This document shows, piece by piece, positions 1-43,508 of a stretch of 43,508 nt of DNA. The position numbers and the translations under genes are program-made. The notes under the pieces are model-generated. The model was not told where the DNA came from and did not search any database. It worked only from the letters and a program-made list of their open reading frames with translations. Each line of letters opens with the position of its first letter. Positions within the stretch are counted from its first letter, which is position 1. The DNA comes from an uncultured Sulfuricurvum sp. (GTDB taxonomy: Bacteria > Campylobacterota > Campylobacteria > Campylobacterales > Sulfurimonadaceae). The stretch is taken from contig CAIMUF010000035.1 of the NCBI GenBank assembly GCA_903844635.1, positions 1 to 43,508 of the forward strand. Direction: 5' to 3'.

Positions 1-1
1 C

Positions 2-3000
2 GGAACCTACACCTATACGTTGGACAACACCAACCCGGCGGTCAATGCACTGAACACCAACAGCACACCGCTTACGGATACCTATACCTACACCCTCACT
101 GACGGGGATGGTTCTACCACCACTGCGGTTCTTACCATTACGATCACAGGAACGAACGACGCACCAGTAGCCGTAGCGGACGTTAATACGGTGAGTGAGG
201 ATGCAGTGAACGTAGCTGGGGATGTTACTCCTGGTACAACTGGTCAAGATAGTGATGTGGATGGAGATACACTAAATATAATCGGTGTTGCTTCTGGTAC
301 TCAGACATCAACAAGCGGAAATGTTGCGACAGCGGTTGCAGGAACATATGGTTCAGTGAACATAGCGGCAAACGGAAGTTATACCTATACACCTAGTGCT
401 GCTGCACAGGCACTAAAATTGGGTCAGAATGGAACTGATATCTTTAGCTATACAATTAGTGACGGAAATGGTGGGACAGCAACAACAACCTTAACAATTA
501 CCGTTCAAGGGGCTAATGATGCACCGACTATAACAGGACCATTGACAGGTACGGTTACTGAAGATGGAACAACGACAGCAACAGGAAGCTTGACAATCGT
601 TGATCCGGATGCGGGCGAGTCAAACTTTGTTGCACAGACAGGTATTGCAGGAACATACGGAACCTTTAGTGTAACAGCTGCAGGTGTATGGACATATACA
701 CTTACGAATAGCGCAGCAAACGTACAGGCACTGGCTCAAGGACAGACTCCGACAGAAATATTTAGCATTACAAGCGCTGATGGAAGTATTCGTTCAGTAG
801 TTGTGACCGTCAACGGAAGCAATGATGCTCCAATTGCAGTTGCGGATACCAATGCAATTACAGAGGAGACAACAACGGCTCCAACTACTGTAAGCGGAGA
901 TGTTACTCCGGGTACGGCAGGACAAGATCGTGATATTGATAATGGAGCGACATTCACTGTTACGGGTGTTGCTGCTGGAACACAGACATCAGCGTCGGGC
1001 AATGTTGGAACAACAGTTGCCGGAACCTATGGTTCAGTGAATCTTGCAGCAGATGGAAGTTATACCTATACTCTTGATAATACAAAAACGGCAACGAACA
1101 GTCTCAAAGCAGGACAAACGGCTTCAGAGGTCTTTACCTATACGATTACGGATAATAATGGTGCAGTCAGTACTACAACACTTAGCATTACGATCACAGG
1201 AACGAACGACGCACCAGTAGCCGTAAATGATAGCTATAATATGAACGAAGACGGAGCGGCGATCACCCTTGCACCATTGACTGCAGATACAGATCTTGAT
1301 GGTGATACATTAAGTGTACAAAGTATCAACGGAACAACATTAACTCCGGGTACAGCTCAAGTTATCATCGTGCCACACGGAACAGTCAATGTAAGTGTTG
1401 CAGGAGTGATTACGTTTACCCCTACAGCGAACTACAATGGAGATGCTACATTTGCCTACATCATCAGTGATGGACATGGCGGAACTGCGACAGCAAACGA
1501 GACGATCACTATTGCGGCAGTAAATGATGCACCATCAGGTACAGACAAAACTATTACTATGTTCGAAGATGGTCGTTATACTGTAGTAGTGGCTGATTTT
1601 GGATTCACAGATCCAAATGATTCACCTGCAAATAACTTCCAAAGTGTTATTGTTAATGTTCCAACTTCAGGTGCTTTATTTTACAACGGTGTTGCAATTA
1701 CAAGTGCCACGACAATAACTCTTGCTGATCTAAACGCTGGTAAGTTAATTTACTCTCCAGCGGCGAATGTGAATGGTACTGGTGTTGCTAACTTCACATT
1801 CCAAGTTGCTGATGACGGTGGTACAACAAATGGTGGACAAAATACTGATCAATCTGCTAATACACTTACATTCAATGTGACTCCAACTGTTGATGTTTCA
1901 GCTAAATGGATCGATTATTGGACTTTCAATGAAGGAACAGGAACATCTACAACCAATACAAATACATTTATAGATCGTATAGGTACAATAACGAATAATA
2001 CACCACACACTGGTCAAGTTGCTGACCCTTCAGCTGATTTGCGACCAACATGGACATTGCCAACGGATGGTCGTAATGGATCAACTGCTATGCAGTTTAA
2101 AGGAGTTGGAGGAGCATCTTCAGCCCGTGATGGAGGATGGATAGCTCTTGATTCATCCGTTACAAATCCTTTGGCTGGACTAACAGCGAGTAAGGCAGCT
2201 ACCCTTTCTTTTTGGATTAATACCACTCAAGTAGGTAGCACTATAGGGTGGGATTCACCTTCAGTTATTGGTATGGAAAACAATGGAGCAGTTGCCGATA
2301 TTCAATGGGGTTGGATTGACGCAAACGGAAAAATTGGTTTTGGAATGGGAGATAATACCGGACTTATGAGTACCAACGTTGTCAGTGATGGAACATGGCA
2401 TCAAGTGACCATTTCTCATGATTTTACTAGTGGGAAAACCTATTTATGGGTGGATGGTGTTAATAATGTCAATGGTACAGTTCTCTTGGCAAACACAGTG
2501 GTAGCAACGAATAAATTTTTAGGTCTTGGTGTAACTGCGGATGATGGTGCAACGTCAAATCGCTTTTTGAATGCTAAACTTGAAGATGTCCGAATTTATG
2601 ATAGTGTTCTTACAACTACTCAGGTTCAAGCGATTTATGAAACAGAATTGATGGGATATCAAAACTCAGTGATTGCAAATGACGGACATGCATTACATTT
2701 TTCTTTAAGTGTTAATAATACTACGAGTCTTATTATCTCTGGTCTGCCAAATGGAACAATAGTGACAGATGGTGGAACGCATTCATTTACAGTTGGTGCA
2801 GCTGGAACAGCAGATATTACAGGATGGAATGCGTCAGAACTTGAAGTGAATACTTATGGAACTGGATCATTTATGATGATGGTAACAGGAAGTGATGCCG
2901 CTGGTACAAGCGTTAACCAATATTTATCTGTTGTAACAGCAGCGGATATGTTTACGGGAACAACATCTAATGATTCCCTTACTGGAAATACTAATGATAA

Positions 3001-3547
3001 TGTTCTCACTGGAGGTGATGGTAACGATACGCTGTCTGGTGGAGCTGGGAATGATGCTCTTTTTGGAGGGGCTGGAAATGACACATTAGACGGTGGATCC
3101 GGAGCAAATGTTTTGTATGGTGAAGCAGGAAATGATACTCTTGCTTATAATGGTGCGGATAAATTTATTGACGGTGGTGCAGGAACGGATACTTTGCTCT
3201 TAGCGACAGGGTCTAATATTGATTTTAGTATACTTAACAGTACAAATGATCCGATCAAAAATATAGAAATTATTGATCTTAATACAACAAGTGCACATAC
3301 CCTTGTTAAAATATCATTTTCTGATGTGATTGATATGACCGATAGTAATCATCAATTAACCATTCTTGGAAATAGTGGAGATAGTGTAAGTTTACAAAAT
3401 ACTACTGGAGCTACATGGACAAAAGATACTACAGCCGTTACAGAGGTTATTAATGGTTCTTCTCATGTGTTGGATGTTTATCACAACAGTGCCGATTCTA
3501 CGGTATTGGTCAAAGTAGAACAGAGTATTAGTGACCAAGTTCTTTAA
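2..3547 (+). CDS. Giant VCBS/LamG/RTX-repeat surface adhesin, 3' part
   Basis: The reading frame is open to the left edge, so the true start lies upstream; about 1,180 residues are visible. In order there are VCBS-type modules separated by GTNDAP/GANDAP/GSNDAP linkers (near bases 150, 515, 820, 1200 and 1515), a tandem cadherin/Ig-like region (to about 1900), a LamG/concanavalin-like domain (about 1905-2650) and RTX calcium-binding nonapeptides of GGxGNDxL type (about 2950-3180). The end is an Asp/Ser/Val-rich tail typical of type I secretion substrates. Such proteins are exported in one step to the outside and mediate attachment or biofilm. The next two genes encode LapG- and LapD-like proteins, which suggests a LapA-type adhesin held at the outer membrane by its N-terminus. 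That N-terminus, with any LapG cleavage site, is outside the window, so the link is inferred from gene order. Confidence 0.9.
136..175 (+). repeat. 40-base exact direct repeat, copy 1 (VCBS linker)
   Basis: This 40-base stretch coding around GTNDAPVAV is identical to bases 1186-1225. The offset is 1,050 bases, exactly 350 codons, so both copies are read in the same frame. Base-level identity across a synonymous linker suggests recent duplication or gene conversion within the adhesin. Confidence 0.85.
1186..1225 (+). repeat. 40-base exact direct repeat, copy 2 (VCBS linker)
   Basis: Identical to bases 136-175. It lies at the junction between the VCBS modules and the following cadherin-like module and keeps the frame. 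Confidence 0.85.
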
Positions 3548-3567
3548 AAATTCGCTAAAATAAGGGC

Positions 3568-4212
3568 ATGAAAAAATCGTTCGCTCTTTTCTTCATCGTG
3601 GTGGCAATCGCCACCACTCTCATAAGCTCACCTGAATTTACCATTGCCAAGATATTTTTAGACAAAATTGACAAAGAATACGGTGTTTTTGCCAAGCGTC
3701 GAGCAATCGCTTTAGTACAGATGATGAGTAGTGTGAGAGATCAAGATGAGATGAAAAAAATGGAAGAAGTAAATGATTTTTTCAATCAAACACCTTATGC
3801 ATCGGATAAAGAAATATATGGGGTGAGCGATTACTGGGCAACTCGATTGGAATTTATCGGTCATGATAAAGCAGATTGCGAGGACTATGTCATCGCCAAA
3901 TATTTTACACTTAAAGAGTTAGGGATTTCTCCCAAAAAACTCTATATGACGTACGCTAAATCGTTGAAGTACAAAACCGCTCATTTGGTTTTGACGTATT
4001 ATGAAACTCCAAAATCCATCCCTTTGGTTTTGGACAACTACAATTACAAAATTCTCCCTGCATCTCAACGCGACGATCTGGTTCCGATTTACAGTTTTAG
4101 CGGAGATGAGCTTTTTTCTGCCAAACAAGCACAAATAGGTAAACTCGTCCCCGCATCCAGTGCCCAAAAACGTCCATGGGACGAACTTGTCATTACTCAA
4201 CAAAAGGAATAA
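3568..4212 (+). CDS. lapG: LapG-type periplasmic transglutaminase-like cysteine protease
   Basis: The 214-residue protein has an N-terminal signal sequence (hydrophobic residues about 5-20) and the bacterial transglutaminase-like cysteine proteinase fold. The likely catalytic triad is visible: Cys104 in KADCEDY, His139 in KTAHLVL and Asp156 in LVLDNYN. The His-Asp spacing of 17 matches what I recall for Pseudomonas LapG. In that system LapG is a calcium-dependent periplasmic protease that cuts the N-terminal anchor of the giant adhesin LapA and so releases the cell from a surface. The gene starts 20 bases after the adhesin stop, with a TAAGGG ribosome site, and is followed 3 bases later by lapD. 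Family call is firm; the substrate is inferred from the neighbouring adhesin. Confidence 0.88.
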   Translation: MKKSFALFFIVVAIATTLISSPEFTIAKIFLDKIDKEYGVFAKRRAIALVQMMSSVRDQDEMKKMEEVNDFFNQTPYASDKEIYGVSDYWATRLEFIGHDKADCEDYVIAKYFTLKELGISPKKLYMTYAKSLKYKTAHLVLTYYETPKSIPLVLDNYNYKILPASQRDDLVPIYSFSGDELFSAKQAQIGKLVPASSAQKRPWDELVITQQKE

Positions 4213-4215
4213 ATC

Positions 4216-6177
4216 ATGAGCTTATTTAAACAACTTTCCATTATGCTGACGCTTTTTTTAGGAATCATTCTCGCTTCGGTTATGATTTTAAATTTTAAAA
4301 CAGCAACGGAGTTTGTCCAAAATCAACTCTATACGGATGCTAAAAATACGTCGCATTCTCTGGGATTATCGCTTTCAAAAGTAGCCGATCCAGACGATAC
4401 TTCGACAATGGATACGATGATTAATGCGATTTTTGACAGCGGATATTATGAGCTTATCAGCCTCAAAGATGTGGATGGAAAAATACTTTATGAGCGTAAA
4501 ACAGATGTTGTAGTGAGTGATGTCCCCTCATGGTTTATTGGGGCTGTTCCTGTTCAAAGCAGCACAGCTTCCAGTGATATTATGATGGGATGGAGTCGTT
4601 TTGGAACCTTGGAAGTACGTGGTCATGCAGGTAATGCATACCGTCAACTTTATTCCACTTTGATTGAATTAGTAAAAACTTTTCTTATACTAGGTGTTAT
4701 TGTTTTTGCTTTTTTGTATCTGCTGTTGTCGTTGAGTTTGAAATCACTTAAACGAATTGGCGATCAAGCGAAAGGGATTATCAAAAATCAATTTATCTTT
4801 GAAGACAAAATACCTTTTACAACGGAGTTCCGTTCAGTGACGGTAGCGATGAATGCCATGGTGGGAAAAGTAAAAGATATTTTTGAGCGTGAAGATGAGA
4901 CATTGAAGCGTTATCATGAACTTTTATATAAAGATGCTGAAACAAAGCTGTACAATCGCCGTTATTTGGTTGCAAAACTTCCTGATTATCTTCAGACAGA
5001 TACGCTATTTTCAGCAGGGGTCTATGCACTGTTTAGTTTTGATGAGCTTGATCGACTGAAAAAAGAACTGGGATATGAATCTTACCGCTCACTTCTATCT
5101 ACTTTTTCATATAGCCTTAATGATGAATTTTCCAGTGATCCGTATACCCTGATTGCACGCTTGAACGAAAGTGATTTTTTTGTAGTAATACCATCAAAAG
5201 AATCATCTGAAATCATAACGAGATTTGAAAAGGTCATGACTCTGTTGCATCAGGAGATTATACGAGAAAATGAGTCAGTTGAAGAATACTTAGTAGTAGG
5301 ATGCAGCGTTGGCAACTATACTGAAAATGACACGCTTAAGTCTCTTTTTTCACGGGCTGATTATTCGGTTACGCAAGCAAAACTTCGACAAAATTTTTCG
5401 ATTGATGTCAACGTTGAGGGTAAAGATTCTCTTGTACTTGGTCGTGAAGAGTGGAGAAATGAACTGCTGCTGAGTTTGGAAGAATCACGAATGTTATTAG
5501 CATTTCAAAGTGTTGTGAATGTACATGACGGTAAAACGGATGTACTGCATGAAGAGATATTTTTACGTCTTTTGGATAAAGAAGGGACGATACATTCAGC
5601 CGGTTACTTTATTCCCATTGCTACAAGTCTGGGTTTGATTGATATGTTAGATCGTTACATGATTACGCAAGTGTTGAAGTACCTAAAAGAGCAAAATCAG
5701 ACGACGTCAATGGCAGTCAATCTAAGTGGAGATTTTGTCAAAAAATATGCCAATATTGAGTGGTTAAAGATACAGCTTGCGCTTTTTTCACGTACTAATC
5801 GAACGCAATTGTGGTTTGAAGTGAGTAACTCTATCGCATTGTCGGAGCTTGAAGCGGTACAGTCCTTGTGTAAAACAGTCAAGCATCTTGGTCATCGTTT
5901 TGGGATAGATCATTTTGTGCTACCTGAGAGTGGGGCGCTTTATTTGCAAGCAATAGATCCTGATTATGTTAAATCAAATGCAGGGTATTTACAAGACATG
6001 ATGCTGGATAGTGAAACTGGAAATACACGTGAAAGTTTGAATAATTTAGTAAAAAGTTTGGGAATTTCGATTGTGGCGATAATGATTGAAAATTCAGAAC
6101 AGATGGAAGCTCTTAAAAATCTTGGAATAACAAGATTTCAAGGCTCGTTTATTGCACCTGTGGCGATGCTCAAGTAA
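4216..6177 (+). CDS. lapD: LapD-type c-di-GMP receptor (degenerate GGDEF-EAL, inner membrane)
   Basis: The 653-residue protein has TM1 at about residues 8-26, a periplasmic domain to about 150, TM2 at about 152-175, a HAMP-like linker, then GGDEF and EAL domains. The GGDEF signature is replaced by RLNESDF (315-321) and the EAL motif by EEIFLRL (446-452), so neither synthesis nor hydrolysis of c-di-GMP is expected. That is how known LapD works: the EAL-like domain binds c-di-GMP and the periplasmic domain then sequesters LapG, protecting the adhesin. Trp126 in a GWSRFG context is placed like the LapG-contacting tryptophan I recall from Pseudomonas LapD. It lies directly behind lapG and is probably co-transcribed. 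The role is inferred from architecture plus context. Confidence 0.87.
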   Translation: MSLFKQLSIMLTLFLGIILASVMILNFKTATEFVQNQLYTDAKNTSHSLGLSLSKVADPDDTSTMDTMINAIFDSGYYELISLKDVDGKILYERKTDVVVSDVPSWFIGAVPVQSSTASSDIMMGWSRFGTLEVRGHAGNAYRQLYSTLIELVKTFLILGVIVFAFLYLLLSLSLKSLKRIGDQAKGIIKNQFIFEDKIPFTTEFRSVTVAMNAMVGKVKDIFEREDETLKRYHELLYKDAETKLYNRRYLVAKLPDYLQTDTLFSAGVYALFSFDELDRLKKELGYESYRSLLSTFSYSLNDEFSSDPYTLIARLNESDFFVVIPSKESSEIITRFEKVMTLLHQEIIRENESVEEYLVVGCSVGNYTENDTLKSLFSRADYSVTQAKLRQNFSIDVNVEGKDSLVLGREEWRNELLLSLEESRMLLAFQSVVNVHDGKTDVLHEEIFLRLLDKEGTIHSAGYFIPIATSLGLIDMLDRYMITQVLKYLKEQNQTTSMAVNLSGDFVKKYANIEWLKIQLALFSRTNRTQLWFEVSNSIALSELEAVQSLCKTVKHLGHRFGIDHFVLPESGALYLQAIDPDYVKSNAGYLQDMMLDSETGNTRESLNNLVKSLGISIVAIMIENSEQMEALKNLGITRFQGSFIAPVAMLK

Positions 6178-6180
6178 AAA

Positions 6181-6261
6181 TTATTTCTTTTTACGAGTGA
6201 GGACAAAAACGAAAGCGGCCATTACCGCGAGTAGTATAAAGATATTGCCTTGTTCATCCAT
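6181..6261 (-). CDS. Putative 26-residue single-span membrane protein
   Basis: A minus-strand ORF starts at base 6261 and ends at 6181. The product begins MDEQGN, continues as a hydrophobic helix of about 16 residues (IFILLAVMAAFVFVLT) and ends in RKKK, a layout expected for a small inner-membrane protein with a positive cytoplasmic tail. AGAGGA lies about 6 bases before the ATG, a good ribosome site. It is convergent with lapD, whose stop is 4 bases away, and its upstream region is shared with ygiQ. No family is recognised. Coding status rests on ribosome site, composition and position only. Confidence 0.5.
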   Translation of the reverse strand: MDEQGNIFILLAVMAAFVFVLTRKKK

Positions 6262-6392
6262 AGTTAGTCCTCTGTCTTATTTGAACGTCAAAGGGATTGA
6301 ATGCCTTTGACTACGCTTTGTCTCATTGATGAGGCAAAATGAAGTAATGATATTATACCGTACCTCATAGCCCTTTATAAGAGGTTACACCG

Positions 6393-6398
6393 TACAAT
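6393..6398 (+). promoter_or_regulatory. Candidate -10 element of ygiQ
   Basis: TACAAT ends 7 bases before the ygiQ ATG and no Shine-Dalgarno sequence is visible. If this hexamer is used, transcription would start at or next to the A of the ATG, giving a leaderless or nearly leaderless message. No clear -35 box is seen, which is usual for sigma-70 promoters in this phylum. Confidence 0.45.
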
Positions 6399-6405
6399 CG
6401 CGTTT

Positions 6406-8148
6406 ATGAAAACAACAACTTCCCAACCTTTTCGATTTCTTCCCACAACTCGCGCCGAAATGGATGAACGCGGATGGGATCAATGCGATGTTATCCTTGT
6501 TAATGGCGATGCCTATATCGATTCCCCTTTTATAGGAATAGCTGCTGTAGGACGAATTTTAGAGCGTGAGGGGTATCGTGTCGGTATCATTGGACAGCCT
6601 GATATTACCAGTGATGTGGATATTAAACGCCTTGGCGAACCGAGACTTTTTTGGGGAGTGAGCGGCGGAAGCGTTGACTCGATGGTTTCCAACTACACAG
6701 CAACTAAAAAGTTTCGCAATAATGATGATTATACCCCAGGCGGAGTGAACAATAAACGTCCCGATCGTGCGGTACTTGTCTATACTAATCTTATCCGTCA
6801 ATATTACAAAAGTACGGTTCCTATCGTTCTTGGAGGGATAGAAGCCAGTTTACGCCGTGTTACTCATTATGATTACTGGACAAATAAGCTTCGTAAGCCA
6901 ATTTTATTTGATGCCAAAGCGGATTTCCTTATCTACGGAATGGGGGAGGGGGCGATAATTGCTCTTCCGAAAGCGCTTGACGAAGGAAAATCACCATACG
7001 ATATACGTGGCGTTTGTTATATTGCTAAAGAACCTAAAGAAGGTTATTTGACATTACCATCGCACAAGGAGTGCTTGGAAGAGAAAGAAAAATACATTGA
7101 CCTTTTTGATGCATTTTATGATAATAATGATCCTATTTCAGCATTAGGATTGTGTCAAGAGGTTGATGGCAGGTTCAGTATTCAAAATCCACCTGCCGAT
7201 TATCTCGATGAGAATGAAATGGACGCCGTTTCAGCACTCCCTTTTACCCGCGAGCTTCATCCTTATCACCGACCTCAAGGCGAAGTAAAATGCCTTGAAA
7301 CAATCAAATTTTCGATTATGACCCATCAGGGATGCTGGGGTGAGTGTAACTTTTGTGCGATCGGGGTTCATCAGGGCCGAACCATTCGTACACGCAGTGA
7401 AGAATCGATACTTGCTGAAGCAACGCAGTTTACGGAGTATAAAGATTTCAAAGGGATAATCAGCGATGTCGGAGGTCCTACGGCGAATATGTACGGATAC
7501 GAGTGTAATAAAAAGCTCAAACACGGTACATGCGCACACCAAAGATGTGTAGATGATACGCATTTGTGCAAATCAATGAAAGTAGATCATACACGCATTA
7601 TTAACCTCTTACGACGTCTTCGTGAAGTTAGAGGTGTTAAAAAAGCATTTGTCGCTTCAGGGGTACGCTATGACCTAATTACTGAAGACAAACGCCAAGG
7701 ATACGACTATTTAAAAGAAATGGTGCGTCACCATATCTCAGGGCAGATGAAAGTTGCCCCGGAACACACTTCGGATCATGTACTTCATTTGATGAACAAA
7801 CCTGGAAAGCAGACGCTTGTCGATTTCAAAAAATTGTACGATCAGTTGAATAAAGAAGAAGGAAAAAAACAGTTTTTGACGTACTATCTGATTGCTGCAC
7901 ACCCCGGATGTACCGAAAAAGACATGCATGATTTGAAGCGTTTTACGTCGGATGAGTTAAAGATGAACCCTGAGCAAGCGCAAGTTTTTACCCCAACTCC
8001 TGGAACCTATTCTGCGGTAATGTATTACACCGAAATGGACCCAAAAACGAGAGAAAAAATCTTCGTCGAAAAAGATACCGCACGTAAAGAGAAACAAAAG
8101 CAGATTGTTGTCGCGAAAGACAACTTTAAAAGCGGATTTTCGAGTTAA
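6406..8148 (+). CDS. ygiQ: YgiQ/UPF0313 family radical SAM protein
   Basis: The 580-residue protein matches the YgiQ family: an N-terminal cobalamin-binding-like region with conserved DVILVNGDAYIDSP, then a radical SAM core whose cluster-binding cysteines are C310, C314 and C317 in GCWGECNFC. The family also has the cysteine-rich segment CAHQRC and a conserved C-terminal block (TPTPGTYSAVMYYTEMDP). The chemical reaction is not known for this family; a [4Fe-4S]/SAM enzyme in the cytoplasm is expected. The stop overlaps the stop of the minus-strand GGDEF-EAL gene by 4 bases (TTAA). The gene stands alone and may be translated from a leaderless mRNA. Confidence 0.92.
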   Translation: MKTTTSQPFRFLPTTRAEMDERGWDQCDVILVNGDAYIDSPFIGIAAVGRILEREGYRVGIIGQPDITSDVDIKRLGEPRLFWGVSGGSVDSMVSNYTATKKFRNNDDYTPGGVNNKRPDRAVLVYTNLIRQYYKSTVPIVLGGIEASLRRVTHYDYWTNKLRKPILFDAKADFLIYGMGEGAIIALPKALDEGKSPYDIRGVCYIAKEPKEGYLTLPSHKECLEEKEKYIDLFDAFYDNNDPISALGLCQEVDGRFSIQNPPADYLDENEMDAVSALPFTRELHPYHRPQGEVKCLETIKFSIMTHQGCWGECNFCAIGVHQGRTIRTRSEESILAEATQFTEYKDFKGIISDVGGPTANMYGYECNKKLKHGTCAHQRCVDDTHLCKSMKVDHTRIINLLRRLREVRGVKKAFVASGVRYDLITEDKRQGYDYLKEMVRHHISGQMKVAPEHTSDHVLHLMNKPGKQTLVDFKKLYDQLNKEEGKKQFLTYYLIAAHPGCTEKDMHDLKRFTSDELKMNPEQAQVFTPTPGTYSAVMYYTEMDPKTREKIFVEKDTARKEKQKQIVVAKDNFKSGFSS

Positions 8149-10088
8149 AGAGACATAGGCTTACCCGTATAATAGCCTTGTGAGTAAGTAATCCCAAGTT
8201 CAGAGATAATGGTAAATATCTCTTTGGTTGCGACGAATTCAGCAATGGTTTGGATACCGATACGGTCTGCAAAATTAACGATGGATTCAACGACAATTCG
8301 GTGGCGTGGATTTTGATCAATATTGCGAATGAGAGAGCCGTCAATTTTCAAGAAATCAACATTGAGCTTGAGAATATTTTCAAAGTTAGAATATCCGCTT
8401 CCAAAATCATCGATAGCAATGCTAGCACCCAGTTCTTTCATGCGAGTAATGAAAGAGGCAACTTCATCGAAATTTTCTATTCCTTCAGATTCTAATATCT
8501 CAAAAACGACACGATTTGCAGTACCTGTTTGTTTCAAAATTCGTTCAATGGTGGTGACAGTGTAGGGATCAAGTATATCGCTGCTTGAGAGATTTATAGA
8601 AAAATGTTCACTCCGAGTACTAAATGTACGACATGCTTGATAAATTACTTGGTGCGTGATACTTGAATAAAGTTTTGTTTTTTGAGCAATGAGTAAAAAA
8701 TCGTTAGGTGGTATGAGTGTACCATCATGCTGTTGGATTCGTACGAGTGTCTCATATTTTTCGGCAATCCCCGTTTTACAGTTGATGATTGGTTGGTATT
8801 GGCAGACAATACGCTGTTCGATGAGTGCTTGGCGTATTTGTGCAGACATGGCTATATTGATTTTATATTGCTCTTCAATTCCCTCACTGGCATCATATAT
8901 CGAATACGTTTTTTTGAGAGAGCGTGCTTTATTGAGAGCAATATTGGCATGAATAAGTGGTTTGTTACTCATAATAGCAACCCCAATAGTTGCTCTAAGG
9001 TGAAAAGATTCCGCTCCAATACTAAACGTTTTTCCAATAAAGCTAGAAAGTAACATCCCAATATTTTTTTGTATATCTTCTTTTGAAAGCTCACGTGGAA
9101 GAATAATGGCAAACTCATCTCCACCAATACGGTAAGGGTTTAATTGCATTTCACTTAACCAATCTGCTACTAGAGTTAATAAATTATCACCTGCGTCGAT
9201 TCCGAAAAAGTCGTTCACTTCTTTAAAATCGTCTATATTAAAAATTGCAACGGTAGTATTGGAAAATTGGATTAAATCTTCTTGTAATTTTAATCGATTT
9301 GGAAGCCCTGTCAAAGTGTCATGATAAAGATTATCGATAAGTTCACGTGTTTTTTTATCTACTTTTTCTTCCAAGAGTTCATTAATTTGACGCAGTTCAT
9401 CTGTAGCCCATGCAATTTTATTTTCAAGAATTACATGACTTCTACGTAATGTGTGACGATAAACGAGCAAAAAAGGAAATAGTCCTATAAGAATTGCGAT
9501 GGATGAAGCAATAGAAGTAAAGATAGAAGCATTGGAAAGTTTTTGTATTGATTCTACATCGATGTCAGCTCCAATAATATAGCGATAACCAGATGGAGTC
9601 GTATGAGGAACATAAATACTCCGAAATTTCCCCCATCGATCAGGATTTGCAGCCATATCTATAACTGTTGTATTATTTTTTAAAGCTTTGAGCATAAGGT
9701 CGTTTTTTGGGTATGTGTCATAAAAATGGGTCAAATTTTTTTCGCTTATAAGCTCGCTATGACGAGCGCTGCTGGAACTAAAGTGTAAATTTCCTTGTGG
9801 ATCAAGAACCATTGAATAGATATACATGACACCTTGTGAATTTGCTAAAGTGGTTAATGTTTGAATCATATTTGCATCTTCAACCGAAGAGGGAGGAGTT
9901 ACGGCAATTGCAGTGTGATAATTGTCGCCAATAATGATTTGTGCTGATTCTACTGCACGCTCCAGAGAGGTATTGATATTTTTATCCGTTAATTTTTTTT
10001 CGCTATCGTGATAGCGATACCCTATAGCAAAAAGAACAGTTATAAAAAACAGAAAAGCAAGAAAAAATCTTTTCCCATCAACGTGCAT
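8145..10088 (-). CDS. Membrane GGDEF-EAL protein with intact catalytic motifs
   Basis: The 647-residue protein has TM1 at about residues 8-24, a periplasmic sensor region (about 25-187), TM2 at about 190-210, a helical linker, then GGDEF and EAL domains. GGDEF is intact at 322-326 (YRIGGDEF), with the metal-binding NIDDF upstream. In the EAL domain the motif reads ETL at 446-448, but the other catalytic positions are present: Asn499, Glu530, Asp560-Asp561 in IDDFGSGYS, Lys581 and Glu617. It could make and/or degrade c-di-GMP in response to a periplasmic signal. A weak AAGG ribosome site precedes the ATG. A paralogue of the same length and layout lies at 14625-16553 on the same strand. The dominant activity cannot be told from sequence. 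Confidence 0.88.
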   Translation of the reverse strand: MHVDGKRFFLAFLFFITVLFAIGYRYHDSEKKLTDKNINTSLERAVESAQIIIGDNYHTAIAVTPPSSVEDANMIQTLTTLANSQGVMYIYSMVLDPQGNLHFSSSSARHSELISEKNLTHFYDTYPKNDLMLKALKNNTTVIDMAANPDRWGKFRSIYVPHTTPSGYRYIIGADIDVESIQKLSNASIFTSIASSIAILIGLFPFLLVYRHTLRRSHVILENKIAWATDELRQINELLEEKVDKKTRELIDNLYHDTLTGLPNRLKLQEDLIQFSNTTVAIFNIDDFKEVNDFFGIDAGDNLLTLVADWLSEMQLNPYRIGGDEFAIILPRELSKEDIQKNIGMLLSSFIGKTFSIGAESFHLRATIGVAIMSNKPLIHANIALNKARSLKKTYSIYDASEGIEEQYKINIAMSAQIRQALIEQRIVCQYQPIINCKTGIAEKYETLVRIQQHDGTLIPPNDFLLIAQKTKLYSSITHQVIYQACRTFSTRSEHFSINLSSSDILDPYTVTTIERILKQTGTANRVVFEILESEGIENFDEVASFITRMKELGASIAIDDFGSGYSNFENILKLNVDFLKIDGSLIRNIDQNPRHRIVVESIVNFADRIGIQTIAEFVATKEIFTIISELGITYSQGYYTGKPMSL

Positions 10089-10214
10089 GATAAAACCTTA
10101 TTATTGAATATATTTTAATAAATTTTACTATTTAATTGTGATTGAATAAGTATAACATACTAACTGTAAATAGATTTATTCCCCTTTCTTACCTCTCTTT
10201 TAGTTTCAATCCTC

Positions 10215-10220
10215 TACAAT
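10215..10220 (+). promoter_or_regulatory. Candidate -10 element of the S4-trpD-tsaE-lptB-rpoN operon
   Basis: TACAAT lies 21 bases before the ATG of the S4-domain gene, in the 153-base divergent space between that gene and the GGDEF-EAL gene. The remaining space is AT-rich and shows no ORF. On the other strand TATACT (bases 10149-10154) could serve the GGDEF-EAL gene. Both are by eye. Confidence 0.35.
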
Positions 10221-10241
10221 AACTTTTCAAAACTCTTATAT

Positions 10242-10502
10242 ATGGAATACTTTTTGCGTATCGATAAATTTCTTAATGCAGTCAACCTGACAAAACGTAG
10301 AGCTGTGGCTCAAGATATGATTAACGAGGATGTTGTTTTATTGAACAACAAAGTGGTTAAGCCCTCTAAAAATGTTGCTATAGGCGATATTATTACCCTC
10401 ATTTATCTTGCGCATGAGCAGCGCTTCGAAGTATTATTGCTCCCCACTATTAAATCAACGCCAAAATCACAACAACATCTCTACGTCAAGGAGATTGTAT
10501 GA
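10242..10502 (+). CDS. Small S4-domain RNA-binding protein
   Basis: The 86-residue protein is almost entirely one S4 RNA-binding domain: RIDKFLNAVNLTKRRAVAQ, then a lysine-rich VVKPSKNVAIGDIITL segment. It resembles the Hsp15/RqcP group, whose members bind ribosomes or 50S-peptidyl-tRNA complexes, but the exact role is not clear from sequence. No strong ribosome site is seen. It is the first gene of a tight operon, and its stop overlaps the trpD start by 4 bases (ATGA). In Campylobacter jejuni, as I recall, the equivalent gene stands just before tsaE-lptB-rpoN. Confidence 0.85.
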   Translation: MEYFLRIDKFLNAVNLTKRRAVAQDMINEDVVLLNNKVVKPSKNVAIGDIITLIYLAHEQRFEVLLLPTIKSTPKSQQHLYVKEIV

Positions 10503-11479
10503 ATCCAACCATACATGATTTTGAGGCACTTTTTGCCCATCGTATGAATGATGAACAGATGCGCGAATTTTTAATGACATTGAGGCTCGATAGCTCAACT
10601 CCGGTATCGGTGATCTCTGATGCAGCCCAAGTAATGCGTTCTCATGCTATTGCCCTGAAAGTAGCGCCTTCTCTTCAATCCAAGCTTATTGATATTGTGG
10701 GGACTGGTGGTGATAAAAGTGGAAGTTTTAATGTTTCTTCAACGGTATCTATTGTGTTGGCGGGATCCGGTGCATATGTAGCCAAGCACGGGAATCGTTC
10801 TATTACCTCCAAATCGGGAAGTGCGGATGTATTGGAATATTTGGGTATAAAGCTTGATCTTGATTTAGAAAAAAATGCGCAATTATTAGAAGAGACCGGA
10901 TTTGCTTTTTTGTTTGCTCAGTACCACCATCCTGCAATGAAGTTTATTATGCCTATTCGCCGCAGTATCCCTGAAAAAACACTCTTTAATATTTTAGGTC
11001 CTTTAACCAATCCGGTAGGGCTTTCCAAGATACTTTTGGGGGTATTTGATGAAGTCTTTGTTCCTAAAATGGTACAAGCAGCTCAAAATATGGGGATGTC
11101 ATCGGCCATAGTCGTAAGTTCACGAGAAAAGATGGATGAAATCAGCATAAGTGATATTACCTATGCTGCGCGATTGAATAATGATAAGATTGATTATTTC
11201 GAGATTGATCCCGAAGCAGTCGGAATCAAAAAAGCTCCTTTTGAAGCCATATTGGGTGGTGATGCGGTCGCTAATGCAACTATTTTGAGGAATATTTTAA
11301 ACAATCGCTCTACTGACGCTCAACGTGATATTGTTTTGATTAATACAGGATATGCCTTGATTGCCGAAGGTATGGCGCGTGATATACAAGAAGGCTTGGA
11401 AATAGCACGCGATACGCTTCTTAGCGGTAAAGCGGCAGCAAAGCTTGAGCAAATTATTTCGGTATCATCGAAACTATGA
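10499..11479 (+). CDS. trpD: Anthranilate phosphoribosyltransferase
   Basis: The 326-residue protein shows the TrpD signatures: the phosphoribosyl-pyrophosphate loop DIVGTGGDKSGSFNVSS (about 65-81), KHGNRSITSKSGSADVLE (about 95-112), and MPIRRSIPEKTLFNILGPLTNP (split motif near 150-172). It transfers phosphoribose to anthranilate in tryptophan synthesis. It is shorter at the N-terminus than E. coli TrpD because it lacks a TrpG glutaminase fusion. Placement is unusual: no other trp gene is near, and it overlaps both the S4 gene and tsaE by 4 bases, so it is translated within a cluster for RNA modification, LPS export and sigma-54. Confidence 0.93.
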   Translation: MNPTIHDFEALFAHRMNDEQMREFLMTLRLDSSTPVSVISDAAQVMRSHAIALKVAPSLQSKLIDIVGTGGDKSGSFNVSSTVSIVLAGSGAYVAKHGNRSITSKSGSADVLEYLGIKLDLDLEKNAQLLEETGFAFLFAQYHHPAMKFIMPIRRSIPEKTLFNILGPLTNPVGLSKILLGVFDEVFVPKMVQAAQNMGMSSAIVVSSREKMDEISISDITYAARLNNDKIDYFEIDPEAVGIKKAPFEAILGGDAVANATILRNILNNRSTDAQRDIVLINTGYALIAEGMARDIQEGLEIARDTLLSGKAAAKLEQIISVSSKL

Positions 11480-11886
11480 TGCAATTAACGCTTCAAGAAC
11501 TCCCAAAACTTTGCGAGATTATTATACAAAGTCTTCCTCATGGCGGAATTGTCATACTTCAAGGAGATTTAGCAAGTGGCAAAACAACGTTGACACAAAG
11601 TTTTGCGGCTTTTTTAGGATTAGAAGATGCTGTAACCTCACCAACCTTTTCTCTTCAACAAAACTATAACGATAGACTGTATCACTATGATTTGTATAAC
11701 TATGGATTTGATAAATTTGTATCGCTGGGAATGATGGAAGAGTTGGAGCGAGAGGGCTATCATCTTATCGAGTGGGGAGATGAAAAGCTCGCAGATGAGT
11801 TAAAGAGAGCGGGGATGGAATGTATGGTGATAAAAATTACAAAATGCAATAATAATATGAGATGCTATGAGGTGCACAATGGATAA
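11476..11886 (+). CDS. tsaE: tRNA threonylcarbamoyladenosine biosynthesis ATPase TsaE
   Basis: The 136-residue P-loop protein carries Walker A GDLASGKTT (30-38), the TsaE-specific SPTFSLQQ (54-61), HYDLYN and EWGDE near the C-terminus. It works with TsaB and TsaD to make t6A37 in ANN-decoding tRNAs, and its ATPase resets the complex. Length is normal. It starts inside the trpD stop (ATGATG) and overlaps lptB by 8 bases, so it sits fully within the operon. Confidence 0.93.
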   Translation: MMQLTLQELPKLCEIIIQSLPHGGIVILQGDLASGKTTLTQSFAAFLGLEDAVTSPTFSLQQNYNDRLYHYDLYNYGFDKFVSLGMMEELEREGYHLIEWGDEKLADELKRAGMECMVIKITKCNNNMRCYEVHNG

Positions 11887-12613
11887 AACAAACCACACAT
11901 TAAAAATCGATAATTTAGTTAAAACAATCAAAAAACATGAAATTGTCAGAGGCGTCAGCATGGAGCTTCATACGGGTGAAGTTGTGGGGCTTTTGGGACC
12001 CAATGGAGCAGGAAAAACGACCACGTTTTATATGATTTGCGGTTTAGTTGATGCAACGGCTGGTCATGTTTATATTGATGGCGAAGATGTATCGGCTATG
12101 CCATTACATAAACGTTCACAAATGGGAATTGGTTATTTGCCGCAAGAAGCATCGATTTTTAAAGATTTAAGTGTTGAAGAAAACCTTATCATTGCGGCTG
12201 AAGCGGGTAAACTCTCTAAAGAAATGCGAGAACAGCGCATTGAAGAACTGCTTGAGATGTTTAATATTGAGCCTATTCGCGCTCGCCGTGGAATCAATCT
12301 AAGCGGTGGAGAGAGACGACGCGTGGAAATTGCCCGTGCATTGGTCAATAAACCTCGTTTTTTACTCCTTGATGAGCCTTTTGCTGGCGTTGATCCTATC
12401 GCTGTAATGGACATCCAAAATGTGATTTCACAGTTGGTTGAATACGGTATCGGAGTGTTGATAACCGATCACAATGTTCGTGAAACACTCGCGGTATGTG
12501 ACCGTGCCTACGTCATTAAAAGCGGAGAGCTTCTGGCTTCAGGAACAAGCGATGAAATTGCACATAATCCTGATGTGCGAGAACACTATCTTGGCGAATC
12601 GTTTAAACTGTAA
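11879..12613 (+). CDS. lptB: LPS export ABC transporter ATP-binding protein LptB
   Basis: The 244-residue ABC ATPase has Walker A GPNGAGKTT (40-48), the family sequence TTTFYMICGLV, Q-loop GYLPQEASIF, signature LSGGERRR (141-148), Walker B FLLLDEPFAGVDP and H-loop His198 in ITDHNVRET. These are typical of LptB, which powers transport of lipopolysaccharide by LptFG across the inner membrane. I choose the ATG at 11879 over that at 11867, because GAGGTG lies 4-5 bases ahead of it and the length then fits E. coli LptB. It overlaps tsaE by 8 bases and precedes rpoN by 3 bases; lptB-rpoN adjacency is widespread in proteobacteria. Confidence 0.93.
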   Translation: MDKTNHTLKIDNLVKTIKKHEIVRGVSMELHTGEVVGLLGPNGAGKTTTFYMICGLVDATAGHVYIDGEDVSAMPLHKRSQMGIGYLPQEASIFKDLSVEENLIIAAEAGKLSKEMREQRIEELLEMFNIEPIRARRGINLSGGERRRVEIARALVNKPRFLLLDEPFAGVDPIAVMDIQNVISQLVEYGIGVLITDHNVRETLAVCDRAYVIKSGELLASGTSDEIAHNPDVREHYLGESFKL

Positions 12614-12616
12614 ATC

Positions 12617-13888
12617 ATGGCAGGTCTAAAACTTCGAACATCGGTTGAAGTTAAAAACAAACTCTCGAATACTTTACGTAACTGGCTACCGATTCTTCAT
12701 TCGAGTTTGAGTGATTTGGGAGAAGCGATGGCGCCGTTTGTGGAAGGGAATCCGCTTATTGATATTAAATCGGGATATGAAGAGTCGTTTGAGGCAAAAA
12801 TACCCCGTAAAATCCAATATGGCTATGTTCAAAATTCACATTCTGAAGCGATAGAAGCTTTAACTGTGCAGCATAAAAGTTTATACGATGTTTTAGATGA
12901 GCAATGTGAAGCTCCACTTTTCCCGACACCACTCTCGCAAGCAGTCGCTCGTCATGTCTGTGAAAATCTCGATGAGGGGGGATATTATGAGGGAAATTCT
13001 GAAGCTTTTTGTCTCTCGATAGCAATAAGTTTCGAGATGTTTGAGCAAATACGAAAACGTTTTCGTTTTATTGAACAAGTGGGAATCGGGGCAAGGAATT
13101 TACAGGAGTCTTTCTTATTTCAACTCGATCATACCTCCATAAGTGACACTGTCTATCATTTGGCAACTGAAATGATAGAAAATTTAGAAAGCCTAAATCG
13201 CTACCATAAAGAAGAATATTTTCATGAGGCGATGAGAGTGATAGGGAGTTTTAAAAATCCGCCTGCCATTGATTTTTTGGAAAACTCTATGCAAGTTATT
13301 CCTGATTTGATGATTTTTAATGATCCGGATACGGGAATAGAAGTTAAGCTCAATGATAACTATTATCCTGCCATTACAATCGATACTGAATACGGCGTTG
13401 AACACAGTTTTATCACGCAAAAGTTCAAAGAAGCCAAAAGTTTAGTAGATGCTCTGGAAATGCGTAAAGCAACCTTGTATAAAGTGGGACTGATGATTGT
13501 TGAATATCAGTATACTTTTTTCACAGGCGGAGCAATTAAGCCCCTTACTCTCAAAATGCTAGCCGATGAGTTTGGTCATAATCCTTCGACCATTTCACGC
13601 GCTATTGCCAACAAATACATTGCGTGTGACCGAGGTATTTATGCAATGAAAGAGTTTTTTACGACCGCTATTGATGAGGATGTATCCAATGCTGCTATCA
13701 AAGAGTATGTCAGTGAATGTGTGAAACAAGAATCGCATAAAAAACCGTTGAGTGATATGAAACTCCTGGACATGGTTCAAACCAAATTTAATATTACCAT
13801 GGTGCGCCGAACGATTGCCAAATACCGTTCACAAGCCAATATTGCAGGGTCAAGTGAGCGTAAAAAACTCTATCAGCTAGGACGATGA
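12617..13888 (+). CDS. rpoN: RNA polymerase sigma-54 factor
   Basis: The 423-residue protein has the expected parts: an N-terminal activator-binding region (region I is divergent, starting MAGLKLRTSVEVKNKL, and less glutamine-rich than in E. coli), a core-binding domain (about 80-290) with helical motifs, a helix-turn-helix (LKMLADEFGHNPSTISRAI, about 315-333) and the RpoN box VRRTIAKYR at 396-404. In this phylum sigma-54 drives the middle class of flagellar genes, with FlgR/FlgS as activators, so this gene probably controls rod/hook genes elsewhere. It overlaps the following TIGR02757 gene by 4 bases. Somewhat shorter than E. coli RpoN (477), as is typical for Campylobacterota. Confidence 0.93.
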   Translation: MAGLKLRTSVEVKNKLSNTLRNWLPILHSSLSDLGEAMAPFVEGNPLIDIKSGYEESFEAKIPRKIQYGYVQNSHSEAIEALTVQHKSLYDVLDEQCEAPLFPTPLSQAVARHVCENLDEGGYYEGNSEAFCLSIAISFEMFEQIRKRFRFIEQVGIGARNLQESFLFQLDHTSISDTVYHLATEMIENLESLNRYHKEEYFHEAMRVIGSFKNPPAIDFLENSMQVIPDLMIFNDPDTGIEVKLNDNYYPAITIDTEYGVEHSFITQKFKEAKSLVDALEMRKATLYKVGLMIVEYQYTFFTGGAIKPLTLKMLADEFGHNPSTISRAIANKYIACDRGIYAMKEFFTTAIDEDVSNAAIKEYVSECVKQESHKKPLSDMKLLDMVQTKFNITMVRRTIAKYRSQANIAGSSERKKLYQLGR

Positions 13889-14628
13889 AAAAGTTAAAAG
13901 CACGTTTAGACGCAGAGGTTGCGCGACGGAATTGTTCAGAGGAGATATGTGAGAATAAACCTGATCCCTTGATGATTGCACGTTCATTTGGAGATGAATG
14001 CAATGCCCTTACATGCGCATTATTTGCGTATGGTAATGTACGTGCAATTGTTGGTTTTTTACGATCGTTAGAGAACGGACTTATTAATATGGACGAAGAG
14101 AATATCATGAAGTCTGTTGAGGGAAAATATTATCGTTTTCAAAATAGTGAAGATATAGCGCAATGGTTTATCACGCTTCGACGTTTAAAACTTAATGGAG
14201 GAGTAGAAGAAGCATTTAGGCAGGGATATGACCAAGGCGGGGTATTGGAGGGGTTAGATGCCCTTATTGAAACATTGTATGATCTGAATCCGTATAGGTC
14301 TCAAGGCTATGCTTTCCTCATCGGAAAACCAATTAAAAAAAGTTCTTCCCCCTCAGCGATGAAACGGATTATGATGTATTTGCGCTGGATGGTACGACAT
14401 GATACGCTTGATATGGGGCTGTGGAGCGTTATGCCGTCTTCTGAACTCATTATGCCGCTGGATACCCATACGTTTCATGTTTCTACTAAATTAGGGCTAT
14501 TAAAGAGAAAACAATGCGATCTTAAAGCGGCTTTAGAATTAACGGAAAATTTAAAAAAATTTGATCCGTTGGACCCGATAAAATATGATTTTGCACTTTA
14601 TAGGCTAGGGCAGGAAGGAATTATTTAG
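13885..14628 (+). CDS. TIGR02757 (DUF2400) family protein
   Basis: The 247-residue protein matches the TIGR02757 family: an N-terminal helical part with ARSFGDECNALTCALFAYGNV, a middle SSSPSAMKRIMMYLRWMVRHD, and the conserved LIMPLDTHTFHVSTKLGLLKRK. The last part resembles the helix-hairpin-helix DNA glycosylase fold (LDTHTFHVS recalls the Asp of endonuclease III-like enzymes), but function is not established. It overlaps rpoN by 4 bases and is last in the operon, with its stop overlapping the convergent GGDEF-EAL gene by 4 bases. Confidence 0.85.
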   Translation: MKKLKARLDAEVARRNCSEEICENKPDPLMIARSFGDECNALTCALFAYGNVRAIVGFLRSLENGLINMDEENIMKSVEGKYYRFQNSEDIAQWFITLRRLKLNGGVEEAFRQGYDQGGVLEGLDALIETLYDLNPYRSQGYAFLIGKPIKKSSSPSAMKRIMMYLRWMVRHDTLDMGLWSVMPSSELIMPLDTHTFHVSTKLGLLKRKQCDLKAALELTENLKKFDPLDPIKYDFALYRLGQEGII

Positions 14629-16553
14629 GGAAGGTGGCTTGGCGTTCCAATGTAAAATCCTTGCACATAGTCGACATTTAACGTTTGTAATGTTGTGAAA
14701 ATCGCATCATTTTCAACATTTTCAGCAATTGATTTTGCTCCAATTGCATTAGCAAATCCTGCTATGGTTCGCACCATTTCTAAATATTTTCGATTATCAT
14801 TGATTTTATTAATCAATCTACCATCAATTTTGAGATAATCAATATCCAAGTGAATGATTTTTTCTAAATTGGAATAGCCTGCACCAAAATTATCAACCGA
14901 TATTTTTGCGCCCAATTTTTTTACCTCTGCAATGAAGAGGGATACACGAATATAATGATCATAAATATCCTCTTCCGAAAGTTCAAAGACAATTCTGCGA
15001 GCGGTATTCGTACTAACTATTGTCTCTTCAAGGTAGCGGAGTGTATGTTGATCCATCATATCATGTGCGCATAGATGAACAGAAAAATTTTCATCACGTT
15101 CTGCAAAAGACTCACAGGATTGACGCATGATTTCTCGTGAAATTTCAGGATAAAGTGCTGTTTTTTTGGCAATGGTTAAAAAATTCAAAGGTGGGATGAG
15201 GGTTGAATCTTTACTAATTAATCGTGCGAGAGTTTCATAACCCTTGATTTTCCCAGTTTGAGTTGAAACAATGGGTTGATAATAGCATATTATACGTCCA
15301 TCATAGTATGCTTCGCGAATAGAGGACGCGATAATAAGGTTTTGATTCTGATGATGTTCGAGTTCTTTATCTTCTTCATAGATTGAAAAGTCTTGTGATT
15401 TTTCTGTTGCATTGGCAAGCGCTTCATCCGCATGAGAAAGAGAAAGATGCAGGCTTGAATCAATTCCGAGTCGAGTCGATACAAGGATTCTTTCATTTAA
15501 GACATTAAATGAGTGTTCGTTGAGTGTATGGAGTAAAAATTCAGCAAAAATTGTCAAATCTTCTGTCGTTTTATTCAAATCTAGGAGAACTGCAAATTCA
15601 TCTCGTCCTAATCGATACGCAATGAGTCCATGCTTAGTCAGAAGCAGTGAAACTTGCTGTCGTAAAGAATCCGTGATGGCCGCCCCAAAAAAGTGATTTA
15701 GTTCTTGAAAATTTTTAAGATGAATAATGACAAGAGCATGATAATTGTGACGATCCATATCAAATAAAAGACGATGTCTGTTGGGAAGATGAGTGAGTGA
15801 GTCAATAAATCCTTCATTAATCAGTTCTTTTGTCTTCTCTTCTACATGTTCATGTAAAATTTCGGTCGTATTATGAAGTTTTTCACTGGTTGATTCAATC
15901 TCTTCACTTAAACGCTCTGAATTATCAGTTAGCACATTCCTGTACACAATTAAGAAAGGAAGAATCCCCGCAAAAAGAAGAAGTGATTTTGCAATGGTAT
16001 CAAAAATTGCTATTTGAGATAGCTTTTGAAGGGACGTAGGCTCTGTAACTGCAATCGTTAGATAGTGGATTCCTGCTGAAGTAGTACAAGGAAGATAGAG
16101 AGTGTGAAAGCCTTGAATGGTATCGAGCTTAAAGTAGGGTTGATTGTTTTTTAGAATTTTAGTAAGTTGTTCACGATCCTCCTTCACTGCATCAAGAGGC
16201 TGAATGAGCGCTTGATTCGATGAAGCGAATGCATTGCTAATACCATAACGCAAGGTGTTATTGCTGTCTATAAATACACTGTATAAGCGTCCCATACTAT
16301 TAGTACGTGCCAATGATGTCATATCCTTGATCATATTTGCTGTTTCTATCGGTGTAACTTGACCTTCCCATAAATGATCATAATAATTACTCCCGGTGAT
16401 TATTGAGGCAGATGATGCAGCTTCTTCTAAATTAGCTTTAATTGTCTCTATATGGGTGTTCTCTGCATCATAATATTCTCGAATACCCATTCCGATTACA
16501 ACAGCTAAAAAGAGCAAAAGAGCTATAAAAAATTTTTTACTATTAACGCGCAT
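14625..16553 (-). CDS. Membrane GGDEF-EAL paralogue with degenerate active sites
   Basis: I take the start at base 16553 (MRVNSKKFF), because GGAG lies 6 bases ahead of it and it aligns with the start of the 8145-10088 paralogue; an in-frame ATG 12 bases upstream has no such site. The 642-residue protein has TM1 (about 8-24), a periplasmic region, TM2 (about 185-205), then GGDEF and EAL domains. GGDEF reads GRDEF (316-320) and the upstream metal-binding aspartates are lost (HLKNF). In the EAL domain the Asn of the INLS motif is His493, and the DDFG pair is Asp554-Asn555. Synthesis is therefore unlikely and hydrolysis doubtful; a c-di-GMP receptor or regulator role is possible. It is divergent from the COG3400 gene. 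Confidence 0.87.
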   Translation of the reverse strand: MRVNSKKFFIALLLFLAVVIGMGIREYYDAENTHIETIKANLEEAASSASIITGSNYYDHLWEGQVTPIETANMIKDMTSLARTNSMGRLYSVFIDSNNTLRYGISNAFASSNQALIQPLDAVKEDREQLTKILKNNQPYFKLDTIQGFHTLYLPCTTSAGIHYLTIAVTEPTSLQKLSQIAIFDTIAKSLLLFAGILPFLIVYRNVLTDNSERLSEEIESTSEKLHNTTEILHEHVEEKTKELINEGFIDSLTHLPNRHRLLFDMDRHNYHALVIIHLKNFQELNHFFGAAITDSLRQQVSLLLTKHGLIAYRLGRDEFAVLLDLNKTTEDLTIFAEFLLHTLNEHSFNVLNERILVSTRLGIDSSLHLSLSHADEALANATEKSQDFSIYEEDKELEHHQNQNLIIASSIREAYYDGRIICYYQPIVSTQTGKIKGYETLARLISKDSTLIPPLNFLTIAKKTALYPEISREIMRQSCESFAERDENFSVHLCAHDMMDQHTLRYLEETIVSTNTARRIVFELSEEDIYDHYIRVSLFIAEVKKLGAKISVDNFGAGYSNLEKIIHLDIDYLKIDGRLINKINDNRKYLEMVRTIAGFANAIGAKSIAENVENDAIFTTLQTLNVDYVQGFYIGTPSHLP

Positions 16554-16653
16554 ACAATTCTCCATTTTTTATTAATAAATGTCAGTATAACATTTTTATT
16601 AACAAAATAGATGAGCCAGTAATGACGCAACAGTGGTGAAAATGAAATTATGG

Positions 16654-16659
16654 TACAAT
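16654..16659 (+). promoter_or_regulatory. Candidate -10 element of the COG3400 gene
   Basis: TACAAT preceded by ATGG lies 28 bases before the ATG, in the 134-base divergent space upstream of the GGDEF-EAL gene. GGAG about 10 bases before the ATG is the likely ribosome site. No -35 box is clear. Confidence 0.4.
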
Positions 16660-16687
16660 CGCCTAATTAATCAGGAGTCGAATTGGA

Positions 16688-18097
16688 ATGAAAAAAATTT
16701 TAATCGTGAGTGATGGCGTTGTCGGTCACCATTTTATAGAGCGTGTTATTGGTGCGCATACGACTGAAAATCTTTATTACGTCATACATACAAAAAAAGA
16801 TGAAGTCTATGACAGCTATAATCAATCTCGTTTTAAGTTTTTCAATTTCGACCCAACCAGTTATTATAAAATTACCACTATTTTAAAAATGGATTTTACA
16901 CAAGCTATTTTAGCCATGGAAAATCAGCTCGAACTCGAACAAACAATCAAAAATATTCGCTTATTAAAACCTAATATTCGTATTGTTGCATTGGATTTAT
17001 GGAATTCAGTCAGCCCTGATGATGGGGTAGAGTGGATTAATATGCGTCAAATTTTAGCCCTAAATCTTATCGATCATCTTCCGAATATTCCTGTTCTCGC
17101 TCAAAATATTGGATTGGGAAATGGTGAAATTATGGAAGTGTTGGTCCCTTTTGGGAGTTCATTTGTATATCGCCACATTGGATCAATTGAACAAAATAAT
17201 TGGAAAATCGCTGCAATCTATAGAAATCGTCAATTGATTTTACCATCGGATCAAAAAATGATTCAGCCCAATGATATTTTGGTATTAGTAGGTGAACCAA
17301 ATGTACTAAAATCGGTGTATCGTGCTATAAAACGCGAACTTGGGCAATTCCCGGCTCCTTTTGGGAGTAAACTTTATTTGTACATTGACATGGCATATGA
17401 AAAGCCTAAAACTATGTTTGAATTGGTACGTCGAAGCATTTATATCCAACGTAAATTAAAAAAACCACTTTTAATTAAGATTATAAATCCTGGAGATATA
17501 GATCATTTACGTCAGATTAAAGCGTGTGCAGTCGAGGGGGTAGAGGTAGAAATTGTTTACGATGCTGTGGTGGATGATGAGATGCTTTTATCCGATATTA
17601 AAAAACATCATATTGGTCTTTTCCTTGTTTCACAAACGATGTTTGCACGTCGATCAATCCGAAAAAAGCTCTATCATGGAAATGTACCGGTTTTAAAACT
17701 TGCAAACCGATCTTTTTCAACTTTGAAACACTCTTTGGTGATTTTGGGAGAAGAAAACCATGTTGAGCATATTTCAACCACAGTTTTTGATGTCGCGTCA
17801 CAACTTGGGTTTGATTTGGAATTGATTGATTATGCAGTAGAAGAAAGAGCCAATGTTACGCAGGCGATCGAGCATTTTAATAATCTTTCCACTATTTTTT
17901 CAAAATCAATCAATGTGGTTAAAACCGATGAAAATCCTATTCGTTTTTTACGAGATTATGAAAACTTTTTACAATGTCTCCCTTTTACGGACAAGATGTT
18001 TGAAAATTCATTTAAACGTTTTTTTGCTACTGATCCTGATGTTCTATACAGTAAACTTGATAACTATCATCAACTTTTCATCCCAACACAAATATAA
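16688..18097 (+). CDS. COG3400 family protein with RCK_C (TrkA-C-like) domain
   Basis: The 469-residue soluble protein begins with a Rossmann-like segment (KKILIVSDGVVGHHFIERV) as in TrkA/RCK domains. It has a central RCK_C/TrkA-C-type domain (about residues 145-215), seen in IMEVLVPFGSSFVYRHIG and MIQPNDILVLVGEP, and a C-terminal part that resembles universal-stress/RCK repeats. Such domains sense ligands and control potassium channels or transporters. No membrane segment is present, so it would act as a cytoplasmic partner. I recognise the family as COG3400, largely confined to Campylobacterota, with no proven function. It lies upstream of aroB but is separated from it by a 59-base gap holding an inverted repeat. 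Confidence 0.75.
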   Translation: MKKILIVSDGVVGHHFIERVIGAHTTENLYYVIHTKKDEVYDSYNQSRFKFFNFDPTSYYKITTILKMDFTQAILAMENQLELEQTIKNIRLLKPNIRIVALDLWNSVSPDDGVEWINMRQILALNLIDHLPNIPVLAQNIGLGNGEIMEVLVPFGSSFVYRHIGSIEQNNWKIAAIYRNRQLILPSDQKMIQPNDILVLVGEPNVLKSVYRAIKRELGQFPAPFGSKLYLYIDMAYEKPKTMFELVRRSIYIQRKLKKPLLIKIINPGDIDHLRQIKACAVEGVEVEIVYDAVVDDEMLLSDIKKHHIGLFLVSQTMFARRSIRKKLYHGNVPVLKLANRSFSTLKHSLVILGEENHVEHISTTVFDVASQLGFDLELIDYAVEERANVTQAIEHFNNLSTIFSKSINVVKTDENPIRFLRDYENFLQCLPFTDKMFENSFKRFFATDPDVLYSKLDNYHQLFIPTQI

Positions 18098-18108
18098 TTT
18101 AAGCCCAT

Positions 18109-18141
18109 TTAAAGTATCATAGTAAAACTTTCATACTTTAA
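18109..18141. promoter_or_regulatory. Inverted repeat between the COG3400 gene and aroB
   Basis: TTAAAGTAT (18109-18117) and ATACTTTAA (18133-18141) form a perfect 9-base dyad with a 15-base spacer, filling most of the 59-base gap before aroB. It has no following T-run, so it is a weak terminator candidate. A protein-binding site over the aroB promoter, or an mRNA hairpin, are alternatives. Confidence 0.35.
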
Positions 18142-18156
18142 TTTAACAGGCTTTTT

Positions 18157-19203
18157 ATGACAATCAATATTTCTCTTAATCGAATTATAGACGACTCTTA
18201 TCCTATCCATATTGGTCCATTGCAAGATATTGAATTCAATGGTAAAGTCGTTGTTCTAACCAATCCAAAAGTAGCTGGATTGCATCTTCATACTCTTCTT
18301 TTAAAACTCAAAGCAAAAGAAGTTTTCATCATTACAATTGCGGATGGGGAGCAGTATAAAAATCTTGAGACTATTGAATTCATTTTGGACCGGATGTTTG
18401 ATCACCGATTGAATCGAAAATCTTTACTTGTCGCTTTTGGCGGTGGTGTAATTGGAGATATGGGAGGATTTGCTTCAAGTCTCTATAATCGTGGTATTGA
18501 TTTTATTCAGATACCAACGACATTGCTTTCTCAAGTTGATGCCAGTGTTGGTGGAAAAACAGGAGTTAATAACCGATTTGGTAAGAATCTTATCGGGGCA
18601 TTTCACCAACCTAAAGCCGTTTATATTGATCCAGCATTTTTAAGTACACTTCCCCAACGTGAGTTTGGAGCCGGTGTTGCTGAGATTGTTAAAATGGCGG
18701 TAACCTTTAACAAAGAATTTTTTGAGTGGCTTGAAAACAATGATCTTCGTGAAAATGATAATCTATTGAGTGCCATTTCTAAGGCCGTTGAAACCAAAGC
18801 TCGTGTTGTTGAAGCTGATGAAAAAGAGCAAGGACTTCGTGCAGCTCTTAATTATGGACATACTTTTGGACATGTGATTGAGAACGAGACCCAATATGAA
18901 ACCTATTTACATGGTGAAAGTGTAGCAATAGGTATGATTATGGCCAATAATCTTGCGTGTGAGTTAGGTCTTATGAGTATAGATGAAATACTGCGTGTTC
19001 GAGCTGTATTAGAACGTTATGGCTTGCCTCTTTCGTATGAAATAACGGACGTTGAGAAATTTTATCAAGCATTTTTCTTGGATAAAAAAAGCGCAGACAG
19101 TGCTATAACTTTTATTTTACCTCGTTCTATTGGTGGCGTCGAAATCACTGATAAAATTGATGTCAATGTTGTAAAATCCATTTTAAGACGATTTCAAAAA
19201 TGA
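18157..19203 (+). CDS. aroB: 3-dehydroquinate synthase
   Basis: The 348-residue protein has the AroB signatures: the NAD-binding FGGGVIGDMGGFASSLYNRGI region (about 89-109), PTTLLSQVDASVGGKTGVN, KNLIGAFHQP, and the zinc-binding histidines in LNYGHTFGHVIE with another near LHGESVAIGM. It converts DAHP to 3-dehydroquinate in the shikimate pathway. It overlaps the MscS-family gene by 4 bases (ATGA). The order aroB-mscS-mtaB-ftsH-like is, as I recall, that of Helicobacter pylori HP0283-HP0286, which supports the phylum assignment. Confidence 0.95.
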   Translation: MTINISLNRIIDDSYPIHIGPLQDIEFNGKVVVLTNPKVAGLHLHTLLLKLKAKEVFIITIADGEQYKNLETIEFILDRMFDHRLNRKSLLVAFGGGVIGDMGGFASSLYNRGIDFIQIPTTLLSQVDASVGGKTGVNNRFGKNLIGAFHQPKAVYIDPAFLSTLPQREFGAGVAEIVKMAVTFNKEFFEWLENNDLRENDNLLSAISKAVETKARVVEADEKEQGLRAALNYGHTFGHVIENETQYETYLHGESVAIGMIMANNLACELGLMSIDEILRVRAVLERYGLPLSYEITDVEKFYQAFFLDKKSADSAITFILPRSIGGVEITDKIDVNVVKSILRRFQK

Positions 19204-20825
19204 AATTACTGTTTGTCTTTAAAAGTATTCTTCTTGTTATATTTTTCTCTACACTTTCTTGGGGTGCTTTGCCTGTTGAACAGGGTGATATTAACACCAA
19301 TACTGAGCATCAAGAAAATATTAATAGTAAAAAAAATGAACTGGAAAAACTTCAAAAAACACTTTCAAAAGAAAATAGCATTTGGATTAAAAGTTATGAT
19401 TCGTATTCGGCATATCGAGCTGCTCGAAAAAGCTTGCGTGAGGTCAAATGGCGTATAAATGAGTTAGAAGATTCCCGCTCAACGAGTGAGCATAAGCTCG
19501 AACTAGAAGCGCTTCAGGCAAAAGAGAGAATTCTGACGGATCAGATCGCGTTATTGCAAGCCCAGGGAACTTCACCTTTTATCGCGTTACTAAAACCCGA
19601 TGAAGCAGGCACTCTTCCCAGTGTTAGTAATCCCTTTGAAATTGTTATGGGTCTTTCATACGTTAAACGTCTCAACAGCCAATTTAGAGATTATACGGTT
19701 CGTGCAGAAGATTTGCAAGACATTATTACCAATCTTGATCGGCAAGCTGAGTTAACTAAAGAGCTCACGCAGTTGGAGCCAAAAGAAAAAAAATATTGGA
19801 CGGATTTAGAAAATACTCTTTTGAGAGTTGAAAAGTTCAAATTGGCACTTGATACCTTAAATACTACGACTAAAGTATATGAAAAGCGGATTGAATCAAC
19901 GGAAGCTAAAATTAATAAAGAGATTAAAGATCAGTTGTACAAGCTTTTTACTCTTTTTGTTTTCATTGTCATCTTATTACTAATTTCTTTTTTAATAAAG
20001 AGAGCTGCTAAGCATTATGTTACGGACAATGAGCGTTTTTACATGATCAATAAAATTGTAACGCTTGTCAGTGTGACGCTGATTGCTATCGTAGCTATGT
20101 TTAGTTATATTGATAATGTTGGCTATTTCGCGACAGTTTTAGGATTTGCTTCAGCAGGTCTCGCCATTGCGATGCGTGATTGGTTTATGTCTCTTTTTGG
20201 TTGGGTTGTAATTTTTGTGGGTGGTTCAATTCACGTTGGTGACCGCATTCGCGTCGTCAAAGAGGGGATGGAATATGTTGGTGATGTGTTGGATATTTCT
20301 CCATTGCGCATCACTTTAATGGAAGATGTTACCCTGACTACTATCCAAGTCAATCGCAGAGCAGGGAGGATCATTTTTGTCCCTAACAATTATATTTTTA
20401 CTTCGATGATTGCTAACTATTCACATGCTTCGCTCAAAACAGTATGGGATGGAATTGACATTATGATTACATTTGATTCTGATCATAAAAAAGCAGTTCA
20501 TATTGTGAAAGAAATTTGCCGTAAATATTCTAAAGGCTATACTGAAATCACCCGTAAACAGCTCAATAAATTACGTGATCGCTATAGTCTTAAAAACAGT
20601 AATGTAGAACCTAGAGTATTTACGTTTATTGAGTCGAATGGAGTAAAAATAAGTGGATGGTATTTAACCAATGCCTATGCTACCCTTACGTTGCGCAGTA
20701 CTATTTCGGGCGATATTGTGGATGCTTTTAATGCTGAATCAGACATTACGATAGCCTATCCTACTCAAACGTTTTATACGGGACCTATTCCTCCAAAATC
20801 ATTGCCTAAAGTAGAAGAAGTATGA
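19200..20825 (+). CDS. MscS-family mechanosensitive channel with N-terminal coiled coil
   Basis: The 541-residue protein has a signal peptide (to about residue 22), a charged periplasmic coiled-coil part (about 35-250), and transmembrane helices at about 250-270, 280-300 and 308-330. The last is the pore-lining MscS helix with glycine/alanine spacing (TVLGFASAGLAIAMRDW). It then has the beta domain (GDRIRVVKEGMEYVGDVLDISPLRITL) and an alpha/beta C-terminus. It would act as a tension-gated safety valve of the inner membrane. The long N-terminal helical part is like MscK or YbdG-type relatives, though shorter than MscK. It is coupled to aroB and mtaB by 4-base overlaps. Confidence 0.87.
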   Translation: MKLLFVFKSILLVIFFSTLSWGALPVEQGDINTNTEHQENINSKKNELEKLQKTLSKENSIWIKSYDSYSAYRAARKSLREVKWRINELEDSRSTSEHKLELEALQAKERILTDQIALLQAQGTSPFIALLKPDEAGTLPSVSNPFEIVMGLSYVKRLNSQFRDYTVRAEDLQDIITNLDRQAELTKELTQLEPKEKKYWTDLENTLLRVEKFKLALDTLNTTTKVYEKRIESTEAKINKEIKDQLYKLFTLFVFIVILLLISFLIKRAAKHYVTDNERFYMINKIVTLVSVTLIAIVAMFSYIDNVGYFATVLGFASAGLAIAMRDWFMSLFGWVVIFVGGSIHVGDRIRVVKEGMEYVGDVLDISPLRITLMEDVTLTTIQVNRRAGRIIFVPNNYIFTSMIANYSHASLKTVWDGIDIMITFDSDHKKAVHIVKEICRKYSKGYTEITRKQLNKLRDRYSLKNSNVEPRVFTFIESNGVKISGWYLTNAYATLTLRSTISGDIVDAFNAESDITIAYPTQTFYTGPIPPKSLPKVEEV

Positions 20826-22066
20826 AGCCAAAAGTTTATTTTAAAACCTTCGGATGCCGTACCAATGTTTTTGATTCGCAAGTAATGATGAGCGGACTTA
20901 AAGATTATGAGGTTACAGAAGAAGAGAGTGCAGCAGATATTGTCGTTGTGAATTCATGTACGGTTACCAATGGTGCTGATGTAAGTGTTCGGGGTTACAT
21001 TAACAGTATGGAAAAACAAGGAAAAAAGCTGTTTCTAACGGGTTGCGGAGCCCACACCAAAGGTGAAAGCCTTTTTAGTACCAACAAGGTTCATGGAGTA
21101 TTCGGTCAATCGGAAAAAATGAAAATCAATACCCTTCTCTCGAGTGAAAATCGTTTTTATGAGATTGGGGATTTAAATTATATTGATGATGCGATAGTGG
21201 ATGAATTTATCGGCAAATCCAGAGCATTTATTAAAATCCAAGAGGGGTGTAATTTCCGTTGTAATTACTGTATTATCCCTTTTGTCCGTGGTGACGCACG
21301 AAGTATGGACGAGATGAAAATTTTAGAACAGGTTTCACGTCTTGCGAGTAATGGTTTTGGAGAATTTGTTCTCACCGGGACAAATGTAGGAAGTTATGGG
21401 CAGGGAGAGGGGAAAACTATCGCCTCTTTGATGCAAAAAATGTCACTTATACGCGGTGTTCGACGTATTCGAGTTGGATCATTAGAGCCGATACAAATCA
21501 ATGAAGCGTTTCGCGAAATTTTAGATGAACCGTGGTTAGAGCGCCATTTACATATAGCCATTCAACACAGCTCAAATGATATGTTAAAGATGATGAACCG
21601 TCGTAACCGATTTGAGAGTGATAGAGAACTTTTTACTTTGCTGCATGATAAAGGTTTTGCATTGGGGACGGATTTTATTGTCGGTCATCCGGGAGAGAGT
21701 GATGTGCTATGGGAAGAAGCGATGAAAAATATTCGAGAGCTTCATTTGACCCATATTCATCCGTTTACGTATTCTAAACGAGATGGAACCCCCAGTGCTC
21801 TTTTAAAACCTGAGATAAATGGAGCCGTTTCCAGTGTACGAATGGCAGAACTGAATGCTTTGATTACGTCCAATAATCTTAACTTCCGACGTAGAACAAC
21901 AGCGCCGTTAGATGTTTTAATCGAATCAGGTAGTAATGGTATCTACAGCGGATTGGATCAGTTTTTTAATAAAATAGTAGTCCATAGTGAGGAAGATTTG
22001 TCAGGTAACTGGGTAACAATCGATAACTACGAGGTACAAGATGAACATAACAAAGCTCAATTTTAA
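20822..22066 (+). CDS. mtaB: tRNA t6A37 methylthiotransferase MtaB
   Basis: The 414-residue protein has the methylthiotransferase layout: an N-terminal UPF0004 domain with Cys12, Cys46 and Cys75, a radical SAM domain with Cys143, Cys147 and Cys150 (CNFRCNYC), and a shorter C-terminal TRAM-like part. The KTFGCRTN start and PFVRGDARS are typical of MtaB rather than MiaB or RimO. It adds a methylthio group to t6A37, making ms2t6A in ANN-decoding tRNAs, whose t6A also depends on TsaE encoded in this window. It overlaps mscS by 4 bases and the FtsH-like gene by 26 bases. Confidence 0.9.
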   Translation: MKPKVYFKTFGCRTNVFDSQVMMSGLKDYEVTEEESAADIVVVNSCTVTNGADVSVRGYINSMEKQGKKLFLTGCGAHTKGESLFSTNKVHGVFGQSEKMKINTLLSSENRFYEIGDLNYIDDAIVDEFIGKSRAFIKIQEGCNFRCNYCIIPFVRGDARSMDEMKILEQVSRLASNGFGEFVLTGTNVGSYGQGEGKTIASLMQKMSLIRGVRRIRVGSLEPIQINEAFREILDEPWLERHLHIAIQHSSNDMLKMMNRRNRFESDRELFTLLHDKGFALGTDFIVGHPGESDVLWEEAMKNIRELHLTHIHPFTYSKRDGTPSALLKPEINGAVSSVRMAELNALITSNNLNFRRRTTAPLDVLIESGSNGIYSGLDQFFNKIVVHSEEDLSGNWVTIDNYEVQDEHNKAQF

Positions 22067-23699
22067 TCGTAATCAGCTTATTTTACTCCTCTCAGGGGGG
22101 ATTATTCTCGCATTATTGCTTTATGCTCTTCTTAGAGAAAGCAGTACAATAGCTTCGCTTGATGAGGTAACACGTATTATCGCATCCAATCAAGTCGAAA
22201 AAGCGGTAGTAGACGGAAACTATCTTTATCTCTCAACCTCAAATGAAGATGTTGTAAAAATTCTTTCATCACAGCTTCCAGCTGAATTAACTTCACATTT
22301 AAAAATCGAAGTAAAAAGCAGTAATGGATGGTTATGGTTTCTCTTACTTTTTGCTCTTATTGGGACAGTCGTGTTTTGGGTTGCTAGAAATCGTAAAGCT
22401 GAAATTTCGTCTATTCATGAAGAGACTCCTCTTAAATCTGCTGAAAATGAGCCGATCAATGTGCAATCACCTGTTGCTGTAAAATCCAATGTCCGATTTA
22501 GTGATATCGGTGGGATTAGTGATGTGAAAGAGGAGCTCGAAGAAATCATTGATTTTCTTCGAAATCCAAAACGCTATTACAGTTTCGGTGCACGTATGCC
22601 TCGTGGAGTTTTACTTGTAGGTCCTCCGGGTGTGGGAAAAACTATGATTGCAAAAGCGGTGGCGCATGAAGCTGATGTCCCATTTTTTTACCAAAGTGGT
22701 GCTTCATTTGTGCAAATTTATGTGGGGATGGGGGCAAAGAGGGTTCACGAGCTTTTCTCTGCAGCGAAAAAAAATGCCCCCTCTATTATTTTTATAGATG
22801 AAATCGATGCGGTCGGAAAAAAGCGTGGCGGTGAACGAAATGATGAGCGTGAGGGGACACTTAATCAGCTTCTCACCGAAATGGACGGCTTCGAAGATAC
22901 GAGTGGAATTATCGTTATTGCTGCAACGAATAACATAGAGGTCATGGACAGTGCATTGTTACGTTCAGGACGGTTTGATCGTCGTGTTTTCGTTGAGCTT
23001 CCGACGTCAAGTGAGCGAATTTCTATTTTAGAAAAATATCTTCAACGTATCCCACATGATCTTTCCATTGATGAAGTTGCTAAAATGACGGTCGGTTTTA
23101 ATGGGGCATCTTTAGCGGCATTGGTGAATGAAGCGGCATTGCTATGTCTACGATCCAATGCATTTCAAGTCAAATTAGATCATTTTTTAGCCGTCAAAGA
23201 TAAAGTAATGTTAGGAAAAAAACGTCTAGTGATGCTGAGTGACAAGCAGCGCCATCATCAAGCTCGTTATCAAGCGGGGAAAGCATTCGTAGCAACATGG
23301 TTTGATTTGGCGTATGAAAAAATAACTTTGAGCAATGACACCATCACACCTCCCGTCTCAGAGCCCCTTTTAAAACACGAAATCGAGGCACATGTTCGGA
23401 TTCATCTGGCAGGAATAGTCGCGTGTGAGCTTCGTTTTGGCGAGCATGCGAGTAATGCCTCTCACGATTTATCTGAAGCAAAAATACTGGTAGATTCGAT
23501 GATTAATGAGTATGGGATGGGCTCATCTCTCATTCCTTCATCAGAGGACAATTCTGCACTATTAAACCGCCTATACGAAGAGACACGAATACTTGTTGAA
23601 CATCATGAAAAAAGTATTGATAAGCTTGAGGCTATTTTAAGTGAATACGAACACATTTCCAAAGCATTGGCAAAAGAGACCATTCGTGATATTCTATAG
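22041..23699 (+). CDS. FtsH-like AAA ATPase with disabled metalloprotease site
   Basis: The 552-residue protein has the FtsH plan: TM1 (about 12-30), a short periplasmic domain, TM2 (about 97-115), an AAA module and the M41 helical domain. AAA motifs are good: Walker A GPPGVGKT (194-201), pore loop IYVGMG, Walker B IIFIDEID (249-256) and the arginine-finger region RSGRFDRR. The zinc motif HEAGH of active FtsH is replaced by YQAGK (410-414), losing both histidines and the catalytic glutamate, while the later DLSEA aspartate (Asp476) remains. Proteolysis is therefore not expected; an ATP-driven membrane unfoldase or partner of a true FtsH is likely. GAGGT 6 bases ahead supports the start inside mtaB. 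Shorter than E. coli FtsH (644). Confidence 0.87.
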   Translation: MNITKLNFNRNQLILLLSGGIILALLLYALLRESSTIASLDEVTRIIASNQVEKAVVDGNYLYLSTSNEDVVKILSSQLPAELTSHLKIEVKSSNGWLWFLLLFALIGTVVFWVARNRKAEISSIHEETPLKSAENEPINVQSPVAVKSNVRFSDIGGISDVKEELEEIIDFLRNPKRYYSFGARMPRGVLLVGPPGVGKTMIAKAVAHEADVPFFYQSGASFVQIYVGMGAKRVHELFSAAKKNAPSIIFIDEIDAVGKKRGGERNDEREGTLNQLLTEMDGFEDTSGIIVIAATNNIEVMDSALLRSGRFDRRVFVELPTSSERISILEKYLQRIPHDLSIDEVAKMTVGFNGASLAALVNEAALLCLRSNAFQVKLDHFLAVKDKVMLGKKRLVMLSDKQRHHQARYQAGKAFVATWFDLAYEKITLSNDTITPPVSEPLLKHEIEAHVRIHLAGIVACELRFGEHASNASHDLSEAKILVDSMINEYGMGSSLIPSSEDNSALLNRLYEETRILVEHHEKSIDKLEAILSEYEHISKALAKETIRDIL

Positions 23700-24204
23700 T
23701 GGATTTTCGTTGAAGAATGAGGCATCTTTTTTTGAGCCGTATTTGGAAAAAAGTGAGTATACCGTTGCAGGATTTAGTTATGGTGCCATTAAGGCTGCAA
23801 TTCATGCTTCTGAAGCGACAAAGCGAATTGATACCCTACAGCTTTTTTCTCCCGCATTTTTCCAAACCAAAAAAGAGTCATTTAAGCGTCTTCAGATGGG
23901 TGCATTCTTAAAATCAAAAGAAGAGTACCTTGAGATTTTTTTACGAACATGTTTCGCTCCGTATAAAGCTCAAGAGGTTGCATTGGATGAAGATGCATCG
24001 GAAGATCAGTTGAGAGAATTGCTCTATTTTGAATGGACTAAGGCTCTGATGGATTCCATATTCTCCAAAGGAATACGCATCGAGGTATTTTTAGGGCTTG
24101 AAGACAAAGTGATTGATGTACAGGGGGCAAGAGAATTTTTTCTTCCCTTTTCTACCGTGACGTCCATACGAACAGGCAACCATTTTTTACAGGAGTATAT
24201 ATGA
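23686..24204 (+). CDS. bioV: BioV-type pimelyl-ACP methyl ester esterase
   Basis: I take the GTG at 23686 as start, giving MIFYSGFSLKNE, which matches the start of Helicobacter pylori BioV as I recall it; AAAGAG lies 7 bases upstream. The 172-residue protein is a compact alpha/beta hydrolase: nucleophile Ser31 in GFSYGA, a probable acid at Asp140 or Asp144 in LGLEDKVIDVQ, and His166 in GNHFLQ. LFSP and RIEVFLGL also match the family. BioV removes the methyl group from pimeloyl-ACP methyl ester, the last step before biotin ring assembly, replacing BioH. It overlaps the FtsH-like gene by 14 bases and mog by 4. Confidence 0.8.
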   Translation: MIFYSGFSLKNEASFFEPYLEKSEYTVAGFSYGAIKAAIHASEATKRIDTLQLFSPAFFQTKKESFKRLQMGAFLKSKEEYLEIFLRTCFAPYKAQEVALDEDASEDQLRELLYFEWTKALMDSIFSKGIRIEVFLGLEDKVIDVQGAREFFLPFSTVTSIRTGNHFLQEYI

Positions 24205-24722
24205 TTAAAATCGGCGTAATTACAGCATCAGACCGTGCCAGTGCAGGAATTTATGAGGATATATCCGGAGTGGCTATCCAAGATACAATGAAAGACTATT
24301 TGAAAAGTCCTCATGTAATCGTCTATCGTTGCATACCTGATGTTCAAGCAACGATCGAAGAAACGATGATTGAATTGTGTGATACACAAGGGTGTTGCTT
24401 GGTAGTAACTACAGGTGGAACGGGTCCTGCATTGCGTGACGTGACACCAGAAGCCACCGAAAACGTTTGTGAGAAGATGATGCCGGGGTTTGGTGAACTG
24501 ATGCGTCAGGTGAGTCTCAAATACGTTCCTACTGCGATTTTGTCTCGTCAAACAGCGGGAATTCGAGGTTCTAGTCTCATAATCAATCTACCGGGAAAAC
24601 CAAAATCAATACGTGAGTGTCTGGATGCAGTGTTCCCAGCTGTCCCCTATTGTATTGATTTGATCGGCGGAGATTATTTGGAGTGCAATGAAGAGGTTAT
24701 TAAGGCATTCCGTCCGAAATAA
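24201..24722 (+). CDS. mog: Molybdopterin adenylyltransferase Mog
   Basis: The 173-residue protein shows the MogA/MoaB fold: IGVITASDRASAGIYED at the start, TTGGTGPALRDVTPEAT (about 71-87) and LIINLPGKPKSIRECLDAVFPAVPYCIDLIGG. It adenylates molybdopterin before molybdenum insertion, so it serves molybdoenzymes such as nitrate or formate enzymes encoded elsewhere. It overlaps bioV by 4 bases and is last in the aroB operon. A palindrome follows 6 bases after the stop. Confidence 0.92.
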   Translation: MIKIGVITASDRASAGIYEDISGVAIQDTMKDYLKSPHVIVYRCIPDVQATIEETMIELCDTQGCCLVVTTGGTGPALRDVTPEATENVCEKMMPGFGELMRQVSLKYVPTAILSRQTAGIRGSSLIINLPGKPKSIRECLDAVFPAVPYCIDLIGGDYLECNEEVIKAFRPK

Positions 24723-24728
24723 CTCAAT

Positions 24729-24742
24729 GAGTTTTAAAACTC
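24729..24742. repeat. 14-base perfect palindrome after mog
   Basis: GAGTTTTAAAACTC is a perfect palindrome directly after mog and before the leuD promoter. It could be a weak terminator (followed by TTTC) or a binding site near the leuD promoter. Nothing decides between these. Confidence 0.35.
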
Positions 24743-24759
24743 TTTCAACACTTCTTGGC

Positions 24760-24765
24760 TATAAT
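24760..24765 (+). promoter_or_regulatory. Candidate -10 element of leuD operon
   Basis: A consensus TATAAT preceded by TTGGC lies 34 bases before the leuD ATG. AGGA 7-8 bases before the ATG is the ribosome site. This likely starts the leuD-leuB-purU-trmL unit. Confidence 0.55.
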
Positions 24766-24799
24766 TCGCCCAATAAATCATACTTTATAGGATACCTTG

Positions 24800-25309
24800 A
24801 TGCAAAAAATTGAAGGGAAAGTTTGGAATTTCGGTAAAGATATCGATACCGACCTTATTATCGCTGCCCGTTATCTCAATACCTCTAATCCACAAGAGCT
24901 TGCAAAGCACGTTATGGAAGATGCCGATCCGACGTTTGTGACTAAAATGACTCCCGGTGATATTATCGTTGCAGATGAAAATTTTGGATGTGGTTCCTCT
25001 CGTGAGCATGCTCCTATTGCTCTAAAAGCTGCGGGTGTAGCTGCAATTATTGCTCCTACTTTTGCCCGTATTTTTTACCGTAACGCGTTTAATATGGGAT
25101 TGCCTATTTTTGAACTTCCGGAGAGTTTGGAAATCAAAGAGGGTGAATCGGTCAGCATTGATATGGATGCAGGGACGATTACCAACACGACAAATGGAAA
25201 AGTCTATAACTTTATACCTATCCCGCCTTTTATGCAAGAGCTTATTAGTGCAGGCGGATTGATGAATTTTGCGGAAGCTGAAATTGCCGCAGCAGGAGAA
25301 AAACAATAA
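24800..25309 (+). CDS. leuD: 3-isopropylmalate dehydratase small subunit
   Basis: The 169-residue protein begins [20 protein letters not shown] and has the family [12 protein letters not shown] (61-72) and NAFNMGLP. With LeuC it isomerises 2- to 3-isopropylmalate in leucine synthesis. This short bacterial/archaeal-type form fits the LeuD class with separate LeuC. I choose ATG 24800 over the TTG just before it because AGGA is well placed. Its stop overlaps the leuB start by one base (TAATG). leuC and leuA are not in the window, so the leucine genes are dispersed. Confidence 0.94.
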
Positions 25310-26385
25310 TGAAAAAATACAATATTGCCCTTATCAAAGGGGATGGAATCGGTCCTGAGATTATTGATGAAGCAACTAAAGTTCTTGATGCTGTAGCTGC
25401 ATGCGTAGATATTGAATTTAATTACCAAGAAGTACTGATGGGAGGGTGTGCATATGATGCAACAGGCGACCCGCTTCCACAAGAAACGATTGATGTTTCA
25501 TTGGCAAGTGATGCAGTCCTTTTTGGTGCAATCGGCGGTGAAAAATGGGATACTCTTCCGAGAGAAAAACGTCCTGAGAGCGGATTGCTTCGTTTTCGCA
25601 AAGAGTTAGGTGTTTTTGCCAATCTTCGTCCTGCTAATGTGTACGATGAACTGGTCAATGCAAGTTCCCTCAAGCCTGAGATCGTCAAAGGTGTTGATCT
25701 GATGGTAGTCCGTGAGCTTATCGGCGGTATCTATTTCGGTGAGCCAAAAGGTCGTGATGAGAATAAAGGTTGGAACACTATGGTGTACACCCGTGAGGAA
25801 GTTATTCGTATTGCTCACGTAGCATTTAAAATTGCAATGGAACGTTCGAAAAAAGTGTGTTCTGTGGATAAAGCAAATGTCCTTGATGTCAGTCAGTTGT
25901 GGCGTGAAGTGGTCATCGAAGTTTCTAAAGAATATCCGGAAGTTGCGCTTTCACATATGTACGTGGATAATGCAGCGATGCAGTTAATCCGTGATCCAAA
26001 ACAGTTTGATGTTATTTTGACAGGAAATATTTTTGGAGATATTTTGAGTGATGAGGCGAGTATGCTCTCAGGTTCTATCGGCTTACTTCCTTCTGCTTCT
26101 GTTGGTGCAGCTATCGGTGTGTATGAGCCAATTCATGGATCTGCTCCTGATATTGCAGGTCAGGGAATTGCAAATCCTATCGCAACCATCGCGAGTGCTG
26201 CCATGATGCTTCGTTATGCATTGAGTGAAAATGCAGCGGCTGATCGAATTGACTACGGTATCAAGCAAGCGTTAGCCCAAGGGTATAGAACCAAAGATAT
26301 TGCGGCATTTGATGCTAAAGAGATTTGTTCCACCAGCGAAATGGGTTCCATTATCGCTAACTTAGCGGCGAAATGCAAACTCTAA
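25309..26385 (+). CDS. leuB: 3-isopropylmalate dehydrogenase
   Basis: The 358-residue protein carries the isocitrate/isopropylmalate dehydrogenase signatures: [63 protein letters not shown], and the metal/NAD-binding [31 protein letters not shown] with [14 protein letters not shown]. It oxidises and decarboxylates 3-isopropylmalate. It follows leuD with a one-base overlap, and the next small TPR gene begins inside its last 13 bases. Confidence 0.95.
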
Positions 26386-26621
26386 CCCTCGCAAATATTT
26401 ATGAACTTCAAGGTCTCAAAGAGGAGGCACTTGAAATTTACAAAGAAATTTTAAAAAAAGATCCTTCCAACGGAGATGCTAAAATAGCAATTCGACGACT
26501 CTCCGGAATGCGTAAAAAATTTTTAGGCGTTAACAATGAGATGAAAGCTTTTTTTGTCCAAATGGATGAGGAAGCCGAATTTATCCAATTCGAAAGGTGG
26601 CTATTACGAGCATGGAATTAA
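26373..26621 (+). CDS. Small TPR-like protein
   Basis: The 82-residue protein begins with one recognisable tetratricopeptide unit ([38 protein letters not shown] as two helices; residues 5-42), followed by a Lys/Arg linker and a Phe/Glu-rich end. It is probably a cytoplasmic protein-protein adaptor. It overlaps leuB by 13 bases and the CiaD-like gene by about 10, so it is translated as part of the leu-purU operon. No specific function can be given. Confidence 0.7.
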
Positions 26622-26953
26622 AAGATGTTATTTTGTCAACTCTTGCAGAAATTGAAGAGATTGGTGCTCTCAGAGATATAGAAATACCAACTATCAAGAA
26701 AGAGTCTATTGAAGCAGTACATGTAGTTGAAACTCAAACCTCATATTCTCAAAATGTTAGTGAGAATAAGACTTCTCATGATGATGAGATGAGAATATTA
26801 GATGGTATACGAGAACGCCTTTTAGTCTTATTTGAAGGTTTTCAATCTCCTAATAATGTTCAAATTGAAGCTAAAGTAGATTTGACATTAAACTTTTTAG
26901 AATATTTATTGGCTACTATCGACAATCGACTCGAAACTATTAAAGTGAAATAA
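26612..26953 (+). CDS. CiaD-like domain protein
   Basis: I prefer ATG 26612 ([17 protein letters not shown]); an in-frame GTG at 26597 is possible. The 113-residue acidic protein has a helical N-terminus, a disordered middle, and a C-terminal block IRERLLVLFEGF plus LTLNFLEYLLATIDNRLE (about 72-108). This block resembles, from memory, the C-terminus of Campylobacter jejuni CiaD (Cj0788), whose gene also lies near purU (Cj0790). In C. jejuni CiaD is delivered to host cells via the flagellum. Here the organism looks free-living, so the conserved block may have a bacterial role. The family link is by eye and needs a profile search. Confidence 0.55.
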   Translation: MELKDVILSTLAEIEEIGALRDIEIPTIKKESIEAVHVVETQTSYSQNVSENKTSHDDEMRILDGIRERLLVLFEGFQSPNNVQIEAKVDLTLNFLEYLLATIDNRLETIKVK

Positions 26954-26971
26954 CCAAAGGCTACTCCTCAA

Positions 26972-27811
26972 ATGACAGAACAATATCGAATTTTAATTCA
27001 ATGCAACGACGAAAAAGGGTTGGTTTACAAAGTATCCAGTATCTTTTATCATCGAAACTTGAATATTTTATCCAATAACGAATTTGTAGATAAAACCCAT
27101 AACAAGTTTTTTATGCGAAGTGTCGTGAGCGGTGAAGCGGACATGGAAGCACTTAAAAATGAACTGATTGCTGTTCTACCCGTTGATGTACACTTGGATG
27201 TTATCGCTCCGCGTAAAAAACGAATCGTGCTGATGGCAACAAAAGAATCTCATGCTCTTGGAGATATTTTGATACGGTATGAAGCGGGTGAACTGGATGC
27301 AGTTATCGTGGGAGTAGTATCCAATTATGATACGCTTGAAGCATTAGTATCGAAGTTTGATATCCCTTTTTATACCGTATCGCATGAGGGATTGGATAGA
27401 GAAGCTCATGAGGAAAAAGTCTTGGAGTGTTTAAGCTCATTGGGCGAGATTGATTATATGGTATTGGCAAAATATATGCGGATTTTGACTCCTCAATTTG
27501 TAGATGCATACGAAGATAAGATTATCAATATTCATCACTCATTTTTACCGGCGTTTATTGGTGCAAATCCCTATAAACAAGCGTATGAACGAGGGGTGAA
27601 AATTATTGGGGCAACAGCCCATTTTGTCAACAATAATCTCGATGAAGGACCGATTATCGCTCAGAATGTTATTCATATTGATCATGCATACGGATGGGAA
27701 GATATGCAGCGCAGCGGTAGAGATGTTGAGAAGATTGTTCTATCACGAGCATTAAAACTCGCACTTGAAGATCGTATTTTTGTCCACGCTAACCGAACGG
27801 TAATTTTTTAG
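26972..27811 (+). CDS. purU: Formyltetrahydrofolate deformylase
   Basis: The 279-residue protein has an N-terminal ACT domain (YRILIQCNDEKGLVYKVSSIFYHRNLNI) and a C-terminal formyltransferase domain with IINIHHSFLPAFIGANPY (catalytic His) and TAHFVNNNLDEGPIIAQ (catalytic Asp). It hydrolyses 10-formyl-THF to formate and THF, balancing one-carbon pools and feeding formate to purine synthesis. Length is normal. It lies 18 bases after the CiaD-like gene and 3 before trmL. Confidence 0.94.
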   Translation: MTEQYRILIQCNDEKGLVYKVSSIFYHRNLNILSNNEFVDKTHNKFFMRSVVSGEADMEALKNELIAVLPVDVHLDVIAPRKKRIVLMATKESHALGDILIRYEAGELDAVIVGVVSNYDTLEALVSKFDIPFYTVSHEGLDREAHEEKVLECLSSLGEIDYMVLAKYMRILTPQFVDAYEDKIINIHHSFLPAFIGANPYKQAYERGVKIIGATAHFVNNNLDEGPIIAQNVIHIDHAYGWEDMQRSGRDVEKIVLSRALKLALEDRIFVHANRTVIF

Positions 27812-27814
27812 GTT

Positions 27815-28285
27815 ATGTTCAATATCGTATTAATAACTCCACAAATACCAAATAATACCGGTGCTATTGGCAGATTGTGTGTCAATACCGGTTCGACGCT
27901 TCATCTCATTAAACCATTGGGCTTTGACATTGACGAAAAAGCAGTTCGACGGGCAGGTTTGGATTATTGGAATAAAATTGATTTGCACGTTTGGGAAAGT
28001 ATAGAGGATTTTTTCATCCATAATCCTCAAAGCGAGCGTTTCTTTTTTGCTACAACCAAAACAAATCAACCTTATTTTGACCACAAATTTCAATCAGGTG
28101 ATTATCTTTTTTTCGGTAGCGAAACGGCAGGGATTCCAGCTGACATATTAGCGTCTGCACCAAAACAATGTATGACCATACCCATGACCAAAGAGGGGCG
28201 AAGTCTCAATCTTGCTATTAGTACAGGGATAATCTTGTATGAAGCAATCAAACAAAATTTTGTCTCTTATCAAGAAGGTATGTAA
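27815..28285 (+). CDS. trmL: tRNA (cytidine(34)-2'-O)-methyltransferase TrmL
   Basis: The 156-residue SPOUT methyltransferase shows the TrmL pattern: LITPQIPNNTGAIGRLCVNTG at the start, then the knot-forming FFGSETAGIP and IPMTKEGRSLNLAIS. It 2'-O-methylates the wobble base of leucine tRNAs. It is short because it lacks an N-terminal extension, as usual for TrmL. Its stop overlaps the start of a 42-residue membrane ORF by one base. Confidence 0.93.
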   Translation: MFNIVLITPQIPNNTGAIGRLCVNTGSTLHLIKPLGFDIDEKAVRRAGLDYWNKIDLHVWESIEDFFIHNPQSERFFFATTKTNQPYFDHKFQSGDYLFFGSETAGIPADILASAPKQCMTIPMTKEGRSLNLAISTGIILYEAIKQNFVSYQEGM

Positions 28286-28413
28286 TGTTATTCCAAATTT
28301 TTGATTCTTTTATTATCGTTTTATTTGTTCTTTTCATAATTTTTATTTTTAGAGGATACCATCTCTCTAGACGTGAAAAAGAATATGATAATGATGAATC
28401 TAAAACGCATTAA
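28285..28413 (+). CDS. Putative 42-residue single-span membrane protein
   Basis: The ORF starts at base 28285, inside the trmL stop (TAATG), with AAGGT 5 bases ahead. The product begins MLFQIFDS, then a strongly hydrophobic helix (FIIVLFVLFIIFIF), then GYHLSRREKEYDNDES, a charged tail. Translation coupling to trmL and the ribosome site make it a credible gene. No family is recognised. Its stop overlaps a possible convergent small ORF by 4 bases. Confidence 0.55.
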   Translation: MLFQIFDSFIIVLFVLFIIFIFRGYHLSRREKEYDNDESKTH

Positions 28414-28493
28414 AATAATTGTGATGCCCATTTTTTCATTTTTGTTTCGAAACGATTCATAAATCCACTTGCTTTAATAATAACCTTTGCCAT
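28410..28493 (-). CDS. Possible 27-residue basic amphipathic peptide
   Basis: The ORF starts at base 28493 with GGAG a few bases ahead and encodes MAKVIIKASGFMNRF followed by a Lys/Trp-rich end finishing in SQLF. It is basic and could form an amphipathic helix. Its stop overlaps that of the 42-residue ORF by 4 bases (TTAA), the same arrangement as at 8145-8148. The evidence is thin; it may be chance. Confidence 0.28.
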   Translation of the reverse strand: MAKVIIKASGFMNRFETKMKKWASQLF

Positions 28494-28568
28494 TTTCTCC
28501 GCCTTTTAGTATTTTAAATTGTCAAATAGTAAGGTATTTGAGAAATAAAGATTAAAAATATTGCAATT

Positions 28569-28595
28569 TGACATATTTTTCTGAATAATATGTCA
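28569..28595. promoter_or_regulatory. Candidate operator/promoter of the S24 repressor
   Basis: TGACATATT (28569-28577) and AATATGTCA (28587-28595) form a perfect 9-base dyad around a 9-base spacer. A consensus TTGACA (28568-28573) lies in the left arm, so a bound protein would cover the promoter. Upstream, TGTCAAAT at 28520-28527 is the reverse complement of ATTTGACA at 28566-28573, a possible second half-site. GGGAG about 11 bases before the ATG is the ribosome site. Autorepression is inferred. Confidence 0.5.
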
Positions 28596-28634
28596 TAATG
28601 TCTTCAGTAAATCGATTAAAGGGAGTGTTTTATT

Positions 28635-29294
28635 ATGAAAAGTTTTTTTGATATAGTAGAAACGATTAAAGATGTTGTCTCAGGAGAATTTGCGGAGAAG
28701 AAAGTATTTGATAAAGATGTTGCAGAGTTATTGGATATTTCACAAATGAACTTTGCTACTATGAAAAAAAGAAATAAAATTCCCTTTAATGAGTTACTTG
28801 ATTTTTGTGCCAAGCGCTCTATTGCAATCAATTGGCTTTTGTACAACCAGTCGCCTGAAAGCTTGATAGAGCCAACAAATCGTTTTTACATGGTTCGATA
28901 TTTTTCTTCAGTAAGTGCATCTGCTGGCGGTGGTGCAGACAATGCCGATTTTGATTTTGAACCGTTGATGCTTGAAGGAAATTTCGTAGCTACGTTGGGT
29001 GGAGAGAAAGAACTACGCTTTATAGAAGCAATAAACGTATCCGGTGATTCGATGGAACCTTCTTTTAGCTATAACGATATTGTTTTTATTAATCGATCAA
29101 AAACGGATGTTGGACGGGGTGGAATTTTTACGATTCGCACAGAACATGGACTTTTTATTAAGCGAGTACAAGTGAGAATTGATGGGAAACTGGATATTAT
29201 TTCGGACAATAAAGACTATCCTATTTCCATTGCACGACGTGATGAAGTGGAGATTATTGGTCGTGTGGTTGGGCGATTTGGGTGCGTTGACTGA
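28635..29294 (+). CDS. S24-type self-cleaving repressor (phage CI-like)
   Basis: The 219-residue protein has an N-terminal CI-type helix-turn-helix (KDVAELLDISQMNFATMKKRNKIP region, about 27-70) and a C-terminal S24 peptidase domain with catalytic Ser139 in VSGDSMEPS and Lys176 in LFIKRV. An Ala97-Gly98 pair in SASAGGG is placed like the self-cleavage site of CI/LexA repressors. It should bind DNA as a dimer and cleave itself on RecA activation. No phage genes lie nearby, so it may be a domesticated stress regulator. A strong dyad sits over its promoter. Target genes are unknown; the following NlpC/P60 gene, 21 bases on, could be one. Confidence 0.82.
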   Translation: MKSFFDIVETIKDVVSGEFAEKKVFDKDVAELLDISQMNFATMKKRNKIPFNELLDFCAKRSIAINWLLYNQSPESLIEPTNRFYMVRYFSSVSASAGGGADNADFDFEPLMLEGNFVATLGGEKELRFIEAINVSGDSMEPSFSYNDIVFINRSKTDVGRGGIFTIRTEHGLFIKRVQVRIDGKLDIISDNKDYPISIARRDEVEIIGRVVGRFGCVD

Positions 29295-29315
29295 TAAATT
29301 TTAAAGGTTTTTTGA

Positions 29316-30782
29316 ATGATTTTTTTTAGATATGTAGCTTTTACTTTAATTGTAATTTTGAGTGGTTGCGGTACTAAGAATAGTCCTGTAGTAATTAAAG
29401 CAGTGCCAGCTGTTCATGTCCCACCTATGTGCATTGAGAGTAATGTTACAACTTTTTCCGATGATATAACATTAGCACAAGAGATTGAAATTGAAATTCC
29501 ACAAAAAGCTGCTAAGGTTAGTGATCTTGATCATTATCCTCAAGCTATGGCTCCCTACGTCAATTTAAATGCCAATAATCAAGCAAATTTGTACGAAATT
29601 CAAAAACATTTTGATGAAAATTATTATCGCCCATGGACGTATCAAGCTGCACCTATTTGTGCGAAAGAAGCTGGCTGGTATATAAGTGCTTTTAGAGCTG
29701 GTTTTGGAAGTAATTTAAGACCTCTTCCTTTATCATGGTTTTCGGAAATGGAAAAACAAAGTAATTTTCAAGCATTTTCATCATTAAATCAATCCGGAAT
29801 TGCAATTAAATACATGAATATGCGTGTATTTCCAACTGCAAATCCCTTGTATAAAAATCCGCAAAAAGCTGGTGACGGATATCCTTTTGATTTACTTCAA
29901 AATAGCAGTGTAGCGTTTAATGAGCCTCTTTTTATTTCACATGCTTCCTTGGATGGAGCGTGGGTCTATATTTTTACCAATAGCGCTTCGGGATGGGTTG
30001 AAGCAAACAGTGTCGTTGTATTGAATAACGAGCAAATTGAAAGCTTAAAAAGAAAAGAGAAACTTTTTATTACTGATGATAAAATTCCTTTACGTGACAG
30101 GGATAAGCGCTTTGTAGCGTATTCACGGATTGGCATGGTTCTTCCGCTTGTAGAAGTGACAAATGATAATTATAAAGCTTTATATGTTGACAACAGTGGA
30201 ACAATTAAAGAACTTTTTGTACCAAAAGAGTCAGCGCATATTGGAAGCAGTTTAATAAATAAAGATGAATTGATGAAGCTAGGCAGCCATTTGTTACGTA
30301 ATACATATGGATGGGGTGGGATGTTTGAAGAGCGTGACTGCTCCTCCATGATTCGTGATTTTGTCACTCCTTTTGGCATTTGGTTACCGCGAAATTCTGC
30401 CCAGCAAGCAAAAAAAGGCGAAGTGATATCTTTCAATGATTTGAATAATACGCAAAAAATTGCCTTAATCAAAGAAAAAGGTATTCCCTTTGAAACGATT
30501 TTGTACAAAAAAGGGCATGTCCTTTTGTATGTAGGAACGTATGAAAACAGTGTTATGGTAATGCACAATATTTGGGGTATTCGGACAAAAGACAAAGAAG
30601 GGCTTAAAGGGAGAGTAATTGTAGGTCGTGCTGTAATAAGTACGCTTGAACTTGGAGCAGATGTTGAGAATTTCGATGCTAGTAATATGCTGCTGAGTAC
30701 ATTGCTTAGTATGAATATTTTTACAAAAGCTCCGATTCCTATCGCACAAAAAAAGGAAAAAGGAAAACTCTCTAAGATTTAA
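29316..30782 (+). CDS. SH3/NlpC-P60 cell-wall peptidase lipoprotein
   Basis: The 488-residue protein has a lipoprotein signal with lipobox LSGC (Cys18), an N-terminal NlpC/P60 stabilising domain, SH3-like repeats (residues about 150-290, for example WVEANSVVVL), and a C40 peptidase domain with Cys342 in ERDCSSM, His401 in KGHVLLYVG and a later histidine in VMHNIWG. Such enzymes cut the gamma-D-Glu-meso-DAP bond of peptidoglycan peptides. It is anchored in the outer or inner membrane by lipid. AGG with a T-rich spacer precedes the ATG. Its 3' end overlaps the convergent rod-like gene by 11 bases. Confidence 0.87.
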   Translation: MIFFRYVAFTLIVILSGCGTKNSPVVIKAVPAVHVPPMCIESNVTTFSDDITLAQEIEIEIPQKAAKVSDLDHYPQAMAPYVNLNANNQANLYEIQKHFDENYYRPWTYQAAPICAKEAGWYISAFRAGFGSNLRPLPLSWFSEMEKQSNFQAFSSLNQSGIAIKYMNMRVFPTANPLYKNPQKAGDGYPFDLLQNSSVAFNEPLFISHASLDGAWVYIFTNSASGWVEANSVVVLNNEQIESLKRKEKLFITDDKIPLRDRDKRFVAYSRIGMVLPLVEVTNDNYKALYVDNSGTIKELFVPKESAHIGSSLINKDELMKLGSHLLRNTYGWGGMFEERDCSSMIRDFVTPFGIWLPRNSAQQAKKGEVISFNDLNNTQKIALIKEKGIPFETILYKKGHVLLYVGTYENSVMVMHNIWGIRTKDKEGLKGRVIVGRAVISTLELGADVENFDASNMLLSTLLSMNIFTKAPIPIAQKKEKGKLSKI

Positions 30783-31077
30783 TATCGAGCAATGAGCCTA
30801 ACATATTATCCTGAGTTCGGATGGCATTTACATTTGCCTGTGTTACTTTTTCGATAGAGATTTGATCTGTGATCTCTTTCGTTAGATTAGTTTGCGATTT
30901 TTCGCTTCTATTGTCATCTGCACGAGATGTTACCGCTTGGGTAGAATTATTACTACTTTCTTTGATAACGGTATTCTGAGGTATAAATCTATCCGTATTT
31001 ACATTGGCTACATTATTAGCACTATTATTCATGTACGTTTGATTAGACATAATAGAGGAAACATTGGAGCTTATCAT
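30772..31077 (-). CDS. Miniature flagellar rod/hook-like protein
   Basis: The 101-residue protein starts MISSNVSSIMSNQTYMNNSA and NNVANVNT, the N-terminal motif of flagellar axial proteins. It ends with LTKEITDQISIEKVTQANVNAI and MLGSLLDIKS, the typical rod C-terminal helix. Between them is a 40-residue Ser/Asn/Thr-rich linker instead of a D1 domain. It is shorter than FlgB or FlgC (about 130-160). It might be a rod component or an adaptor, exported by the flagellar apparatus; an alternative is a remnant of a rod gene, but it is intact and has AAGGG 6 bases before the ATG. It is convergent with the NlpC/P60 gene. Confidence 0.72.
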   Translation of the reverse strand: MISSNVSSIMSNQTYMNNSANNVANVNTDRFIPQNTVIKESSNNSTQAVTSRADDNRSEKSQTNLTKEITDQISIEKVTQANVNAIRTQDNMLGSLLDIKS

Positions 31078-31115
31078 ATGAAGCCCTTTATTATTAGATA
31101 AAATAGTATAGAACT

Positions 31116-31135
31116 AGCCACCTTAAGAGATGGCT
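31116..31135. terminator. Hairpin downstream of dapD
   Basis: AGCCA and TGGCT flank a CTTAAGAG centre, giving a 20-base near-perfect hairpin just past the dapD stop. The T-run on the dapD transcript side is weak, so terminator activity is uncertain; the hairpin also lies just upstream of the rod-like gene. Confidence 0.3.
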
Positions 31136-31146
31136 AAAAATAAAGG

Positions 31147-32343
31147 TTAATGTAAGTCTGCGTTGAGTTTTACTTCACGGGTTGAACGTCGGATGAGGAG
31201 TTGTCCTGTTGTTGAGTCTTGACGATAATGGATACCGTTAAGAGCTACTAACTCTTTTCCTTTGAAACTTGTTCCGCTCAATACTGTATTTGGGTTTGCT
31301 TCTTGAATTTTAGAAAGTTCTTCGGCACTTACTGTAAATTTGGTTCCCGCTAATACAGCGATGCCTGCATCGACGATACAACCATCACCCAATGCGATAC
31401 CCGTGACCGAATTGGCACCCAAAAGAGTATTTTTTCCGATAGTGACAGGGATACCGTCCGTTCCGCTGAGTACGCCAAGGATGGAAGCACCCCCGCCCAC
31501 GTCTGAGCCATCACCTACGATAGCAGAGCTTGAGATACGTCCTTCAACCATACTGACACCGGTTGTTCCTGCATTGAAGTTCACATAACTCGCACCCGGC
31601 ATAATCGTTGTTCCTGCATGAAGCTGGGCTCCAAAACGAACTTTTGAATCATCCAGTACGCGAGTATTATTTGCTGGGATGATGTGTTGGAGATAGCGTG
31701 GAAACTTATCGACAAAATCAATTTTTGGGTATTCGTTGGCAAATTTAAGTTCGATCTCGTTTTCACGAAGCCATTCAAGCTCGATCGGTTGACCATCTGA
31801 CCATGCCACATTGTGCAATGCACCAAAGGCACCATTGAGATTGAGGGAACGTAGAGGGACTTTTGATGATGAAAGAGCGTAAAGCTTGAGATAAGTTCCC
31901 TCAACGCTGACACAGGCAACATCGTTAAAAAGGATCACGAGACGAAACTCGCCATCACGCATACCGCGTTCTTTGATTTGATTGTAAAGAGCGGAAATAA
32001 TTTGAATATTTTTATGAGCATCACCATACGCTTCATCAGCATACGGAGTAAATGCATTCAAACATCCTTCTAAAAATTTGACCGTAATCGGAACAATTAC
32101 TTCATCTGCTGTAAAATCAATCTCAATTCCTTGCTCTTGAGCATTTTTGATAAAGATAGCAGCACTGCCGAAGTTTTCATTCCAGTTAATATGGGGGTAA
32201 GTAGCTTGGAGGATTTTATCACTGTTAAGCTGACCAAAATCAACACGGCAAATTCCGAATGCTAGAGGATTTTTATACCCTTGTGCGTTTTGGATTTCAT
32301 TGACGCACTCTTTGAAAGCACTTTCTGTTTCTATTCTATTCAT
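31147..32343 (-). CDS. dapD: Tetrahydrodipicolinate N-succinyltransferase (long type)
   Basis: The 398-residue protein is the long DapD type found in Campylobacterota. Residues about 230-345 form hexapeptide left-handed beta-helix repeats, seen in VRFGAQLHAGTTIMPGASYV, MVEGRISSSAIVGDGSDVGG and IGKNTLLGANSVTGIALGDG. It succinylates tetrahydrodipicolinate on the route to meso-DAP and lysine. The start has AGAGAG 6 bases upstream, inside a dyad described separately. Well-defined family; standalone gene. Confidence 0.9.
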   Translation of the reverse strand: MNRIETESAFKECVNEIQNAQGYKNPLAFGICRVDFGQLNSDKILQATYPHINWNENFGSAAIFIKNAQEQGIEIDFTADEVIVPITVKFLEGCLNAFTPYADEAYGDAHKNIQIISALYNQIKERGMRDGEFRLVILFNDVACVSVEGTYLKLYALSSSKVPLRSLNLNGAFGALHNVAWSDGQPIELEWLRENEIELKFANEYPKIDFVDKFPRYLQHIIPANNTRVLDDSKVRFGAQLHAGTTIMPGASYVNFNAGTTGVSMVEGRISSSAIVGDGSDVGGGASILGVLSGTDGIPVTIGKNTLLGANSVTGIALGDGCIVDAGIAVLAGTKFTVSAEELSKIQEANPNTVLSGTSFKGKELVALNGIHYRQDSTTGQLLIRRSTREVKLNADLH

Positions 32344-32349
32344 TAAGAC

Positions 32350-32390
32350 TCTCTTGTTTAAAATTTAATTCCGAATTTTAGCACAAGAGA
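32350..32390. promoter_or_regulatory. Nested dyad upstream of dapD, covering its ribosome site
   Basis: TCTCTTGT (32350-32357) pairs with ACAAGAGA (32383-32390), and inside it TAAAATT (32359-32365) pairs with AATTTTA (32374-32380) around an 8-base loop. On the dapD strand the near arm contains most of the AAGAGAG ribosome site. The same DNA has a possible extended -10 (TGCTAAAAT) for dapD. It may be an operator, or an mRNA hairpin masking the ribosome site if transcription begins further upstream. Confidence 0.45.
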
Positions 32391-32416
32391 CTAGAGTTGT
32401 GTTGAAGATCCCATGT

Positions 32417-32422
32417 TATACT
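32417..32422 (+). promoter_or_regulatory. Candidate extended -10 element of ankyrin-htpX operon
   Basis: TATACT preceded by TGT (extended -10 type) lies 28 bases before the ankyrin-gene ATG. Confidence 0.4.
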
Positions 32423-32449
32423 GCGTATAAATTATTTTGTGGAACTATT

Positions 32450-32935
32450 ATGGAACAGTGGATTGAACTTTTAAAAGCTAATAATTATTTAGGTATCAAG
32501 CAGTATTTAAAAAAAGGTGCTTCTGCTAATGAGAGCGAAGAAAATGGAGAATCGGTCATTTGTTTTGCTCTTCGTTATCATTGCGATTTAGAAATACTTG
32601 AATTGTTAATTTCAGAGGGTGCAGATTTGTATGAAACGGATAATGAAGGAGTGAGTGTCTTTGATGTTGCTGTGACGTATAATAATCTTTTTTTGATTGA
32701 GAAGCTGATTAAAGATGGATTTGATGTCAACAAATCGACACGTCGTAGTGGATTCACCCCTTTGATGGGAGCCGTATGTTATGGACGGATTGAAGTGATT
32801 CAAAAACTGTTGGATATGGGAGTGGACGTCAAAGCACGGGACGGACATGGATTAACTGCTATTGACTTTGCCCGCAAAATGCATAAAAAAGCAATTTTGG
32901 CCTTACTTCAAGGAGAAAAAGATGGAACAGTTTAA
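32450..32935 (+). CDS. Ankyrin-repeat protein
   Basis: I choose the ATG at 32450 ([13 protein letters not shown]). The 161-residue protein is a stack of about four ankyrin repeats ([92 protein letters not shown], each within a 33-residue unit). No signal peptide; a cytoplasmic binding protein. It overlaps htpX by 14 bases, so the two are made together, and it might assist HtpX, but no partner is proven. Confidence 0.85.
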
Positions 32936-33812
32936 AACATTTTTATTGCTTGGAAGTCTTAGTGTCGTATTGGTGTTTATCGGCGGCTATTTAGGGGGTC
33001 AGATGGGAATGCTCATCGCTCTCATTATGGCAGGTGGAATGAATTTTTATGCTTATTATTTCTCGGATACGGCGATTTTGAAACACTACAATGCAGTTGA
33101 AGTAGATCCCAGAGAAGCGCCAATGCTGTATCGAGTTGTTGAAAGACTGGTTGATCGTGCTGAGCTTCCTATGCCAAAAGTTTATATCATTCACGATCAT
33201 ATTCCTAATGCGTTTGCTACAGGACGTAACCCTCAGCACGCAGCTGTGGCAATTACAACGGGATTATTAGAATTACTCAACGAAGAAGAAGTGGAGGGGG
33301 TTATGGCTCATGAACTTTCTCATGTACGCCATCGTGACATTCTCATTGCAACGGTTGCGGCCACCATTGCCGGGGCGATTGCATTTATCGCCAATATGCT
33401 CCAGTTTGGAGCAATTTTTGGAAATCGTAATAATAGAGGAATTAATCCGATTATGATGATTGCGATGGCGATTATTTTGCCCATCGCCGCAAGTGTTATT
33501 CAAATGACGATTAGCCGTTCACGTGAGTTTATGGCGGATGAGGGGGCTGCAAAATTGACAAGGCATCCTGAGTGGCTTCAAAGTGCTCTCGTAAAATTAA
33601 CAAATTATAATGGACGAGGAGAAGTGCAGGGTGCTACACCTGAAAATGCACACATGTTTATTATTAGTCCATTTGACGGGAAAAACTTTTCATTTTCAAA
33701 TCTTTTTAGAACGCATCCCACAACCGAACAAAGATTGGAACGACTGGAAGCATTAAAAAACCAAATTAACACAGAAGAATCGTCAAAATTGTATGATCGT
33801 CATTACAGTTAA
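32922..33812 (+). CDS. htpX: Membrane zinc metalloprotease HtpX
   Basis: The start at 32922 has AAGGAG ahead. The 296-residue protein has TM helices at about 6-24 and 26-46, the zinc motif HELSH at 130-134, two more TM helices (about 145-165 and 185-205), and the third ligand Glu in [10 protein letters not shown]. HtpX degrades misfolded membrane proteins with its active site in the cytoplasm, together with FtsH. Since the FtsH homologue at 22041-23699 lacks a protease site, HtpX is the only membrane quality-control protease with an intact site in this window. It overlaps the ankyrin gene by 14 bases. Confidence 0.93.
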
Positions 33813-33815
33813 ATA

Positions 33816-33953
33816 TTATTCATGTTCGATTTTTAGTGTAAAATAAGGCTTTTTAGCCACTGTCGAACGTGTTTTATGAAAAAAATAACGCCGATACAAA
33901 GCGTAAACGATCATCATAAAGATTAAGGCAATAATTAAAAAACCTATCATCAT
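33816..33953 (-). CDS. Putative 45-residue single-span membrane protein
   Basis: The ORF runs from ATG 33953 to the stop at 33816, with a near-perfect AAGGAGG 6 bases before the ATG. The product starts MMIGFLIIALIFMMIVYALY, one transmembrane helix, followed by RRYFFHKTRSTVAKK and a C-terminal KIEHE, so the basic tail is probably cytoplasmic. It lies 57 bases downstream of the cinA-like gene on the same strand, with a possible TATACT promoter in between. It is convergent with htpX. An inverted repeat (GTTCGA 33824-33829 / TCGAAC 33863-33868) lies inside the ORF. No family recognised. Confidence 0.55.
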   Translation of the reverse strand: MMIGFLIIALIFMMIVYALYRRYFFHKTRSTVAKKPYFTLKIEHE

Positions 33954-34010
33954 TTCATTCCTCCTTAGAGTCTATAAAAAGTATATCGTCATTGCAATAA
34001 TAATTTTTAA

Positions 34011-34751
34011 TTATAGAACCTTAAAAAGGATCGACTTGTTCGTTAAATCATGGATAAAGAGATTAAAATTATCATCACACAATGTTTTATCGGGGGATGC
34101 AATAGAAATTTCTACGGTAGGAATACCATTGGTTATCATCGGAAGAGATGAAAAATCAACGCTTGGATTAAGATTTTCCATAACTTCTATAAGGGTGTTT
34201 TCACTTGTTTGAGCGATCAGTGTTTTTCGATACATCTTCTCTGCCAAGGGATAAAAACGCTCCAATGCTTCTTCAACCATAGGATGAGACATCTCTGGAA
34301 ACCCCGGAATGAAGAAATAACGATTGTCTAGATAAAACCCCGACATATTATTGATAACGTTATGCAATAATTCGGACTTTTTAGGCAACATTGCCATAGT
34401 AATACGATGGGGAAATGCCTGATCTCCAAATCGCTCAAGAATATCCGAATAAAATGATGGATGAGAAACAAGGATACCGTCACTAAAAACATCACTGGCA
34501 ATTTGGCGGGTTAGATCATCAGGAGTAGACCCAATACCACCAAAACTAAACATGACACCATTAGGATCTTTTTTAATAAGGGTATAAATCGAATGGATGA
34601 GCTCTCTGTCATCTTTGATGATAAATGTTGAAAATAAAACGTGTCCTCGATGTAAAAGAGCATCGCGAACGAAGTCAAAATGTTTGTCAATTCTGCGACC
34701 ATTGAGAATTTCAGAGCCGATAATAACGGCATAAAAGTGTGGTGTTTTCAT
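34011..34751 (-). CDS. CinA N-terminal-type (molybdopterin-binding fold) protein
   Basis: The 246-residue protein has the COG1058/CinA N-terminal domain: AVIIGSEILNGRRID at 9-22 and SFGGIGSTPDDLTR around 69-82, then the family PGFPEM. It lacks the C-terminal CinA amidohydrolase domain (full CinA is about 400 residues), as in the many stand-alone forms. COG1058 proteins act as ADP-ribose/CoA pyrophosphatases in nucleotide recycling, which is the best guess here. There is no ribosome site, and TATAAT lies only 6 bases before the ATG, which suggests a leaderless mRNA. Confidence 0.82.
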   Translation of the reverse strand: MKTPHFYAVIIGSEILNGRRIDKHFDFVRDALLHRGHVLFSTFIIKDDRELIHSIYTLIKKDPNGVMFSFGGIGSTPDDLTRQIASDVFSDGILVSHPSFYSDILERFGDQAFPHRITMAMLPKKSELLHNVINNMSGFYLDNRYFFIPGFPEMSHPMVEEALERFYPLAEKMYRKTLIAQTSENTLIEVMENLNPSVDFSSLPMITNGIPTVEISIASPDKTLCDDNFNLFIHDLTNKSILFKVL

Positions 34752-34757
34752 CTGTTT

Positions 34758-34763
34758 ATTATA
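34758..34763 (-). promoter_or_regulatory. Candidate -10 element of cinA-like gene (leaderless)
   Basis: Consensus TATAAT on the minus strand ends 6 bases before the ATG of the cinA-like gene. With initiation about 7 bases downstream, the transcript would begin at the A of the ATG. No Shine-Dalgarno is present. Confidence 0.45.
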
Positions 34764-34834
34764 GCGTAACAGCCATTTTTAACCAATATACCGCTAGAAT
34801 AAAGCTATTAAATAATGACAATTGGATAAGAATT

Positions 34835-36871
34835 ATGGTTAAACCTCTTTTAATTGAAATCGGTGTTGAAGAACTCCCAGCCGTTCCTTTGCTGAAAGAA
34901 CTTGCGGAAATTGAGAAAAAATGGGCAGACGTTTTGGAAAAAAACGGTTTGCTATGTGAGTTTGAATTTTACTATACTCCTCGTCGTCTCGTGTTGTGGC
35001 ATCATGAGTTTAAGACTGCCCAAGAAGATCGAATCGAAGAATTTTACGGTGCACCGGTAGAAATGGCGATAAAAGATGGTGTGGCTACCCCTGCTGCTCT
35101 TGGTTTTGCAAAAAAATGCGGCGTTGACTTTGAACAGCTTTCCCGTTCAGAAAAGGCGGGCAAAGAAGTTCTTTATTATTCCAAAAATGTTGAGGGAAAA
35201 GAGAGCTCGGATTTACTCAATGAAATGATTAATCAGTGGATTAAAAGTCTTAATTTCGGTAAATCCATGCGTTGGGGAAGCAATACAGAGAGCTTTATTC
35301 GTCCGATTCGCTGGGTAAATGTGATGCTGGGTGAAAAACAAGCAGACGCAGAGCTTTTTGGTGTGAAATCAGCTCCTGCAACCTACGTTCACCGTATCAG
35401 CCATTTTGAGGCCAAACCATTGGCTTCTATTCACAGCTATTTTGATGTCCTTAAAAGTGGTTCGGTCACATTATTTCCACAAGAGCGTCGCGCTACTATT
35501 TTAGAAGCCTTTAAAAACTTAGAAAATGAAAATGGAATTACAATTGAAATTGATGAAGATTTGCTCGATGAAGTTGTGGCGATTACGGAACATCCGACTC
35601 CTTTGCTTGGAAAGTTCGATGAAAGTTTTTTAGAGCTTCCTCCCGAAGTCATTATCACTTCGATGAAAGAGCATCAGCGTTATTTTCCAGTATTTAAAGA
35701 GGGTAAACTTATCAATGCGTTTGTAGTAGTTTCTAATGCCTTGGCGGATGATTTTACGCAGGTAATTGAAGGAAATGAACGTGTTTTACGACCACGCCTT
35801 AGTGATGCATTGTTCTTTTATCATAACGACCTCAAAAAAGGGCTAAGTACTTCTGGCTTGGAAAAAGTGGTCTTTATGAACGGTTTAGGAACATTATCGG
35901 AAAAAATAAAACGTGAAAAAGTTGTTGCAACTACCATCGCCAACTTAGTATATGATAATATTAATCCTGATCACTTAGAACGTTCAATGGAATTGGCAAA
36001 AGCCGATTTGATGTCGGAGATGGTTTATGAGTTTACCGAACTTCAGGGACTTATGGGCTATTACTATGCTCTTGCTTTAGGGGAACCCTCTGAAGTTGCG
36101 ACCGCTATCAAAGAGCAATATCTCCCTATGGGTGAAGAGAGTGCACTACCAAGTTCAATGCTCAGTGCGATCGTCGCAATGGCGATTAAACTCGATACAT
36201 TGATCGGAATGTTCAGTATCGGTGAGATTCCAACCGGTTCACGCGATCCATTTGCTCTTCGCCGTGCTGTCAACGGGATTATCAAAATCGCCGTTGCGTA
36301 CCAAATTCCTCTCAATTTCTCTACGTTGATCGATCAACTCGCTTCTTCGTATCCACAAGGAAAAGTGTATAAAAAGAATATTGAAACGTTTATAATTGAA
36401 CGGCTTGCTGGTGCTTACGTCGGCATTAATCCGTCTATCATTCAAGCAGTTGTGGTAAAAGAAGGTACGGTAGAGCTTGATGTTCTCGATATCGATCGTA
36501 AAATTCGTGCTGTTGCCAGCATCGCGACATCGGACTCATTCGTCGAAGCGTTTTCTACCTTTAAGAGGGTCAGTAACATCCTCAAAGACGAAGCAATGGA
36601 TAAAGAGTTCAGCGTCAATGAAGCCCTCTTTGACAATGATGCAGAGCGCAATCTTTACTCGAGCGCTAAATCAGTCATAGAGCATGAGTATGAAACGCTT
36701 GAAGAGCGTTTAGACGCACTTTTTGCACTTAAAGCATTATTGGATACGTTCTTTGATAATGTTATGGTCAATGCTGAGGATTTAAACGTTCGGGCTAATC
36801 GTAAAGCCCTTGTTGGCATGATTTACGCAGAGATTTATTCTATTGCTGACATCAAAAATATTACTATATGA
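34835..36871 (+). CDS. glyS: Glycyl-tRNA synthetase beta subunit
   Basis: I choose ATG 34835 (MVKPLLIEIGVEELPA), the canonical GlyS start. The 678-residue protein has the tRNA-synthetase class-II glycyl beta signatures: FGKSMRWGSNTESFIRPIRW, VAITEHPTPLLGKFDESFLELP, MKEHQRYFPVF, NGLGTLSEK, and GEIPTGSRDPFALRRAVNGI. With GlyQ (not in the window) it charges tRNA-Gly. GGATAAG before the ATG is the ribosome site. The next gene starts inside its last 29 bases. Confidence 0.95.
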   Translation: MVKPLLIEIGVEELPAVPLLKELAEIEKKWADVLEKNGLLCEFEFYYTPRRLVLWHHEFKTAQEDRIEEFYGAPVEMAIKDGVATPAALGFAKKCGVDFEQLSRSEKAGKEVLYYSKNVEGKESSDLLNEMINQWIKSLNFGKSMRWGSNTESFIRPIRWVNVMLGEKQADAELFGVKSAPATYVHRISHFEAKPLASIHSYFDVLKSGSVTLFPQERRATILEAFKNLENENGITIEIDEDLLDEVVAITEHPTPLLGKFDESFLELPPEVIITSMKEHQRYFPVFKEGKLINAFVVVSNALADDFTQVIEGNERVLRPRLSDALFFYHNDLKKGLSTSGLEKVVFMNGLGTLSEKIKREKVVATTIANLVYDNINPDHLERSMELAKADLMSEMVYEFTELQGLMGYYYALALGEPSEVATAIKEQYLPMGEESALPSSMLSAIVAMAIKLDTLIGMFSIGEIPTGSRDPFALRRAVNGIIKIAVAYQIPLNFSTLIDQLASSYPQGKVYKKNIETFIIERLAGAYVGINPSIIQAVVVKEGTVELDVLDIDRKIRAVASIATSDSFVEAFSTFKRVSNILKDEAMDKEFSVNEALFDNDAERNLYSSAKSVIEHEYETLEERLDALFALKALLDTFFDNVMVNAEDLNVRANRKALVGMIYAEIYSIADIKNITI

Positions 36872-37985
36872 TGTAATTATCGTTGGTGCAGGCATTAATG
36901 GCTGTACTAGCGCTTATACTCTCACACAGGCAGGATTAAATGTTGCTCTGGTCGATCAAGATGGTATCGCTTCGGGTGGCAGTGGTGCGGCAGGGGCATT
37001 TATCTCACCTAAAATCTCCAAAGCCGGTGAACTTAAAGAGATAATGAGTGAAGCGCACACCGAAGCGCTCGAATTTTACACCACCCGTTTCCCCCAGTTT
37101 ACCCTCACAAAACCGCTTCTTCATATCGCTAATAGCCCACAAGAAGCCGATAAACTTGAACATTTCAAACTCGAAACTTCTCTAAAACACTCTGAGCTCG
37201 ATGACGCATTAAAATCACTTTTAAATGAAGAAGCGTCAAATGAGAGCACTATCTATTTTGATGAAGGGGCAGTAGTCGATGCTCAGGGGGTATGTCGTGC
37301 GATGGTGGATGGAATCGATTTTTATCTCCTCAAGGCACAACAGCTTCTCTATGAGGATGGATTATGGCAGGTCGGTGAATTAAGGACCAAACATCTCGTT
37401 CTCTCGATCGGAGCCTATCCCAAGCTCTTGCCGATTGATTATGTCGGATTAAGGGGAATTTGGGGGCATCGAATCGACATTGAAACCTCTACTCATATAC
37501 CATGTATATTACACCATCATGTATCGATATCACCGACGACAAAAGCGGGAGTAGTTGCTATAGGTGCTACCCATGATGTCCATTATTCCCCGTTTTCAGG
37601 GGAGCTGTATGATGTAGAGCAGGGGAGAACACTGCTCCTGGAAAAAGCTTCTAAAACTCTAAAATTAAATAATATTAATATTTTGAATGACTATATGGGG
37701 TTACGTTCAGGTTCAAATGATTATCTCCCGATGTTAGGAAATCTGGTTAATGCTGACGCAACCCTAGAAAAATTTCCCCATTTACGACATGGGCAAGCAG
37801 TCGATTCGAGCGAATATATTTATTATCCAAATCTTACAATGATGAACGGTTCAGGAGGATATGGATTTGTCCTTGCTCCGTACTTGGCAAAGCGATTAAA
37901 AGAGTCTATTGTTGATGAAATAAAGATTGATCCTATTTTATCTCCGTCACGCTTTTTCCCGAGATGGGCAAAACGTCAGTCGTAA
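36843..37985 (+). CDS. FAD-dependent oxidoreductase (DAO family, MnmC-oxidase-like)
   Basis: The 380-residue protein has an N-terminal FAD dinucleotide fold GAGINGC (15-21), then DGIASGGSGAAGAFISP and KISKAGELKE, a substrate-binding middle, and a C-terminal GSGGYGFVLAPYLAKRL that closes the FAD site. It most resembles the FAD oxidase domain of MnmC (tRNA wobble-uridine modification), and glycine/D-amino acid oxidases are related alternatives. The only usable start is TTG 36843, overlapping glyS by 29 bases, which implies coupling. Its 3' end overlaps the convergent gene by 10 bases. Exact substrate unknown. Confidence 0.75.
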   Translation: MLTSKILLYDVIIVGAGINGCTSAYTLTQAGLNVALVDQDGIASGGSGAAGAFISPKISKAGELKEIMSEAHTEALEFYTTRFPQFTLTKPLLHIANSPQEADKLEHFKLETSLKHSELDDALKSLLNEEASNESTIYFDEGAVVDAQGVCRAMVDGIDFYLLKAQQLLYEDGLWQVGELRTKHLVLSIGAYPKLLPIDYVGLRGIWGHRIDIETSTHIPCILHHHVSISPTTKAGVVAIGATHDVHYSPFSGELYDVEQGRTLLLEKASKTLKLNNINILNDYMGLRSGSNDYLPMLGNLVNADATLEKFPHLRHGQAVDSSEYIYYPNLTMMNGSGGYGFVLAPYLAKRLKESIVDEIKIDPILSPSRFFPRWAKRQS

Positions 37986-38440
37986 ACCACTACTCCATAA
38001 TTATCATCAATGCGATAAAAACGCGAATCACTAGTAATACTTAAATCACCTAAACGTCCTAAGTGAACATAGCTTTTCTTGTTTAATGCAATCCCGTTTT
38101 CAGTAAAAAAGCGTTTGAGATTGACGAATTTGATGTCATTAACGTATTTGTATTCAAACTGACTGTAGAGACGCATTTTTTTGTATGCAAAGATATGTGA
38201 ATCCATATTGAGAGTGGATGCCGCATAATTGGTGGGCAGGTATCCGGAGAGATCGGTAAGAGATGTTTCGATATGTGAATATTTTTCAGGCAAAGTCTGT
38301 TTTTCGATAAAGACGTATCGATTAAGTTTGATATGGCGACTTTCATTCCAATAGGTATAAGCCGGTGAACTAAGTTGTAGCTTTGTATTGATTTCTCGCC
38401 AAAGCCAATGTTTATCGAGTAAGGAATAGAGGGCTGACAT
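37976..38440 (-). CDS. Hypothetical protein
   Basis: The 154-residue protein has no signal peptide and no membrane segment. It is rich in Tyr, Asn and Lys and has a patterned beta-rich sequence (SHIFAYKKMRLYSQFEYKYV; RFYRIDDNYGVVVYD at the end). I recognise no family. It starts 7 bases after the NlpC/P60 stop, so it is in the same operon, and could be a partner. It ends 10 bases within the 3' end of the FAD oxidoreductase gene. Confidence 0.65.
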   Translation of the reverse strand: MSALYSLLDKHWLWREINTKLQLSSPAYTYWNESRHIKLNRYVFIEKQTLPEKYSHIETSLTDLSGYLPTNYAASTLNMDSHIFAYKKMRLYSQFEYKYVNDIKFVNLKRFFTENGIALNKKSYVHLGRLGDLSITSDSRFYRIDDNYGVVVYD

Positions 38441-38447
38441 TAGCTAA

Positions 38448-39245
38448 TCATTCATTTTTCGAATCTTGAGTGTTTAAGGCTATGCGCTTAGCATACATGA
38501 AGCGTTGTCTATAGTATCCCTTGTCAATTGAGTCGTATTGAACTTTTCGCCCCGTATAGGATGCGTGAATAATCTTGCCGTCACCCGCATATATGGCTAC
38601 ATGTGAAGGATCAGATTTATAGGTACGATAAAATAATAAATCACCCACTTCTAAATCTTTGAAATTCACATTCTCGCCTAATTGTGCTTGTTCTGCGGCA
38701 CTGTGCGGAAGTGTAACGCCAAACTGACGATAGACTTGCTGTGTGAAACCTGAGCAGTCGGTACGTTCTCCGTCCTTATTTCCAAAACCGTAAGGAGTGC
38801 CTAAAAATTCTTTTGCTTTGGCTAAAACACGTTCTTTAGCGGAAGTGAGATTTTCAAAAAGTGATTTTCTCGGTTTTTCTTCTGTTTTAAGTGTGTTGGT
38901 TAGTAGCATTGGATCAGGACAGCTATTTAGAATCTCGGCACGCGGCGATACAGGTTTATTGATGACTAAATAGGGTAAATCATCATTACCGATAGAAGGT
39001 TTTTTAGGTAGTGCTGGAGTGGTTGCTATGGTTGGTTGTGTAATGGTATAAGGTGTTTGAGGTTTTGTTGGAGTAAGAGTATTGATGATTTTTTTAAAAG
39101 GATTTGGCTCATCTTGAAAGGTATCAGCGGATCGTGATACTTCACGTTCGTATTCTAAAAATAATGAGGTTTCACGTTTTGGCGTATCGGCGAAAAGATG
39201 GGTGGAAAAAAAGATAAATGTAATAATTAGATACCTGCTAATCAT
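38448..39245 (-). CDS. NlpC/P60 cell-wall peptidase, secreted
   Basis: AGGAGG lies 4-5 bases before ATG 39245 (MISRYLIITF). The 265-residue protein has a signal peptide ending near AFAD (residue 20), a Pro/Thr-rich linker (about 45-105), and a C-terminal C40 domain (about 140-265) with Cys164 in RTDCSGF, His215 in PSHVAIY and His227 in IIHAS. It would cleave peptidoglycan stem peptides in the periplasm, in growth, division or shape. It is the second C40 peptidase in the window, unrelated in architecture to that at 29316. A divergent promoter region of about 150 bases separates it from hemH. Confidence 0.9.
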   Translation of the reverse strand: MISRYLIITFIFFSTHLFADTPKRETSLFLEYEREVSRSADTFQDEPNPFKKIINTLTPTKPQTPYTITQPTIATTPALPKKPSIGNDDLPYLVINKPVSPRAEILNSCPDPMLLTNTLKTEEKPRKSLFENLTSAKERVLAKAKEFLGTPYGFGNKDGERTDCSGFTQQVYRQFGVTLPHSAAEQAQLGENVNFKDLEVGDLLFYRTYKSDPSHVAIYAGDGKIIHASYTGRKVQYDSIDKGYYRQRFMYAKRIALNTQDSKNE

Positions 39246-39397
39246 CCAACCTCCTGTATTCGTCACAATATAGTTTATTTCGAACCTCAATCATTATAAA
39301 TCTAAAAAACTTTAGTTTTTATTATAATTTAATATTCTTGTCATGCCGTTATGGTACACTATCATCAAAAACAAACAGTAAATGAGGCTAGAAATTA

Positions 39398-40344
39398 GTG
39401 AAAGAAGCAATCATACTTCTCAATATGGGTGGTCCTAATAATCTGCGTGAAGTTGAGATGTTTTTAACCAACATGTTCAATGACCCTGCGATTATTCGTA
39501 CAAAAAGTGCATTATTACGTCGTTTTATTGCTGGAATAATTACTCTTTCGCGTGCTGAAAAATCTCAAGAAATTTATCGTCAAATCGGTGGGAAGTCACC
39601 CATAGTAGATTTAACAACTTCATTGGTGACTAAACTTCAAGCAGCGGTTGGTGAGGAAGTGATTGTTGATTTCGTAATGCGTTATACACCTCCGATGGCA
39701 AAGGAAGTAATTGAAAAACTAAAAAAAGTGGTGTTCAAAAAGTCTATCTTATCCCTTTGTTTCCCCAATATTCAACTACTACTACCGCTTCTTCACTCGA
39801 TGATTTCGAAGATACTTCGCGACGAGTGGGTTGGTTCCCTATCATGGTTGAAATCAAACATTTTTTTACGAATGATAAGTACAACACACTTCTGCTTACT
39901 CTTATTAAAGAAACGCTTGCTGACAATAACCCGAATGATTTTGAATTGATTTTCTCAGCGCATGGTTTACCTCAAAAGATTGTTGATAGCGGAGATCCGT
40001 ATCAGCGACATGTTAGTGCTCATGTTGAGCTATTGAAAGATAAATTTCACAAGGAAGGAATTTATTTTCGAGGGGTTCACCTGGCGTATCAATCTAAAGT
40101 AGGGCCTATGAAATGGTTAGATCCCTCTCTTGAATCTATGCTAAAGAGTTTGAATACGAAAAAAGTGATTATTGTTCCTATCGCATTTACGATTGATAAT
40201 TCTGAAACCAATTATGAACTTTCAATGGAATACGCTGAAATTGCTCATGAACTGGGTTTCAGTGATTATCGTGTTTGTAAATGCCCCAATGATCATCCTG
40301 TATTTGTTGATGTTCTAAAAGAGCTTTATGAGAAAATGAAATGA
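39398..40344 (+). pseudogene. hemH: Ferrochelatase hemH, split by a -1 frameshift at an A7 run
   Basis: From GTG 39398 the protein reads as ferrochelatase (AIILLNMGGPNNLREVEMFL, FMRYTPPM) to about residue 110, then changes into a non-homologous tail ending at 39949. The rest of ferrochelatase, starting VYLIPLFPQYSTTT and with catalytic His in SAHGLP and Glu in DNSETNYE, lies in the -1 frame to 40344. The switch maps to AAAAAAA at 39721-39727. One extra A, or a -1 slip on A-AAA-AAA, restores LKKSGVQKVYLIP. It may be a real mutation, a sequencing error or recoding. HemH inserts iron in protoporphyrin IX; a heme-dependent organism usually needs it. The HAD gene follows after 8 bases. Confidence 0.85.
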
Positions 40345-40352
40345 AACTATAG

Positions 40353-40985
40353 ATGTCTAAAATTGTCATTTTTGATATGGACGGTACGCTGATTAACTCA
40401 AGTCTTGATATTACACTCTCGATTAATCATGTACGTTTAACGTGTTACTCTCTTGAACCTTTACAGGAACAATTTGTGATTGATGCGATTAATGCACATG
40501 ATCGTAACTTAGCTTCTCTTTTTTATCAAACCCAAGTATATGAAACAAAAGCCAAAGAACTTTTTGAATCCCACTATTACAATCAGTGCATACAAAATGT
40601 ACATCCTTATCCTGAAATCAAAGAAACCCTTGAGTATCTTCAATCCAATGGATGTTTCATGAGCGTTGCGACCAATGCTCCTAGTATCTTTGCTAAACGG
40701 ATGTTGACTCATTTGGGTATTGCAGAATATTTTAGTTGCATTATCGGTGCAGATAATGTGGATCTAGCAAAACCGCATCCCCAAATGATTGAATTGATCT
40801 TAAACCATCATGGTTATGATCTACACAATGACGAAGCATGGATGATCGGTGATAACAGTAAAGATATGCAAGCAGCCAGGAGTGCCAATGTCGGTACAAT
40901 ATTTGCTGCATGGGGATTTAGTGATACAGGTGAGGGTGATTATATAGCCTATACACCATCAGAAATCAGATCGATTATTTTATAA
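40353..40985 (+). CDS. HAD-family hydrolase (phosphoglycolate phosphatase-like)
   Basis: The 210-residue protein has HAD motifs: FDMDGTLINSS (motif I, Asp6 and Asp8), ATNAPS (motif II), KPHPQM (motif III lysine) and IGDNSKDMQAA (motif IV), with a helical cap. This is like phosphoglycolate phosphatase Gph or PpaX-type phosphatases; substrate cannot be assigned. It starts 8 bases after hemH and 10 bases before the next gene, so these form an operon. Confidence 0.88.
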   Translation: MSKIVIFDMDGTLINSSLDITLSINHVRLTCYSLEPLQEQFVIDAINAHDRNLASLFYQTQVYETKAKELFESHYYNQCIQNVHPYPEIKETLEYLQSNGCFMSVATNAPSIFAKRMLTHLGIAEYFSCIIGADNVDLAKPHPQMIELILNHHGYDLHNDEAWMIGDNSKDMQAARSANVGTIFAAWGFSDTGEGDYIAYTPSEIRSIIL

Positions 40986-40995
40986 GGAGCTTACT

Positions 40996-42231
40996 ATGTT
41001 TGAAGTAGATCTTTTGGTGTCAATCGTCATGATGTCGTTGCTTTTTTTACGACATATCAGTGTCTATAAAGATCGCAATAAAATAAACTATACTCCCGTG
41101 GTGTTGGCGATTGGCTTTATTGGAGGGCTTCTTCATTTTGTGATGCTGGGTGATGGGGAAGGATGGCTGTTAGTCTTGCGTGAATCAATGCTGACATTGA
41201 CGGTTGGAATTGTCCTCTCTACGATTATGAGCGTTATGAGTCAAACTCAAAATGCACACAATCAGCACATCAAGAACCTTCATATTCAAACTCTTGTGGA
41301 TGATGTTGAGCAGTTAAAACCTCTTTTTAGCAGTATCAATACGTCCCTTTCTCATGTAACTCAGATGGAAAGCACCACACATGAGCAGCTTAAAAACATT
41401 TTTAGAGAGGAAATCGAAGCGCTGGGATCAATTTTGAATAATCAAAAGTTCTTTATCCAAAAAGTTGAGTCTGTTTTAGCCCAGCAACAGCTTGCGCAGG
41501 AAAAATTTGAAGAGTTTAGTCTCAGCGAGCTTCCGAGTCTGGACAATGTGGTTCACCGTCATATCGATTTATTGCGTATTGCAGAACAAGATCATTTTAA
41601 TCAGCTTAAAAGTGTTATCAAGAGTTCCAGTGAAGAGAAAGTTGAAATTCATAATGAATTTATTCAAATTAAGCATGCTCTCGAAAAACTTCAAAAATCG
41701 CATTCTATTGATGGCGTGATGGGAGTCATGGAGCATGAGTTCTCACGTATCATTGCTGAATTCGCACGTCATATTCAAACTATTGGTTCAAAGAGTGAAA
41801 GCATTGTAACGACACTGCTGGAAAATGAAACCATACTCAAAGCTTCTCGTGATCAAAGTGAATTGATTATGCAGCAAATGGTGTTGTCTTCCAATCAGAT
41901 GCGAGAAATGAATCACAGCACTAAGGAACTTAATGAATCGTTACGACCGCTTGGATCGCTTTTTGGATCCGCGGAAGCTTTGTTTAAAGAGTTTATAGTG
42001 GCGAAAAGTGCATTGGCTGAGCTTATTGTGACTCTAGAATCGTATGAGAAGCATGAACATCGAACTCTTCGTGAGCATTTGGAAAATGTTGCCAATAACG
42101 CCATTGCACAAATGGAACTTTTTACCCAAAATATAGCAAAATTTGAGGAAGCTCAACGATTTGTTTCTCCTAAAGATGTGCAGGAGCTTTCTCACAAAGT
42201 GAAGCTTCACCAAAGCTACAATGGGGAATGA
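40996..42231 (+). CDS. Membrane-anchored coiled-coil protein of unknown function
   Basis: The 411-residue protein has three membrane helices in the first 85 residues (about 5-20, 33-53, 62-82) and then a long cytoplasmic helical region (about 90-400) with many Gln, Glu, His and Leu in coiled-coil pattern, without any catalytic motif I can see. The layout recalls structural or anti-parallel coiled-coil scaffolds of the RmuC or chemotaxis-transducer kind, but no signature of these is present. AAGGAG precedes the ATG well. It ends 50 bases before the DUF695 gene. Confidence 0.72.
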   Translation: MFEVDLLVSIVMMSLLFLRHISVYKDRNKINYTPVVLAIGFIGGLLHFVMLGDGEGWLLVLRESMLTLTVGIVLSTIMSVMSQTQNAHNQHIKNLHIQTLVDDVEQLKPLFSSINTSLSHVTQMESTTHEQLKNIFREEIEALGSILNNQKFFIQKVESVLAQQQLAQEKFEEFSLSELPSLDNVVHRHIDLLRIAEQDHFNQLKSVIKSSSEEKVEIHNEFIQIKHALEKLQKSHSIDGVMGVMEHEFSRIIAEFARHIQTIGSKSESIVTTLLENETILKASRDQSELIMQQMVLSSNQMREMNHSTKELNESLRPLGSLFGSAEALFKEFIVAKSALAELIVTLESYEKHEHRTLREHLENVANNAIAQMELFTQNIAKFEEAQRFVSPKDVQELSHKVKLHQSYNGE

Positions 42232-42281
42232 GGAACATTTGGATAAAATGCTATTGGTAAAATAATAAATATGGATAAATA

Positions 42282-42992
42282 ATGATTGAATACTATGAAC
42301 AAGCTGATGAAGAGGGACAAAACTATCGTACAGAGGTAGATTTGTCTTTAGTTGATGAGGTTCCTGATCTTGAAAAATCTTGGTTGCTATGGCTTTTTGT
42401 CAAAGTAGCTAGTAGTGAAGATGTTGAGTTTATCGGTTTCAGAGATGACCTTATCGTGACTCTTGATGCCCAAGTAGAAGCAGTGTATGCAGGTACTATT
42501 GTAAAAGATGGATGGTGTGAGCTTTATTTTTACGCATCAACCTCTAAAAAGTTTGAAAATATTACCTCGGATGTCATGGCTCGACATAGTAAATATGCTT
42601 ATGAGCGTGGTTCTTCACGTGACACAAAATGGGAGATGTATCAGGAACGTCTCTATCCTGAGCCTTTTGACCTTATCAGTATACAAAGCCGTCATACTCT
42701 CGAAGCACTTTTAGAAGAAGAGGATGATTTGTCTGTTCCTAGAGAAGTGGAACATTATTTCTTTTTTCAAACTCCTACCGCGTTGCAGCGTTTTGAAGCA
42801 TCGATGATCTCAGATGGCTTTAGCCTCAAAGAACATATCAATGATGACGAGAGCGATTATGTGTATGGTGTGACTTTGACAAAAATGGAGTCTGTGACTC
42901 CAGAGCAAGTCAATGAAACGACATCAACGCTTTATGAATTAGTGATGCAAGAGCATGGTCATTATGAGGGTTGGAGCACGGTGCTTTCTTGA
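42282..42992 (+). CDS. DUF695-RraB fusion protein
   Basis: The 236-residue protein has an N-terminal DUF695 domain (about 1-125, with DEVPDLEKSWLLWLFVKV, CELYFYAST) and a C-terminal domain similar to RraB (about 150-235: REVEHYFFFQTPTALQRFEAS, DGFSLKEH, ending HGHYEGWSTVL). In E. coli RraB inhibits RNase E, but Campylobacterota generally lack classical RNase E, so the target is probably different. Predicted cytoplasmic. The LplT-like gene begins at or just before its stop. Confidence 0.78.
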   Translation: MIEYYEQADEEGQNYRTEVDLSLVDEVPDLEKSWLLWLFVKVASSEDVEFIGFRDDLIVTLDAQVEAVYAGTIVKDGWCELYFYASTSKKFENITSDVMARHSKYAYERGSSRDTKWEMYQERLYPEPFDLISIQSRHTLEALLEEEDDLSVPREVEHYFFFQTPTALQRFEASMISDGFSLKEHINDDESDYVYGVTLTKMESVTPEQVNETTSTLYELVMQEHGHYEGWSTVLS

Positions 42993-43405
42993 AGCTTTCC
43001 CTTTGGAAGATGAAAGGGGTTCTCCCCTATTTAGCAGCTCTTTTTTTAAATGCTTTTACTGATTTAGGGCATAAGATACTTATTCAAAACACTCTTTTTA
43101 AAGTCTATGATAATCAAGAACAAATCATACTTACCGCGATTTTAAATGCTTTTATCCTCCTTCCTTTTATCGTATTGTTTACTCCCGCAGGATTTTTGTC
43201 ACAACGTTTTTCACGTTCTCATGTCATGCGCTATGGTGCACTTTCTGCCATATTTATCACATTGGGAATTACGCTTGCCTATTATCAGGGATGGTTTTGG
43301 TGTGCTTTTGGTTTTACGCTTCTCCTTGGGGTTCAAGCCGCTTTGTATTCACCGGCTAAATATGGATACCAAAATTTAAATCTGAAGTGCAATTTTTTGA
43401 CTTAA
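42989..43405 (+). pseudogene. LplT-type lysophospholipid transporter (MFS), 5' part, broken by an IS30 element
   Basis: The frame could begin at TTG 42989 (overlapping the DUF695 stop) or ATG 43010 (MKGVLPYLAALF); the second has no good ribosome site. The first 125 or so residues match LplT/Aas-type MFS proteins: FLNAFTDLGHKILIQNTLFKVYDN, a run of transmembrane helices, SPAKYGY. After KYGY the sequence loses similarity and the frame ends in sequence belonging to the adjacent insertion element. In Campylobacterota this domain often heads a large protein fused to acyltransferase and acyl-ACP ligase parts, which would recycle lysophospholipid. The remainder presumably lies beyond the element. 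Confidence 0.8.
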
Positions 43406-43508
43406 AAAATCATACCTATTTTTAGCTTAAGCCGCTGCTACTAATCCATAAAAAACCTCATTGGGTGTTTTCCAATTTAAAGACTTTCTAGGTCTATTGT
43501 TTAGCTTA
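43375..43508 (-). mobile_element. IS30-family insertion sequence, right part in the window
   Basis: The element begins somewhere at 43369-43385, where similarity of the LplT-type gene ends. It continues past the right edge. Its likely terminal region reads GAAGTGCAATTTTTTGAC (43384-43401). The far end and target duplication are not in the window, so the boundary is approximate. Confidence 0.7.
43427..43507 (-). CDS. IS30-family transposase, C-terminal fragment
   Basis: Read on the minus strand, the last 26 residues are KLNNRPRKSLNWKTPNEVFY followed by GLVAAA and a stop. LNNRPRK-(S/T)-L-(N)-W/F-KTPNE is the C-terminal signature of IS30-type DDE transposases. The rest of the gene runs past the window edge. 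Confidence 0.82.
   Translation of the reverse strand, partial: KLNNRPRKSLNWKTPNEVFYGLVAAA

Follow-up and report, generated by a model that had tools for sequence, protein, structure and literature searches.

A Lap-type surface-release switch and a palindromic promoter element predicted for an adhesin locus of Sulfuricurvum (Campylobacterota)

A sulfur-oxidising Sulfuricurvum bacterium appears to carry a Pseudomonas-type switch by which the cell could detach from a surface. The window analysed here, a whole contig of 43,508 nucleotides from its genome, begins inside the gene of a giant VCBS/RTX adhesin, followed by lapG after a gap of 20 bp and by lapD after a gap of 3 bp (Table 1). That these genes form a Lap-type surface-release switch is very probable in our judgement, and it is probable that such a switch, together with a second, transcriptional layer, accounts for the locus as a whole. 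This control may act through binding of a neighbouring regulator to a palindromic promoter element. A first-pass annotation, made from the letters of the window, had placed the DNA in the Campylobacterota, in agreement with its Sulfuricurvum source. The locus would place a complete c-di-GMP adhesin-release switch in this phylum, for which no description of such a switch was found in the open-access literature searched.

Table 1. Features of the window, with coordinates, strand and supporting evidence
Feature	Position	Strand	Evidence
C-terminal 1181 aa of giant VCBS/RTX adhesin (LapA-like)	2..3547	+	ORF open at 5′ end; VCBS, cadherin-like and RTX matches
Laminin-G/pentaxin-like stretch, aa 781-883, weak, possible ligand-binding part	2342..2650	+	Laminin_G_2 21.7 bits, Pentaxin 19.8 bits, neither reaching its cut-off
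Calcium-binding RTX repeats, strongest at aa 1013-1047	3038..3142	+	PF00353, 59 bits
LapG-type periplasmic cysteine protease, 214 aa; C104 (3877-3879), H139 (3982-3984), D156 (4033-4035)	3568..4212	+	PF06035; 4fgo/4u65 alignments; invariant columns
LapD-type receptor, 653 aa: LapD_MoxY_N, degenerate GGDEF and EAL	4216..6177	+	PF16448, PF00990, PF00563; solved-structure matches
LapG-docking loop GWSRFG, aa 125-130, W126	4588..4605	+	Aligned to GW loop of CdgS9 output domain 4u64; conservation
Degenerate GGDEF motif RLNESDF, aa 315-321	5158..5178	+	
Degenerate EAL motif EEIFLRL, aa 446-452	5551..5571	+	
GIDHFV, aa 563-568, His replacing second Asp of catalytic DD pair	5902..5919	+	Alignment to PA0861
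GGDEF-EAL protein	8145-10088	minus	ORF and domain matches
GGDEF-EAL protein	14625-16565	minus	ORF and domain matches

The locus and its exporter

The giant adhesin named by the first-pass annotation is recognised by VCBS (224 bits), cadherin-like/Big_9 and RTX repeat matches. Its missing 5′ part probably lies on another contig of the same genome, C72, as judged by synteny and elimination. C72 carries genes for TolC, an LssB-type ABC transporter (875 bits against a cut-off of 693), HlyD, a LuxR/NarL-type regulator and an adhesin N-terminus, and terminates inside the adhesin reading frame. In the relatives G009, G012, G023 and G029, the order TolC-ABC-HlyD-regulator-adhesin-LapG-LapD is found on a single contig. 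The gene set had been described as complete except for the export machinery, which holds for the window, where the export genes are absent because the contig ends there, but not for the genome. An RTX adhesin with LssB-type ABC, HlyD and TolC genes, the set by which a LapA-type retained type I secretion adhesin is recognised, is found here, the exporter on C72 being joined to it by synteny.

Both items that the first-pass annotation had proposed seeking upstream, type I secretion genes and a retention module with a LapG site, have counterparts on C72. The retention-like module there is divergent (18 bits, E 0.0026, on NF033682, below the cut-off of 50) and aligns with that of the adhesin on contig C25 of genome G035, which itself scores 77 bits on the same model. 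Behind it stands the cleavage-type site NNDNETAAGNEV, an ETAAG that fits [TAP]AAG.

The protease, announced as lying within 25 bases of the adhesin and carrying Cys104, His139 and Asp156, proved to be as described. It matches PF06035 (Peptidase_C93) at 57.8 bits (cut-off 27), profile searches returning Peptidase_C93/LapG and no other family, and aligns with the solved LapG structures 4fgo and 4u65 (E 1.9e-35 each); the three residues are unchanged in 6/6 close orthologs aligned. Both LapG (173 bits against 320) and LapD (323 bits over the full length against 1020) score below their NCBIfam equivalog cut-offs, suggesting that they are distant members of their families. The two further c-di-GMP proteins reported nearby are both GGDEF-EAL proteins by profile search.

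A palindromic promoter element and its neighbouring regulator

The palindrome TNGTACYWWRGTACAATWG lies 54-71 bp upstream of retention-module adhesin genes in three families. Among 298 phylum genomes, it occurs in 18 of the 83 with LapG, all 18 of which also have LapD, and in 0 of the 215 others, and the reversed pattern has no match in these 298. This search yielded 19 distinct sites, of which 18 could be judged, each lying directly before an adhesin-like gene. Within the genus, 31 of 38 matches lie 55-70 bp before an adhesin start and the remaining seven are not ahead of an identified one; the reversed pattern gives 7 matches, compared with 38 for the true pattern. A related core pattern matches the window's own genome twice, ahead of its two adhesins and nowhere else. 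No tight palindrome occurs in 65 of the 83 LapG-positive phylum genomes, including all those sampled in families f4 and f9. Because the first pattern misses variants (at the second locus of G029, in G034, on G003 C12, in G016 and G017 and on G038 C11), its counts are lower bounds.

A -10-like hexamer follows the palindrome at 20 nt in 43 and at 21 nt in 5 of 48 sites, which were drawn from retrieved loci and preselected for an adhesin-like start downstream, and which are therefore not a test of the link to adhesins; that link rests on the separate genus and phylum pattern searches. A riboswitch between regulator and adhesin, for which the gap of 83-132 bp seemed large enough, was considered and rejected, the conserved part being a DNA dyad plus the -10-like hexamer; an Rfam search of this gap in five loci found nothing.

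The gene directly before the adhesin, between it and the exporter genes, encodes a regulator of 197 aa with a GerE HTH match (54 bits), besides which only related HTH matches were obtained; profile search gave no Response_reg domain. Remote whole-length matches are to UhpA, NarL and CsgD models and to VraR and NarL structures, and the position aligned with the receiver Lys of NarL and VraR is Ala, Ser or Thr in 16/16 regulator copies. Modelling of the L082 copy with AlphaFold2 from a single sequence gave a poor structure (mean pLDDT 42), which was set aside.

We lean slightly towards this regulator being the protein that binds the palindrome. It is found in exactly 26 of 41 Sulfuricurvum genomes, the same ones that have retention-module adhesins, and 24 of its 29 distinct genes have a palindrome no more than 60 bp after the stop. 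The palindrome could instead be the operator of another, perhaps global, regulator, the LuxR/NarL-type protein having different targets; this we hold to be unlikely. It would fit the five regulator genes with no palindrome behind them, the palindromes with no regulator alongside (L189 and, in family f11, L198, where the palindrome precedes adhesins) and one copy that stands 20 nt from TATAAT before a REC-PAS-HD-GYP gene, but elsewhere in the genomes the palindrome is very rare, unlike a global operator. The arms of the palindrome also track the helices of the regulator, GTCC arms pairing with ITPRTVK helices in 3/3 cases with a box (a fourth ITPRTVK regulator lacks one) and other helices with GTAC/GGAC arms, a pairing that shared ancestry could explain.

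The receptor and its coupling to the protease

The LapD-type receptor of the first-pass annotation is upheld by its domain scores (PF16448 134 bits, EAL 136 bits, GGDEF 43 bits), and its RLNESDF and EEIFLRL motifs are degenerate as claimed. The EAL domain is predicted to be catalytically dead; the catalytic DD pair reads DH in 19 of the 20 LapDs with letters at that position, and the AExVE Glu is missing in 20/20 with letters there. LapD is further predicted to bind c-di-GMP. The motif EXLXR is given for LapD (PMC10333796), whereas the window LapD reads EIFLR, with the motif Glu and Arg kept, as are the Asn, Lys and Gln positions of the domain. The interface with LapG was assessed by alignment to 4u64/4u65. 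The docking Trp is kept, and the Gln of GWxQ, a loop described as strictly conserved in PMC4359373, is replaced by Arg; among the 21 genus LapDs listed, this position is R in 19, Q in one and H in one.

The altered EAL motif and the change to GWSR might indicate that LapD has lost c-di-GMP sensing and that LapG is constitutive or answers another cue. However, the retained EAL positions argue against this, and LapG and LapD are acquired and lost as a pair, so that we regard such a loss as improbable. The two families occur together in 82 of 298 Campylobacterota genomes and singly in 3, and within Sulfuricurvum in an identical 22 of 41; Fisher values on such genome counts ignore relatedness and are descriptive only.

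Cleavage sites and the second adhesin

TAAG adhesins are present in 20 of the 22 LapG-positive genus genomes. G003 has LapG and LapD, but TAAG is missing from both of its adhesins that were read, and the adhesin site of G015 is ETASG. In G005 and G008, TAAG adhesins occur but LapG is not found; in both, no more than 170 bases separate the adhesin frame from a contig end, and the assembly may simply lack LapG. G016 and G017 have neither LapG nor LapD, and their adhesins, of the MSKAIGEV type, show no site. Site loss in LapG-less genomes as a test of LapG dependence was rejected, as site-less MSKAIGEV-type adhesins also occur in the LapG-positive G023, G026 and G038; the contrast is therefore between adhesin classes.

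The genome of the window has a second retention adhesin, on contig C40, with ETTSG instead of ETAAG, which provides a built-in contrast under the same promoter layout: of the two adhesins, one has a canonical LapG site and the other lacks it. That the window adhesin does not begin on C72, its true N-terminus lying elsewhere or being lost and its LapG site perhaps absent, is very improbable: a search for sequence overlap between the end of C72 and the window start found none and a second retention adhesin exists, but the latter is already complete (3399 aa, own stop), C72 breaks off within an adhesin frame, the one remaining A1 match of the genome is a 152-aa ORF, on C81, and the flanking genes to either side correspond to those of relatives in which the locus is uninterrupted.

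Proposed mechanism

With its start on C72, the adhesin would be exported by the TolC/LssB-type ABC/HlyD system, its N-terminal retention module staying in the periplasm and holding it at the outer membrane. At high c-di-GMP, LapD, via its dead EAL domain, would use the W126 loop to capture LapG; when c-di-GMP is low, the protease would be free to cut at ETAAG behind the retention module, releasing the adhesin. The regulator would bind the palindrome, centred near -43, and direct transcription of adhesin, lapG and lapD apart from the export genes.

In its widest form, the proposal is a two-layer device in Campylobacterota: a palindrome that marks the genes of retention-module adhesins in three or more families would be bound by a locus-encoded LuxR/NarL-type regulator, whose receiver is non-canonical and which would decide which adhesin is made along with its own protease and receptor. 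Altered-site paralogs (ETTSG on C40) would escape LapG. To this proposal we give even chances. The palindrome serves as a genomic marker that makes transcriptional input to a Lap-type system testable.

Comparison with known systems

The mechanism of the Pseudomonas Lap switch is known, as set out in PMC13090378 and PMC4359373. With LapA/LapD/LapG plus LapBCE of Pseudomonas fluorescens and LapG/CdgS9 of Legionella, the Sulfuricurvum set has in common the protein families, the protease triad, the docking Trp, a dead GGDEF-EAL receptor, an LssB-type exporter and a [T]AAG site. On sequence grounds, it joins the Lap systems as a new member.

We also note differences. First, the window LapD has GWSR rather than GWxQ and different dead-site residues. 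Second, its adhesin's retention module is divergent, below the NF033682 cut-off. Third, in the Sulfuricurvum locus a gene for a LuxR/NarL-type regulator separates the exporter genes from the adhesin, and a palindromic promoter element is present, whereas Pseudomonas lap operons are not known to have such a regulator gene. This regulator shares the GerE HTH and remote whole-length matches with NarL/CsgD/VraR-type LuxR-HTH proteins, and differs from NarL and VraR in having no Response_reg match and Ala, Ser or Thr at the receiver Lys position.

Outside the Gammaproteobacteria, PMC13090378 describes Lap-like logic for Desulfovibrio DvhA/DvhG/DvhD, where a BTLCP protease and type I export go with a di-alanine site. 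That paper uses a SUMO-peptide-GFP reporter to assay cleavage, and it reports reconstitution of DvhG/DvhD in a P. fluorescens strain deleted for lapG and lapD. DvhG contains a membrane segment, and the receptor DvhD is of dCache/PAS/HD-GYP build, whereas the Sulfuricurvum receptor is of the true LapD type.

Identity of the window genes

The first-pass annotation had read these genes as a Lap-type switch, and this reading was judged right: ORF calling returned the adhesin, LapG and LapD frames at the positions it had given, and Pfam profiles and solved structures placed both LapG and LapD. In the profile searches, both proteins missed the NCBIfam equivalog cut-offs, and the adhesin fragment matched VCBS (224 bits), cadherin-like and RTX repeats, with a laminin-G-like stretch below threshold. 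The window LapD is 98% identical to that of its closest named relative, and all five named records found are Sulfuricurvum MAGs. Of two nearby GGDEF-EAL proteins (Table), the one at 14625-16565 may be degenerate, based on its motifs GRDEF and VDNFG, unlike its neighbour, which carries GGDEF and IDDFG.

The docking Trp of the window LapD aligns with its counterpart in the CdgS9 output domain. PMC4359373 describes the docking loop GWxQ as strictly conserved. Among the 21 Sulfuricurvum LapDs listed, 19 have R as the fourth residue of this loop, one has Q and another H. For the EAL domain, we took the DD pair and AExVE as the reference motifs and checked them on a PA0861 alignment. Among the 20 LapDs with letters at the position, the second Asp is replaced by His in 19 and the Glu of AExVE is missing in all 20, making catalysis unlikely; binding of c-di-GMP by this domain is plausible. 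In family f9 genomes (G211, G290, G322, G336, G353, G370, G371 and G113 among them), frames of 734-748 aa match LapD_MoxY_N in two halves, which suggests that their periplasmic sensor domain carries an insert of about 100 aa.

Adhesin start and export genes

Because the window, which is the whole contig C35 of a 2.67 Mb genome in 86 contigs, begins inside the adhesin, the adhesin N-terminus and the export genes were looked for elsewhere in the same genome. The adhesin N-terminus of the related genome G009 has a single match there, at the end of contig C72, and an ABC transporter encoded ~2 kb upstream of that match shares 83% identity with the G009 one. The gene order on C72 is an OmpA-family gene (opposite strand), then TolC, an LssB-type ABC, HlyD, a 197-aa LuxR-HTH regulator and the start of the adhesin, where the contig ends. 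It carries the type I secretion (T1SS) genes TolC, ABC and HlyD and the LapG-type cleavage motif that the first-pass annotation had proposed to look for upstream, the latter as NNDNETAAGNEV in an N-terminus starting MARIIGYVK. On single contigs of G009, G012, G023 and G029, this order continues into LapG and LapD with the adhesin in one frame (that of G009 includes a run of N); G011 and G035 show the same order through LapG and LapD, but N runs break the adhesin frame. A comparison of contig ends found no exact overlap between C72 and the window. The C72 start probably belongs to the window adhesin, a join that rests on synteny and elimination, since the genome holds only two long retention adhesins, on C72 and contig C40, and the C40 one is complete.

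The C40 locus (Table) is a second set of T1SS genes, regulator and retention adhesin (3399 aa), with no lapG or lapD beside it and a palindrome with GTCC arms. A third T1SS on contig C54 (L086) comprises a large RTX-repeat ORF, HlyD and an ABC transporter 33% identical to that of G009. It also encodes a protein of the MotA/ExbB family (24.0 bits against a cut-off of 22.9) and is reminiscent of SiiA/SiiB-linked exporters.

Cleavage sites

From 45 adhesin matches in the 41 Sulfuricurvum genomes, four ORFs of 147-164 aa (G008 C20, G000 C81, G002 C16, G030 C7:49818) and a fragment cut at 45 aa (G001 C106:6-119) were set aside. TAAG is present in 26 of the remaining 40 (17/31 in one batch, 9/9 in another), an altered site in five (ETATG, ETASG, ETTAG, ETSSG and ETTSG, the last being that of the C40 adhesin), and no site of any form was seen in nine, with 194-240 aa read. 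A TAAG adhesin occurs in 20 of the 22 LapG-positive genomes of the genus; in G003, neither adhesin read has TAAG, and G015 has ETASG in its place. ETAAG is an already known form, since the Navarro 2011 table (PMC3032553) lists LPETAAG in Shewanella denitrificans and EETAAG in Thiomicrospira crunogena.

The N-terminus of one G003 adhesin (L191:4903, contig C12), which lacks TAAG, contains several copies of the motif FxDRTG...SGLR, and single copies of a similar motif lie behind the cleavage site in other adhesins. A further class starts with MSKAIGEV and has no LapG site (L183:5711-8764 in G016, L185, L201, L202); L183 and L185 have Ala/Glu/Gln-rich repeats and, between regulator and adhesin, a ~271-aa gene without a Pfam match.

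Regulator and palindromic element

Profile searches of the regulator gave a GerE/LuxR HTH and no match to Response_reg. In all 16 aligned copies, the residue aligned to the NarL and VraR receiver Lys is Ala, Ser or Thr, and the conserved columns include no Asp from the N-terminal part. The regulator (E up to 1e-25) occurs in 26 of the 41 genomes, which are precisely the ones that have an A1 adhesin match. In a first set, 15 loci have the adhesin start in view, and the regulator immediately precedes the adhesin in 13 of them, the exceptions being L061 (regulator beyond the adhesin) and L089; in a second set of 12, it is directly before the adhesin in six, one gene away in three and not beside it in three.

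The regulator-adhesin gap (83-132 bp in 13 aligned loci) contains a strongly conserved dyad, and this palindrome follows the stop codon within 60 bp in 24 of 29 distinct regulator genes. The pattern GTMCNNNRGKACAATWG has two matches in the genome of the window, one before each adhesin (Table), with 0.32 expected from base composition; across the 41 genomes it has 38 matches, the reversed pattern seven. Of the 38, 31 lie 55-70 bp before an adhesin start, and at five no adhesin was seen at the usual distance. One match (G012 C127, L186:1839) precedes a REC-PAS-HD-GYP gene with the 20-nt spacing to TATAAT found before adhesins, which raises the possibility that a c-di-GMP enzyme belongs to the regulon. 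In G025 (C5, L193:2765), the palindrome lies 198 bp before an RTX-repeat protein of at least 855 aa, in which no retention module was recognised.

Coordinates of palindrome copies and other features in the genome of the window
Feature	Position	Strand	Method
GTMCNNNRGKACAATWG copy before C40 adhesin	C40:20017-20033	-	pattern search
GTMCNNNRGKACAATWG copy before C72 adhesin	C72:45639-45655	+	pattern search
GGDEF-EAL protein (GGDEF, IDDFG)	8145-10088 (window)		
GGDEF-EAL protein (GRDEF, VDNFG)	14625-16565 (window)	-	
C40 secretion and adhesin locus	L055:1784-16641		

At 48 sites in fetched loci, picked by an adhesin-like start downstream, a TANAAT/TANNAT hexamer starts 20 nt (43 sites) or 21 nt (five) after the element. 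If this hexamer is the -10 element, the dyad centre would lie near -43, a position that fits an activator overlapping -35. In G016 and G017, which lack LapG and LapD, the regulator is diverged (135 and 128 bits, respectively) and the palindrome takes the variant forms TTGTCCGATCGGACAATTG and CTGACCGATCGGACAATAG, so this putative regulatory layer goes with the adhesin, not the protease.

Distribution across the phylum

Profile searches of 298 Campylobacterota genomes found Peptidase_C93 in 83, LapD_MoxY_N in 84 and both in 82; G316 has only the former, G282 and G289 only the latter. Within the genus, the two domains occur in an identical 22 of 41 genomes, that of the window included. The LapG-positive genomes of the phylum belong to families f1, f4, f9, f11 and f20. 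More than one LapG per LapD was seen at four loci: L065 (G030) has tandem lapG genes, L064 (G029) has lapG within a T1SS/adhesin locus without lapD, and at L088 and L197 (f11) two lapG genes flank one lapD.

The tighter pattern TNGTACYWWRGTACAATWG occurs in 18 of the 298 genomes, from four genera in families f1, f11 and f20, all carrying LapG and LapD; its reverse occurs in none. Its 21 matches reduce to 19 distinct sites, as two sites match on both strands, and 18 of the 19 are followed after 54-71 bp by an adhesin-like frame (in G229 and G013, with first start codons 40 and 49 bp on, the MATSG and MARVIG starts at 58 and 61 were used); at the other, L176, the contig end is too near for judging. 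ETAAG was seen in 14 of these 18; the other four showed either a different form or no site. Since TNGTACYWWRGTACAATWG is missing from 65 of the 83 LapG-positive genomes, including every f4 and f9 one in the sample, the evidence is against a universal role for the palindrome.

Comparison with known Lap systems

As a Lap system, the locus adds a new member to an already known kind. The open-access literature searched yielded no description of one in Campylobacterota; a J. Bacteriol. 2018 study, reportedly a survey of retention modules, may mention one. PMC10333796 describes LapD as widespread within Pseudomonadota and singles out Sulfuricurvum kujiense as a species dense in c-di-GMP turnover proteins. 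The novelty is the locus-encoded putative regulator together with a candidate promoter element shared by the adhesins, which would make this a distinct form of the Lap system.

Follow-up and report, generated by a model that had tools for sequence, protein, structure and literature searches.

The ferrochelatase gene hemH1 of this Sulfuricurvum strain is split by a one-base change of frame at CTA-AAA-AAA-GTG, which probably reflects a very recent loss-of-function mutation that shortened a run of eight As to seven in one of the genome's two ferrochelatase genes. The gene occupies positions 39398–40344 (plus strand) of the window, that is, of the whole 43,508-nucleotide stretch analyzed, which is contig C35 of a 2.67-Mb draft genome (G000) in 86 contigs. 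The break matters little beyond annotation, being either a one-base error in the record or the fresh loss of one of two ferrochelatase genes in this strain. Of more use is the finding that some members of the genus possess a second ferrochelatase, hemH2, which is divergent. If hemH1 is truly dead, hemH2 must do the work, which would make this strain a natural test of hemH2 function.

The run reads CT-AAAAAAA-GTGG, with the seven As at 39721–39727 falling in the zero-frame codons CTA AAA AAA GTG. The zero frame opens with a GTG at 39398 and stops at 39949 (plus strand; 183 aa). It encodes KLKK at ...GAA AAA CTA AAA AAA, resembles ferrochelatase only to about residue 110 (TIGR00109, 5–115), and is off-family from the GTG at 39728 onward, where an out-of-frame tail begins. 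One base back, in the −1 frame, the family sequence SGVQKVYLIP resumes and continues to the end of the gene (39727–40344, plus strand; stop TGA at 40342–40344). In profile searches with PF00762, the 5′ and 3′ parts scored 108.5 and 203.1 bits (cut-off of 27) and matched positions 1–124 and 108–315 of the family, respectively. The 3′ part retains the motifs SAHGLP and DNSETNYE, which align with the regions of the catalytic His and Glu of ferrochelatases. A full-length PF00762 domain with both catalytic motifs is present, but across two frames, in agreement with a preliminary description of this DNA that had placed a break at AAAAAAA and had the family sequence restored by a −1 shift. hemH1 is one broken gene, neither two genes nor a chance resemblance. 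Neither part has the whole ferrochelatase fold, and explanations that invoke two distinct genes, or a restart within the gene at the TTG at 39757, were rejected on that ground.

The nearest relative, Sulfuricurvum sp. MAG C5_maxbin.024 (JAUYRN010000016.1, hereafter G002), shares 95.8% DNA identity with the window over 33.2 aligned kb. Its hemH1 lies among the same genes, inside a collinear 33-kb alignment, and has eight As at the site (CTA AAA AAA AGT) in an intact 315-aa gene whose protein is 99.4% identical to the window copy; an intact close orthologue, otherwise collinear, differs by the single indel. The next relative (G008, 94.9%) reads CTA AAA GAA AAT at the site. All 34 genus orthologues in a codon-by-codon alignment were open through the site, and three further orthologues (G061–G063) were uninterrupted, bringing the other Sulfuricurvum orthologues without a break to 37 of 37. 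The long A run is common only to the window gene and G002; around the site, the other 33 aligned orthologues have a longest A run of 3–7. In the comparison of A counts in relatives, which had been proposed beforehand, G002 does have eight As and an intact gene, but most relatives have no such run at all, rather than one of eight. A public genome collection scanned for the site yielded the G002 record as the sole match, in a collection that may not include the window genome's own records.

Between the window copy and that of G002 there are 15 synonymous and 2 non-synonymous differences in all, 4 and 1 of them upstream of the site and 11 and 1 downstream. hemH1 is undecayed on either side of the shift, so the indel is either very recent or an artefact. 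The excess of synonymous changes indicates that the downstream frame either remains under selection or left it only very recently, and it bears out the earlier observation that this frame, with both catalytic residues, has not decayed.

A search for a second hemH, also proposed in the preliminary description, recovered one intact on another contig (G000:C77:68495–69412; PF00762 positions 2–315, 302 bits). This hemH2 is ∼46% identical to hemH1 and aligns along its length with solved ferrochelatases, AHGLP and DNSETEFE motifs included. hemH2-type genes occur in 11 of the 41 genus genomes and form one clade (support 100/100), to which the single ferrochelatase of an order relative, G038, is sister (100/96). 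That sister gene is the only ferrochelatase found in G038 (99% complete), and a hemH2-type gene is the only one found in G060 (85% complete). Directly after hemH2 (both genes within L001:1471–3857, G000:C77) comes a gene for a CrtD/CrtI-like FAD oxidoreductase, nearest to desaturases of these types and scoring below the cut-offs of those models. Judging from its sequence, hemH2 would supply ferrochelatase activity, and enough heme, in place of hemH1, and loss of hemH1 would plausibly be tolerated because hemH2 is intact elsewhere in the genome.

If the break is a mutation, one A would have been lost from the A8 tract within the Lys-Lys codons of hemH1, most likely by replication slippage, splitting the gene after ∼110 residues and leaving a 183-aa truncated product predicted to lack the catalytic part. 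The event would be very recent, as the downstream frame is undecayed, and we infer that the seven As are truly in the cell's DNA. Other fresh gene breaks occur in this lineage, namely the loss of one coding base at C77:85775 and, at 43368/43369, a repeated element inserted into an MFS/acyltransferase gene.

An assembly or base-call artefact is a less probable but substantial possibility, in which hemH1 is in reality intact and unremarkable, with eight As, one of which went missing from the consensus. Sequencing indels most commonly take the form seen here, the loss of a single base from a homopolymer, and the genome is a draft of 86 contigs with another one-base coding deletion at C77:85775. 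Around the site hemH1 shows no relaxed selection, and the total absence of decay together with the housekeeping role of hemH fits an error equally well.

The comparison with G002 points the other way. Two alignments were made, the window against G002:C2 (33 kb) and C77 against G002:C35 (93 kb), 126 kb in total. Over the 33.2 kb of the window, the hemH1 run was the only coding indel, all others lying between predicted genes. Among 114 A/T runs of at least 7 in G002 that are pure in the window genome, three differed in length (the hemH1 run and two intergenic T runs); agreement extended to 15 of 16 runs of 8–9 and, at length 7, to 96 of 98. The agreement of the longer runs and the lack of any other coding indel in 33 kb imply that homopolymer miscalling is not general, and a general homopolymer error in the assembly was rejected on the high concordance across both alignments. 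Contigs break off about 117–141 bases inside copies of a single repeated element, which gives the assembly the look of a short-read de Bruijn product. Short-read technology makes few homopolymer errors, and an A8 is rarely miscalled. The homopolymer and contig-end facts thus lean toward a real mutation over a single error, although a lone error in the assembly or consensus would be indistinguishable from a mutation. Singleton frameshifts validated by BLASTp were expected to be mostly sequencing errors in genomes of that era (Antonov et al., PMC3711429).

Over the 93 kb of C77 there was one clear one-base coding deletion, at G000:C77:85775 (L062:5775); the affected gene is open in G002. The site reads GGGGGAAAAA-TGG vs. 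GGGGGAAAAACTGG in G002, and the truncated gene resembles, by eye, an NAD-dependent epimerase or nucleoside-diphosphate-sugar reductase. An indel near C77:89618 precedes the start of the next gene.

At the contig end of the window (43369–43508), the repeated element starts inside a fused MFS transporter/acyltransferase gene that is intact (614 aa) in G002. The element or its 29-base tip has 29 matches across the genome, and all 10 of those checked sit at contig ends. Its reverse strand reads, by eye, like the C-terminus of an IS30-type transposase, with no family match. The element had no match in any of the nine relatives searched, which suggests a recent insertion-sequence expansion. At the opposite end, positions 20–3547 encode a large, repetitive protein of surface type that combines RTX calcium-binding repeats with bacterial cadherin-like and Ig-like domains and possibly begins before the contig start.

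It is very unlikely that −1 ribosomal frameshifting at A_AAA_AAA, or slippage by RNA polymerase, keeps the seven-A gene functional by yielding enough full-length ferrochelatase. Both parts of hemH1 are conserved, and a formally correct X_XXY_YYZ heptamer does lie in the zero frame (A_AAA_AAA, 39721–39727), with AGGAAG, a Shine-Dalgarno-like hexamer, at 39702–39707 (plus strand), 13 bases before the run, exactly as had been described. In-frame A_AAA_AAA or A_AAA_AAG is common in the window, however, with 18 instances across 40 ORFs, its main genes, the hemH1 site included, and G002, whose gene needs no shift, has the identical heptamer and AGGAAG. The hexamer falls within the codons GCA AAG GAA GTA (Ala-Lys-Glu-Val), which specify conserved residues; it is present in 5 of the 34 orthologues (G002 and G008 among them), none of them frameshifted, and absent from the other 29. 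Its spacing had earlier been likened to that of the dnaX stimulatory site. On the codon sequence, both elements read as by-products of coding for KEVIEKLKK, the heptamer being two Lys codons after CTA. The 100 nt past the run fold no better than shuffled sequences (z = +0.49, for pseudoknot-free folds), and a literature search turned up no relevant report of a frameshift in hemH or another ferrochelatase gene.

Conservation of the frameshift site is a criterion for recoding (PMC3711429), and here 0 of the 37 genus orthologues need the shift. Since no relative needs it, the site did not evolve as a signal for recoding, and programmed recoding was rejected on this ground together with the frequency of in-frame heptamers and the lack of a detected stimulator structure. 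Of the three explanations put forward in the preliminary description, mutation and base-call error both stand, whereas recoding is left unsupported; eight As in a relative combined with another hemH, the outcome it had named as telling against recoding, is essentially what was found.

Any site of this kind will probably leak at a low level. Measurements in E. coli put motif heptamers that lack stimulators at no more than ∼10 times a 0.055% background (PMC4066793). For E. coli RNA polymerase, the insertion rate at an A7 in one gene was measured as ∼0.39%, and a reporter test detected no slippage on poly(A) (PMC6260861). Carried over to Sulfuricurvum, these figures suggest that leak-through at the hemH1 site would be small. 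That the strain still uses the frameshifted gene in this way, with a small amount of ferrochelatase made by adventitious −1 slippage at A_AAA_AAA alongside that from hemH2, seems marginally less probable still. Least probable of all is phase variation, in which the tract would switch hemH1 on and off reversibly: a coding homopolymer that is 7 long in one genome and 8 in a close relative speaks for it, but the tract is short and unconserved in the genus, and phase-variable genes do not usually encode housekeeping enzymes.

Programmed −1 frameshifting of the dnaX type combines the heptamer A_AAA_AAG with an upstream Shine-Dalgarno sequence and a downstream stem-loop. hemH1 resembles it in having an A_AAA_AAA heptamer and an upstream purine-rich hexamer. 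It differs in that the last base of the heptamer is A rather than G, the site is unconserved in relatives, no downstream stem-loop was found, and the zero frame yields a truncated enzyme of no known use. As a member of the ferrochelatase family HemH (PF00762, TIGR00109), hemH1 is unlike others in its reading frame, broken after ∼110 residues, and like them in that its parts cover the family end to end with the catalytic motifs kept. It also resembles, with no difference in the features tested, the singleton frameshifted genes described with GeneTack, which represent either recent indel pseudogenes or sequencing errors (PMC3711429): the break occurs in one genome only, the family match extends on both sides of it, and the change is of one base in a homopolymer.
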